From: a virus
Direction: 5' to 3' (one strand)
Virus record (IMG/VR): IMGVR_UViG_3300046007_008434
Location: 1-42,202 of that record
DNA length: 42,202 nucleotides
Positions 1 to 42,202 of this stretch are shown piece by piece. Below the pieces are notes generated by a model. It saw only the letters and a program-made list of their open reading frames with translations, had not been told where the DNA came from and did not search any database. Made by a program: the position numbers and the translations under genes. The first letter of the stretch is position 1, and each line of letters starts with the position of its first letter.

Positions 1-126
1 TTTCTGACAAAACCCCAGACTCCATCCCCGGCATCCCCGACGATTTGCTGCCAAAAGTGCGAGACAAAATCCTCGCCAACCCGCACAAAACCGCCAGCGC
101 GATCAAGGACCTGTTTTCCACAAACA
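1..126. repeat. Terminal direct repeat, left copy (circular overlap)
   Basis: Bases 1-126 are identical to 42075-42200; the match breaks at base 127 (A here, T at 42201). The repeat lies inside a coding frame that runs across the junction without a stop. The simplest reading is an assembler overlap on a circular or circularly permuted genome. A true short terminal repeat is possible but less likely, because it would put a packaging end inside a gene. Confidence 0.9.
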
Positions 127-194
127 ACCGCATGCGCCTAAGCGTAGCCGCCATCCGCAGCCTACTTGACAAGCCTCCGCAGAATAGAAGGTAG
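1..194 (+). CDS. 3' end of a junction-spanning small DNA-binding-like protein
   Basis: This is the C-terminal part of the gene that starts at 41828; it enters the window in frame (first full codon at base 3) and stops with TAG at 192-194. Joined across the overlap, the protein is 146 residues. The part seen here is rich in Lys, Arg and Ile and ends in a basic tail (PPQNRR). Its stop is directly followed by the ATG of the nozzle gene at 195, which suggests coupling. The function is not recognised; see the 41828 entry for the N-terminal half. Confidence 0.75.
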   Translation, partial: SDKTPDSIPGIPDDLLPKVRDKILANPHKTASAIKDLFSTNNRMRLSVAAIRSLLDKPPQNRR

Positions 195-2096
195 ATGCCC
201 GACGATCAGACCATAGTCGAAGGCGATGCCGGATTCCTCGGCATGGCCTCCCGCCTCAACCCGCTGCAACTCCAGCCGGGCATGGTGCAGTATTGCGAAA
301 ACATGCGCCTCGACCGAGGCGTGGCGCAGACGCGCAAAGGCGCGAAGCGGCTGGGTGATGGCATATCGGCAGGCACGCAGCCTCTCACTCTTCCATTTGT
401 GCTGGATGCCAATGCCCGCGTGCGCACGATCTACTCGGGCGGCATCTTCGCCTCGGGCGTTTTCTCCTCGCCGAACTACGACGATGAAAATGAATACATC
501 GTTCTCTGCGGGCCGACCTCGGCGTTTCTCTACCGGCAGGATGAGCCTATTGAGGAGATCAACTATCCCGCCACTGGGACAGCGGCCGACGAGATCATCG
601 AGCCAACGGACAGCGTTTCGACGATCCAAGCGTTCAACCGCTTCTACCTCTTGCGCGAGGCTGACATGACGCTCCCAGCGTGGGATTGGAAATACACCAC
701 CGCCAGCGGCATCGCAGTCTCTGGCACTACGGCCACCGTCCACATCACCGCCCATGGCCTCGCCGCCGGGCAGCGGGTGCGGATAGAGGAGGGGAGCCAA
801 GCGGCATTCCAAGGGCATGAGTATGACATCCTCACCGCTACGGCCAATGCCTTCACCATCGCCGTGCCCGCTGGCACATTGCCGGATGTCGCCGCCGACA
901 TCGCAATCCGCCGCGTCAAAGCCCCGCTGTGGTGGGATGGCTCGACGATGGACTTTCAACGCGCCGCCTCGGGCGTGCCTGCCGCAGGCGTGACCTTCAA
1001 GACCCTGCGCTCTGTGGGGTGGGCGGCTTACATCAATAACCGCCTGTGGATCCCCGATGGCCGCGACACCGTGGCCATCTCGGATGTTCTCGACCCCGAC
1101 CTCTACGACCCTTTTTTCCAATCCTTCCGCGCCAACCAAGGCTCGAACGACTACCTGGTGGCGATTCACCCATGGGTGGAGGGGCAGGCCCTCGTCTTCA
1201 TGCGGAACAGCATCTGGCTCGCCAATCTCTCCGACACCAGCAACGCGACGGGCGACACCTTCACGGTGGACAGCGCCGTCTCCCGCCTAACTCTTCTCAC
1301 CGACGAGATCGGCTGTGTCGCGCGGCGCTCGATCCAAACAGCTGGGCAATTTGTCTTTTTCCTCTCGGACGCCGGAGTTTACCGCCTCGACACCCAGCTC
1401 GACCTCAAGCTCCGAGCCAACACCCAGCCGCTCTCGGACCCCATCGCCGACCAGATCGACGAAATCAACAGCGACTACGCGCACCTCGCCGTAGGCCGTT
1501 GGTGGAACAACCGCTACTACCTCGCCGTGCCCATCGGCGAGAATGTCACAAGCAACAACACCCTTTTCTTGTGGAACGCGCTCAACTCGCAATGGGAAAG
1601 CCGCGACACCTACGCGATCAATCTCGACGAGCTTCTGGTCGCCGCCTACTCCAGCCAACGCCGCCTCTTTGCAGCAAGCCGCGCCGGAACGCTCTTCCTG
1701 CTCGATGAGCTGGACTACGGCGACGAAGTGCCCTACGCCAACGCGCAAGAGCTCTACACCGAAATCCCCTCCGAACTCATTACCCGCCGCTACGGATGGG
1801 GGAGCCTCAATACCAAGCGCCTCACCCGAGCCAAAGCCAGCGTGCTCCTGCCAGACGCCTCCGCCTGCACGCTGGATGCCGTGACGACCGACTACGACGC
1901 GGACTTCCAAGTCGCCGCCCTGGAGAACACCACCGGCGACGAGGAGGACTACACGCTCAAAGCCCCCCTGCGCTGCAAAGCCACCGGCCTCGACCTCCGT
2001 TTCCGCACGCAAAGCGGCCGACCCATCCTCCGCCAGATCAGCGCCGAAGCCACCCGCTCCGCCCTCGACCCCACCGAAACCCGCACCCTCAACTAA
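195..2096 (+). CDS. Tail nozzle / tail tubular protein B-like virion protein
   Basis: A 633-residue virion protein that fits the short-tail nozzle class (T7 gp12-like propeller proteins) by length, by its opening (GDAGFLGMASRLNPLQLQPG, as in proteins of this class that begin by listing 'clean' positions) and by repeated Trp/Tyr-rich strands such as YINNRLWIPDG, HPWVEGQALVF and VGRWWNNRYYLAV. Residues about 168-240 form an inserted Ig-like module (SGTTATVHITAHGLAAGQ), of a kind also seen in the fibre at 37724. It starts at an ATG touching the stop of the preceding gene and is followed after 2 bases by the S74 fibre gene. The tail role is inferred from architecture and neighbours, not from a database match. 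Confidence 0.75.
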   Translation: MPDDQTIVEGDAGFLGMASRLNPLQLQPGMVQYCENMRLDRGVAQTRKGAKRLGDGISAGTQPLTLPFVLDANARVRTIYSGGIFASGVFSSPNYDDENEYIVLCGPTSAFLYRQDEPIEEINYPATGTAADEIIEPTDSVSTIQAFNRFYLLREADMTLPAWDWKYTTASGIAVSGTTATVHITAHGLAAGQRVRIEEGSQAAFQGHEYDILTATANAFTIAVPAGTLPDVAADIAIRRVKAPLWWDGSTMDFQRAASGVPAAGVTFKTLRSVGWAAYINNRLWIPDGRDTVAISDVLDPDLYDPFFQSFRANQGSNDYLVAIHPWVEGQALVFMRNSIWLANLSDTSNATGDTFTVDSAVSRLTLLTDEIGCVARRSIQTAGQFVFFLSDAGVYRLDTQLDLKLRANTQPLSDPIADQIDEINSDYAHLAVGRWWNNRYYLAVPIGENVTSNNTLFLWNALNSQWESRDTYAINLDELLVAAYSSQRRLFAASRAGTLFLLDELDYGDEVPYANAQELYTEIPSELITRRYGWGSLNTKRLTRAKASVLLPDASACTLDAVTTDYDADFQVAALENTTGDEEDYTLKAPLRCKATGLDLRFRTQSGRPILRQISAEATRSALDPTETRTLN

Positions 2097-2098
2097 CC

Positions 2099-3127
2099 AT
2101 GGCAACTCTCACTAAAGGCAAAACATTCGTAAACGGCGAACTCGTCACCCCTGCCAACCTCCACCAGATGGTCGATGCCGCCACCGTCGCCAACATCGTC
2201 AACGCCGACATCGCCTCAAATGCCGCCATCGCCGACACGAAGCTCGCCACCATATCAACGGCCAACAAAGTCGCCCAATCTGCGGTTGCAAACCTCACGA
2301 CCGACCTGGCTGGGAAAGCTGCTTCCTCGCACACGCACACGATTGCCAATGTGACCGGCCTGCAAACAGCGCTCGATGGTAAGCAAGCGTCTGGAAGCTA
2401 TGCTCCTGCAACAGGCATCGCGCCAAGTGCCATCACTGGAACGGCCGTCATCACGACCGACTCCCGCCTCTCGGATGCGAGGACTCCGACCACGCATACG
2501 CACGACGACCGCTATTACACAGAGTCCGAGATGAATACTCTGTTGGCAGGCAAGCAAGCGTCTGGCTCTTATGCCGCTGCCACGCATACGCATTCCGCCG
2601 ACGCCATTACCAGCGGGACTCTTGCAAACGCCCGCACCACCGCCACGAGCAGTAATTTACCCAATACTATTGTAGCTCGTAATAATTTTGGCGCCATACA
2701 TATAGGTCTTATAACAGGTTTTTCGCCTGGGTCTAATAGTGGAATATACAATATAAATACATCGGAATTTGAATACATCGGCGGAATTTTAACCAACAGC
2801 ACTAACACTGGCGTCATTTATAGCACTGGCTCCGACCACCGGCTCAAAACCGACCTCGAAAAACTAACCGGCGCATTGGATCGTTTGTCGGCCTTGCCGG
2901 TCCACCGGTTCAAGTGGGTTGGCCATCCTACCGCACCGAAAGTCGATGGCTTCCTAGCCCACGAAGCCCAAGCCGTTGTGCCCGAAGCCGTCACCGGCAC
3001 CAAGGACGCCGTGGATGCAGACGGCAAACCCATCCATCAAGGCATCGACCAAAGCAAGCTCGTCCCGCTACTCGTCGCCGCCGTCCAAGAACTCGCCGCC
3101 CGCGTCGCTGCCCTCGAAGCCAAATGA
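2099..3127 (+). CDS. Tail fibre/spike with C-terminal S74 intramolecular chaperone
   Basis: A 342-residue fibre. Residues 1-190 are Ala/Thr-rich with two copies of a GKQASGSYA-type repeat and several HTH/THTH motifs typical of trimeric fibre shafts. The C-terminal third, from SDHRLKTDLEKL through GFLAHEAQAVVPEAV to IDQSKLVPLLVAAVQEL, matches the peptidase S74 / endosialidase chaperone domain, which trimerises the fibre and in characterised members cleaves itself off at the conserved Ser. Bases about 2650-2820, just before that domain, are much more AT-rich than the flanks and encode the likely receptor-binding tip, which looks recently exchanged. The ATG at 2099 follows the nozzle stop by 2 bases; the stop overlaps the SET gene start (ATGA). 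Confidence 0.88.
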   Translation: MATLTKGKTFVNGELVTPANLHQMVDAATVANIVNADIASNAAIADTKLATISTANKVAQSAVANLTTDLAGKAASSHTHTIANVTGLQTALDGKQASGSYAPATGIAPSAITGTAVITTDSRLSDARTPTTHTHDDRYYTESEMNTLLAGKQASGSYAAATHTHSADAITSGTLANARTTATSSNLPNTIVARNNFGAIHIGLITGFSPGSNSGIYNINTSEFEYIGGILTNSTNTGVIYSTGSDHRLKTDLEKLTGALDRLSALPVHRFKWVGHPTAPKVDGFLAHEAQAVVPEAVTGTKDAVDADGKPIHQGIDQSKLVPLLVAAVQELAARVAALEAK

Positions 3128-3522
3128 CCCCCGCCCCCACCATGCTCCGCCCCGAGCCCTACCACGCGACCAAGCTCGCCGTGCGCCGCTCCCCGTTGCA
3201 CCGGTGGGGAGTATTCGCCACCGCCCCCATCGCCAAGCACGAAGTGCTCGAGGAGGCCCCCTACGCCTGCGTGCCCAAGAAGCAACTCGCCAAAGCCCCG
3301 GCCTGTGAGACCTACAGCTACTATCTCGACGACGCCACCAGCATCATCGGCTTCGGCCTCGCTCCCCTCTACAACCACCACGACACCCCCAATGCCTGCC
3401 ATGAGATCGACCAGGTAAACGAACTCATGCGGCACTACGCCCTGCGCGACATCGCCGCAGGCGAAGAGATCACCCTCAACTACGGCGCAGAAAACGCCAA
3501 GCACTTCTTAGAAAAGGACTAA
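3124..3522 (+). CDS. SET-domain protein (putative protein lysine methyltransferase)
   Basis: A 132-residue protein that is almost entirely a SET domain. It shows the N-terminal strand motif RWGVFAT (residues 27-33), the SAM-binding and pseudoknot motif YNHHDTPNA (83-91) and the catalytic C-terminal GEEITLNYG (113-121), including the conserved Tyr120. SET proteins transfer methyl groups from S-adenosylmethionine to lysine side chains. There is no cysteine-rich post-SET segment, so the C-terminus is minimal. It overlaps the fibre stop by 4 bases and lies 4 bases before the low-complexity virion gene, so it is expressed with virion genes. The target is unknown; a virion protein or a host protein are both possible. 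Confidence 0.85.
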   Translation: MTPAPTMLRPEPYHATKLAVRRSPLHRWGVFATAPIAKHEVLEEAPYACVPKKQLAKAPACETYSYYLDDATSIIGFGLAPLYNHHDTPNACHEIDQVNELMRHYALRDIAAGEEITLNYGAENAKHFLEKD

Positions 3523-3526
3523 TCCT

Positions 3527-6433
3527 ATGGCAATGAACATGAGCAACAGCGGCGGAGGAGGGGGAATGTCCGGCGGAGGTGGTGGCGGTGGCGCGATGAG
3601 CGCTCCCGCGATGAGCGCAGCCATGTCCGACAACAACATGGGCAACAACGCCATGTCCGGCAACAACGCCATGTCAACAGGGTCAACAGGGTCAGCAATG
3701 TCCAACGCCATGTCCGGCGGAGGAATGTCCACCGGCGGCATGGGCATGGGCGGCATGAGCGCCCCGCCAGCCCCACAGCAGCGCAGCCTCTCCGAAGAAA
3801 TGGCCGCCATCTCTGGCTATGCGCAAGCAAACGCCCAGGCGCAAGCCAACACCACCGTGGACACCGCAGGCCGCTTGAGCGACCAAGCCATCGAGAACAC
3901 CGGCGACATTGCGCAACGCCTCCAAGACAGCACCTACACCGCCGCCGCCAACCAAAACATCCGCGACGCCGGAACCTCAGCCGCCCAGCTCGGCCAGAGC
4001 TACAACCAAGTCGGCCAGACTGCCGACCGCGTAGCCGCCTACAACGACCCCGCCCAAGCCCGGCTAAACCAGATGGCCCTCGGCCAGCTCTACCGGCCCG
4101 ACCAACTTTCCTCCCAGAATGTCTCCGCCGATCAGGTGACCGGCTCTCGCGTAGCCAACATAGGCAACACGCAAACCGCCCAAGTCGGACCCGTGGCCGA
4201 TGCTCAAGCAGCCCAAGCCCGAGCTGCTCGCATGGGCCAAGTGCAAAATGTCCAAGGTCCAGCAGGCTATGCTGCCGATCAGGTCCAGGCGCAACGCATC
4301 CTGTCCTCGCAGATGGGCCCAGTTGCCGATGTGCAAGCCGCCCAAGCTGGGCAAGTCAATGATGTCCGCGCCCAGCGTGTCCGCGCCGCCCAAGGCTACG
4401 CCTCGCAAATGGACGCCGTTGATAATGTCCAAGCCGCTACCACCGGCGCAATCGAGCGTGTCGGTGGAACACAAGTCGGAGCGGTGGACCCCATGGAAGC
4501 CGCCCGCGTCCGCCGAGTGCAAGACATCCAAGCGCAGAATGTCCGCGCCAGTGCCGCCGAGCGTGGCCTCATGAATGAAGCCCGTGGCAATGGGCTCCTC
4601 GGCCAACTCGAAGGCCAGGCCAGCAACGACCTCGCCCTCGGACGCTCCCTCTCAGCCGAGCAAAGCCGCGACGCCATCCAATCTTCCCGTGCCGCATCAT
4701 CCGCCCGTGGCCTCGGCCTCGGCCAATCCGCCATGGCCGCCGAGCTTCTCAACCGCGACCGTTTCGCCACCGCCAGGGAAAACGAACGCCGCACCTTTGC
4801 AGGCAATGTCCTCGGCCAAGGCATGGCTCTCCGCACCTCGGCCAACCAAGCCTACGCCCAGCGGCAGGACGCCAACGCAGGGCGCTCCCTCCAAGCCGAC
4901 AGCACAAACCAATCTGTGGCTCAAGCCCGCGCCATGCAAAATGCGCAGTTTGCCCAGCAGGCAAATCTCACCGACAACCAAAACGCCCAGCAGCGCGTCC
5001 TCGCCAACGCCGGTTACGCCCAGCAAGCCGGATTGAGCAACCAAGATTTCAGTTTCCGCGCCAACTCCCAAGACGCTCAATTTTCTCAGCAAGCCAACCT
5101 TGCCAACCAACAGGCCGCCCTTCAACAAGGCCAATACAACGCCAGCAACCAGCAGGCCATGGCATTGGCCAACCTGCAAAACCGCCAGCAGGCAAGCCTC
5201 TCAAACCAAGACGCCTTCCTGCGTGCAGGACTCGCCAATCAATCCTCGGGCCTCCAACTCGGCCTCACCAACGCCCAGCTTCAGCAGCAAGCAGCCTTGG
5301 CTAACCAGCAGACCGCTTACAACACCGGCCAAGCCAACGCCCAGCTTGCCCAGCAAGCCGCCCTTGCCAACCAAAGCACAGGGCTCCAAGCCTCTCAACT
5401 CAACCAAGCCGCCAACGCCCGCGCCGCAGAGTTTCAGCAACAAGGCGGCCTTCAAGCCGCCCTCGCCAATCAGCAAGTTGGATTTCAAACGAACCAATTC
5501 AACGCAGCCAACCGCCAAGCCGCCAACCTCGCCAACGCAGGCTACGCTCAACAGGCAGGTCTCGCCAACCAAGCCACCGCCCTCCAGCTCGGCCAGACCA
5601 ACGCCCAGCTCCGGCAACAAGGCTACCTCACTGATAATTCCAACGCGCAGCAGGCCGCCATGGCCGATGCAGGCTACGCCCAGCAGGCCAACCTCGCCAA
5701 CCAATCGGCCAACCTCAACGCCGCCCAATACAACTCCTCGCAAAACCTCGCCGCGCAGCAGGCGAACCAATCGGCCAACTACAACGCTAACTACGCCAAT
5801 CAAAATTTTCTGCAAGGAGTCGCCAGCCAGAACTTCAACCAATTTTCGGGCCAGCAAAGCATGCTCGGCAGCCTCTACGGCCAGCAAGCAGGCATCGCTC
5901 AAAACCAATACGCCAACAATCTCGGCCTCGCCCAAGCCAATGTCGCCCTCGACCCCTACCAACGCGCCCTCGGATCCAACATCCCCATAGCCAGCCAAGG
6001 CAACGCCGCCTCGATGATCGGCCAGAGCTACGGCAACACCATGACCTACGGTTCCGACCTCTACAACACCAACACGAACATGCAGGCCAGCTTGTATAAC
6101 AGCTACTACAACAACAGGACCGCCCTTAAATCTGCTAATATCCAAGCCGATGCCTCACGCGACGCCGCAGGCATGGGCCTCCATGGAGCAGCCATGGGAG
6201 CCAGCGCCGTCATCGGAGCCGCCGCTGCCGCCTGCTGGGTAGCCCGCGCCGCCTTCGGCACGGCCACTACTCGTTGGGTGGAATACCGCCGCGCCATGCT
6301 CCGCCATGCCAGCGACCGCACGATCCGCCTCTACTGCCAGCACGGCCAATCCATCGCCGCCGCCATCACCACGCCACTTCGCCGCCTCATTGCCCGCCTC
6401 ACGCTCCGCACCCTTCAATGGTCTTGGAACTAA
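3527..6433 (+). CDS. Low-complexity virion/ejection protein with CFI-box-like C-terminus
   Basis: A 968-residue protein built of three zones. Residues 1-95 are almost only Gly, Met, Ser, Ala and Asn, with the dipeptide MS repeated many times. Residues about 100-880 are Ala/Gln/Asn-rich repeats, first of the type VADVQAAQA and GQVNDVRAQ, then many copies of NAQLAQQAALANQ-like units. The last about 65 residues begin ACWVARAAFGT and contain RRAMLRHAS, resembling the CFI-box C-terminal domain found at the ends of many phage and secreted proteins. The position after the fibre and before two other internal-type proteins suggests an ejected virion protein. Its end overlaps the YcaO start by 16 bases. 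It is a candidate substrate of the adjacent modification enzymes, which is inference only. Confidence 0.7.
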   Translation: MAMNMSNSGGGGGMSGGGGGGGAMSAPAMSAAMSDNNMGNNAMSGNNAMSTGSTGSAMSNAMSGGGMSTGGMGMGGMSAPPAPQQRSLSEEMAAISGYAQANAQAQANTTVDTAGRLSDQAIENTGDIAQRLQDSTYTAAANQNIRDAGTSAAQLGQSYNQVGQTADRVAAYNDPAQARLNQMALGQLYRPDQLSSQNVSADQVTGSRVANIGNTQTAQVGPVADAQAAQARAARMGQVQNVQGPAGYAADQVQAQRILSSQMGPVADVQAAQAGQVNDVRAQRVRAAQGYASQMDAVDNVQAATTGAIERVGGTQVGAVDPMEAARVRRVQDIQAQNVRASAAERGLMNEARGNGLLGQLEGQASNDLALGRSLSAEQSRDAIQSSRAASSARGLGLGQSAMAAELLNRDRFATARENERRTFAGNVLGQGMALRTSANQAYAQRQDANAGRSLQADSTNQSVAQARAMQNAQFAQQANLTDNQNAQQRVLANAGYAQQAGLSNQDFSFRANSQDAQFSQQANLANQQAALQQGQYNASNQQAMALANLQNRQQASLSNQDAFLRAGLANQSSGLQLGLTNAQLQQQAALANQQTAYNTGQANAQLAQQAALANQSTGLQASQLNQAANARAAEFQQQGGLQAALANQQVGFQTNQFNAANRQAANLANAGYAQQAGLANQATALQLGQTNAQLRQQGYLTDNSNAQQAAMADAGYAQQANLANQSANLNAAQYNSSQNLAAQQANQSANYNANYANQNFLQGVASQNFNQFSGQQSMLGSLYGQQAGIAQNQYANNLGLAQANVALDPYQRALGSNIPIASQGNAASMIGQSYGNTMTYGSDLYNTNTNMQASLYNSYYNNRTALKSANIQADASRDAAGMGLHGAAMGASAVIGAAAAACWVARAAFGTATTRWVEYRRAMLRHASDRTIRLYCQHGQSIAAAITTPLRRLIARLTLRTLQWSWN

Positions 6434-7593
6434 CAGAAAAAATCCGACTCGAAGGAGCCCACCGCGCCTGCACTCCAGAGCAAACGCTGGAGCGCATGCG
6501 GCCGCATTTCCACGCCGCAGGCATTACCCGCCTCGCCGAGATCACCGGGCTCGACCGCATCGGTATTTGTGTTGCCCAGTGCATCCGGCCAGATGCCATA
6601 GTGCTGGCCGTGGATTCTGGCAAAGGAGCCACCCCCGCCGCAGCAAAATGCTCGGCCATGATGGAAGGCTTTGAGCGCCATGTCGGCGAGACCAGCCGCC
6701 CTCGGCACATCCTCGCCACCGCAGCGCAGCTCGGCGACAAAGCCGAGACACGCCTGCCGCTTTCCAAAGGAGCTGTCTTTCACCCCCACGCCCTCATGCC
6801 ATGGACCGAGGTGCGCGGCCTACAAAGTGGATCCGCCCGCATGGTGCCTACCGACACCGTGCGCCTCATCGCCCGTCCAGACCCCGCCCCGCTTACCAGC
6901 CTGCCATTTGCCTACACCAGCAACGGTCTCTCTTCCGGCAACACCTACGCCGAAGCCGTCGCCGGTGGCCTCTACGAGTGCATCGAACGAGACGCCACAG
7001 CCATCGCCCAGCACAGGCTGCAAGATTTCCCCCGTGTCGATCTCGATACCATCACCGACCCCACCGTAGCCCGCCTCGTCCGCACACTGCGCGACGCCGA
7101 CATCACCCCTGTGCTCCTTGATGTCACCAGCGACATCGGCCTGCCCACCTACATAGCATATCTCATCGACTGCGAGAGCGGCTGCGGAGTCAATAAAGGC
7201 TACGCCGCCCACCTCGATCCAGCCGTGGCCCAAGCCCGCGCTCTCACCGAGACCATCCAAGCCCGCGCCGTATGGATCGCTGGAAGCCGCGACGACTTCC
7301 TCCACGCCCGCTACGAGAAGGTCAAAGCCACCGACTCCTCCGCCATCCTCGCCCGCCTCTACAAGCACGCCACCACCAGCGCAAACGCCCATCCCGACCG
7401 ATCCGGCGACACCTTTGAGGCAGACATAGACACCCTCCTTGATCTCCTCGATGCTGCCGGTATCCCCGAGCCACTCGTCTATGAGTTCACCCACGACTAC
7501 CCATGCAGCGTCGTGCGAATCATAACCCCTACGCTGGAAGGCTACACCTTCGACTACTCGCAACCAGGCCACCGCGCCAGGAGGGTCAAATGA
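6418..7593 (+). CDS. YcaO-domain protein (ATP-dependent amide backbone-modifying enzyme)
   Basis: A 391-residue YcaO family protein of normal length. The family uses ATP to activate a backbone amide by phosphorylation, giving azolines, amidines or thioamides. Characteristic motifs are present in order: CSAMMEGFERH (78-88, the S-xxx-E-xx-ER motif), NTYAEAVAGGLYECIERDA (175-193), GYAAHLDPAVAQARALTETIQAR (261-283) and the C-terminal core strand VVRIITPTLEG (365-375). No truncation or lost key residue is apparent. The ATG at 6418 lies inside the end of the previous gene (16-base overlap) and agrees with the usual N-terminus of the family. TfuA follows with a 4-base ATGA overlap. YcaO with TfuA points to thioamide formation rather than heterocyclisation, because no cyclodehydratase partner or flavin dehydrogenase is present. 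Confidence 0.93.
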   Translation: MVLELTEKIRLEGAHRACTPEQTLERMRPHFHAAGITRLAEITGLDRIGICVAQCIRPDAIVLAVDSGKGATPAAAKCSAMMEGFERHVGETSRPRHILATAAQLGDKAETRLPLSKGAVFHPHALMPWTEVRGLQSGSARMVPTDTVRLIARPDPAPLTSLPFAYTSNGLSSGNTYAEAVAGGLYECIERDATAIAQHRLQDFPRVDLDTITDPTVARLVRTLRDADITPVLLDVTSDIGLPTYIAYLIDCESGCGVNKGYAAHLDPAVAQARALTETIQARAVWIAGSRDDFLHARYEKVKATDSSAILARLYKHATTSANAHPDRSGDTFEADIDTLLDLLDAAGIPEPLVYEFTHDYPCSVVRIITPTLEGYTFDYSQPGHRARRVK

Positions 7594-8606
7594 AAATCTT
7601 CCTCGGCCCCACACGCCCCGCAAATATCCCCGCCGATGCCGACCTCCGCCCCCCGGCCCAGCAAGGCGACATCGCCGCCGCCGCTCTTGAAGGTCCAGAT
7701 ACCATCCTCCTCATCGACGGCCTCTTTCACCAAAGCCTCGCCCCCTGGCACAAGGAAATCCTCTTCGCCATCGAGCAGGGATGCCGCGTCATCGGCGCAG
7801 GCAGCCTCGGCGCACTCCGCGCCGTCGAGTGCGCCCGCTACGGAGCCGAGCCAGTCGGCATCATCGCCGGGTGGTATGCCGACGAATCCTGCACCGACGA
7901 TGCGGATGTAGCCCTCGCTCACGGCCATGCCGAAGACGGCTACCGCGCCCTCTCCATTCCAATCGTCAACCTCCGCGCCACCGCCGAGTGCCTCGTCGCC
8001 GACGGCCTCCTGCCCGCAGCCGATCTCGCAGGCATCCTCACCACAGCCCGCAGCATCTACTATGTCGAGCGCAGTTGGCCCCGCCTACGCCAAGCCCTCG
8101 GCCCCGTGGCAGACCTCCTCCGCGAGAACTACCGCGACCAGAAAGCCCTCGACGCCGAGGAAGCCATCCGCCACGCCCAGCATGTCGCCGCACCCCTCCA
8201 GTGCGACACGCCCCAGCACACGCACAGCGCCTATTTCCTCGCCCTCCTCGCCAACGACCTGCCAATCAGCGACGGCCAACGCCAGCACCATCTCACCAGC
8301 GAAGCCGACCGCACCCTCGCCACCGACCTCCACCTCGTCTCCGAGTTGGCGCAACTCCTCGGCATCGTCACCACGCCCGAAGACATCTTCGCCGCCAGCA
8401 CCCGCATGTGGCATCGCCTCGGCATCACCGACCCCACCGCCGCGCAAGCCTGGCTCTCCGAGCACGCCTGGACCGACCAGCAATGGTATGCCCACGCCCA
8501 GCGGGAAGCACTCCGCCAAGCCGCCCGCGATTGGCACAACGCCAGCGGTGCCTGCCTCGACATCGTTCCACTCACCCTCGCCCACAACCTACTCAACCCA
8601 GCCTAA
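7590..8606 (+). CDS. TfuA-like protein (partner of YcaO in thioamidation)
   Basis: A 338-residue protein whose N-terminal about 130 residues carry the TfuA core signature: KIFLGPTRP at the start, LIDGLFHQSLAPWHKEILFA (about 51-70), then GAGSLGALRAVECARYG and a DDADVALAHG acidic/His segment. In methanogens TfuA works with YcaO to make thioglycine in methyl-CoM reductase, and in bacterial thioamitide clusters it accompanies YcaO; it is thought to help deliver sulfur. A strong ribosome site (CAGGAGG, 7578-7584) precedes the ATG, which overlaps the YcaO stop. The C-terminal two thirds are helical, Ala/His-rich and not recognised. It is followed after 5 bases by a virion-type gene. Confidence 0.92.
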   Translation: MKIFLGPTRPANIPADADLRPPAQQGDIAAAALEGPDTILLIDGLFHQSLAPWHKEILFAIEQGCRVIGAGSLGALRAVECARYGAEPVGIIAGWYADESCTDDADVALAHGHAEDGYRALSIPIVNLRATAECLVADGLLPAADLAGILTTARSIYYVERSWPRLRQALGPVADLLRENYRDQKALDAEEAIRHAQHVAAPLQCDTPQHTHSAYFLALLANDLPISDGQRQHHLTSEADRTLATDLHLVSELAQLLGIVTTPEDIFAASTRMWHRLGITDPTAAQAWLSEHAWTDQQWYAHAQREALRQAARDWHNASGACLDIVPLTLAHNLLNPA

Positions 8607-8611
8607 TACCC

Positions 8612-9220
8612 ATGCCATACAACCCCTCCGTAAACGACAACTCAGGCCAGATATTGGGCCAAGCCACAGCAAACGCCGCTGCTATACAAGCGCAAGGCAC
8701 AGCTCAATTTTCACAAAATTTAACAGACTCGTTCAACACCGTCATGGGCATGGTGAATAAACGCGTCGAGAAGAACCAGGCCGATAACTCCAAGATGCAG
8801 CAATCCATGGCAAGCGGCCAAGCCATGATGAGCCTCTCCGACAACTACGGAGAGCAAGGCGAGAAATTCAAAACCTCTCTGGCTAAAGCTCTCGAAGAAA
8901 CCAAAGGCAACCCCGACAAAATGTCCGGCGCAGTCATGGCCCACACCGCTGAGTTTGAAAACATGCAGAAACAGCAGTTGGCAAGAGAGCAATACACTGC
9001 CCTCGGCAACGCCTACGCAGGCAAGGCCGCTGCGACCGCCGCTGCTAAAGCAGCGCAGCCCGACAAGATGAACGCCGAGACGATCCGCTCCTATGCACGG
9101 GACGCGGCTGCCCAAGGTGCGACGCAAGATCAGATCAAGGCCGGGCTTTTGAATGGTTTTGGTCAATGGGCCGTCGATGCTGTGTTTCCACAAGCTAAAC
9201 AAGGATTTTGGGGGCCTTAG
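8612..9220 (+). CDS. Small internal/ejection-type virion protein
   Basis: A 202-residue protein rich in Ala, Gln, Asn and Met, predicted mainly helical, starting MPYNPSVNDNSGQILGQATAN. Composition and position, between the low-complexity 968-residue protein and a very large ejection-type protein, match the middle member of the three internal virion proteins of T7-like phages. The segment ADNSKMQQSMASGQAMMS is Met/Gln-rich, echoing the N-terminal zone of the 968-residue protein. No enzyme motif is visible. The start is the ATG 5 bases after the TfuA stop. The role is inferred from context. Confidence 0.6.
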   Translation: MPYNPSVNDNSGQILGQATANAAAIQAQGTAQFSQNLTDSFNTVMGMVNKRVEKNQADNSKMQQSMASGQAMMSLSDNYGEQGEKFKTSLAKALEETKGNPDKMSGAVMAHTAEFENMQKQQLAREQYTALGNAYAGKAAATAAAKAAQPDKMNAETIRSYARDAAAQGATQDQIKAGLLNGFGQWAVDAVFPQAKQGFWGP

Positions 9221-9234
9221 TATAATAGCATTCC
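9221..9234 (+). promoter_or_regulatory. Possible -10 box just upstream of the 1854-residue protein
   Basis: TATAAT at 9221-9226 lies 8 bases before the ATG at 9235, in the short gap after the previous gene. If used, transcription would start almost at the start codon, giving a leaderless or very short-leader message. No clear -35 hexamer is seen, and the gene may simply be read through from upstream. Confidence 0.3.
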
Positions 9235-12200
9235 ATGGCTCTAAACCCCCTTCTGGACATCATCCGTTCCTCTGGCTCGTCGGCTCGCGCCGGTGCGCTG
9301 GCTATCGACCAAGACACCGCGCTGCCCGAGCAGGTCGAGGTGCCGTATCCGCAATCCGATCTGGTCGGTGCGTTGGATAGCATGGACCTCACGGAAGACG
9401 CGCCGCAAGATGTTGCCGCCAATGAAGCGCCTGCCGAGCCAGCGCCGCTACCGAAGGGGAATCCCCTCATGGACATCATCAGGGGCAACGCGCCCGCTGC
9501 GCCGACATTACCGAAGGGCAATCCCCTCCTCGATGTGATCCAGGCAAACGAAGCCGCCACCCAGCAAGCCGTCGCCGAGGCCACCACCCCAGCCGAGAAT
9601 CTCCCCGTCCTCAAGTCCGACCTCGCCAATGCCCTCGGCGTCCTCGATTACCGCGACCCCGAGGAAGGCCAGCGCCGCCAGCAAGCCACTGCCATGGGCG
9701 AAATCCTCGGCCTTCCGGAATACGAGAAGGTCCAACTCGGAGCCGCCCCGGTGAACGCCGACGGCACCGTCACCATCCGCCGCGCCCAGGCCGTCAGCCC
9801 CCAGGCCAATGCCGCCGCTGCCAAGCAGCTTGCAAATATGCAGACGATGGCCGCTGGCGAAATGCTCGTCGAAGAATCTCCCAAAGAAGTCGGCTCCCTC
9901 CAAGGCATAGCCAACGCCGCGCAGAATGCTTTCGACTCCGCCCGCCAAGCCCTCATGGCCACCGATGGTCTCGATGAGAACGACGCCTCGCAGATCGCCC
10001 GCATCGAATACAATAAAGCCGCCCGCCGTGTGGCCCCAGGCTACGCCGCCTACCAGCAAGCCGAAGGCTGGGATGCCGCCAAAGCCTTTGCCAAAAATCC
10101 ATTTGAGGTTACGGCAAATATCATCACCGAGGGTCTTGCTGGAAGCTGGCCTGCGCTCGCAAGCGGCCTTGCCACAGGTGCCACTACTGCGCTTGCGACC
10201 GGTGCCGCTGGATCGGTTGTGCCAGGCGTGGGTAATGTCATCGGCGCAGGCGGTGGCTTCACCGCAGGCATGGTCGGAGGCACAGCCGCCGGTTCCTTTG
10301 CCACAGAATACGGCAGCAAAATCCTCGAAGAGTTGCAGACCGCCGGGATGAATCCCAAAAACCCCGAGAGCATCGCCAAATTTTTCAGCAACGAAACGCT
10401 CATGGCTGAGGCAAAGGATGCCGCCCTCAAGCGAGGCGTTCCCGTTGCCGCCTTCGACGCCCTCTCCGCAGGCATCGCCGGGCGAGTCGGCTCAGTCTTC
10501 CGCGCCGCCGCCAAGACCCCTGTCCGCCTGGCCGTCACAGAAGGAGTCATCCAAGGAGGGCTTGGAGGAGCAGGCGAGGTAGCCGGATCCGTCGCAGCCG
10601 GAGACCCAGTAAACCCCAAGGCCGTCTTCGGAGAAGTCATCGGCGAAGTCGGACCCGCCGCCATCGAGATAGCCGCCGGACGCCAAGCCGCAGCCCCCGC
10701 CGAAGTCCCGCAAAACTTCACCCCCATTTCCTCCCCGGCACCATCCGCCCCCACCGGCCAACCCCCGCGCACCCTCGGCCAAGTCCGCGCCCCCGAAATC
10801 CCCATCGACCAAACCGCCCTCGATGAAGCCTTCGGCTCGACCTTCGCCCCGCCGCCCGAGGTATCAAATGATACCTTCGCCCCGCCTGCCGCAGTTAACC
10901 CACAGGTTAACCCGCCCGATGCTGCACCAGCAGAAGCTCCCGCGCCAGAGGTTGCGCCTGCTCAAGTTACTTTGTGGCGTGCAGAAAGAAGGGTCGGCGA
11001 CATTAAAGAAGGTAAATCGCTTGGAACATTCCTAACATCTTCTGAAGATACAGCATATAGCCTTGCAGATATGCAGGGAGAAGTTGAGCAAGTTGATGTT
11101 CAAATAGCAAAACCACTTATAATTCCATCTGGAGAAAACAACAATGAATTATACTTTGATTCACAGCAAGTAAATGGAATCCTTAAAAATGCTGGTGTAA
11201 AATATAGGGTAGACCCCAGATACGGCTATGATGAATTCTGGAGGATTCTTGATTCAGAAGGACCGAAAATGGTAAACGCCATCAAAAAGGCCGGATATGA
11301 TTCAATTCAATATCCAGAATTTTTAGGCAGACAAAATCAAACAACGACACTTCTTCTTCAGCATGAAAGAGAAGGACAACAATTCAAATCTAAACTTGCC
11401 GCCCCTATTCCCCCGAACACCTCTACGGCCCCAGCCGCCGCAAGTGGAGCGCCTGAACCAACAGGATCACCCGACCTGATCACCGGGGAGGGGGCATCTG
11501 TTTCTCCGACAGCGGTTCTTCCATCTCCTGAGACTACCCCCGCCGCCACCGCCCCCCGCCCGTTTTCCGAAATCATGGCAGAGAACATGAAGCGCAAAGG
11601 CGAGGCAGGCTATATCGACTTCGGCGTGGTGCAGGATTTCGGCCAGAGCATCTACCAAGCGGGCATGGATTTCGCCGCATGGTCTGGGCGCATGGTGCAG
11701 AAGTTTGGTGAAACCATCCGCGATGTGCTCTCTTCTCTCTGGCAAGCCGTCTCCGGCGGGCAATACCTGCCGCAAGCCCGCGAGCGTGGCAGCGTAAACA
11801 TTTCTCCTGGCACTGGACCCAAGCCCCGCAAGTTCGGCCAATCCCTCCAAGCCGCCCCCGGCGTTGCGCCCGAAGTCAAATCCCGCCTCACCTCGCTGGA
11901 TTACGATCCCGTCTCGAACGCCCAAACCCTCGCCAACGCCCGCGCCCGCATCGACTCCGCAGGCAGCATCGACACCGCATTCACCGACCTCATGGGCAAG
12001 CCCGCCATCGAAGGCTGGCAGCCCACCGCCGAGGATTACGCCACCGGCATGGAACTTATGGCGCAACTCCAAAACCGAAGCCGCCATGCCGATGCCGCCT
12101 CCATCGCCAACATGATGGCCACTCGCGCCACCGACCAAGGCCGCGCCATCCAAGCCCTCTCGATGATTGGCCGCCTCGGGCCGCAAGGCATCGAGCTATT

Positions 12201-14799
12201 CGCTCAAAGCCAACTTCAAGCCGCCGCCACCAAGCCCGCCAAAACCGACAAGCAGAAGGCCGATATCCAAGCCAAGATCACCGAGGCCGGTCAGTTGCAA
12301 GGCGAGGTGGACAAACTCCGCCGCGACTCCACTACCGCAGCCATCGTCGGCAATAAAGACCTCATCAAATCCTCGCTCCCCGCCGGAGTCGATGCCGTGC
12401 AGGTCAACATCGCCATCCGCGAAGCCATCCTCGGCGCACCCACGCCGCTGGCCGCCCAAGCCGCCACCTCATCCATCCTCACCGGCCAAGGTCTTTCAGA
12501 CAAAGGAGCCGCCCGCATCGCAGGCAGCATCGTCCGCGACTTCCTCAAGACCACGCAGGACACCCGCGCCACCGTCCTCCAAGACCTCCTCGCTACCGCC
12601 GATTCCGACCGCCGCCTGGATAAATCCAAGCTCGGCTCCCTCATTCGCCTCAACCGCGAAGGCAAGCTCACCGATGCCAGCCTCCACGCAGGCATGGCCA
12701 AGATGCTTGGCATCCCGCACTGGAGCGCCGAGCACAGCGCCAAGGTCCGCCGCATCCTCGCCCAGCACGAGAAAGCCACCGACCCCCGCATCAAGCTCGT
12801 CAAGGCCGCCGAAGCCCTCGATGTCGTTTACCGCGACTTCATGCCGCCAGGCTTCCTCGATAAAGTGGACACCATCCAGACCATTGGCATGTTGCTGAAC
12901 CCAAAAACGCCGATACGAAATGTCATTGGCAACGCTCTCATGGCTGGGGCCGACCTCGCTGCCGATACCGTCTCCGTGCCTATGGATGCCTTGGTTTCCC
13001 TGGGCACCGGCGAGCGCACCCGCACCGGCCTTTCACTCGGTGAACGCATCATGGGTCTCGGAGCCGGAGTAGGCGACATCAAGGCAGGCTACGACTTCGC
13101 CCGCTCCGAAGGCCGTGGCCGCATGGGAAGCATCGCCGAGGGCGTCGATACGCTGGTCCGCCTCGGCCGCCTGCAATCCTCGGGCAAATACAACGCCTCC
13201 GACATCTCCGCCCTTAGCGGCCCCACCTTCACCGCTCCCGTCCTTCGCCAACTGGAATCCACTCTTGGCCTCGTCCTCTCTATCTCAGACCGTGGCTTTT
13301 ACGAATCTGCCTTTCGAGCCAGCCTCGACACCCGCATGAAAGCTGCCGCAGCAAATGGCACCCCTATGCTTGCCCCTGATCCAGATATGGTCACAGCCGC
13401 CCGCATGGATGCTGGCCGCGCTATTTACCAAGACCCCAATCTTGCCAGCCGCACGCTCGGCAACCTGCGCCGAGTCCTCAATTTCAATCAACGATGGGGC
13501 ATCGGCTCCCTGCTGATGAAATTTACCCAAGTCCCCGGATCGATCCTCACCCGCGCCGTGGAATTTTCACCCTTTGGATTCATCAACACCGCCTACCAAA
13601 GCCTCGCGCCGATGCTCTCCAACTCCCGCGAGTTTGACCAAAAAGCCTTTACCGACTCCTTCTCCCGCGCCCTCGTCGGCACCACCGGCCTCGTCGCCAC
13701 CGGCTACTGGCTCGCCCACCTCGGCATCATCTCCGCTGGCGGCGACTCAAAAGACGAAGACAAACGCAACCTTAACCGCGCCACCGGCTGGGGGTCCTAC
13801 AAACTCAACACCAGCGCCCTCAAACGAGCCCTCATGACCGGCAACTTCTGGACCCCTCAGAAACAGCAGCGCGACGACATGGTAATCGGCTACGATTGGG
13901 CGCAGCCTCTTTCCATTGGCGTCGCCATGGGTGCCTACTCCCGCGAAAATCAAGAAGCCATCAAGCAAGACATCCTCGCAGGTAAGAAGCAAAGCCTCGC
14001 CGCCACCGGCCTCAACTGGCTCGCCTACGCAGGCGGAGCCGCCACCGGAGCCATGAACTCCCTCGTCGAGCAACCCCTCCTCACCGGCCTTAATCAATTC
14101 GCCCGCGATGTCGGCTACGACAACATCCCCGGCGCTCTCCTCAAAACCGCCGCCGACGCCCCCGGCACCTTCATCCCCACCGCCGCCCGGCAATGGATGC
14201 AACTCACCGACAACGCCGTCCGCGAAACCCGCGACAGCTCCCCAGCTCGCCAATTCATCAACGAACTCAAGGCGCAACTCCCCGGCCAAAGCCAAACCCT
14301 CCCGCCGAAATACGACATCACCGGCCAACCCATCGAGCGTTGGGCCAAGGACAGCAACACGCTCTTCAATGTCCTCTTCAATCCCTCGATGGTCTCCTAC
14401 ATCAAAGGCAGCCCTGCGCTCACCGAGATGAGCAAGGTTTACAAATACACCGCCGAGGCCGGAGCCATCCCGAACCAGGTTAAACCGGAGTTCACCCTCG
14501 AAGGCGTCAAGGTCCGCCTCAGCTCCGAAGAGATCAGTGCCATGCAGAAAGACATGGGAGCCCTCAGCATCGCCGCGCTGGAGAAATTCGTCCTCTCCGA
14601 TCCCCGCTACGACAAAGCCACATGGGACATCAAAGCCAAAGCAATGACCCGCGCCTTGGAGAAAGCCGCCACCGCCGCCAAATACCGCATCCTCCTCGCC
14701 CGCCCCGACCTCAAGACCCGCGCCAAGCAAGAATACGAAGCTGCCATAGCCGCCGACGCCGCCACCCAAGCCGAAATGGTCGCAGCAGACGGGCCGTGA
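9235..14799 (+). CDS. Giant ejection/polyvalent virion protein with ART-like insert
   Basis: A 1854-residue protein, the largest of the genome, in the place of T7 gp16-type ejection proteins. The N-terminus carries repeats (NPLLDIIRSSG, NPLMDIIRGN, NPLLDVIQAN). Residues about 289-360 form a Gly/Ala-rich hydrophobic stretch (GLATGATTALATGAAG) that could insert into membranes. Residues about 579-722 form an AT-rich, compositionally distinct insert resembling ADP-ribosyltransferase-like domains (TLWRAE; GTFLTSSEDTAYSLA; AGYDSIQYPE). Further on are polyvalent-protein-type segments (YQAGMDFAAWSGRMVQKFGE, about 806-825; LLNPKTPIRNVIGN, about 1220-1233). The C-terminus is basic and helical. It ends before a hairpin shared with the convergent integrase. 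A membrane-penetrating ejection role is inferred. Confidence 0.72.
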   Translation: MALNPLLDIIRSSGSSARAGALAIDQDTALPEQVEVPYPQSDLVGALDSMDLTEDAPQDVAANEAPAEPAPLPKGNPLMDIIRGNAPAAPTLPKGNPLLDVIQANEAATQQAVAEATTPAENLPVLKSDLANALGVLDYRDPEEGQRRQQATAMGEILGLPEYEKVQLGAAPVNADGTVTIRRAQAVSPQANAAAAKQLANMQTMAAGEMLVEESPKEVGSLQGIANAAQNAFDSARQALMATDGLDENDASQIARIEYNKAARRVAPGYAAYQQAEGWDAAKAFAKNPFEVTANIITEGLAGSWPALASGLATGATTALATGAAGSVVPGVGNVIGAGGGFTAGMVGGTAAGSFATEYGSKILEELQTAGMNPKNPESIAKFFSNETLMAEAKDAALKRGVPVAAFDALSAGIAGRVGSVFRAAAKTPVRLAVTEGVIQGGLGGAGEVAGSVAAGDPVNPKAVFGEVIGEVGPAAIEIAAGRQAAAPAEVPQNFTPISSPAPSAPTGQPPRTLGQVRAPEIPIDQTALDEAFGSTFAPPPEVSNDTFAPPAAVNPQVNPPDAAPAEAPAPEVAPAQVTLWRAERRVGDIKEGKSLGTFLTSSEDTAYSLADMQGEVEQVDVQIAKPLIIPSGENNNELYFDSQQVNGILKNAGVKYRVDPRYGYDEFWRILDSEGPKMVNAIKKAGYDSIQYPEFLGRQNQTTTLLLQHEREGQQFKSKLAAPIPPNTSTAPAAASGAPEPTGSPDLITGEGASVSPTAVLPSPETTPAATAPRPFSEIMAENMKRKGEAGYIDFGVVQDFGQSIYQAGMDFAAWSGRMVQKFGETIRDVLSSLWQAVSGGQYLPQARERGSVNISPGTGPKPRKFGQSLQAAPGVAPEVKSRLTSLDYDPVSNAQTLANARARIDSAGSIDTAFTDLMGKPAIEGWQPTAEDYATGMELMAQLQNRSRHADAASIANMMATRATDQGRAIQALSMIGRLGPQGIELFAQSQLQAAATKPAKTDKQKADIQAKITEAGQLQGEVDKLRRDSTTAAIVGNKDLIKSSLPAGVDAVQVNIAIREAILGAPTPLAAQAATSSILTGQGLSDKGAARIAGSIVRDFLKTTQDTRATVLQDLLATADSDRRLDKSKLGSLIRLNREGKLTDASLHAGMAKMLGIPHWSAEHSAKVRRILAQHEKATDPRIKLVKAAEALDVVYRDFMPPGFLDKVDTIQTIGMLLNPKTPIRNVIGNALMAGADLAADTVSVPMDALVSLGTGERTRTGLSLGERIMGLGAGVGDIKAGYDFARSEGRGRMGSIAEGVDTLVRLGRLQSSGKYNASDISALSGPTFTAPVLRQLESTLGLVLSISDRGFYESAFRASLDTRMKAAAANGTPMLAPDPDMVTAARMDAGRAIYQDPNLASRTLGNLRRVLNFNQRWGIGSLLMKFTQVPGSILTRAVEFSPFGFINTAYQSLAPMLSNSREFDQKAFTDSFSRALVGTTGLVATGYWLAHLGIISAGGDSKDEDKRNLNRATGWGSYKLNTSALKRALMTGNFWTPQKQQRDDMVIGYDWAQPLSIGVAMGAYSRENQEAIKQDILAGKKQSLAATGLNWLAYAGGAATGAMNSLVEQPLLTGLNQFARDVGYDNIPGALLKTAADAPGTFIPTAARQWMQLTDNAVRETRDSSPARQFINELKAQLPGQSQTLPPKYDITGQPIERWAKDSNTLFNVLFNPSMVSYIKGSPALTEMSKVYKYTAEAGAIPNQVKPEFTLEGVKVRLSSEEISAMQKDMGALSIAALEKFVLSDPRYDKATWDIKAKAMTRALEKAATAAKYRILLARPDLKTRAKQEYEAAIAADAATQAEMVAADGP

Positions 14800-14810
14800 T
14801 TTTTGCACAC

Positions 14811-14842
14811 CCCCTCGGCCAGATTTTTCCAGCGCCGAGGGG
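14811..14842. terminator. Hairpin between convergent virion and integrase genes
   Basis: A perfect 9-bp inverted repeat, CCCCTCGGC (14811-14819) and GCCGAGGGG (14834-14842) with a 14-base loop, lies between the stop of the plus-strand giant gene (14799) and the stop of the minus-strand integrase (14845). The position suits a bidirectional terminator. Neither side has a long T run right after the stem, so intrinsic termination is only probable. Confidence 0.6.
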
Positions 14843-14844
14843 AA

Positions 14845-15975
14845 TTACAGCGGCTTCGGGCGGTCCAGCAGGCCGAAGTAGTGAGCCTCCACCACGGCGA
14901 TGCTATCCCGCAGGAGCTTGGCAGCGGTTTCGATCCCATTGCGCTCGACAATGGCAGAGCCAAATTCTTTCCGCAGGTTGTAAGCCCCCTTGCTGCCGTC
15001 GGGAATAAACCGCCGCACAAATTTGTTAATATCGTAATGCGTGAGGTTGTAGGCGTCCGCGTCGCTTGTCCTCGGGATCACAAAATCGCCCTCATCTCCA
15101 AGCGCGGCGCGAATCAATCTCATAAGGCGGGGGTTGAACGGCACGCGCCCGTATTTTTTGTTTTTGGATTTCCAATTTGCCCGCCGCAGCATGGCTATGT
15201 GAACTTGGTTATCTTTGGACTCAACCCAGCTCCACTCCAAAACCTCCACCTCACTGTTACGCAGCCCAGCCTTGCGCATTAGCCAGTAGATGGCCCATAC
15301 GCGCTTATTTTGACGCCGCAGCGGGATCCGCGCCGCCCGATCCATAGCACGCATCACCTCACGGTCCACCGGATCATAAGCCTGGTCTGGAGCAGCAACG
15401 CCCGCGACGCTCCAGAACTCCTCCAGATTTGGCAGCTTGAGATCCTTGAATAGGTAAAATCTTTTGCGGGCCACGATGCTCTTGATCGTCTGAACATCCG
15501 TGTGAATCCCGCTCTCCGAACGCAATTCATCTTCCGCTCCTTTTTTCTTTGTCTTGGTCTTTTTCTGCACCTCAATCCATCCTCGCAGCGCCGCTGCCGT
15601 CAGCACCTGGTGCGTGCTCTGCTCTTCCCAATCCTGCCGCCCCGTCACCTCGCGCACAAAAGCCGCAAACCGGCTCAAACTTTTCGTCGCCGATTTCTCG
15701 GGGCCATGCTCCTTGTAAATCGCCGCCACCTCCCCACACTTTGCATAGCCCGGCCGCTTCACCACCGCCGCAAGCTGGTGCTCATCCTTCGAGCGCAGCG
15801 CCGCCGCCAGCTTCTCAGCCGCCCGCATCGCCTGCTTGCGCCCCGCTTCGCTGTAAGTCGTCACGCCCGTGGAAAACTTCTTGGGCTGGCCATCAATCTG
15901 CACGCGGTAATACCAAGCCGGATGCCGCCCCGCCTCCTCCCGCCAATAAACCGAAACCTCGTTATGCCGTCTCAT
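14845..15975 (-). CDS. int: Tyrosine recombinase / phage integrase
   Basis: A 376-residue integrase that would recombine phage attP with a host tRNA-Arg gene. The N-terminal 60 residues are a compact arm-binding-like domain, 70-200 a core-binding domain, and 205-370 the catalytic domain. Visible catalytic positions are Arg239 (AGLRNSEVEVLEW), Lys in the RRANWKSKNKKYGR hairpin, Arg335 (AYNLRKEF) and the nucleophile Tyr366 (EAHYFG). The usual His of HxxR is Tyr332, and the usual LGH motif is LLRDS, so two His positions differ from the family consensus. The attP core lies about 150 bases upstream of its start, and one arm-like repeat sits 6-14 bases before the ATG, which could let the integrase repress itself. 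Confidence 0.93.
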   Translation of the reverse strand: MRRHNEVSVYWREEAGRHPAWYYRVQIDGQPKKFSTGVTTYSEAGRKQAMRAAEKLAAALRSKDEHQLAAVVKRPGYAKCGEVAAIYKEHGPEKSATKSLSRFAAFVREVTGRQDWEEQSTHQVLTAAALRGWIEVQKKTKTKKKGAEDELRSESGIHTDVQTIKSIVARKRFYLFKDLKLPNLEEFWSVAGVAAPDQAYDPVDREVMRAMDRAARIPLRRQNKRVWAIYWLMRKAGLRNSEVEVLEWSWVESKDNQVHIAMLRRANWKSKNKKYGRVPFNPRLMRLIRAALGDEGDFVIPRTSDADAYNLTHYDINKFVRRFIPDGSKGAYNLRKEFGSAIVERNGIETAAKLLRDSIAVVEAHYFGLLDRPKPL

Positions 15976-15980
15976 ATCGC

Positions 15981-16221
15981 GGGGACAACCTTAAGCGGGG
16001 ACAACTTTGGGGTCAACTGGGACGCGAAAATACAGCAATGCTGACGATGCTGGTCGTGCAACAGGAAACCTGAGAAAGCCCGCAGAAGCAGGCTGGAAGC
16101 GGGTTTGCAGAGGGAGAGGAAGTGCAGCCATGAGGAGTCGAACCTCAAACCTTCTGATCCGTAGGTAGTCATTGTTTTATTGGTGATCATGGGGTTATGG
16201 GAAAGGGGGACAACTTTGGGG
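15981..16221. other. attP: Putative attP: tRNA-Arg 3' half flanked by arm-type repeats
   Basis: On the minus strand, 16164-16123 reads as the 3' half of a tRNA: anticodon loop CTACGGA (Arg, ACG), stem strand TCAGA, five-base variable loop, a perfect T arm (TGAGG, TTCGACT, CCTCA), acceptor strand TGGCTGC and discriminator A. No D arm or 5' half precedes it, so it is not a gene. Such fragments are typical phage attachment cores that restore the host tRNA on integration. The 16-mer GGGGACAACTTTGGGG occurs at 15997-16012 and 16206-16221, one copy on each side, with a 9-base partial copy at 15981-15989; these look like integrase arm sites. The 15976-16299 gap has no other gene. Confidence 0.82.
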
Positions 16222-16299
16222 ACGGGTGGGGTTTAACCTTCTGAGTGTGGTTAGAAGTTTTCATTCAATAAGTTACGCTCGATTTTTGGGTTTTTGGCG

Positions 16300-16536
16300 T
16301 CACATTTTGATTTGGCGGCGTTCTTCGTCGGTGGGTTCTTCTGGTCGGCCGGTGGCTTGGTTGAGTTGTTGGCGGATCCAGGCGCTGAGGCGTTGGGGGT
16401 GGGCGGCGCGGATCCAGGCGCTCTTTTCTTCGGGCCAGCAGAAGAATTGGATTTTGGCGGTCATGTTTTCCAGCTCGGGGTTGCGGGCGTTGTGGCGGTT
16501 GTTGGCGTTGCCGTGTGGTTCGATGTCGGGTGTCAT
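16300..16536 (-). CDS. Small hypothetical protein, lysogeny strand
   Basis: A 78-residue protein (starts MTPDIEPHGN) with a central FFCWPEEKSAWIRAAHPQRL segment and a charged C-terminus (EEPTDEERRQIKM). It resembles short DNA-interacting phage proteins but is not recognised. Its ATG overlaps the stop of the upstream 57-residue gene (ATGA), giving confidence that both are real. It is the last gene before attP on this strand. Confidence 0.6.
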   Translation of the reverse strand: MTPDIEPHGNANNRHNARNPELENMTAKIQFFCWPEEKSAWIRAAHPQRLSAWIRQQLNQATGRPEEPTDEERRQIKM

Positions 16537-16706
16537 TGGTTAAATGGGATGGGATGTTTCAAAAGGATTTTCTCGGCGGCGCGCATGGCTTGGGCGAGGT
16601 ATGCGAGGTTGGCGGCGAGGGTGTCTGGGTTTTTAATGTCGCTCAAGACCAGTTTTGCGGTGTCGGTGAGCAGCGCCAAGGCGTTGTAGAGTTTGAGGGT
16701 TTCCAT
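16533..16706 (-). CDS. 57-residue helical hypothetical protein
   Basis: Starts METLKLYNALALLTDTAKLV and ends HPIPFNQ; the pattern of Leu and Ala suggests two amphipathic helices. The stop overlaps the next gene's ATG by 4 bases. There is no Shine-Dalgarno sequence; instead a hairpin ends 9 bases upstream of the ATG, closely matching the one before the gene at 18652. Function unknown. Confidence 0.6.
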   Translation of the reverse strand: METLKLYNALALLTDTAKLVLSDIKNPDTLAANLAYLAQAMRAAEKILLKHPIPFNQ

Positions 16707-16715
16707 GGTTTCGGT

Positions 16716-16732
16716 GCCGGATGCCGTCCGGC
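16716..16732 (-). promoter_or_regulatory. Conserved leader hairpin A
   Basis: On the minus strand GCCGGACGGCATCCGGC forms a 6-bp stem with a 5-base loop, followed by ACCGAAACC and the ATG at 16706. The leader at 18663-18679 has the same design with two compensating base-pair changes in the stem and matching flanks (CCGC before, CAC-GAAAC after). This suggests a conserved RNA hairpin or dyad bound by one regulator, controlling translation or transcription of the gene that follows. Confidence 0.6.
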
Positions 16733-16768
16733 GCGGGTTGAGTTTTTATGGGGTGGGTTGGTTGGGGT

Positions 16769-16963
16769 TCAATTTTCGCGGCTATCCGCCTGGTTGTAGT
16801 TCGGCTCGGGGGTAATTACCGGCTGGCCATCCACCAGGGCGGGCAGGATTTCGGCGTCGTCGGCGGCCAGCTCGGCCGCCGTAGTGACGCCGGGCTCGAT
16901 GTCGAGACGGGCAAGCGCCGCCTCCATCGAGGAGGCGGCGCGGTTGAGTTGCTCGGGGGTCAT
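16769..16963 (-). CDS. 64-residue hypothetical protein
   Basis: Starts MTPEQLNRAASSMEAALARL, followed by an acidic Ala-rich stretch (TTAAELAADDAEILPALVDG) and an Asn-rich tail. Its ATG overlaps the stop of the previous gene by 4 bases. No motif is recognised. The 62 bases to the next gene hold leader hairpin A. Confidence 0.6.
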   Translation of the reverse strand: MTPEQLNRAASSMEAALARLDIEPGVTTAAELAADDAEILPALVDGQPVITPEPNYNQADSREN

Positions 16964-17112
16964 GGCTTGGGCCTTGGGTAATAACCGGCGGGCGTGTCAA
17001 CCTGAGTAAAGTTTGGGTTTTTCTGCATGATTTCGGCGGCCTGCTCTGGGGTGATTTTCTTTGAGACAACGGCCCGCGTGCCGATGGTTTGGAATTTGAT
17101 TTCGGTTTTCAT
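16960..17112 (-). CDS. 50-residue hypothetical protein
   Basis: Starts MKTEIKFQTIGTRAVVSKKI and ends GYYPRPKP; a small alpha/beta-looking protein with ITPEQAAEIMQKNP in the middle. The ATG at 17112 is chosen over the longer frame start at 17169 because GGAGG lies 7 bases upstream and the ATG overlaps the preceding stop (ATGA). Function unknown. Confidence 0.65.
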   Translation of the reverse strand: MKTEIKFQTIGTRAVVSKKITPEQAAEIMQKNPNFTQVDTPAGYYPRPKP

Positions 17113-17552
17113 TTTGCGTCCTCCAACTCTTTTAAAGCGGAATTGAGCGGAAAAGGCCGCCCTTTCCATTTAAATTCGCCGCTCTCGCCTGCTTCTAATT
17201 CGCAATCGAGCGCGTCCTTAAGGTCAATACGCAATTTGGCCGCCGCATTTTTGGCAGTTTGGAAAACACGCCTCCGTGTGGTTTCAAATCGGGCGTTTAA
17301 ATCCAACACTTCAACTCTTCCGTCGGGTAAGAGTTGGCAATGTATATGCGGATCAACAATGATGGTTTTCATTTTGTGCGTTGGTTTGGTTGGTTTTTTG
17401 GTTTGTGTCAATAGTCCGTCGAATTCCATGTCAGCAATGCCCTGGGCGTCGCTGGTGTCGCAACCTTCGGCTTCGAGTTCTTCGACTCGGGCGACATAGG
17501 CGGCGTGCTGGGGGCTGGCTTCGTGGCAGGCTGGTAGTGCTGTGGTGCTCAT
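17109..17552 (-). CDS. Hypothetical phage protein, 147 residues
   Basis: The N-terminal half (ARVEELEAEGCDTSDAQGIADME) resembles short helical segments found in many phage and plasmid accessory proteins. After a Lys/Thr-rich linker (TQTKKPTKPTHKMK) a second part follows, IIVDPHIHCQLLPDGRVEVLD. The Met in that linker could be an internal start for an 87-residue form. The ATG is preceded by an 8-bp GC hairpin rather than a Shine-Dalgarno sequence, and the stop overlaps the next gene by 4 bases. No function is assigned. Confidence 0.65.
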   Translation of the reverse strand: MSTTALPACHEASPQHAAYVARVEELEAEGCDTSDAQGIADMEFDGLLTQTKKPTKPTHKMKTIIVDPHIHCQLLPDGRVEVLDLNARFETTRRRVFQTAKNAAAKLRIDLKDALDCELEAGESGEFKWKGRPFPLNSALKELEDAK

Positions 17553-17564
17553 GTTTTGAAAGGT

Positions 17565-17587
17565 GGCGCGGGGATCGGACCCGCGCC
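17565..17587. promoter_or_regulatory. GC-rich hairpin between DUF932 gene and next minus-strand gene
   Basis: A perfect 8-bp stem, GGCGCGGG (17565-17572) and CCCGCGCC (17580-17587), with a 7-base loop, in the 44-base gap after the DUF932 stop and ending 12 bases before the next ATG. It could terminate or protect the upstream message or tune translation of the next gene. On the minus strand it looks like a tRNA T arm, but no other tRNA part is present. Confidence 0.5.
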
Positions 17588-17596
17588 GGGTTGAGA

Positions 17597-18463
17597 TTAG
17601 GCGGCTTTCAGTTTCTTCATTTCCTCAGCCAAGGCCCACAGGGCGCGGTTGATGTTGGTGTTTTGGTCGATGCCTCCGACTTCGCGGGTGCGGCGGCGGG
17701 CTACGAGGCGGCCGTTTTCGTTGCGTTGGTTGTAACGCAGGCCGCCACGGATAAGGTTTTCCTGCACGGCGTTGAGGGTGTTCCACATGGTAGGGGCTGC
17801 GTCCTCATGTCGGCGGAGGGTCAAGACCTGATCGGCGGTGACGGGTGCGGGCTTGTCGGCGTCGTCGTATTTGGCGACCAGGGCGGCGCGGGCGAATGCT
17901 TGGCGCTCGCCTTCGGTGAGCCGGAGGGCGGCCATCTCGTTGACGCTCTCGGAGACCTCGGGGAGCCGGTCGAGGATGCTGATGCAACCTTCGATGACTT
18001 GGCCCTCGATGTTTCCTTTGTGGGGGATGCGGATGTCGTCGATGAGGTTTTGAGCTACTACCATGCCGTTGCCGCAGATGAGGCGGAAAACTCCGGCCAT
18101 GAGGCGGTATGAGGAGGTGCCGTCATGGGAGTTGAGTAGGACGATCTCGTTATGCGTGCCGCCGACCTGGAGGGGCTGGCTGTCGTGGCGGAGGCGCAAA
18201 AGGTGCTTTGTGAAGCCGCGTTTTTCTTCTTCTCTGCTGCCTCCCTGCATGACGGCGTAAGGGCGGAAGCCTTCACGGGCAAGGCCGGTGAGGATTTCGC
18301 TCGTTGGGATGTATTTGTAAGCTGCTGACCGGCTGTTGTGGGCCTGCTCGGCGAACACCGAAGGGGCGATCTGGCGGAGTTGGTCGAATGGGATGGAGCC
18401 GTTGCGGCTGGTGTAGTTCACTGCGCCGTTGCTGCGGGTGCGGGCAAATCGTGTGATTGTCAT
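17597..18463 (-). CDS. DUF932 family protein
   Basis: A 288-residue protein with the DUF932 pattern: HNSRSAAYKYIPTSEIL near residue 42, QVGGTHNEIVLLNSHDGTSSYRLMAG in the middle (about 98-123) and FRLICGNGMVV directly after it. The family is widespread on phages and plasmids; its function is not established. The C-terminal part (LWALAEEMKKLKAA) is helical. It lies in the minus-strand lysogeny operon, with a membrane peptide gene 15 bases upstream. Unlike several neighbours, it has no clear hairpin in its leader. Confidence 0.82.
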   Translation of the reverse strand: MTITRFARTRSNGAVNYTSRNGSIPFDQLRQIAPSVFAEQAHNSRSAAYKYIPTSEILTGLAREGFRPYAVMQGGSREEEKRGFTKHLLRLRHDSQPLQVGGTHNEIVLLNSHDGTSSYRLMAGVFRLICGNGMVVAQNLIDDIRIPHKGNIEGQVIEGCISILDRLPEVSESVNEMAALRLTEGERQAFARAALVAKYDDADKPAPVTADQVLTLRRHEDAAPTMWNTLNAVQENLIRGGLRYNQRNENGRLVARRRTREVGGIDQNTNINRALWALAEEMKKLKAA

Positions 18464-18478
18464 AATATGGGGCCTTTC

Positions 18479-18652
18479 TTAGATGGTTGGGTTGAGGGTG
18501 GCGGCAAATCCGGCGAATGCCAGGAAGAGGGCGAGGCCGCCGATAAATGCGGCGGGGCCGTGGGTGAGGGTGAAAGCCGCGCCGAGGGCGAGGCTGAGGA
18601 TGGAGGCGGTGGCGAGTGCGACCGCTACGGCTTTTTCGATTTTTTGGATCAT
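18479..18652 (-). CDS. Small membrane protein, two predicted helices
   Basis: 57 residues: a short charged start (MIQKIEKAV) and two hydrophobic stretches (VALATASILSLALGAAFTL and AAFIGGLALFLAFAGFAATL) separated by THGP, a helical hairpin in the inner membrane. The ATG at 18652 is chosen over a longer frame start at 18769 because the upstream part overlaps leader hairpin B and has no membrane or family pattern. Function unknown; in a lysogeny operon, superinfection exclusion is one possibility. Confidence 0.65.
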   Translation of the reverse strand: MIQKIEKAVAVALATASILSLALGAAFTLTHGPAAFIGGLALFLAFAGFAATLNPTI

Positions 18653-18662
18653 TTGTTTCTGT

Positions 18663-18679
18663 GTCAGATACCGTCTGAC
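18663..18679 (-). promoter_or_regulatory. Conserved leader hairpin B
   Basis: On the minus strand GTCAGACGGTATCTGAC forms a 6-bp stem with a 5-base loop (CGGTA), followed by ACAGAAACAA and the ATG at 18652. It matches leader hairpin A (16716-16732) in layout, loop and flanks, with paired stem changes. The rest of the 198-base gap 18653-18850 is AT-rich and holds a 6-bp dyad GAACCT/AGGTTC near 18737 but no gene. Confidence 0.6.
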
Positions 18680-18850
18680 GCGGTTTTTTGGTGCCGGTTG
18701 CCGACCGACTCGGGCGGGCCGTTGGTGGCCTGCGGAAATGAACCTACGGAGGTTCAGAATGGAGTGCAAGAATTATTTTTATTTTTTTGAAAATATTTTT
18801 TTAGAAAGTGCTTGACACTTGCGGAGGCTGATAAAATGGTGCTCTGCGGG

Positions 18851-19273
18851 TCACGGCGTTTTCTTTTGCGTGAGTTTTTTATTTTGTGCGGCGATGATTT
18901 CGAGGAGGGGATTGCGGGCTGCGGGGCAAATGATGGCGATGCGTTGGGGTGGCAATTCGTCGGCCATGAATAGCTCGGCGGCGCGGGCTCCGTTGGGCCA
19001 GCGGGCGCGGAAAATGTGGGCGTTTGCGCCGGTGTTTGGCCAGATGGGGCGGCCTCCTATTCCAAGCCGGGGCGTGATGGTGAGCGTGACGGGTGAGCTG
19101 CCGAGAACATTTCCGTTCCAGTCCACAAGGCCGCCCGCCGGGCTTGTCTCAATAAGAATTTCCATGGGAGTAGGCGAGGGAAGCGGAGCGGGCCGCCAGA
19201 TTGGCTCAGGCTCAGGGCTGGCGCAGGCTGCCAGGAGTAAAGTAAAGCAGCATATTGTTAATGTGTTTTTCAT
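18851..19273 (-). CDS. PEGA-like lipoprotein
   Basis: 140 residues with a clear lipoprotein signal: MKNTLTICCFTLLLAAC, lipobox LAAC with Cys17 as the lipidated residue, followed by a Pro-rich linker (SPEPEPIWRPAPLPSPTP). Residues about 38-66 (ILIETSPAGGLVDWNGNVLG then SSPVTLTI) match the PEGA surface-layer/regulatory domain. The product would sit on the periplasmic side of a membrane in the lysogen. The gene is alone between two noncoding stretches, behind a 15-base G tract 42 bases upstream of its ATG, which makes phase-variable expression possible. Lysogenic conversion or exclusion of other phages is a reasonable but unproven role. Confidence 0.75.
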   Translation of the reverse strand: MKNTLTICCFTLLLAACASPEPEPIWRPAPLPSPTPMEILIETSPAGGLVDWNGNVLGSSPVTLTITPRLGIGGRPIWPNTGANAHIFRARWPNGARAAELFMADELPPQRIAIICPAARNPLLEIIAAQNKKLTQKKTP

Positions 19274-19312
19274 TTTAATAATGTTGTAAAGCTAACAAAA
19301 TAAATGTGATAG

Positions 19313-19510
19313 CTACCCCCCCCCCCCCCCGCATTCCGTTTCGGTGGTGAGGTTGTGGATTTGCCCTACCCAGCCGGGCGGGAGCTCGTTCGATTCGCTG
19401 TTGAGGATCCAATACCTAAAATCGCGGGCGGTTTTATTACATTCTGGGCAATGTCCTGGGGTGTGGCTTTTCCCTGCGGGTTTGTTCTCGTGGTGGTCTT
19501 GGCGTAGCAG
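19313..19510 (-). other. Out-of-frame coding-like segment with CPEC zinc motif ending in the G tract
   Basis: In the frame one base behind the RHH gene, this 65-residue stretch looks coding: it contains HCPECNKTARDFRYWI and NELPPGWVGQIHNL, uses mostly G/C third positions, and ends in five Gly codons encoded by the G tract, then TAG. There is no ATG, GTG or TTG at a sensible place; CTG at 19508-19510 is the only near-start codon. It may be the true end of the RHH protein reached by a -1 frameshift, or by a sequencing or natural indel, or an overlapping gene. Confidence 0.4.
19316..19330. repeat. C15/G15 homopolymer tract
   Basis: Fifteen consecutive C on the plus strand (G on the transcribed minus strand), by far the longest homopolymer seen in the window. 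It sits 42 bases upstream of the lipoprotein ATG and at the end of the CPEC-containing frame. Such tracts change length by slippage, so this is a candidate phase-variation site, but they are also prone to sequencing error. Confidence 0.85.
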
Positions 19511-19677
19511 GCAGATTCTGACGCTGCTTCTGTAAGTGCAGCACGCGCCCAGCCGCCGCGAGTCAACCCGCTGCGGGCTGCCAGTGCGTCGATTTGCTCC
19601 ATGGTTTTTTCGTCCACCGAGGTCGAAATAGACACGGACCCTTTCCCTACTCCGTGCCCGGTTTTTTCTTTTCTCAT
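19366..19677 (-). CDS. Ribbon-helix-helix (CopG-like) DNA-binding protein
   Basis: 103 residues. Residues 14-50 (SVSISTSVDEKTMEQIDALAA, then RSGLTRGGWARAAL) have the strand-helix-helix pattern of CopG/Arc-type regulators. The last about 45 residues (from TTTRTNPQGK) look less protein-like than the alternative frame over the same bases, so the real C-terminus may differ. It is the first gene of the minus-strand lysogeny block and faces a second RHH gene at 19782 across a 104-base control region with repeated 11-mers, so it may be one arm of the lysis-lysogeny switch. The start is the ATG at 19677; there is no strong ribosome site. Confidence 0.62.
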   Translation of the reverse strand: MRKEKTGHGVGKGSVSISTSVDEKTMEQIDALAARSGLTRGGWARAALTEAASESACYAKTTTRTNPQGKATPQDIAQNVIKPPAILGIGSSTANRTSSRPAG

Positions 19678-19726
19678 AAGAGACTTGTAAGGCAGGAAAA
19701 ATTTCTTTCAATTTTTTTGTTGCATT

Positions 19727-19826
19727 CTCACGAGAAACTCACGAGAAACCAAAGTGTGAGGTGAACACCCCACTTGATCACATGAAGATTCTACAAACTC
19801 AAATCTCACGAGAAATACACGAGAAA
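19727..19826. promoter_or_regulatory. Operator-like paired 11-bp repeats of the switch region
   Basis: CTCACGAGAAA occurs twice in direct tandem at 19727-19737 and 19738-19748, again at 19805-19815, and with two changes (TACACGAGAAA) at 19816-19826. Each pair has an 11-bp step, about one helix turn, which suits RHH dimers binding side by side. The first pair is in the gap between divergent RHH genes; the second pair lies in codons 8-15 of the plus-strand RHH gene, so that gene carries part of its own operator. A T-rich stretch (19701-19722) beside the first pair may hold a minus-strand promoter. Confidence 0.65.
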
Positions 19827-19928
19827 ATCGAACAGATGGCCAAGCGCCAAATGATCAGCCGGGCCGCCGTTGTGCGGCAAATCTTAGCCAAAGCCGTTGA
19901 GAAAGCGACAGCGGAGGGCCAGATATGA
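19782..19928 (+). CDS. 48-residue RHH (Arc/CopG-like) regulator
   Basis: Starts MKILQTQISREIHEKIEQMA and continues KRQMISRAAVVRQILAKAVEK: a beta strand (ILQTQIS) followed by two helices is the minimal ribbon-helix-helix fold, with the length of Arc or CopG. It would bind as a dimer of dimers to the repeats at 19727-19826. It is the first gene of the plus-strand early operon and overlaps the next gene by ATGA. No CI-like repressor is seen elsewhere, so this protein and the one encoded at 19366-19677 are the main candidates for the immunity switch. Confidence 0.75.
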   Translation: MKILQTQISREIHEKIEQMAKRQMISRAAVVRQILAKAVEKATAEGQI

Positions 19929-20071
19929 GCCGCCTTTTTTTGTGCCGGGCGATGGATCCGCTGCGCGGTCCGTTTGGGGATTATGTGCGGGCGTCGAGCC
20001 GGGAGGCAGCACGCCGCCGTTTTTTTGAAATTTTCGGATTTAGGCCGTTTTCCGTGGAGGTGGACAAATGA
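19925..20071 (+). CDS. 48-residue hypothetical protein
   Basis: Starts MSRLFLCRAMDPLRG, then DYVRASSREAARRRFFEIFG, ending PFSVEVDK. Too small to place in a family; basic helix plus strand. ATGA overlaps on both sides (19925-19928 and 20068-20071) support it as a real gene in a run of coupled micro-genes. Confidence 0.55.
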   Translation: MSRLFLCRAMDPLRGPFGDYVRASSREAARRRFFEIFGFRPFSVEVDK

Positions 20072-20175
20072 ACACCCCGGATGCGGTGCTCTGGATTACT
20101 TGGACCTGGGAGGCGCTCTGTGCCCTCGGGCCTGCGGCTTTTTTGGCTCTCGTGGCCTGGAGGATGGGAGAATGA
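20068..20175 (+). CDS. 35-residue single-helix membrane peptide
   Basis: MNTPDAVLWITW, then TWEALCALGPAAFLALVAWR, ending MGE. One Trp-rich hydrophobic segment with a short acidic N-terminus. Coupled by ATGA overlaps to both neighbours. Function unknown; small phage membrane peptides often act on host membrane processes. Confidence 0.5.
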   Translation: MNTPDAVLWITWTWEALCALGPAAFLALVAWRMGE

Positions 20176-20399
20176 TCGAGCAACATTATTCAGCTCGGGA
20201 AATCGCGGCCCTTCTCAAAGTGGATCACTCGACGGTGACGCGCAAAATCGCGGCCGGTGATATGCGCGGCGTCAAAATCGGTAAGCGGGTCATCGTGCCG
20301 GAGTCGGAAGTTGCCCGTTTTTTGGAACTCAACACCCTTGGCAGGCCCTTGCCGCTGCCGGTTCGGCGTGGGGTTCGGCCGTTGATCGCCTCCCTCTGA
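20172..20399 (+). CDS. MerR/excisionase-type helix-turn-helix protein
   Basis: 75 residues. Residues 3-49 (QHYSAREIAALLKVDHSTVT, RKIAAGDMRGVKIGKRVIVP and ESEVARF) match the winged helix-turn-helix of the excisionase/MerR-like 'helix_turn_helix_17' type. The C-terminus is basic and Pro-rich (LPLPVRRGVRPL). It could be the recombination directionality factor for the integrase or an early gene regulator. The start is the ATG overlapping the preceding stop; the frame is open further upstream, but that part belongs to other genes. Confidence 0.75.
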   Translation: MIEQHYSAREIAALLKVDHSTVTRKIAAGDMRGVKIGKRVIVPESEVARFLELNTLGRPLPLPVRRGVRPLIASL

Positions 20400-20423
20400 T
20401 CGCCGCCGCTTTTTTTGTTTTTT

Positions 20424-21233
20424 ATGGAATCCCCTTTAATGAAAGCCGACGCATTGGAATCTGCCGCGCCTTTTCTTTTTGCGGCGGCGGAAATCGGGGC
20501 TGAGAAACTTGAAGCCACGGGAGAGTTTAGCGGTGAGCGGTTGCTTGCCCGTCGGCCGGAGGTTTACCGGGCAATCTGCCGCATGAGCGCCGAGGGGCTG
20601 AGTATGTCGGCCATGGCTCGGGCTTTGGGAGTGAGCAGGAACACGGTGGCGGCCGTCCAAGATCGGGAACAATTTCCTATAGAGCAGCAGAAAAAGGAGT
20701 TGCTCAAGAATGTGAGGACTGCGGCCCGCCTTTCGGTGGAGCGGGTCGTCGAGTTGGTGCCTTCCATTAACAATGCCAAGGATGCGGCCATTGTCGCGGC
20801 CGTTATGGTTGATAAGCTCCAGTTGCTTTCGGGTGAGGCCACAGCCCGAGTGGAGCGAGTCGAGGTTAACCAGGATAAACTCTCTGAGATGCTGGCATCG
20901 CTGCCGGTCCTCGAGGCTGAGGTGCTGCCGGTAACCGGTCCACACGGGAGCGGGTCGGGACAAAAGGGGCCGGACGGATCGGGCGGATTGGACGGATCGG
21001 GAGGCGTTGCCGGGCTGGTGTCTGATTTGCAATCAGAAGTTTTGAGGGCTTTTGTAGATAAGATGCAGGGCGCGGGGACAACTTCGGGGACGGGATGCGC
21101 CGCCGAGCCGGTCGAGGTCGAGGCCGTGGCGGTCGATCAGGAGGGGGGGAGGGGGTCTGGATTTTCGGAGGCCCCCCCTGTGACACCCACTGATTTGGGT
21201 GAGCAGAAAATTTTTGGCAAAGGGGTCTTATGA
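20424..21233 (+). CDS. Helix-turn-helix protein with Gly-rich linker
   Basis: 269 residues from the ATG at 20424 (a TTG nine bases earlier is less likely). Residues about 40-76 (RPEVYRAICRMSAEGLSMSA, MARALGVSRNTVAAVQ) form a clear HTH; 85-150 are helical (LLKNVRTAARLSVERVVELV). A low-complexity GSGSGQKGPDGSGG linker and a short tail follow. HTH plus a helical oligomerisation segment would suit a DNA-recognition protein such as an early regulator, or possibly a small terminase, but it is about 6 kb from the large terminase. The linker DNA at 21074-21089 includes a 15/16 match to the attP arm repeat. Confidence 0.62.
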   Translation: MESPLMKADALESAAPFLFAAAEIGAEKLEATGEFSGERLLARRPEVYRAICRMSAEGLSMSAMARALGVSRNTVAAVQDREQFPIEQQKKELLKNVRTAARLSVERVVELVPSINNAKDAAIVAAVMVDKLQLLSGEATARVERVEVNQDKLSEMLASLPVLEAEVLPVTGPHGSGSGQKGPDGSGGLDGSGGVAGLVSDLQSEVLRAFVDKMQGAGTTSGTGCAAEPVEVEAVAVDQEGGRGSGFSEAPPVTPTDLGEQKIFGKGVL

Positions 21234-21364
21234 AAAAGGCGAAACTTAGAAAGCTATCTCCAGGAATGGAAAAGAAAATCTTGGCCTGCATTGAACGGAT
21301 CACGCAAGAGGTCAGGGCAGAAAGGGCTGCATCAACTCGCAGAAACCGGATTTCAACTAACTAA
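21230..21364 (+). CDS. 44-residue basic hypothetical protein
   Basis: MKKAKLRKLSPGMEKKILAC, then IERITQEVRAERAASTRRNR, ending ISTN. Strongly basic and helical. The ATG overlaps the stop of the HTH gene. Possibly nucleic-acid binding; otherwise unknown. Confidence 0.5.
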   Translation: MKKAKLRKLSPGMEKKILACIERITQEVRAERAASTRRNRISTN

Positions 21365-21367
21365 CCT

Positions 21368-21655
21368 ATGGCTGAATCGAAAAATAAAAAAAACGCGGCG
21401 GTGGCCGCTGCTGTGACTCCGGAGGCGGTGACGCCGGAGCCTGTGAAGGTGAAGGTGTATCGCCCGACTCCGAACCGCTACTTGGTGCAGGTGCAAATTC
21501 CTACGGGCGAGGCGGGCACGATGCGCGTGGCGCTGATGCGCGTGAAGGATAGCCGCTTCTACCGCCCTGGCGAGATGGTGCCTGCGATGCCAGGAGAGCG
21601 GGACATCTGGCTCCCTCTCAAACAACGCTTTGCCCCCCATATCGGAACTTTATGA
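21368..21655 (+). CDS. 95-residue hypothetical protein
   Basis: Starts with a Lys/Ala/Pro-rich low-complexity segment (MAESKNKKNAAVAAAVTPEA) and then a compact beta-rich part (KVKVYRPTPNRYLVQVQIPT, ALMRVKDSRFYRPGEMVPAM). No family recognised. It begins 3 bases after the previous stop and overlaps the next gene by ATGA. Confidence 0.55.
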   Translation: MAESKNKKNAAVAAAVTPEAVTPEPVKVKVYRPTPNRYLVQVQIPTGEAGTMRVALMRVKDSRFYRPGEMVPAMPGERDIWLPLKQRFAPHIGTL

Positions 21656-21747
21656 AAAAAACAACAACCCTGTTTCAGTCTGCGGCTGTGAGCGTTGCGC
21701 TCTATCGCCGTTTTCTTGAGCAAAAAAAAACAACCGCGAAAAAATGA
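21652..21747 (+). CDS. 31-residue peptide
   Basis: MKKTTTLFQSAAVSVALYRR, then FLEQKKTTAKK: short hydrophobic core between Lys-rich ends. Supported mainly by ATGA overlaps with both neighbours. Function unknown. Confidence 0.4.
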   Translation: MKKTTTLFQSAAVSVALYRRFLEQKKTTAKK

Positions 21748-21998
21748 AAATAACCACAGAGGACACAGAGAACACGGAGATGGAGTGGCGGGATGCTTCC
21801 GTGACGCTTCCTGACGATGGCGAGGCGGTCATCATTCACACGCTGGGTGGTGATGTTTGGACGGGATTCCTCGACGGCGATGTCGCGTGGAACGACGGCA
21901 CGGCTGTCTGGCGCAATGTTCTTGGGGCTCGCATTCACGACGAGGAGCGGGTTTTGCATTGGATGCCGTTGCCGAATCCACCGAAGGAGGCGAAATGA
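21744..21998 (+). CDS. DUF551-like small protein
   Basis: 84 residues. EWRDASVTLPDDGEAVIIHT near the start, a Trp/Gly-rich middle (GDVWTGFLDGDVAWNDG) and LHWMPLPNPPKEAK at the end follow the layout of DUF551 phage proteins (W-x-LP-x-DGE-x-V ... HWMPLP). Role not established. AAGGAGG inside its 3' end serves as the ribosome site of the exonuclease gene. Confidence 0.65.
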   Translation: MKITTEDTENTEMEWRDASVTLPDDGEAVIIHTLGGDVWTGFLDGDVAWNDGTAVWRNVLGARIHDEERVLHWMPLPNPPKEAK

Positions 21999-22573
21999 AA
22001 TCACGACTTATTGTCATCGATGTGGAGACGGGGGGCTTTGACCCCTCGAAGAATGCGCTTCTTAGCGTGGCGGCGGTGGATTCCTCCGATAACGAGGCGT
22101 TTACTGCGATTATCCGGCCGAATCCTGAGTGGCTTTGCGAGCCGGATGCGCTGGCAAAGAATGGCTTTACTCTCGATTTTCTGGAAAAAAACGGGCGGCC
22201 GGAGCGCGATGTGATGCAGGATCTGGCCCTCTGGCTGGGTGAGCGGCGCTACTCGGTGCTGGCTGGCTGCAATGTGGCGTTCGACCGCGACTTCCTGCGG
22301 GCCGCGTTTGCGCGGAATGAACTGACTTGGCCGATGGGCAAGCTGGTGGACCTGCAAGCGGCTGCGTGGCTGGCCTACGAGGTGGGGGCGCTGAACCTGC
22401 CGGTGGGCAAGGATGGGCAGCCTCGGCTGAATCTGGACCATATCGCGGCGGCGCTGGGCTTCTCCCGCTCGGGAAAAATCCACAATGCGCTGGAGGATGC
22501 GCTGATGACGCTGGCGTGCTTTCACCGGCTGCGTCGGCGCGTGGAGATGGCCCCTGAGCCTATCACAGCATGA
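21995..22573 (+). CDS. DEDDh 3'-5' exonuclease (DnaQ/RNase T-like)
   Basis: 192 residues. Exo I motif IVIDVETGGFD (residues 6-16), exo II NVAFDRDF (about 93-100) and exo III HNALEDA (about 165-171, His and Asp) are all present, giving the DEDDh active site with two metal ions. Phage members take part in DNA proofreading, end trimming or nucleotide salvage. No DNA polymerase gene is seen, so it may serve the host polymerase or recombination. The ATG at 21995 has AAGGAGG 5-11 bases upstream and overlaps the preceding stop; it is preferred over a longer open frame. Confidence 0.87.
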   Translation: MKSRLIVIDVETGGFDPSKNALLSVAAVDSSDNEAFTAIIRPNPEWLCEPDALAKNGFTLDFLEKNGRPERDVMQDLALWLGERRYSVLAGCNVAFDRDFLRAAFARNELTWPMGKLVDLQAAAWLAYEVGALNLPVGKDGQPRLNLDHIAAALGFSRSGKIHNALEDALMTLACFHRLRRRVEMAPEPITA

Positions 22574-22782
22574 AAGGCGTGGACTACGACCAGCACCAGA
22601 CGCAGAACGCCCAATCAAACTCCGTGCAAGCCCTGGAGCCGGGCGATGCACGGGTGGGTTGGATCTCTGTGCGCGACAGCCGGGCGATCTCGGCGGCCTG
22701 CGACCGCTGGCTGGAAAAAAGAGGCGTCCGGACGCGCAGCGTCTGGTGGGACTCTCAGCTTCAAAATCGAAAGAAAAAATAA
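22570..22782 (+). CDS. 70-residue hypothetical protein
   Basis: Starts MKGVDYDQHQTQNAQSNSVQ; the second half (AISAACDRWLEKRGVRTRSV) is helical and basic. No motif recognised. It overlaps the exonuclease stop by ATGA and is followed 2 bases later by the replication-initiation-like gene. Confidence 0.55.
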   Translation: MKGVDYDQHQTQNAQSNSVQALEPGDARVGWISVRDSRAISAACDRWLEKRGVRTRSVWWDSQLQNRKKK

Positions 22783-22784
22783 GT

Positions 22785-23687
22785 ATGTCAAACTGGATAA
22801 AAATGCGCAGCAACCTTTGGGATGATCCTCGGATCGCCAAGATTTGCGACATGACAAACAAGCCCGAGCGCGAGGTCATCGGCGGGCTGTATTGGATATG
22901 GTCAATGGCCGACGATCAGAGCACGGATGGACGCCTTGATGGGCTTTCCCTCGGAGCTATCGACCGCAAGACGGGCTTGAAAGGACTTGGAGCCGCCTTA
23001 GTAAAGGTCGGTTGGATTTTGGAAAGTGAAGACGGCGTGGAGATTGCGCGCTTTGATGAGCATAATGGAGCGTCCGCAAAAAGACGGTCCATGGAAGCAA
23101 AGCGTATGCAGTTTGTTCGCAAGCCGAAGGATTCTTGTGCGCAACCCATGCGAACAGAAAGCGAACACCATGCGCAGCTAGATAAGAATAGAATAGATAA
23201 TACCCCTATAGTCCCCACGGGGGACATGGAGTTGGTCATGGAATGCGAACCGACACCGGAGCCGACGCATCCTGTCCTGACCCGCTTCCGAAATCTCTTC
23301 AACCTTCGAGACTCGACACCTCTTGACTCCTCCTCCTCCCGTGCTTGGGAGAAAAATAAAAAAGCGGCGGTGGCCGTGAGCGAAGATGATTGGCGCTTCC
23401 TGGAGTGGGCCTATCGGCAAAAAGAAGGCGCGGCGGCGCAGTTTCGCCGCAAGGACTTAGCTACGCTTTTGAATAACATTCTCACCGAGGTGAGCCGGGC
23501 AAGGGATTGGGCAGGGCGCAGTGGGGCGAGCGTGAGCGCAACGGCTCCTGTCTCCACCGAACCCGCTGGATGGCGTGATCTTATCGAGACGGAATTTCCC
23601 GAAGTGAACCTCACCACTTGGGCGCTTCTCCCCGACAGCATGAAATCTTGGGTTCGTGAAAAACAACGCGAACTCGCAGCAGCATAA
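22785..23687 (+). CDS. Phage replication-initiation-like protein (O/DnaT-like)
   Basis: 300 residues. The N-terminus (MSNWIKMRSNLWDDPRIAKI, then REVIGGLYWIWSMADDQSTD) has the winged-helix pattern common in phage replication organisers, with GLKGLGAALVKVGWILESED completing it. A variable polar linker (about 110-195) leads to a second domain rich in Trp (EDDWRFLEWAYRQKEG; TWALLPDSMKSWVREKQREL) that could contact the helicase. It precedes DnaB by one gene, as replication initiators usually do. The ATG at 22785 is used because the longer open frame overlaps the upstream gene. A replication origin may lie within or near the AT-rich linker region (about 23180-23220), but no iterons were clear. Confidence 0.68.
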   Translation: MSNWIKMRSNLWDDPRIAKICDMTNKPEREVIGGLYWIWSMADDQSTDGRLDGLSLGAIDRKTGLKGLGAALVKVGWILESEDGVEIARFDEHNGASAKRRSMEAKRMQFVRKPKDSCAQPMRTESEHHAQLDKNRIDNTPIVPTGDMELVMECEPTPEPTHPVLTRFRNLFNLRDSTPLDSSSSRAWEKNKKAAVAVSEDDWRFLEWAYRQKEGAAAQFRRKDLATLLNNILTEVSRARDWAGRSGASVSATAPVSTEPAGWRDLIETEFPEVNLTTWALLPDSMKSWVREKQRELAAA

Positions 23688-23698
23688 TAAAAACCAAC

Positions 23699-24016
23699 AT
23701 GATACAAACAATCGAAACAATAGAAAAAGAAGGCGTGGTCTATGTCGTGACACGGCATAACCCCGAGTGCAAGAATGATTTCCTGCAATGGCAGGTGGGC
23801 GTCTATGAGAGCCGCCCAGTCGAAGACCCGATCTACGAGACCATGTGGCGCGAGGATGGATCGCCGGTGACAAGCGATGATGGGGCAATCCAATACCGCC
23901 TCATGGGTTACGAGTTGAATACACGGGTGTCGTGTCAGGTTTTCAACCTCCTCGGGTTTGGCTCAAATTTAAAAAAGGCGCGGGCCATGGCGAAACATAA
24001 ACTCCTCGCTGCGTGA
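23699..24016 (+). CDS. 105-residue hypothetical protein
   Basis: Starts MIQTIETIEKEGVVYVVTRH; beta-rich with several Trp/Tyr (LQWQVGVYESRPVEDPIYET) and a basic C-terminal helix (SNLKKARAMAKHKLLAA). Placed between the initiator-like gene and DnaB helicase, so a replication accessory role is possible. It starts after an A-rich leader without a Shine-Dalgarno sequence; its stop overlaps the ATG of the helicase by one base. Confidence 0.55.
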   Translation: MIQTIETIEKEGVVYVVTRHNPECKNDFLQWQVGVYESRPVEDPIYETMWREDGSPVTSDDGAIQYRLMGYELNTRVSCQVFNLLGFGSNLKKARAMAKHKLLAA

Positions 24017-25383
24017 TGAAAAACATCCTTCCCGAAAATCAAATCGCCGAAAAAGCCGTGGTAGGCGCGGCGATCACCGATGGCCGCACGGCGGATAGCG
24101 TGCTGGAGGCGCTGTCGCCCGAGCAGTTTGTGTTGCCAGCGCACCAGACGATCATGGGTATCGTCGCTACCATGCGACAGGCCGCCCGGCCGGTGGACCT
24201 TATCCTGGTCACGACCGAGTTGGAGAAGGCGGGCCAGCTTGAGGAGTGCGGCGGCTATGCCTATGTGACTGAGCTGGTGCAGGAACTCTCCATCACGATG
24301 AATTGGCGGCACTACGCTGCCGAGGTGCTGGATGTCTGGAAACGCCGTGCCATGCGCCAAGCGGCCCTCGCCATGGCCGAGGCGGCAAACGACTTTGCAC
24401 TCACCACAGAGGATGCCCAAGAAAGGTGCGAGCAGGCTCTGTATGCCCTCCGCGACCACTCGACAAGGGAAAACCCTGTCTCGCACTGCAAAAACGCCGT
24501 GCTGGCCGCCGTAGAGCATATCGAGAAGGTGTATCACACCCGAGGCGAGACCGTGGGGCTGGAGACCGGCATCCATGATCTGGACCGCTCCACCGGCGGA
24601 TTTCTCGGCGGGCAGATGATCGTCATCGCCGCTCGCCCTGCCTGTGGCAAATCGGCGCTTGGCATGCAGATAGCCCTCCACGCGGCTATGCAGAATGCCG
24701 TGCCGACGCTGGTCTTTTCGGTGGAAATGCCCAGCTCCGAGCTGATGATTCGAGCGATCTGCTCCGAGGCAGGTTTGGACCTCCAGCGCACACGCGACGG
24801 GTTTTTTGACGGCCGAGCCATGGGGAATGTCTCGGGCGCAGCCACCCGACTGGTGCAGAGCAAGCTCTACCTCGACGACACGCCGGGCCTCACCGTGGCG
24901 CAATTCCGCAGCCGGGCGAGGCGGGCCAAGTCGCAGCACGGCCTCGGCCTCATCGTCGTCGATTACCTGCAATTCATGCACGGATCCTCCAAGCGGGCAG
25001 GCGAAAGCCGGGCGCTGGAAGTGAGCGAGATTTCCAAGGCGCTCAAGACCACGGCCAAGGAGCTCAACATCCCCATCATCGCCCTGGCGCAGCTCAACCG
25101 CGACGCCGACGAAGGCTCCAAGCCGAAGCTCTCGAACCTCCGCGAGTCGGGCAGCATCGAGCAAGACGCCGACACCGTGCTCCTCATCCACCGCCTGGAC
25201 AAAAACAAGAAAAAATCCGACGCCGACGATGAGCCGATGGATCACAACACCTTGCTCATCCTTGCAAAACAAAGAAACGGCCCGACGCCGGAGATCAAAA
25301 TGAATTTCATCGGCCAGCACACGCTTTTCAAAAATGTGACCGAGAAGGCTTACAGCAACAACCAGAACGAGAGACAGAAATAG
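24016..25383 (+). CDS. dnaB: Replicative DNA helicase, DnaB family
   Basis: 455 residues, the normal length for DnaB. The N-terminal collar domain (PENQIAEKAVVGAAITDGRT ... LSPEQFVLPAHQTIMGIV) is followed by a RecA-like domain: Walker A ARPACGKSALGM (about 208-219), Walker B LIVVDYLQFM (about 314-323), the Arg-rich SKALKTTAKELNIPIIALAQ segment with Gln sensor, and the motif 4 LRESGSIEQDADTVLLIHR. It would unwind DNA 5' to 3' at the phage fork and recruit host primase. The ATG at 24016 is preferred to the in-frame GTG one codon earlier. No loader of the DnaC type is seen; the upstream initiator-like protein may load it. Confidence 0.95.
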   Translation: MKNILPENQIAEKAVVGAAITDGRTADSVLEALSPEQFVLPAHQTIMGIVATMRQAARPVDLILVTTELEKAGQLEECGGYAYVTELVQELSITMNWRHYAAEVLDVWKRRAMRQAALAMAEAANDFALTTEDAQERCEQALYALRDHSTRENPVSHCKNAVLAAVEHIEKVYHTRGETVGLETGIHDLDRSTGGFLGGQMIVIAARPACGKSALGMQIALHAAMQNAVPTLVFSVEMPSSELMIRAICSEAGLDLQRTRDGFFDGRAMGNVSGAATRLVQSKLYLDDTPGLTVAQFRSRARRAKSQHGLGLIVVDYLQFMHGSSKRAGESRALEVSEISKALKTTAKELNIPIIALAQLNRDADEGSKPKLSNLRESGSIEQDADTVLLIHRLDKNKKKSDADDEPMDHNTLLILAKQRNGPTPEIKMNFIGQHTLFKNVTEKAYSNNQNERQK

Positions 25384-25395
25384 AAAAATAACACC

Positions 25396-25632
25396 ATGAC
25401 CATCAGCCACAAATCCACACGCAGCATCACGGAATATCATTTCCAACTTACCTCAGACATCGCCGCCCCAAAGTGTCCGGACATTTTGGGTAAAGTCATC
25501 ATTACCTTTGAGAACGGCAAATTTTCTCGGTGCGATTTCCCGTTTAAAGGCACCTATAACCGCGAACAATGGTCGATGCTGGCGGAGATCGAGAACGAGA
25601 TTCACCGCATCGAGCTAAGTCTTTTGAGATGA
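25396..25632 (+). CDS. 78-residue hypothetical protein
   Basis: Starts MTISHKSTRSITEYHFQLTS and includes GKVIITFENGKFSRCDFPFK, a small beta-rich fold, then helical REQWSMLAEIENEIHRIELS. No family recognised. The gene begins after an A-rich leader 12 bases behind the helicase. Confidence 0.55.
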   Translation: MTISHKSTRSITEYHFQLTSDIAAPKCPDILGKVIITFENGKFSRCDFPFKGTYNREQWSMLAEIENEIHRIELSLLR

Positions 25633-25736
25633 GCGAATCGGTAAGCCGTGAGTGCCAGTCGGTGAGAGTCACGCGAGGAAGCCGCAGTCTGAACGGAATT
25701 TGCGCGGATGGCTCAAAACTAACGACCTCCCTCTGA
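25629..25736 (+). CDS. Possible 35-residue peptide, weak
   Basis: An ATG overlapping the preceding stop (ATGA) opens a 35-codon frame (MSESVSRECQSVRVTRGSRS...). It is short, Ser/Arg-rich and has no recognisable pattern. The 188-base stretch 25633-25820 otherwise holds no convincing gene; its repeated CGGTAAGCCGTGAG / CGGTGAGAGTCACGCGAGG-like wording could belong to a structured RNA, but no fold was established. Confidence 0.25.
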   Translation: MSESVSRECQSVRVTRGSRSLNGICADGSKLTTSL

Positions 25737-25820
25737 ATGGTCTCCACAAACCACGGACTCAGAGCCGGGGCGCGACGGATACGCGCATTCACCCTTTAAC
25801 CCCATACAACACCCATAAAT

Positions 25821-26066
25821 ATGTCAATAGTATCTGATTCAGCGATAGCATGCCCCGCCTGTCACCGCGAGTGGCAGGATCACCCTGGCGTGGCGCATTG
25901 TTGCAAGCTCTCGGTCGAGCTGGCCGCCAACCTCCGCGCCGTCCTTACCTATGTGAAACCACCGGAATACACCCGAGACATCGGTGAGCAGGAAGTTTTC
26001 TTTGACCTCATGGAAAATGCCCGGCGGCTCATCGTGAAGGCGCGAACTTTTGAAAGTGAATTATGA
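25821..26066 (+). CDS. 81-residue protein with CPAC motif
   Basis: Begins MSIVSDSAIACPACHREWQD: Cys-Pro-Ala-Cys plus later HCC could bind zinc. The rest is helical (VELAANLRAVLTYVKPPEYT; LMENARRLIVKARTFESEL). No family recognised. It overlaps the next gene by ATGA. Confidence 0.55.
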   Translation: MSIVSDSAIACPACHREWQDHPGVAHCCKLSVELAANLRAVLTYVKPPEYTRDIGEQEVFFDLMENARRLIVKARTFESEL

Positions 26067-26248
26067 GTGACGAACAAAAACACGGGGTCATGCTCGGCCA
26101 GATAGCCTGCCTGGTTGAGGAGTTCTGCACCGCAGAAGAAACCACATTACAAGGCGTGGCGCATCTCATGGCCAGGTATTTCGACCTACGAGCAAAGCAA
26201 GCATGGGATTTTGTCGATCAACTCAAAGAGGAGGCCAACGATGAGTGA
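26063..26248 (+). CDS. 61-residue acidic helical protein
   Basis: MSDEQKHGVMLGQIACLVEE, then FCTAEETTLQGVAHLMARYF; ends QLKEEANDE. Acidic and helical, unknown. The stop overlaps the next ATG by 8 bases. Confidence 0.5.
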   Translation: MSDEQKHGVMLGQIACLVEEFCTAEETTLQGVAHLMARYFDLRAKQAWDFVDQLKEEANDE

Positions 26249-26471
26249 GATTTTAAACGAAAACCGGCGACTCCAAGCGGAAGTCGAAAAGCTCATCGAG
26301 GAAAACATGAACCTCACCAGCGTGATCCGCACGCTGCGGAAGAACTTGCGCCATGACAACGAGAAGCTGGAAACGGTGAGTCGTGAGCTATGGCTTTGGA
26401 AAAATGGGAGATACCATCTCGATTGCGTAGCGACTGAAGACTGCAAGAGTGAAGCGGAGGTGAGGGGATGA
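26241..26471 (+). CDS. 76-residue coiled-coil protein
   Basis: MSEILNENRRLQAEVEKLIE, then ENMNLTSVIRTLRKNLRHDN shows continuous heptads of Leu/Ile/Val, a parallel coiled coil, followed by a Trp-containing tail (ELWLWKNGRYH). A purine-rich AGAGGAGG 5' of the ATG decides the start. It is followed by a longer coiled-coil gene with ATGA overlap, so the two may interact. Confidence 0.55.
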   Translation: MSEILNENRRLQAEVEKLIEENMNLTSVIRTLRKNLRHDNEKLETVSRELWLWKNGRYHLDCVATEDCKSEAEVRG

Positions 26472-27001
26472 CTCCGAACGAAATGCTTTCCATGATCGCG
26501 CAGCTCCGGCGCGAGCGCGACGAGGCGAGACGGCAGTTTGAAAACTTAAAGGCCGCCGCAATCCACACTTGTCACGATCAATGCCAAAGGCCGATGTGCG
26601 TATTGAGGCGCGAGCGCAATGAGGCGAGGCAGCAATACGACGACCTCGCCACCGAGCATGTGCTGGCAGTCAACAAACTCGCCGAAGAGCGTGACGCGGC
26701 GCTGATGGATCGTGCCAATGGGGATATGGCCACCATGACGCGCAACCACTACGAGCGCCTTATCAAAGAGCGAGACGAGGCAAGGGCTGATGCGGCCAGA
26801 ATTGCGGACATTTTGTCCGGATTGGAACTCCGTTCGACTGAGGAGCTGGCGAGGCTGGAGCAAGAACGCAACGAGGCACGGGCTGTTGCCGACGAGTTGG
26901 CCAGCGTCGCTGCGCATTGCCTTGGATGGCATGAACACGAATCGACTGACGCTGCCATAAAAATTGCCGCTGCGTTGAAGCGCTGGAAAAAATCCAAATG
27001 A
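26468..27001 (+). CDS. 177-residue coiled-coil protein with RRERDEAR repeats
   Basis: Five variants of one motif (RRERDEARR, RRERNEARQ, EERDAALM, KERDEARAD, EQERNEARA) are spaced along an otherwise helical protein, with a Cys/His cluster (HTCHDQCQRPMC, residues 33-44) that could hold a metal. The C-terminal part has CLGWHEHESTDAAIKIAAAL. Function unknown; the repeats suggest a long oligomeric rod or a nucleic-acid-associated protein. It lies just upstream of the packaging genes. Confidence 0.55.
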   Translation: MTPNEMLSMIAQLRRERDEARRQFENLKAAAIHTCHDQCQRPMCVLRRERNEARQQYDDLATEHVLAVNKLAEERDAALMDRANGDMATMTRNHYERLIKERDEARADAARIADILSGLELRSTEELARLEQERNEARAVADELASVAAHCLGWHEHESTDAAIKIAAALKRWKKSK

Positions 27002-27180
27002 ACTCCCTGCGCGACTACATCGCTTTCCGCCGGATCGACGCCACCCATGCGCTGAACCTCCTGCAAGATGCCGGGGTTATCTCCGACCTCTGCGTCACGG
27101 TCGATGATGTCGGCGATGCTGGGAAGGCCGTCGCCTGGTTGAGCCTGCATGAACACGAATTGAAGCCTGCCCGCCCATGA
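26998..27180 (+). CDS. 60-residue hypothetical protein
   Basis: MNSLRDYIAFRRIDATHALN, LLQDAGVISDLCVTVDDVGD, ending KAVAWLSLHEHELKPARP. Compact alpha/beta character, no family recognised. ATGA overlaps on both sides; directly before the large terminase. Confidence 0.55.
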   Translation: MNSLRDYIAFRRIDATHALNLLQDAGVISDLCVTVDDVGDAGKAVAWLSLHEHELKPARP

Positions 27181-28886
27181 TCGAACAAACTCACAACCCC
27201 GTCGTTCCCCCCATCGCCGTGCTTGGGCGGACCCGTGATGGCCGTATTGCCATCGAGCATTTGGGCCAAAAATTAGCCGCTACCGAGGAGCAGTTTCTGG
27301 CTCTGCTGCGCGAGCGGGAAGAGCAAATCGCCCGCATGGTCGAAGACCCTTGGCGCTATGGCTGGCTGAATCCCGCCTGGGAGCGGGCGGATGCGGCTTA
27401 TGCGGAGCTGCGGGAGAGATTCCCGAAGGGCGTCACGGAGCTGCTTATCCTTGGCGGCAACCGCTCGGGCAAGTCGCGTTACTTTGCACGGAAGGCGATG
27501 CAGCATTTGGTGAACACGCCGGGCGCGAAGGTGTGGTGCCTGCAATCCACCGAAGCGGCATCCATCCAGAACCAACAGCCCTATTTGTGGGAGTATCTGC
27601 CGAAAGAATGGAAACCCTCCGCCAGCGGCAAGCTCAAGAAGGGCGCGGTGGCGAATATCACCTACTCGCAGAAGGGCGGCTTCACCGAAAACAGCTTCGT
27701 GCTGCCGAATGGCTCGCAGTGTTGGTTCAAGTTCTACTCCATGGATGTTTCCTCGATTGAAGGTGCTGAGTTGAATTTTGTATGGGCGGATGAATTGGTG
27801 ACGCCGGATTGGCTCGAAGCCCTGCGCTTCCGCTTGCTCACGCGAGACGGTGAACTCGGCATCGGCTTCACGCCGGTCGAAGGCTACACGACCACCGTCA
27901 AAGAATACCTCGACGGCGCAAAGACGCTGGAGGAATGCGACGCCCCGCTCCTGCCGCGCTACCGCGATGGCAACCTCATCGGCTTAGAGCAAGTGCCGCG
28001 CATCCAGCAATGCACCCGCGAGAAAGCCCGCGTCGTTTATTTCCACACCGCCGACAACCCCTATGGCAACCCCGAGGCCATGGAGACGGAGCTACGCGGC
28101 AGCAACCGCGAGCGAATCTTGATGCGAGCCTACGGCGTCCCCACCAAAGCGCGGATGTCCATGTTCCCCAAGTTCCGCGAGAATGTGCATGTCGTCCCGC
28201 ACGACAAAATTCCCAAGGAGGGAACCGTCTTCCATTTTGTCGATCCCGGCGAAGGCAAAGCGTGGGCCATGTTGTGGATTCGATTTACTCCAGACAACCG
28301 TTGCTGGATTTACCGCGAATGGCCAAACCAACTGGAATACATCGAAGGCGTCGGCTACCCCGGCCCGTGGGCTGAGGCTGATGGCAAGCTCGAAGACGGC
28401 CGCCCTGGTCCCGCACAAAAAGCCTGCTGCTGGTTTGGATTCAAAGAATACAAAGCCGTCATCGAGGCTGCTGAGAAAGCCGATGAAATCGCCAAGGTCG
28501 AAGAACGCTGGATGGATTCTCGCTACGGCAATACGCCCACCATGACGGAGGAAGGCGTTCGCACGCTCATCGAACAATGCGACGACCGTATGGGCTTAGA
28601 CTTCAAGGCCACCTCCGGCAAAGCCATCACCGAAGGCGTCGGCATCATCAACGATTGGCTCGCCTTTGACGAGGAGCGCCCGCTTGGGTCTGACAACTCC
28701 CCGAAGCTCTACATCAGCGAGCGGTGCAAAAACCTCATCTACTCGCTTAAAACTTGGACCGGCAAAGACGGCAAGCACGGCGCAACCAAAGACTGGATCG
28801 ATGTTCTCCGCTACATCGTTCTCGCCAGGGATGTCGAATATGTGGATCCAGAATCCCTCCGCACCCGAGGAGGAGGCTGCTATTGA
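27177..28886 (+). CDS. terL: Terminase large subunit
   Basis: 569 residues. Packaging ATPase with Walker A LGGNRSGKSRYF (about 91-102) and Walker B FVWADELV (about 200-207), followed by the RNase H-like nuclease domain with metal-binding acidic positions in FHFVDPGEG (about 350), WMDSRYGN (about 445) and KDWIDVLRYIV (about 540). It cuts concatemeric DNA and drives it through the portal into the prohead. Its ATG overlaps the preceding stop. No obvious small terminase lies beside it. The C-terminus ends GGGCY, just upstream of a compact promoter-like motif. Confidence 0.95.
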   Translation: MIEQTHNPVVPPIAVLGRTRDGRIAIEHLGQKLAATEEQFLALLREREEQIARMVEDPWRYGWLNPAWERADAAYAELRERFPKGVTELLILGGNRSGKSRYFARKAMQHLVNTPGAKVWCLQSTEAASIQNQQPYLWEYLPKEWKPSASGKLKKGAVANITYSQKGGFTENSFVLPNGSQCWFKFYSMDVSSIEGAELNFVWADELVTPDWLEALRFRLLTRDGELGIGFTPVEGYTTTVKEYLDGAKTLEECDAPLLPRYRDGNLIGLEQVPRIQQCTREKARVVYFHTADNPYGNPEAMETELRGSNRERILMRAYGVPTKARMSMFPKFRENVHVVPHDKIPKEGTVFHFVDPGEGKAWAMLWIRFTPDNRCWIYREWPNQLEYIEGVGYPGPWAEADGKLEDGRPGPAQKACCWFGFKEYKAVIEAAEKADEIAKVEERWMDSRYGNTPTMTEEGVRTLIEQCDDRMGLDFKATSGKAITEGVGIINDWLAFDEERPLGSDNSPKLYISERCKNLIYSLKTWTGKDGKHGATKDWIDVLRYIVLARDVEYVDPESLRTRGGGCY

Positions 28887-28903
28887 CACCTGCCCCCTAT
28901 AAT
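28883..28903 (+). promoter_or_regulatory. Compact TTGACA-N9-TATAAT motif
   Basis: TTGACA (28883-28888), nine C-rich bases, TATAAT (28898-28903), then an A-rich run and the ATG at 28913. A nearly identical arrangement stands before 35575. A normal sigma-70 promoter has about 17 bases between the boxes, so this is either a non-standard promoter, a site for another factor, or coincidence. The ATG would lie at or next to the transcription start. Confidence 0.4.
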
Positions 28904-28912
28904 CAAAAAAGC

Positions 28913-29065
28913 ATGAAACTTCTCCGCCGCCGCGATGTCATGGCCCGCCTGGGCGTTACCGCAAAGCAAATCACCAAACTCATCGACTCGGGCATTCTCC
29001 GCCCGATCTGCAAACGCGGCTGCCGCGCCTGGTATCGCGCCGCCGATCTCGAAAAACTCGCATGA
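28913..29065 (+). CDS. 50-residue helix-turn-helix protein
   Basis: MKLLRRRDVMARLGVTAKQI, TKLIDSGILRPICKRGCRAW, YRAADLEKLA: an AlpA/excisionase-type winged HTH with recognition helix GVTAKQITKLI. Its place between terminase and capsid genes, behind its own promoter-like motif, suggests a late-gene regulator or a very small packaging-site binding protein. The longer open frame starting in the terminase gene is a shadow. Confidence 0.68.
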   Translation: MKLLRRRDVMARLGVTAKQITKLIDSGILRPICKRGCRAWYRAADLEKLA

Positions 29066-29316
29066 GCACCAAGCGCACCGACAACCACGGCAGCCTTTCC
29101 CGCAACAAGAAAAAGGAAAAGGAAACGCAACCTACGCACAAAGGCTCCTGCACCATCGAGGGCCGCCAGTATTGGATCAGCGCGTATGTGAACGAAAGCC
29201 GCGATAGCGGTGAGAAGTATTTCAAGCTCTACTTCGAGCAGAAGAAACCCCGCGAGGAATCCGCCGCAGAGCCAGTCGCCGTGCCGCTCTCCGAGTCTCC
29301 TGACATTCCCTTTTGA
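29062..29316 (+). CDS. 84-residue hypothetical protein, DNA-binding-like
   Basis: Very basic start (MSTKRTDNHGSLSRNKKKEK) and then GSCTIEGRQYWISAYVNESR and GEKYFKLYFEQKK, a strand-rich pattern common in small phage proteins that accompany single-strand-binding or structural genes. The tail is acidic and Pro-rich. The exact role is not known. ATGA overlap with the previous gene. Confidence 0.55.
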   Translation: MSTKRTDNHGSLSRNKKKEKETQPTHKGSCTIEGRQYWISAYVNESRDSGEKYFKLYFEQKKPREESAAEPVAVPLSESPDIPF

Positions 29317-29552
29317 TGAGTGCCGAAGACCTACAAGCCGCATGGTGCGTGCCGCCCGAGGAACTCTGGTTCCGCAGCGTCATCGCAAAAATAAACGACG
29401 CCATCGAAGACGCTGCCGAAATTACCTGCATGCCGCAAACCGCACAGAACCCCGGCCTGCTCGCCCACAGCGCAGGCGGCTTGGAAGCCCTTCGCACCTT
29501 ACGCGAAGAGATCGAGCGCACCCGCGCCGAGGCATTTGAGTCCAAGAAATAA
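29316..29552 (+). CDS. 78-residue hypothetical protein, head region
   Basis: MSAEDLQAAWCVPPEELWFR, SVIAKINDAIEDAAEI, then QNPGLLAHSAGGLEALRTLR and EEIERTRAEAFESKK. Helical and acidic. It recalls small proteins that precede scaffold or portal genes in podophages, but no function is proven. ATG at 29316 overlaps the previous stop by one base; an in-frame TTG just before is less likely. Confidence 0.55.
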   Translation: MSAEDLQAAWCVPPEELWFRSVIAKINDAIEDAAEITCMPQTAQNPGLLAHSAGGLEALRTLREEIERTRAEAFESKK

Positions 29553-29863
29553 ATCGTCGGACCTTTTGTTCTCTGCCAGAGGCAGGAAACCTACAGAGGC
29601 TTGACCACTGAGCCAGCAATGCAAATCAGTGGTAACTTCCCCCTCCTCCGTGGTTAATCTTTTCTGCAATCTTTTTAGCCCCCGTTAGCACCCATTTAGT
29701 CCCGTTAGCACCCGTTGCGCCCGCAGCCTCTTCCGCTCTGCAAATTTGGCGGGCAGATTCCGATTCACCGCGAGTGCTGAACTACTCGCCGCCTGCGCGT
29801 GGAACCCGTGCGTGCTGGCAACCACCTTAGTTCTGACACCGCGACTTGGACGCAACACAAACC
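29553..29863 (+). promoter_or_regulatory. Noncoding control region before the capsid operon
   Basis: A 311-base stretch without a credible gene. It holds a triloop hairpin (CTGCC/GGCAG, 29573-29585), an 8-bp inverted repeat ACCACTGA (29604-29611) and TCAGTGGT (29626-29633) with a 14-base loop, and a head-to-tail array of 10-mers at 29681-29720 (CCCGTTAGCA, CCCATTTAGT, CCCGTTAGCA, CCCGTTGCGC). The 10-bp period suggests a protein bound along one face of the helix. The likely role is promotion or regulation of scaffold and capsid genes. Confidence 0.55.
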
Positions 29864-30916
29864 ATGGAACAGACAGAAACAGCATTCAGCATCGGCGAAG
29901 TCATCGACGCGCTGGGAGTCAAGCTCCCGACCATTGATGAGACTCCGGCGGCCCCCGAGGCCGACCAGGAAGCAGTCGCGGATGAGACCCCTACTGACAA
30001 CACCCCAGAAGATCAGCCCGAAGACGCCGATCCCGCCGAGTCCACCGAGGATTCGTCTGATCCGTCCGATTCGACTGAACAACCCGAAGACGCCACCGAG
30101 GAAGACGCCGACGAGGCCGCCGAGGAAGACCCTGAGTCTGCCGAAGCCCCCGCCGTGAAGAAGCTCGCCAAGCGAGTGGACAAGCTTACCGCCCGCGCCA
30201 AAAGCGCCGAGGAGCAAGCCACCACGCTGCAAGCCGAACTCGCCGCCGCCAAGGATGCGCTCACCCGCGCCCAGCCTATCGTGCTGCAAGATGCAGCCGA
30301 CCCGCTGGCCGATGTGACCAGCGCCGAAGCCCTCGAAAGCCGCCTCGCCGCAGCCAATACCGTGCTCGACAATGTGCCCGATCTCATTGCGAAAGCCGAC
30401 TACGAAGGCGGCGAAGTGGAAGTGCCTATGGGAGACGGCAGCACCCGCAAGTTCACGAAGCAAGAGCTTCAAGAACGACTGCGAGTCGCCCGCCAGATTC
30501 TCAAAGCCGAGCCAGCCCGCCGGACCTACCTTGCCCAACGCGAGAGTTTCCAGCACGAAGCCCGGCAGGTTTACCCCGAGTTGTTCCAAGAAGAATCCCA
30601 GGCCAGGCAGATGATGATGGCTACGCTCCAAGCGTATCCCGGCATCGCCAAGCTACCGAATCTGGAGCTGATCATCGGTGACGCCATTCGTGGACAAGCC
30701 CTCCGCTTCCAGCAAGCCGAGGCCATCCAAAAGAAAGCCGCCACAGCCAAGGCCAAGCCTGCCGCACCGGCAGCCGCCAAGCCAGCCGTAGCCCCGAAAG
30801 TTGTCAGTCCCTCAGCCGCCCCCAAGACCAAATCCCAAGCCGACCCGCTCGAAGCGTTGAAGAAGTCTGGAAACCGTGACGCCGCCGAAAATTTCGTCGC
30901 CTCACTTTTCAACTAA
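29864..30916 (+). CDS. Capsid scaffolding protein
   Basis: 350 residues from the ATG at 29864. The N-terminal about 110 residues are extremely acidic (runs of Glu, Asp, Thr and Pro such as DQPEDADPAESTEDSSDPSD); the middle is coiled coil (VKKLAKRVDKLTARAKSAEE, QATTLQAELAAAKDAL); the C-terminal part is helical then Lys/Ala/Pro-rich (AKAKPAAPAAAKPAVAPK) ending DAAENFVASLFN. Acidic-plus-helical composition and its place just before the capsid gene are typical of T7 gp9-like scaffolds, which guide prohead assembly and leave before DNA entry. An in-frame TTG at 29846 is possible but less likely. Confidence 0.8.
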   Translation: MEQTETAFSIGEVIDALGVKLPTIDETPAAPEADQEAVADETPTDNTPEDQPEDADPAESTEDSSDPSDSTEQPEDATEEDADEAAEEDPESAEAPAVKKLAKRVDKLTARAKSAEEQATTLQAELAAAKDALTRAQPIVLQDAADPLADVTSAEALESRLAAANTVLDNVPDLIAKADYEGGEVEVPMGDGSTRKFTKQELQERLRVARQILKAEPARRTYLAQRESFQHEARQVYPELFQEESQARQMMMATLQAYPGIAKLPNLELIIGDAIRGQALRFQQAEAIQKKAATAKAKPAAPAAAKPAVAPKVVSPSAAPKTKSQADPLEALKKSGNRDAAENFVASLFN

Positions 30917-30951
30917 CCAACCCCAAAACCTAATCCCCCCAAACTACTATT

Positions 30952-31962
30952 ATGGCAGCAACCCCCATCACTACAGTCAAAGGCCAACGCGAGGATCTTT
31001 CCGACGCAATGGTCCTAATCGAACCCGGCGACACCCCCCTGTTTTCAATGTGCAAGAAGGCAAAAGAGCCTCAAAATGTTCTTTTTCAGTGGCCCGCCGA
31101 CCGCTACAACGACCCGCAAACCGCAGGCGTTCTTGCTAATGACGATGTGTCTTCCTTCGACGACCAGCACGCCAACCGCGAACTCCTCTCAGGCCGAATT
31201 CAAAAGACACGCCGCAGCTTTCAAGTAGACGACCTCGTTGAGCAAGTCTCTGATTTGGCAGGTGTTGGCAAAAAGCAAGCCTTCAACAAGGCCGCTGCCA
31301 AGGCCCTCGTCGAATTGAAAATCGACATCGAAGCCATCATGGGCTCCGACAACGACAGCCAAGTGCAGTCCGGCTCGAACCCCTACAAAACTCGCGGCAT
31401 CGGCGAATGGATTAAAGCCACCGCACAGGCCGATACAGCCACCGCCGTTCCCGCCGCGTTCCGCACCCCAGCCGCTTCGATCAACACGACTGCCACTACT
31501 TCTCTCACCGAGAACAATGTCATCGATGTGCTTCAGAGCATCTACGGCGTGCGCCGCGCTCGTCGCAACTACGACCTCGTTTGCGGCGTCGCCCTCAAGC
31601 GTGCGTTTACAAACTTCATCCGCACTCAGACTGGCTCGACGAATGTCATGTCCAGCGTCCGCACCTTCAACAGCAATGTCGAAGACAAGAAGATCGTGAA
31701 CACCATCGACATCTACGAAGGCGACTTCGGCATCCTGTCACTCCATGTGTCCACCTACCTCGCCCATGGCGCGGCAGCAGCCGTCTCGGCCGCTCGCGGA
31801 TATGTGCTCGATATGGACCTCGTTTCCATCGGCTTCAATCGCAAGCCTCGCATGGAAGAGCTCGAAGACCGTGGCGGCGGACGCCGTGGCTTCTGCGACG
31901 CCATTTTCGGCGTTGCCGTGAGCAACCCGCAGGTTCTCGGAAAATTCGCAGCAACTGCGTAA
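30952..31962 (+). CDS. Major capsid protein, SU10/DUF5309 type
   Basis: 336 residues with the outline of the DUF5309 (SU10 major capsid) family of HK97-fold proteins: IEPGDTPLFSMCKKAK near the N-terminus, FQWPADRYNDPQ, the helix with TRRSFQVDDLVEQVSDLAGV (about 84-103), KALVELKIDIEAIMGSDNDS, the NVMSSVRTFNSNVED core (about 226-240) and GFCDAIFGVAV near the end. It would form the icosahedral shell. The leader is C/A-rich with no Shine-Dalgarno sequence, as before several virion genes here. A strong hairpin follows the stop. Confidence 0.88.
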   Translation: MAATPITTVKGQREDLSDAMVLIEPGDTPLFSMCKKAKEPQNVLFQWPADRYNDPQTAGVLANDDVSSFDDQHANRELLSGRIQKTRRSFQVDDLVEQVSDLAGVGKKQAFNKAAAKALVELKIDIEAIMGSDNDSQVQSGSNPYKTRGIGEWIKATAQADTATAVPAAFRTPAASINTTATTSLTENNVIDVLQSIYGVRRARRNYDLVCGVALKRAFTNFIRTQTGSTNVMSSVRTFNSNVEDKKIVNTIDIYEGDFGILSLHVSTYLAHGAAAAVSAARGYVLDMDLVSIGFNRKPRMEELEDRGGGRRGFCDAIFGVAVSNPQVLGKFAATA

Positions 31963-31979
31963 CACCCGCCCCCCAGCCC

Positions 31980-32034
31980 TTGCCGGTGGCCCCTCGTCTC
32001 AGGACAGGCCACCGGCAACCGGGGCTCCCCTTTT
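31980..32034 (+). terminator. Strong hairpin after the capsid gene
   Basis: A perfect 12-bp stem TTGCCGGTGGCC (31980-31991) and GGCCACCGGCAA (32007-32018) with a 15-base loop, then GGGGCTCCCC and four T. It follows the capsid stop by 17 bases. It may end part of the transcription, or act as an RNA processing or stability element that keeps capsid mRNA abundant relative to the portal genes downstream. Confidence 0.65.
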
Positions 32035-32039
32035 CAATA

Positions 32040-32387
32040 ATGGAAATACTCAAAGAAGCGTTAAGCGACATCCCCGGCGAAGTGGCCGAGGGCGTAAAGA
32101 ACGAGCTCCTCGCCCAGTGGAACTCCAAGGCTGTGCAAGCCGACGCCCGCCAGCACCTCATCGCCGCCGACCACGCCAAGCAAGACCTCCGCGCCATCGA
32201 GGGCGTAGGCGCTTTGACTCTCTCCATCGACCCTCAGATTTACCACTTCTGGAACTGGCAACTCCCCGGTTGCTGGAACGACCCAGACTTCATCCCATGG
32301 TTCAAGCGGAATTACCCCCAGTGCGTCGTGCGCTGCGGCGGCACAGGCAAGACCATGCTCCTCATGCCGGGCCTCAAAGCAGCATGA
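32040..32387 (+). CDS. 115-residue hypothetical protein, head region
   Basis: Starts MEILKEALSDIPGEVAEGVK; the second half is rich in Trp, Pro and aromatic residues (HFWNWQLPGCWNDPDFIPWF, KRNYPQCVVRCGGTGKTMLL). GGTGKT looks like a P-loop fragment, but there is no nucleotide-binding fold around it. Position between capsid and portal suggests a structural or assembly role. ATGA overlap with the next gene. Confidence 0.55.
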   Translation: MEILKEALSDIPGEVAEGVKNELLAQWNSKAVQADARQHLIAADHAKQDLRAIEGVGALTLSIDPQIYHFWNWQLPGCWNDPDFIPWFKRNYPQCVVRCGGTGKTMLLMPGLKAA

Positions 32388-32500
32388 CAAATCTTTTTGC
32401 CAGTTCACGCATTGCGGCGGGGTGTGTTTCCCTGGTCATTTCATACGCGCTGGCCGTAACCGCATTAAAAGCGGCCTCTGGCAACTCTCTCCTCGCATGA
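32384..32500 (+). CDS. 38-residue membrane peptide
   Basis: MTNLFASSRIAAGCVSLVIS, YALAVTALKAASGNSLLA: one predicted membrane helix. It is translationally coupled on both sides (ATGA at 32384 and at 32497). Unknown function. Confidence 0.5.
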   Translation: MTNLFASSRIAAGCVSLVISYALAVTALKAASGNSLLA

Positions 32501-34590
32501 AGTCCTACGACGACGAGCCAGACCGCGACACGAAGTATTGGGTAGGCCAGCTCACCGAAGCCGCCACCGATGGCAGTTGGTTTTCCGCCGTGCGGTCTCG
32601 CAACTACGACACCCGCATGTCGCTCTGGGACGGGCAGTCCTCGGATGGCAAGAAGTGGGCTGAAAATCTGGGCAAAAACCCATTTCCATGGAATGGATCG
32701 AGCGACAGCCGCATCCGCCTCGCCGATCTTGTTTGCAACCGCGAGACCCAGCTTTGCCTCACCTCGACCTTTGCCGCCCGCCTGCAAATGATGCCGGTAG
32801 AGTCCACCGACGCCATGTCCCGCACCGCCGCCGAGTCTGTGCTGAAGTGGATGCTCTTCACCCACTGCGCCAGCGACCTCCGGCGCGAACTCGAACTCGC
32901 CCTCAACATCCGCGCCACCTACGGCCTCGCCATCATGGGCGTGTTTTGGAAAACGACGACACGCATTGAGCAAAAGAGCGTCAGCCTCGAAGACCTCATC
33001 GTCATGGCCCAAGAGCAGGGCGACCCAAACTCCCCGCTCGCCATGCTCATTGGCGCAATCCTCGATCCACTCCAAGAGGAAGTGGCTATCGATCTGGCCG
33101 AGCAATTTGCCCCCGGCACTGGCACGGCCGCTAACATCCGCAAGCTCCGCGAAGGCGGCACGGTGGAATACACCGAGCCCTACATTTTCGAGAGCAAGCC
33201 CGAGTGGACGGCGTTGGAGCCTTTCAACGACATCATTTTCCCCACTGCCACCTACGACTTGCAACGAGCCCCATGGATCGCCCGCCGCGAGATGGTCACT
33301 TGCGAGGAGCTGGAGGAGCGCACGCTCACCGAGGGCTACCCCTACGAATTTTACGAGAAGGCCGAGAACTACAAAGGCGCAAGCCTCTGGCCCGTCTATT
33401 CGCAGCAGAACCACAACCGCCGCGATAGCATCCTCTGGCAAGACCACCGCGACCTGGTGGAAATCTGGCATGTTTACAGCAAGGAGACGGATGAGAAGAC
33501 CGGCGCGACCAAGGTCATGTGCCGCGTCATGCACCCGAATGTGGACATCTTCGCCAAGGAGGAAATTTCCCCCTACTCACACGGCGAGTATCCCTTCATC
33601 GAGTTGGCCCGCGAGCGTGTGAGCCGGTGCATCCTCGAAGCCCGAGGCATCCCCGAGATCGTTTCGACGATGCAGGCCGAAATCAAGACCCAGCGCGACT
33701 ACCGCACTGATCGCGCCGGGATCGCCATACTTCCCCCAATGCGCATACCGAGCAATAGGGGGAAACTTGACATCGTGCTCGGCCCCGCCGTGCAAATACC
33801 CGAACGCCGCCCGAATGAGTTTGGCTGGATGCAGCCGCCGCCGTTCGACCAAGGCACCATCGAGATCGAACGCGCCGTGCGCCGCGATGTAAATGAATAC
33901 TTCGGCATGGCAGGCGAGGGAGTCGATCCCAACTATGTCGCCCTCGTCACCCAGCATACGGTGGACCGCTGGCTCCGCGACTTCAAAGCCATCGTCACCC
34001 AGACCTACCAGCTCATGCAGCAATACATGCTGCCGGTGCAAATCCTCCGCGTCTCCGGCGGGCAGGCTCTCCCCTTCCAAGCCGACCGCGAAAGCATCCA
34101 AGGCAAGTTCGACCTCATCGTAGATTGGGACGCCAAGAACCTCGACGCCGAAGCCCTCGGCGTGAAGCTGAATTATATCTCCCAGGCCATCGTCCCAATG
34201 GATGTCGCCGGTGTCATCGACCGCGCCGGGCTCGTCAAATTCATCATGGCTGCGGTTGACCCAAACCTCGCCGACATCCTCGTCCGCGACCCCGGCCCCG
34301 CCGCCGCCATCGAGGCGAACGAGGAGCAACTGGCCTATACCAAGATTGCCGCAGGCACAGAGCCCGAGCTACCCGCCGAAGGCCAAAACCACCAACTCCG
34401 CGCCCAAGTCCTCCAAGGCATCATCCAAGCCAACCCCGCCGTGCAGCAGCGCTACCAGCAGGATGAAATTTTCCGCAACATGATCGACGCCCGCATGAAG
34501 GGCTTCAACTTCCAACTCCAGCAACAACAAAACGCCCAGATCGGCCGCCAAGGCACACTGCCAGCGTTGCAACAAGGAGGCCCGCAATGA
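32497..34590 (+). CDS. Portal protein
   Basis: 697 residues, in the range of podovirus head-to-tail connectors. It shows the portal layout: N-terminal MKSYDDEPDRDTKYWVGQLT, wing helices and strands around EPFNDIIFPTATYDLQRAPW and EIWHVYSKETDEKT, the stem/clip region near SRCILEARGIPEIVSTMQAE, an NEYFGMAGEGVDPN segment, and a Gln-rich C-terminus (QQQQNAQIGRQ). It would form the dodecameric vertex through which DNA enters and leaves. The ATG at 32497 overlaps the previous stop; the longer frame upstream overlaps the membrane peptide. AAGGAGG near its 3' end serves the next gene. Confidence 0.9.
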   Translation: MKSYDDEPDRDTKYWVGQLTEAATDGSWFSAVRSRNYDTRMSLWDGQSSDGKKWAENLGKNPFPWNGSSDSRIRLADLVCNRETQLCLTSTFAARLQMMPVESTDAMSRTAAESVLKWMLFTHCASDLRRELELALNIRATYGLAIMGVFWKTTTRIEQKSVSLEDLIVMAQEQGDPNSPLAMLIGAILDPLQEEVAIDLAEQFAPGTGTAANIRKLREGGTVEYTEPYIFESKPEWTALEPFNDIIFPTATYDLQRAPWIARREMVTCEELEERTLTEGYPYEFYEKAENYKGASLWPVYSQQNHNRRDSILWQDHRDLVEIWHVYSKETDEKTGATKVMCRVMHPNVDIFAKEEISPYSHGEYPFIELARERVSRCILEARGIPEIVSTMQAEIKTQRDYRTDRAGIAILPPMRIPSNRGKLDIVLGPAVQIPERRPNEFGWMQPPPFDQGTIEIERAVRRDVNEYFGMAGEGVDPNYVALVTQHTVDRWLRDFKAIVTQTYQLMQQYMLPVQILRVSGGQALPFQADRESIQGKFDLIVDWDAKNLDAEALGVKLNYISQAIVPMDVAGVIDRAGLVKFIMAAVDPNLADILVRDPGPAAAIEANEEQLAYTKIAAGTEPELPAEGQNHQLRAQVLQGIIQANPAVQQRYQQDEIFRNMIDARMKGFNFQLQQQQNAQIGRQGTLPALQQGGPQ

Positions 34591-35534
34591 AGGCCACTCC
34601 CTACCGCACCGTCCGCGATGGCGTGATCTCCCGCATGGGCATCGACCCCGCGCAGCCGCTCATGGCCTCGCAGGCTACGGCGCTGGCGGAGTATCTCACC
34701 ACCGCTGCCGCGACGGCTTGGACCTTCTTCGATTGGCCGGATGTCTATCTCACCGAGGCCCGCACGCCGGTGGGCGATGGCTATGCGCCGGGGCTTTATA
34801 CCTACGAGAGCGATTATGTCGGCACGACCTCCTACATCGGCCGCGCCTTGCAGGGATCGCAATTTGCGGACCCTGTGTGGCGCATCAAACGCGTCACCAC
34901 GACCGCAGCGGGCGATCTCCTGAATATCGACACCGCCGTGGATGTCGCGTGGAACGACCGCACAACGGCGACCTACATCGAGACCAGCACGAATGCGCCT
35001 GCGGAGGAGTTCATCCCCTACATCCCGCTTCTGGCTCCAGGGCAGAAGGCGATTGGGAATGTGCTGAAGGTTTATGACATCAAGCCCGACGAGGGCCGCC
35101 TCACGCTGTCGCTTGATTTCGTCGTCACCGAAGACCGCATCCTCATCACCGATACGGACTACATCTCCGGCCAAGTCTGGGTGGAGTTCTCGCTACCGCA
35201 GCCGAAGTTCACCGCCACCGCGTTCAACGCCTCCACCGCTTACGCAGCGGGCGATCTTGTTTACTACAACACCACCGGCGATTGCTACGAAGCCCTCGCC
35301 GACACCACCGGCAATCTCCCGACGAATGAGGAGTTCTGGCTGCGCCACCGCATCCCTGCCTTCCTCGCCGATTACCTCAAGTTCTACGCGCTCGCCGAAA
35401 CGCTCAGTGAGGACGGCCAGATGGACAAGGCCAACTACCAGTTCTCCCGCGCCGAAGGCATCCTGCAACAACGCATGGACGACGCCTGGCTGCGCAAAGG
35501 CGAGGTGCGCCGCTACTCCGCCAGCTTCCAATAA
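34587..35534 (+). CDS. Head-tail adaptor (tail tubular protein A-like) with CBM-like insert
   Basis: 315 residues, directly after the portal with ATGA overlap. The N-terminus (MKATPYRTVRDGVISRMGID ... AEYLTTAAATAWTFFDWPDV) and the C-terminus (DYLKFYALAETLSEDGQMDK, YQFSRAEGILQQRM) have the helical pattern of adaptor proteins that bind the portal ring. Residues about 212-255 (FNASTAYAAGDLVYYNTTGD, CYEALADTTGNLP) resemble a carbohydrate-binding module of the chitin-binding type, inserted into a loop and probably exposed on the tail. The adaptor role is inferred from position and architecture. Confidence 0.75.
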   Translation: MKATPYRTVRDGVISRMGIDPAQPLMASQATALAEYLTTAAATAWTFFDWPDVYLTEARTPVGDGYAPGLYTYESDYVGTTSYIGRALQGSQFADPVWRIKRVTTTAAGDLLNIDTAVDVAWNDRTTATYIETSTNAPAEEFIPYIPLLAPGQKAIGNVLKVYDIKPDEGRLTLSLDFVVTEDRILITDTDYISGQVWVEFSLPQPKFTATAFNASTAYAAGDLVYYNTTGDCYEALADTTGNLPTNEEFWLRHRIPAFLADYLKFYALAETLSEDGQMDKANYQFSRAEGILQQRMDDAWLRKGEVRRYSASFQ

Positions 35535-35542
35535 CCACCCCC

Positions 35543-35563
35543 TTGACACCCTCTCCCATAATA
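35543..35563 (+). promoter_or_regulatory. Compact TTGACA-N9-ATAATA motif
   Basis: TTGACA (35543-35548), nine C-rich bases, ATAATA (35558-35563), A-rich run, ATG at 35575. It matches the element at 28883 in sequence (TTGACACC, C-rich spacer, ATAAT, A-rich) and in distance to the start codon. It lies in the gap before the tail-fibre block. Confidence 0.4.
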
Positions 35564-35574
35564 AAAATAACGAC

Positions 35575-35868
35575 ATGAACCCCACCGTCCAAATCGCCGC
35601 ACGCAACACCGCTGGAATTGTCCAGCCCGTCCAAGCCACACCAGATGGGGCTCTGCGGGTGAGCACAGGTTTTCCTACTCCCGCTTACACGAAGTATGAA
35701 AATGTTCGTTTCGCCGCCCCCGCGACGAACAACACAAGCTATGTCGATTTCACTTTCAACGGCACCTCGGTAGCCCGAATCGTAAATACCTATTTCGGAG
35801 CCAATCCCCCCACGGCCGACAACGCGGAGATCCGCAGCGTCGAGATTAAATTCCCGCCCTACGCGTAA
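35575..35868 (+). CDS. 97-residue tail-associated hypothetical protein
   Basis: Starts MNPTVQIAARNTAGIVQPVQ; strands such as TSYVDFTFNGTSVARIVNTY and AEIRSVEIKFPPYA suggest a small beta-sandwich. It is the first gene after the adaptor, followed by several fibre-type genes, so it is probably a minor virion or fibre-base protein. Not recognised by family. Confidence 0.55.
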   Translation: MNPTVQIAARNTAGIVQPVQATPDGALRVSTGFPTPAYTKYENVRFAAPATNNTSYVDFTFNGTSVARIVNTYFGANPPTADNAEIRSVEIKFPPYA

Positions 35869-36135
35869 ATGTCGCAGGTTTTTTTCAATCCCTTTTCCGG
35901 CGCAGCGCAAAACATCGCTCTGCCCCAGCTCGACTCCTCGGGTCAAATCTCCGGCGCGATGATCCCCGACGACTTTGACGATGTGCAGCGCTTCGACTCC
36001 GTGGCCAGCTTCCCGAACCCCGGCACCGTCGCCCGCATTTACTTTCCCGCAGATACCAACATCCCGCACCGCTGGGATGTGGACACCCTTTCCTACAAGC
36101 CCATCTCGTCCGACACGGACGGCGGTGAGTTTTAG
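35869..36135 (+). CDS. 88-residue tail-associated hypothetical protein
   Basis: MSQVFFNPFSGAAQNIALPQ, LDSSGQISGAMIPDDFDDVQ, then PGTVARIYFPADTNIPHRWD. Short beta-rich protein with the look of a fibre adaptor or cap. The start directly abuts the preceding TAA. Function unknown. Confidence 0.55.
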   Translation: MSQVFFNPFSGAAQNIALPQLDSSGQISGAMIPDDFDDVQRFDSVASFPNPGTVARIYFPADTNIPHRWDVDTLSYKPISSDTDGGEF

Positions 36136-36176
36136 GCAACCCCCGCAGTAACAACCCCAAATACCCCCAAAACATC

Positions 36177-36950
36177 ATGGCTAATACCCTACGCATTAAA
36201 CGCAGACTCACAGGTGCCTCCGGCGCCCCTACCGGCCTCGCTCTCGGCGAGTTGGCCCATAGCTTCGTTGACGACAAACTCTGGATCGGCAATGGCTCGA
36301 CCTCAGTTGTCATCGGCGGCGAAGGCCACTTCGCTACCAACGCCGACCTCGCATCCGAAGTCTCGACGCTGAACTCCAGCATCAGCTCCGAAAACTCCCG
36401 CGCCGTCGCAGCGGAGCAAGCCCTCGGAACTCGCATTGATTCGGTCCTCTCGAACACCACACAAGGATCGCTTGATTCGTTGACGGAGGTTGTCACAGCC
36501 TTCCAGGCCGCAGACTCCAGCCTCAACGGAGCGATAACCACCCTCGCCAATAGCGCCTCCAGCGCTCTCAGCTCGGCCGTGGCGACACTCGAAGCAGCCG
36601 ACAGCGCCCTCGACGGACGCCTCGACACCGCAGAGAGCGACATCAACGCGCTTGAGAGCCGCGCCACGACCATCGAAGGCGACGCCTCCGCTCTGGCCGC
36701 ACGCGTCACCACAGCCGAAGGCGACATCGACGCCATCGAGTCAGCAGCCACAGCCCTCGCAGGCCGTGTGTCAACTGCCGAAGGTGACATCAACTCCATC
36801 GAATCCGCAGCGACAGCCCTCACAGGCCGAGTCTCCACTTTGGAGACCACCGCAGCAGGACTCGGCACGATGTCCACGCAGAATGCCAACAATGTCGCCA
36901 TCACCGGCGGCAGCATCGACGGCATCAGCTTCGACGGCGGCAGCTTCTAA
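36177..36950 (+). CDS. Coiled-coil tail fibre protein
   Basis: 257 residues. The first about 45 (TLRIKRRLTGASGAPTGLAL, GELAHSFVDDKLWIGNGSTS) match the short N-terminal anchoring domain common to tail fibres (Mtd N-terminal-like). The rest is a trimeric coiled coil with a repeated AEGDI(D/N)(A/S)IESAATAL(A/T)GRVST unit, ending in VAITGGSIDGISFDGGSF, a typical fibre-tip cap sequence. The leader (ACCCCCAAAACATC) is C/A-rich with no Shine-Dalgarno sequence. It probably forms one of the side fibres for host recognition. Confidence 0.75.
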   Translation: MANTLRIKRRLTGASGAPTGLALGELAHSFVDDKLWIGNGSTSVVIGGEGHFATNADLASEVSTLNSSISSENSRAVAAEQALGTRIDSVLSNTTQGSLDSLTEVVTAFQAADSSLNGAITTLANSASSALSSAVATLEAADSALDGRLDTAESDINALESRATTIEGDASALAARVTTAEGDIDAIESAATALAGRVSTAEGDINSIESAATALTGRVSTLETTAAGLGTMSTQNANNVAITGGSIDGISFDGGSF

Positions 36951-36969
36951 GCTCCCCTCCCTCCCCACA

Positions 36970-36999
36970 GCGGTGGCGCGGTTCATCCCGCGCCATCGC
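36970..36999 (+). terminator. Hairpin after the coiled-coil fibre gene
   Basis: Stem GCGGTGGCGCGG (36970-36981) and CCGCGCCATCGC (36988-36999), one G-T pair, 6-base loop. It is followed by the palindrome GGGGCCCC and an AT-rich leader with repeated TTAAAACTT (37016-37045) before the ATG at 37051. Probable attenuator or stability element; the lack of a T run makes intrinsic termination uncertain. Confidence 0.45.
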
Positions 37000-37050
37000 T
37001 CCACGGGGCCCCTGCTTAAAACTTAATCCTTAAAACTTAAAACTTCCCAA

Positions 37051-37419
37051 ATGGCCACGGTCATAAAACTCCTGCGAAGCACGGTCCCAGGCCGAGTCCC
37101 CACCGCCGCGCAAGTGGCGCAGGGTCAACTCGCCCTCAACCTCCCCGACCGCCGCCTCTACAGCAAAGACCACAACAACGAAGTTTTCCGCCTCGCCCGC
37201 CCCCGCGACCCCAGCGACTACCAGCTCCTCCACGCCGTGGACGGCGACAATCTCTACCTCGGACGCCTCGCCTGGGCAGACTACCCCGCCTCCGGACCCG
37301 CCGAGGACTCCGCAGAGTGGACCATCTACAAAATTTCCACCGACGCCGCAGGCGATGTCGTCTCGGAGCAATCGGCCACCGGCGCGTGGTCGAACAAAAC
37401 CAATCTCCAATTTTCTTAA
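37051..37419 (+). CDS. 122-residue fibre-type protein
   Basis: The start TVIKLLRSTVPGRVPTAAQV then AQGQLALNLPDRRLYSKD is the same kind of N-terminal fibre-anchoring domain as in the 36177 gene (LAxGELAxNxxDxxLY pattern). The rest (DAVDGDNLYLGRLA-like segment, EWTIYKISTDAAGDVVS) is beta-rich. Probably a short tail fibre or a base for the larger fibre at 37724. Confidence 0.68.
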   Translation: MATVIKLLRSTVPGRVPTAAQVAQGQLALNLPDRRLYSKDHNNEVFRLARPRDPSDYQLLHAVDGDNLYLGRLAWADYPASGPAEDSAEWTIYKISTDAAGDVVSEQSATGAWSNKTNLQFS

Positions 37420-37438
37420 ACCCAAAAATCCAAACACC

Positions 37439-37720
37439 ATGAACGCTACCAACCCAATTGAAATCAACGGAAAATCCTACGACAAATTCAGCCTCAACCT
37501 CGCCATCACGGGCAAATACAACGGCGACGGAAGCACTGACGCCAATGTCGCCATGCGCCTCGTCCCGACACGCATTGAAGCTGGCATAGTCGAGACCGCA
37601 GACGAAGCCGCCATCGGCATTGCGCTCGGATCACTCGCAGGCAGCGACGAAGCCACAACGCAAGCCGTCGGCGCGATCCAAGCCGCTCTGCAAGCCTACA
37701 TCAACGCAAAAGGACTCTAA
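37439..37720 (+). CDS. 93-residue tail-associated hypothetical protein
   Basis: MNATNPIEINGKSYDKFSLN, LAITGKYNGDGSTDANVAMR, then a helical Ala-rich tail (ATTQAVGAIQAALQAYINAK). The pattern resembles small proteins encoded beside tail fibres in many podophages. The leader is again C/A-rich (CCAAAAATCCAAACACC). Unknown function. Confidence 0.55.
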   Translation: MNATNPIEINGKSYDKFSLNLAITGKYNGDGSTDANVAMRLVPTRIEAGIVETADEAAIGIALGSLAGSDEATTQAVGAIQAALQAYINAKGL

Positions 37721-37723
37721 GCC

Positions 37724-39523
37724 ATGGCACTCATTACCTCTGCCGCAAGCGGCAACTTTAATGCGGGCGCAACATGGGTGGGTGGCGTTGTTCCTACCAC
37801 AGGCGACGAGGCTCGCGCCTCCACGGGTCACACAATCACGATCACCGCAAGCGTAACTTGCACCGAGTTGAGCAATGCAGGCACAGGCACATACGTTCTC
37901 AACAACGGCGTCACGCTTACGGCAAACGTCACGAACAAGAGCGCGACAAACACCGTGAATTGCCTTACTTTTTCTGCGGCTTTACCCGCCACGGCAACGA
38001 TCGTGGGAAACATCACGGGCGGCACTCCAACCGGTGCTGTTGCCGTCAATAATTCTGGGTCTGGAACTCTGACCGTGACAGGCAATATCATTGGCGGAAG
38101 CGGTAACTCCACCTTTGGAATCAACAACACGGGAACAGGCTCAGTAAATGTAACCGGGAATGTAAACGGCGGCTCATCAGTTTTAGCTCATGGCATCAAC
38201 AACAATTCCATAGGCATAGTCTTAGTGACAGGCAACTCTACGGGCGGCACAGGCAGCGGAAACCAGCCGCACGGAATCAACAATGTAACAATCGGCACCA
38301 TCACTTTAACTGGCAGCGTCACAGGTGGAATCAGCACCGGTGTTCCGTCTAACGGTATAATGAATGCTTCGACTGGAACGCTCACGGTGACAGGTGGTGA
38401 AATTACCGCGACAGTTGCCGCCGCCGCTATTGTCTCCCGCACAGGAACAAATCGCATATCTGGCAGTTTAATCTCAGCGATCAACGGCAATCTCCCCGTC
38501 GATGCCGTCCGATTCATCACGCTGACCACCCCGGCTGCTGCCAAGACCCGCTACGCGCTCAACGGCACCGGCACTTATGTGGATATGTTCACCGCCGACA
38601 ACTCGCTCGGTCAAGCCAACCCGAGCGATGTCCGAACCGGCGTGAGCTACGCCAGCGGCAACCTCACTGGCACTCTCACCGTCCCCGTGCGCGGCACGAT
38701 CAGCTACGGCGTCACCTACGGCCCAGCCATGCCATTCACCGCAACCCGCAGCGGCACGACAGCCACGGCTACGCTGGCCTACAGCTACCCCTACCAAGTC
38801 GGCGACACCTTCACGGTCACAGGCGCATCGAACCCAGAGTGGAACGGCGACTACACGGTGGCCTCGGTCGTTTCCGGCACCTCGGTCACCTTCAGTGTGC
38901 CAGCCACCCTTCCAGCCTCGACCAGTTCGGGAGCCGTGCTACAGACCAAAGGCACTGCCGTCCTAGACGGAGCCAGCGTTGCCTCTGCCGTCTGGAGCGC
39001 CGCCACGCGCTCCATAACCGGCGGCACGGTCGATACCCTAACCAACCCGCCGACCGTGCCAACGGTCGTCCAAATTCGCCAAGAGATGGACAGCAATTCC
39101 ACCAAGCTCGCAAACCTCGACGCCACCGTCTCAAGCCGCCTCGCTCCAAACGGCACTTTGGCAACGGTTACAACATTGACCAACGCGCCGACCGTCCCAA
39201 GTGCAACCGATATTGCCACACAGGTCCGCACCGAGCTATCCACCGAACTCGGCCGCCTCGACGCCACCGTCTCCAGCCGCCTCGCCTCCGCCAGCTACAC
39301 CGCACCAGCAAACAGCGACATCTCGGCCATCAAAGCCAAAACCGACAACCTGCCCGCCTCACCAGCAGCAACCGGAGACATCCCTACAGCCGCGCAGAAC
39401 GCCACCGCCGTCTGGTCTAAACCGGCAAATGAATTGACGGTGGCAGACTCCATCGGTGAACGCGCCAAGCAACAAAGCACGGTAGCAATTACCGGTGCGC
39501 AACTGGCCGCCGCCCTCAGCTAA
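37724..39523 (+). CDS. Large tail fibre / receptor-binding protein
   Basis: 599 residues. Residues about 85-225 contain around five repeats of a TVTGNIxGGSxxxTxGINN-like unit, a beta-solenoid typical of fibre shafts. Residues about 340-410 (TATRSGTTATATLAYSYPYQ, TFTVTGASNPEWNGDYTVAS) are an Ig-like module of the kind inserted in the nozzle. The C-terminal part is a helical stalk with LDATVSSRLA twice. Its 5' end contains the only two ACGT tetramers found in the window (37893 and 37926), suggesting recent import of that part. The gene ends at a TAATG junction with the holin-like gene. Confidence 0.75.
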   Translation: MALITSAASGNFNAGATWVGGVVPTTGDEARASTGHTITITASVTCTELSNAGTGTYVLNNGVTLTANVTNKSATNTVNCLTFSAALPATATIVGNITGGTPTGAVAVNNSGSGTLTVTGNIIGGSGNSTFGINNTGTGSVNVTGNVNGGSSVLAHGINNNSIGIVLVTGNSTGGTGSGNQPHGINNVTIGTITLTGSVTGGISTGVPSNGIMNASTGTLTVTGGEITATVAAAAIVSRTGTNRISGSLISAINGNLPVDAVRFITLTTPAAAKTRYALNGTGTYVDMFTADNSLGQANPSDVRTGVSYASGNLTGTLTVPVRGTISYGVTYGPAMPFTATRSGTTATATLAYSYPYQVGDTFTVTGASNPEWNGDYTVASVVSGTSVTFSVPATLPASTSSGAVLQTKGTAVLDGASVASAVWSAATRSITGGTVDTLTNPPTVPTVVQIRQEMDSNSTKLANLDATVSSRLAPNGTLATVTTLTNAPTVPSATDIATQVRTELSTELGRLDATVSSRLASASYTAPANSDISAIKAKTDNLPASPAATGDIPTAAQNATAVWSKPANELTVADSIGERAKQQSTVAITGAQLAAALS

Positions 39524-39705
39524 TGGACACCCACCAAGCCACAGCCAGCTTCACCGGCCTCCTCGCCACCGCGACGGGGCTCACGGTGTCCATGCTCCCA
39601 GAGCTCGAAGCCTGGCTGCGCATAGCCTCTCTGCTCATCGGCTGCTTGGTCGGTCTCGCATCCCTCTACGCCATCCTCAAAAACAGAAAACACCCCCATG
39701 AATAA
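39523..39705 (+). CDS. Holin-like membrane protein 1
   Basis: 60 residues: MDTHQATASFTGLLATATGL, TVSMLPELEAWLRIASLLIG, CLVGLASLYAILKNRKHPHE. One clear membrane helix near the end, a weaker hydrophobic segment before it and a basic C-terminus match small phage holins, which form pores that release the lysin. First gene of the lysis cassette; TAATG overlap with the fibre gene. Confidence 0.65.
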   Translation: MDTHQATASFTGLLATATGLTVSMLPELEAWLRIASLLIGCLVGLASLYAILKNRKHPHE

Positions 39706-39865
39706 CATCCTCGCTCGTCTCAAAGAAAAATCCACCTACGCTGGCCTCGCCGCACTACTCAGCGCCTTCGGCCTAGTCATCGACCCCGCTTTGTTTGGTC
39801 ATGCCAGCACGATCCTGATCTCCCTCGTTGGCCTCTACGAAATTGTCCGCCGGGAAAAGAAGTAA
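39698..39865 (+). CDS. Holin-like membrane protein 2
   Basis: 55 residues: MNNILARLKEKSTYAGLAAL, LSAFGLVIDPALFGHASTIL, ISLVGLYEIVRREKK. Two hydrophobic segments separated by a short polar turn and a charged C-terminus, as in small class II holins of podophages. It overlaps holin-like 1 by 8 bases and the lipoprotein gene by TAATG. One of the pair may be the holin and the other an antiholin. Confidence 0.65.
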   Translation: MNNILARLKEKSTYAGLAALLSAFGLVIDPALFGHASTILISLVGLYEIVRREKK

Positions 39866-40032
39866 TGTTGCACCCCGCCCAGATCGTCACCGGCCTGCTC
39901 GCCACTGCCTTTGCCGTAGGAGCCCTCCTGCTCCTCGGTGGATGCAGCACGCTGGGCATCTCGCTCCAGACGGACTACGGGCAATTCAGCTACACGCTGC
40001 CGGAGATGCCCAAGCCGACTTCCTCAAAATGA
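39865..40032 (+). CDS. Rz1-like lipoprotein (o-spanin candidate)
   Basis: 55 residues: MLHPAQIVTGLLATAFAVGA, LLLLGGCSTLGISLQTDYGQ, then FSYTLPEMPKPTSSK. The signal segment and lipobox LGGC mark a lipoprotein with a mature part of about 29 residues ending Pro/Lys/Ser-rich, as in outer-membrane spanin subunits that complete lysis of Gram-negative hosts. No matching inner-membrane spanin is obvious. Confidence 0.6.
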   Translation: MLHPAQIVTGLLATAFAVGALLLLGGCSTLGISLQTDYGQFSYTLPEMPKPTSSK

Positions 40033-40054
40033 CTCATAAAATTTAATCCTCCCC

Positions 40055-40600
40055 ATGCTCCCCCCGAGCCGCCCACAACAAGCGAAATCCAAGACGCAAG
40101 CCCTGCTCACCAAGGCCCGCGTGGATGATGCCGTGGCGCTTGTGGGCATTCGAGGCTACTACCGCGACAGCATGGGCGAAGTCGGTAAGAACGACCGAGG
40201 CATCTACGACGACGCCATCTTTCTCGTTAGCCCAAACGCCTACGCAACCTTCAACGCCAACACCGATCCCTCGATCCGCCGCAAAGGCATCGCTGTTCTA
40301 AAGCCTGGCGTGCATCGCTACCGCAAGGGCAAGCATGGCCTCAGTAAGCCCGGCGGCGGCTATCCCGCCCTGCGCCCCGCGAACCCCGCCGAAGAACTCC
40401 CCGTGACCCGTGACGGCCAAGGCGACAGCATGGGCATCGCCCTCAACATCCACAAAGGCGGCTTCCGCACCACCAGCAGCGAAGGCTGCCAGACCATTTA
40501 CCCCAGCCAGTGGGAGTCTTTCATTTCCCTGGTCTATTCCGAAATGGACCGCGCCGGGCAGAAGACAATCCCTTACCTGCTCGTCGAGGAGGAAGCATGA
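40055..40600 (+). CDS. Lysin candidate with L,D-transpeptidase-like motif
   Basis: 181 residues with VGIRGYYRDSMGEVGKNDRG, DDAIFLVSPNAYATFNANTD, GIAVLKPGVHRYRKGKHG and NIHKGGFRTTSSEGCQTI (about 131-148). The last motif has the spacing of the YkuD active site (His, then S-x-G-C), with SEGC in place of SHGC. Its place right after holin- and spanin-like genes makes it the best candidate for the cell-wall-degrading enzyme; many phages encode a protein of this type in the lysis cassette. The enzymatic class is inferred and no other endolysin is seen in the window. Confidence 0.6.
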   Translation: MLPPSRPQQAKSKTQALLTKARVDDAVALVGIRGYYRDSMGEVGKNDRGIYDDAIFLVSPNAYATFNANTDPSIRRKGIAVLKPGVHRYRKGKHGLSKPGGGYPALRPANPAEELPVTRDGQGDSMGIALNIHKGGFRTTSSEGCQTIYPSQWESFISLVYSEMDRAGQKTIPYLLVEEEA

Positions 40601-40827
40601 GCGCCAAACGCAAGCCCGCCACCCGCAAAGCCGTGCTGGAGCGCATCCGAAAAGAACTCGTCGAGCAATTTGATGTCGGTCTCGCAGTGGTTTCTTGGGA
40701 AGAAGGCGGCACGACCTACCACATGGATTTGAAATTCGGGAACCAATACGCCGTCGAAGCACTGGCAGATAGGACCAGCGACATATTGTTCCCGTTTGAA
40801 GACGAAGAAGAGGAGGAAGAAGTATGA
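40597..40827 (+). CDS. 76-residue protein with acidic tail
   Basis: Basic start (MSAKRKPATRKAVLERIRKE), then LVEQFDVGLAVVSWEEGGTT and a C-terminal FPFEDEEEEEEV. ATGA overlaps on both sides. The strongly acidic tail is encoded by a purine-rich run that also contains the ribosome site (AGAGGAGG) of the next gene. Function unknown; the charge split could let it bind nucleic acid at one end and a basic partner at the other. Confidence 0.55.
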   Translation: MSAKRKPATRKAVLERIRKELVEQFDVGLAVVSWEEGGTTYHMDLKFGNQYAVEALADRTSDILFPFEDEEEEEEV

Positions 40828-41831
40828 AAACATCCTGGAGTTCCATAGCCCGCGAGCAAGCGGACAAAGCGCACAAGACCGAAGTCGATGCGCTCAAAGC
40901 CAAGCTCGCGCAATACCAAGCCAGCGTCGAGTCGTTGGAGAAGCAACTCGGCATCGCGCTCTCGCTCGGCAAGACACGCATCCGTCCCCAGCCCCTCACC
41001 GTCTCGATGAACGACAAGGCCGAAGCTGTCGCCATCGCGCTTGCCAGCGATTGGCATGTTGAGGAAACCGTCGAGTCCGCCTCCGTCAACGGCCTCAACG
41101 AATACCGGCTCCCCATCGCCAAGACCCGCATCGAGAAATTTTTCTCCACCATCGCCCGCCTCACCGAGATCGAGCGCCACGGAGCCAAGATCGACGACCT
41201 CATCCTCTGGCTTGGCGGCGATTTGATGACCGGCATGATTCACGAAGAGCTTGCCGAATCGAATAGCAAGACGCCCACGCAAGTCATCCTCTGGCTCCAA
41301 GACCGCCTCGCAGACGGCCTCGCCACCCTCAAGCCGCACTTCAAACGCATCCTCATCCCGACCAGCTACGGCAACCACGGCCGCACCACCGTCAAACCGC
41401 GCCACGCCACCGGAGCCGCCCACAGCTACGAATGGCTCCTCTACCGCATCCTCGAAGGCCGCTTCCACGACGACCAGCAAATCGAATGGCAGATTGCGGA
41501 TTCCTACTTCAACTTCATGACGGTCTATGACCGCCGCCTGCGCTTCCACCACGGCGATGGACTCAAATTTCAAGGCGGCATCGGGGGCCTCACGATCCCT
41601 ACCGAAAAAGCAATAGCTTCATGGAATAAGTCGCCGAACCGAGCCGACCTTGATCTATTCGGCCACTGGCATCAATACCAGCAGAACCGGCACTGGCTCT
41701 GCAACGGGAGCCTCATCGGCTACAACGCCTACGCCCTCTCGATCAAAGCCAGCTTCGAGCCGCCCACGCAGACCTATTTTCTGCTCGATAAGAAACGCGG
41801 CCGCACCATGACCTCCCCCATCTACCTATGA
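40824..41831 (+). CDS. Calcineurin-like metallophosphoesterase
   Basis: 335 residues. After a coiled N-terminal 55 residues, the metallophosphoesterase signature appears in order: ASDWHVEET (D-x-H), WLGGDLMTG (GD), SYGNHGRT (GNH), FHHGDG and FGHWHQ (GH-x-H). These metal-binding positions are intact. Phages of this type often encode such a protein near late genes; possible substrates are nucleic acid ends or signalling nucleotides. It overlaps both neighbours by ATGA. The exact substrate cannot be read from the sequence. Confidence 0.85.
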   Translation: MKTSWSSIAREQADKAHKTEVDALKAKLAQYQASVESLEKQLGIALSLGKTRIRPQPLTVSMNDKAEAVAIALASDWHVEETVESASVNGLNEYRLPIAKTRIEKFFSTIARLTEIERHGAKIDDLILWLGGDLMTGMIHEELAESNSKTPTQVILWLQDRLADGLATLKPHFKRILIPTSYGNHGRTTVKPRHATGAAHSYEWLLYRILEGRFHDDQQIEWQIADSYFNFMTVYDRRLRFHHGDGLKFQGGIGGLTIPTEKAIASWNKSPNRADLDLFGHWHQYQQNRHWLCNGSLIGYNAYALSIKASFEPPTQTYFLLDKKRGRTMTSPIYL

Positions 41832-42202
41832 CCTGGAAACACCTCGCCAAAAAGTCCAACTCCCTCCCGCCCGGCTGGAGCACCGCCGACGAAATCGCCG
41901 CCGACCTCGACTGCGAACCAAGCGAAGTCCCAAAAATCCTCGCCGCCTCGATCCGCGACGGCCTCGTCGAGAAACAAAACTTCCCCCACTGGCAACCCGG
42001 CAGCCGTCAACTCCTCTACCAGACCGGCTACCGGCAAAAGACCGGCAAGGTTATCTCGGAAAAAAGCCCACAAGTTTCTGACAAAACCCCAGACTCCATC
42101 CCCGGCATCCCCGACGATTTGCTGCCAAAAGTGCGAGACAAAATCCTCGCCAACCCGCACAAAACCGCCAGCGCGATCAAGGACCTGTTTTCCACAAACA
42201 TC
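41828..42202 (+). CDS. 5' part of a junction-spanning winged-helix-like protein
   Basis: The gene continues at base 1 of the window and ends at 194, giving 146 residues. The N-terminal half reads as a winged helix: LPPGWSTADEIAADLDCEPS (helix, turn, helix), EVPKILAASIRDGLVEKQNF, then HWQPGSRQLLYQTGYRQKTG. The later part is basic. It is encoded after the phosphoesterase with ATGA overlap and before the nozzle gene. A late regulator or packaging-site binder is possible. Base 42201 differs from the matching base 127 at the start (Asn/Ile change in one codon). Confidence 0.7.
   Translation, partial: MTWKHLAKKSNSLPPGWSTADEIAADLDCEPSEVPKILAASIRDGLVEKQNFPHWQPGSRQLLYQTGYRQKTGKVISEKSPQVSDKTPDSIPGIPDDLLPKVRDKILANPHKTASAIKDLFSTNI
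42075..42200. repeat. Terminal direct repeat, right copy
   Basis: Identical to bases 1-126. It marks the point where the circular sequence was opened. The reading frame of the 41828 gene is continuous through it. Confidence 0.9.

Follow-up and report, generated by a model that had tools for sequence, protein, structure and literature searches.

The PBCV-1 protein vSET, a minimal SET enzyme, is packaged in virions and acts on the host, and so sets a precedent (PMC7019647). Partners of lysine-modifying enzymes can have lysine deserts (PMC10169902), which suggests, by analogy, a reason why the partner of such an enzyme might shed its lysines. Gp7.3 of phage T7 resides in the tail channel, with its positively charged, disordered N-terminus around the DNA, and is ejected (PMC11784390). 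What, then, is known of SET proteins in bacterial phages? A literature search for SET domain and phage returned no study of phage SET function, and none that names a target or partner of such a protein. Among named phage records, SET proteins of the kind described here are a rarity (2 of 50,697 at 1e-5), in agreement with a first-pass annotation that had considered them uncommon in bacterial phages.

Here we analyse one such gene and its surroundings in the window, the whole stretch of 42,202 nucleotides of viral DNA under study. Fifty-three IMG/VR loci encode a relative of this SET, nearly all of them 91–100% identical, and the more remote SETs share no common gene context. Cultured relatives of SET, of YcaO or of the tailed protein of locus L100 were not found in the phage collection. 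Bacterial relatives of SET were only remote ones (28–35% identity), and we therefore make no host assignment. Relatives of the window were gathered with three seeds, namely SET, YcaO and the head-closure-like gene. Many of these contigs are fragments, and groups that had 1 kb of exact sequence in common were merged; the groups that carry SET (SET+) were partly found through SET itself as the query.

A complete SET domain in a virion gene block

The SET reading frame opens with an ATG at 3124 that overlaps the TGA of the fibre gene (3125–3127), closes with a stop codon at 3520–3522 and is separated by four bases from the next ATG at 3527 (Table 1). Its product begins with MTPAPTMLRPEPYHATKLAVRRSPLHRWGVFA and carries the motifs RWGVFA, NHHDTPN and GEEITLNYG. 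The match to PF00856 (E 2.1e-13; 51 bits, cut-off 22.4) covers profile positions 2–105 of 105, and the domain is complete and minimal, as first annotated. Sequence comparison with the PDB identifies PBCV-1 vSET as the nearest solved structure (3e-13). An AlphaFold2 model (pLDDT 87), when submitted to Foldseek, likewise matches vSET best (3kma, TM-score 0.88 by target length), followed by Set7 of Schizosaccharomyces pombe (5h6z). By profile and by model, the SET fold is present over the full domain.

Across 23 diverse relatives, residues S23, H26, W28–A32, Y64, Y83–H85, E115, Y120 and G121 are invariant. In the alignment with vSET, W28, N84–H85, Y64 and Y120 take the positions of Y16, the NH motif, Tyr50 and Tyr105, respectively. 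Both the NH motif and the catalytic tyrosine (GEExxxxYG) are present, with N84, H85 and Y120 unvarying, and no SAM-binding or catalytic residue is lost in the alignment of these 23 relatives. Since its catalytic residues are invariant, SET is unlike an abandoned enzyme. Reading on from the vSET alignment, the position of Tyr109 falls on N124, a non-aromatic residue; this position is aromatic in the SET subfamily of T4-like phages. The median dN/dS of SET is about 0.11 among 43 sequences, compared with 0.12 for the head-closure-like neighbour, 0.24 for YcaO and 0.39 for TfuA, and the gene is under purifying selection. Motifs, fold and conservation suggest that SET is a complete, conserved methyltransferase, and probably an active enzyme, within the virion gene block.

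Might SET shield virion lysines against a host conjugation defence, or serve as a non-catalytic assembly factor for tail and fibre? The setting among tail genes would suit either role, and methylation is reported to shield bacterial surface proteins in Rickettsia. A PADLOC search gave no defence signal, so that a defence-related role of SET found no match, and the invariance of the catalytic residues also speaks against this explanation, which we consider unlikely.

The first-pass annotation had coupled SET to the S74 fibre gene. The two genes do overlap in the window, but only 25 of 47 SET+ groups end upstream in S74, and its absence there in 21 of the 47 rules out S74 as an obligatory partner of SET. 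The fibre N-terminus TKGK (K6 and K8; window 2099–2122) is invariant in 46 of 46 SET+ groups and also occurs in 17 of 41 groups that lack SET (SET−), so that KGK as a possible lysine target of SET is confounded by lineage. On the other side, SET had been placed four bases before a low-complexity virion gene: the spacing holds, but simple sequence of the Met/Gly/Ser type is found mainly at the N-terminus of the product. Pfam and PHROG searches with this protein gave no match. Its C-terminal domain, CWVARAAFG...RTIRLYCQHG with Cys903 and Cys937, is matchless in the phage collection.

Table 1. Features of the window, with coordinates in the 42,202-nucleotide stretch
Feature	Coordinates	Strand	Evidence
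Head-closure (Hc3)-like or virion structural protein	195..2096	+	phrog_3287, phrog_578; 28% to Phage C75C1 head closure Hc3
Tail fibre gene ending in Peptidase_S74 (PF13884) intramolecular chaperone	2099..3127	+	Pfam 4.9e-10; tail-fibre PHROGs
Minimal SET-domain protein-lysine methyltransferase (activity predicted), 132 aa	3124..3522	+	Pfam, PDB, AF2/Foldseek, alignment
DNA coding for Met/Gly/Ser-rich, lysine-free N-terminal tail (residues 1–78) of the next virion protein; other half of the proposed module	3527..3760	+	33/33 SET+ vs 0/42 SET− groups; L206 junction
Ala/Gln/Asn-rich putative virion/ejection protein, 968 aa, one lysine, carries the tail	3527..6433	+	
YcaO (PF02624), McrA-thioamidation-like, accessory, outside the SET module	6418..7593	+	PF02624 6e-66; TIGR03266 2.7e-58, below curated cut-off
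TfuA (PF07812), accessory, outside the SET module	7590..8606	+	PF07812 1.2e-33; NF033432 3e-37, below cut-off
Weak integrase-like gene, downstream of the virion block	14845..15975	−	phrog_1, 1e-8
Gene of an uncharacterised family, downstream of the virion block	17597..18463	−	phrog_12094, 2e-84

SET and YcaO-TfuA are shuffled independently

Do SET, YcaO and TfuA constitute a single three-enzyme protein-modification cassette, as the first-pass annotation proposed? The three genes do lie within about 5.5 kb of virion genes, with 5.48 kb measured from the start of SET to the end of TfuA. We used the head-closure-like protein as a neutral backbone marker for the relatives and built a gain/loss tree of 73 rows on it. 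YcaO occurs without SET in 32 rows and SET without YcaO in 24, which makes 56 relatives with only one of the two; eight rows have neither, and only nine have both (9 of 41 YcaO rows and 9 of 33 SET rows). Independent contrasts revealed no association, with an average of 0.8 pairs changing in the same direction and 0.7 in opposite directions. SET was gained or lost at least nine times on this tree, and loci L127 and L129 lack SET and have a YcaO that is 99% identical. Across the 73 relatives SET and YcaO-TfuA come and go independently of each other, and the cassette is refuted as a conserved unit; the close spacing in the window and the nine relatives with SET and YcaO leave it a credence close to nil.

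The place of YcaO-TfuA is an exchangeable slot with several alternative occupants; in the window it extends from the end of the virion gene that starts at 3527 to the gene at 8609 (between 6433 and 8609). In many relatives this slot is taken by a PAPS-reductase-like PP-loop protein (e.g. L018 11046–12140); in others it contains a shorter stretch or is empty. The virion protein encoded before the slot has a C-terminus that varies with the occupant. A motif [Y/F]C[Q/R/K/H]xG near this C-terminus is found in 41 of 41 rows with YcaO and in 0 of 32 without it. Cys903 and Cys937 of the window protein correspond to 6233–6337, and the motif site was also noted for L169–L171, L006, L044 and L048; relatives that lack YcaO and keep the CWxAR domain have Met at that Cys position. 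The C-terminal domain is a candidate substrate of YcaO-TfuA, with gene overlap and linkage as the alternative.

The window encodes both YcaO and TfuA, as do thioamidation systems, some of which have a ThiS-type carrier. In 13 of 40 groups, including L033 (11984–12250) and L142 (5408–5674), YcaO and TfuA flank a ThiS-family protein with Gly-Gly at its end; PF02597 identified it in the two loci examined with that profile, and the 13 groups were counted by a corresponding Gly-Gly reading frame. No ThiS counterpart was found in the window. This arrangement of ThiS between YcaO and TfuA fits a phage-encoded path of sulfur delivery for thioamidation.

SET and a Met/Gly/Ser-rich tail are gained and lost together

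If YcaO-TfuA is not the partner of SET, which gene is? In 33 of 33 SET+ groups, the downstream virion protein opens with a long Met/Gly/Ser/Asn-rich tail, MAMNMSNSGGGGGMSGGG..., which is nearly always lysine-free. This tail is present in 0 of 42 SET− groups (Fisher p 5e-22, uncorrected for relatedness), where the downstream protein opens either with MGKKKKSKQEAPPPPQQRDL... right after the fibre gene or with MGGSSAxKPKEQKAPPQAQPIDY..., the latter often after an unrelated gene of about 126 aa. These SET− N-termini contain lysine, often as MGKKKKSK. On the tree of the head-closure-like neighbour, tail and SET each change at least nine times and their states never disagree, and the supported independent contrasts agree in four of four cases. 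The DNA pattern of the tail start, searched blind to SET, was found in 30 contigs, 29 of which have SET directly upstream; the 30th ends before that side. When L206, which lacks SET, is compared with L002, which has it, similarity breaks off after the fibre gene and restarts at APPxPQQR (APPAPQQR in the window). SET and tail are gained and lost as one unit, independent of YcaO-TfuA.

Many relatives without SET have in its place, directly before the virion gene, a protein of about 126 aa that is unrelated to SET (MLPWERARNWH...; L130 2813–3193, similar in L132, L134, L136, L140, L155, L203 and L219). It has no Pfam or PHROG match above cut-off.

Our reading, which we hold tentatively and with somewhat less than even confidence, is that SET, of the vSET/Set7 type, and the tail form a mobile two-part module, in which an active methyltransferase and a lysine-free docking tail would act at a late stage on a different protein of virion or host; catalysis, docking, packaging and target are what we infer. 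Within the window family SET and tail are adjacent, so physical linkage alone would give such concordance. The main rival explanation is co-inheritance by adjacency only, with an active SET aimed at an unrelated host protein and a tail that has a separate role in the virion. The four-base spacing is in line with it, as is the host target of vSET, a host histone; we regard it as possible, if doubtful.

The pairing recurs in unrelated backbones

Independent tests of the pairing are provided by two backbones outside the window family, and SET-less relatives were compared in the T7-like one only; that just two further backbones are independent counts against the two-part module. In L102 and L103, which have a T7-like connector (phrog_449), a SET of 48–54% identity is followed by proteins of the MGMGMS/MGGMGG type, MPMGGMGGMGGMGG... 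and MGKKKGMGKMGMGMGMSMG..., encoded before the connector. Scans with two connectors yielded 135 non-redundant proteins encoded upstream. The two SET+ loci rank first and second among them in Met content (27.5% and 9.2%; median 2.2%) and have 27 and 10 Met-Gly/Ser dipeptides, compared with at most four in the remainder; the chance that both top ranks of 135 fall to these two loci is 1.1e-4. Judged by eye, comparison of L102 with L299 and of L103 with L251 shows the tails grafted on proteins whose SET-less counterparts open lysine-rich. In the second backbone (L100, which has a phrog_38 terminase, L445 and L489), SET is followed by a MSMGNMGGNSGAMSS.../MGGMGGGG... protein. The SET-tail pairing recurs in three unrelated phage backbones, that of the window family and these two. 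The same type of tail, only where SET is present, in two unrelated backbones with unrelated downstream proteins argues against co-inheritance by adjacency only.

The rule that a tail is present if and only if SET is present fails in a T4-like backbone (L101, L107, L433 and L457), where SET lies between an S74 domain and phrog_358 and the tail is absent. These T4-like SET genes without a tail speak for co-inheritance by adjacency and against the two-part module. So, against the latter, does the tail of L103, which contains lysines (KKKGMGK); absence of lysine from the tail is usual, not universal. Same-subfamily SETs precede a phrog_358-type structural gene in the T4-like phages L101, L107, L433, L456 and L457, directly after an S74 domain of 86–89 aa where that side is resolved.

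Lysine depletion and a possible role of the tail

The window protein that carries the tail has a single lysine in 968 residues. Median lysine content of the downstream protein is 0–0.36% in SET+ and 1.9–2.4% in SET− relatives, and no such gap is seen in seven control proteins (fibre, head-closure-like, YcaO, TfuA, PP-loop and two further virion proteins). In the subset with a PP-loop protein in the slot, SET+ and SET− relatives differ in lysine only within the first ~85 aligned columns, N-terminal and beside SET. The depletion therefore belongs to the tail and its immediate vicinity, and avoidance of lysine by the whole protein is weakened as a simple story. Confinement to the 5' end of the downstream gene also favours co-inheritance by adjacency over the two-part module, since the difference may ride on a linked allele.

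Could the tailed virion protein be the substrate of SET, methylated at a lysine or at a different group, for instance its N-terminus or a histidine? Adjacency and strict pairing would agree with this, as would the lysines in the partners of L102, L103 and L100. In twelve SET+ loci, however, the partner is without a single lysine and lysine methylation is excluded there, so that the tailed protein cannot be a general lysine substrate of SET. We know of no SET enzymes that act on N-termini, and we deem self-targeting of this kind improbable.

How could the two-part module operate? The Met/Gly/Ser-rich, normally lysine-free extension would sit on whichever virion protein is encoded immediately downstream of SET. 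Most likely, this disordered extension would provide the docking partner for SET on a virion or ejection protein, and docking would hold the methyltransferase at the assembling particle, perhaps inside. From there SET would methylate lysines elsewhere, in a different virion protein or in a protein of the host, and the tailed protein would be spared because it has almost no lysine. The non-aromatic N124 at the position of vSET Tyr109 counts against this reading. In its most specific form, a previously undescribed mobile phage module would combine a lysine methyltransferase with a lysine-free Met/Gly/Ser tail grafted on a virion or ejection protein. The tail, itself exempt for want of lysines, would keep the enzyme on or within the particle, and the enzyme would be delivered or positioned to act on virion or host proteins; this we rate as conceivable but rather unlikely.

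The comparative data single out a specific partner of SET, the Met/Gly/Ser tail, and exclusion of the tailed protein as a general lysine substrate leaves fewer candidates for the target. The strict swap between SET with a lysine-free tail and lysine-bearing N-termini offers a testable idea, lysine methylation in DNA ejection or host takeover, and the pairing points to an unstudied way in which phages may modify proteins during assembly or infection. If true, bacterial viruses would have a counterpart of PBCV-1 vSET, a protein methyltransferase tethered to the virion. The same dataset also points to a protein on which phage-borne YcaO-TfuA-ThiS thioamidation may act.

Comparison with known systems

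Among YcaO-TfuA-ThiS systems of peptide thioamidation, the window YcaO-TfuA resembles the McrA-thioamidation pair. It differs in that the window pair, which is not linked to SET, has as candidate substrate the C-terminal domain of the downstream virion protein.

T7 gene 7.3 presumably lies just upstream of the connector. The tailed proteins of L102 and L103 are encoded in this same place, and in their SET-less counterparts the N-terminus is often rich in lysine. PHROG and Pfam gave no match that identifies gp7.3, and the tailed proteins are likened to it by position; they are much longer, and Met/Gly/Ser repeats have largely taken the place of the lysine-rich N-terminus. By analogy, the positively charged N-terminus of gp7.3 would be the sort of N-terminus that the tail replaces.

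SET proteins of uncultured Caudovirales phages in BFVD (e.g. A0A6J5L8Y2) have the same fold and likewise belong to tailed phages, but are only about 25% identical to the window SET and have no function or context described there. S. pombe Set7, the second-best structural match, is a minimal SET protein like that of the window; unlike the latter it is a eukaryotic histone methyltransferase, with about 25% identity. PBCV-1 vSET (A612L), a virion-packaged histone H3K27 methyltransferase, resembles the window SET in size, fold, motifs and in being encoded by a DNA virus. Unlike vSET, the window protein has Asn at the Tyr109 position, no histone substrate is expected for it, and it comes from a bacterial-type tailed phage, in whose virion block it is encoded beside a tailed protein.
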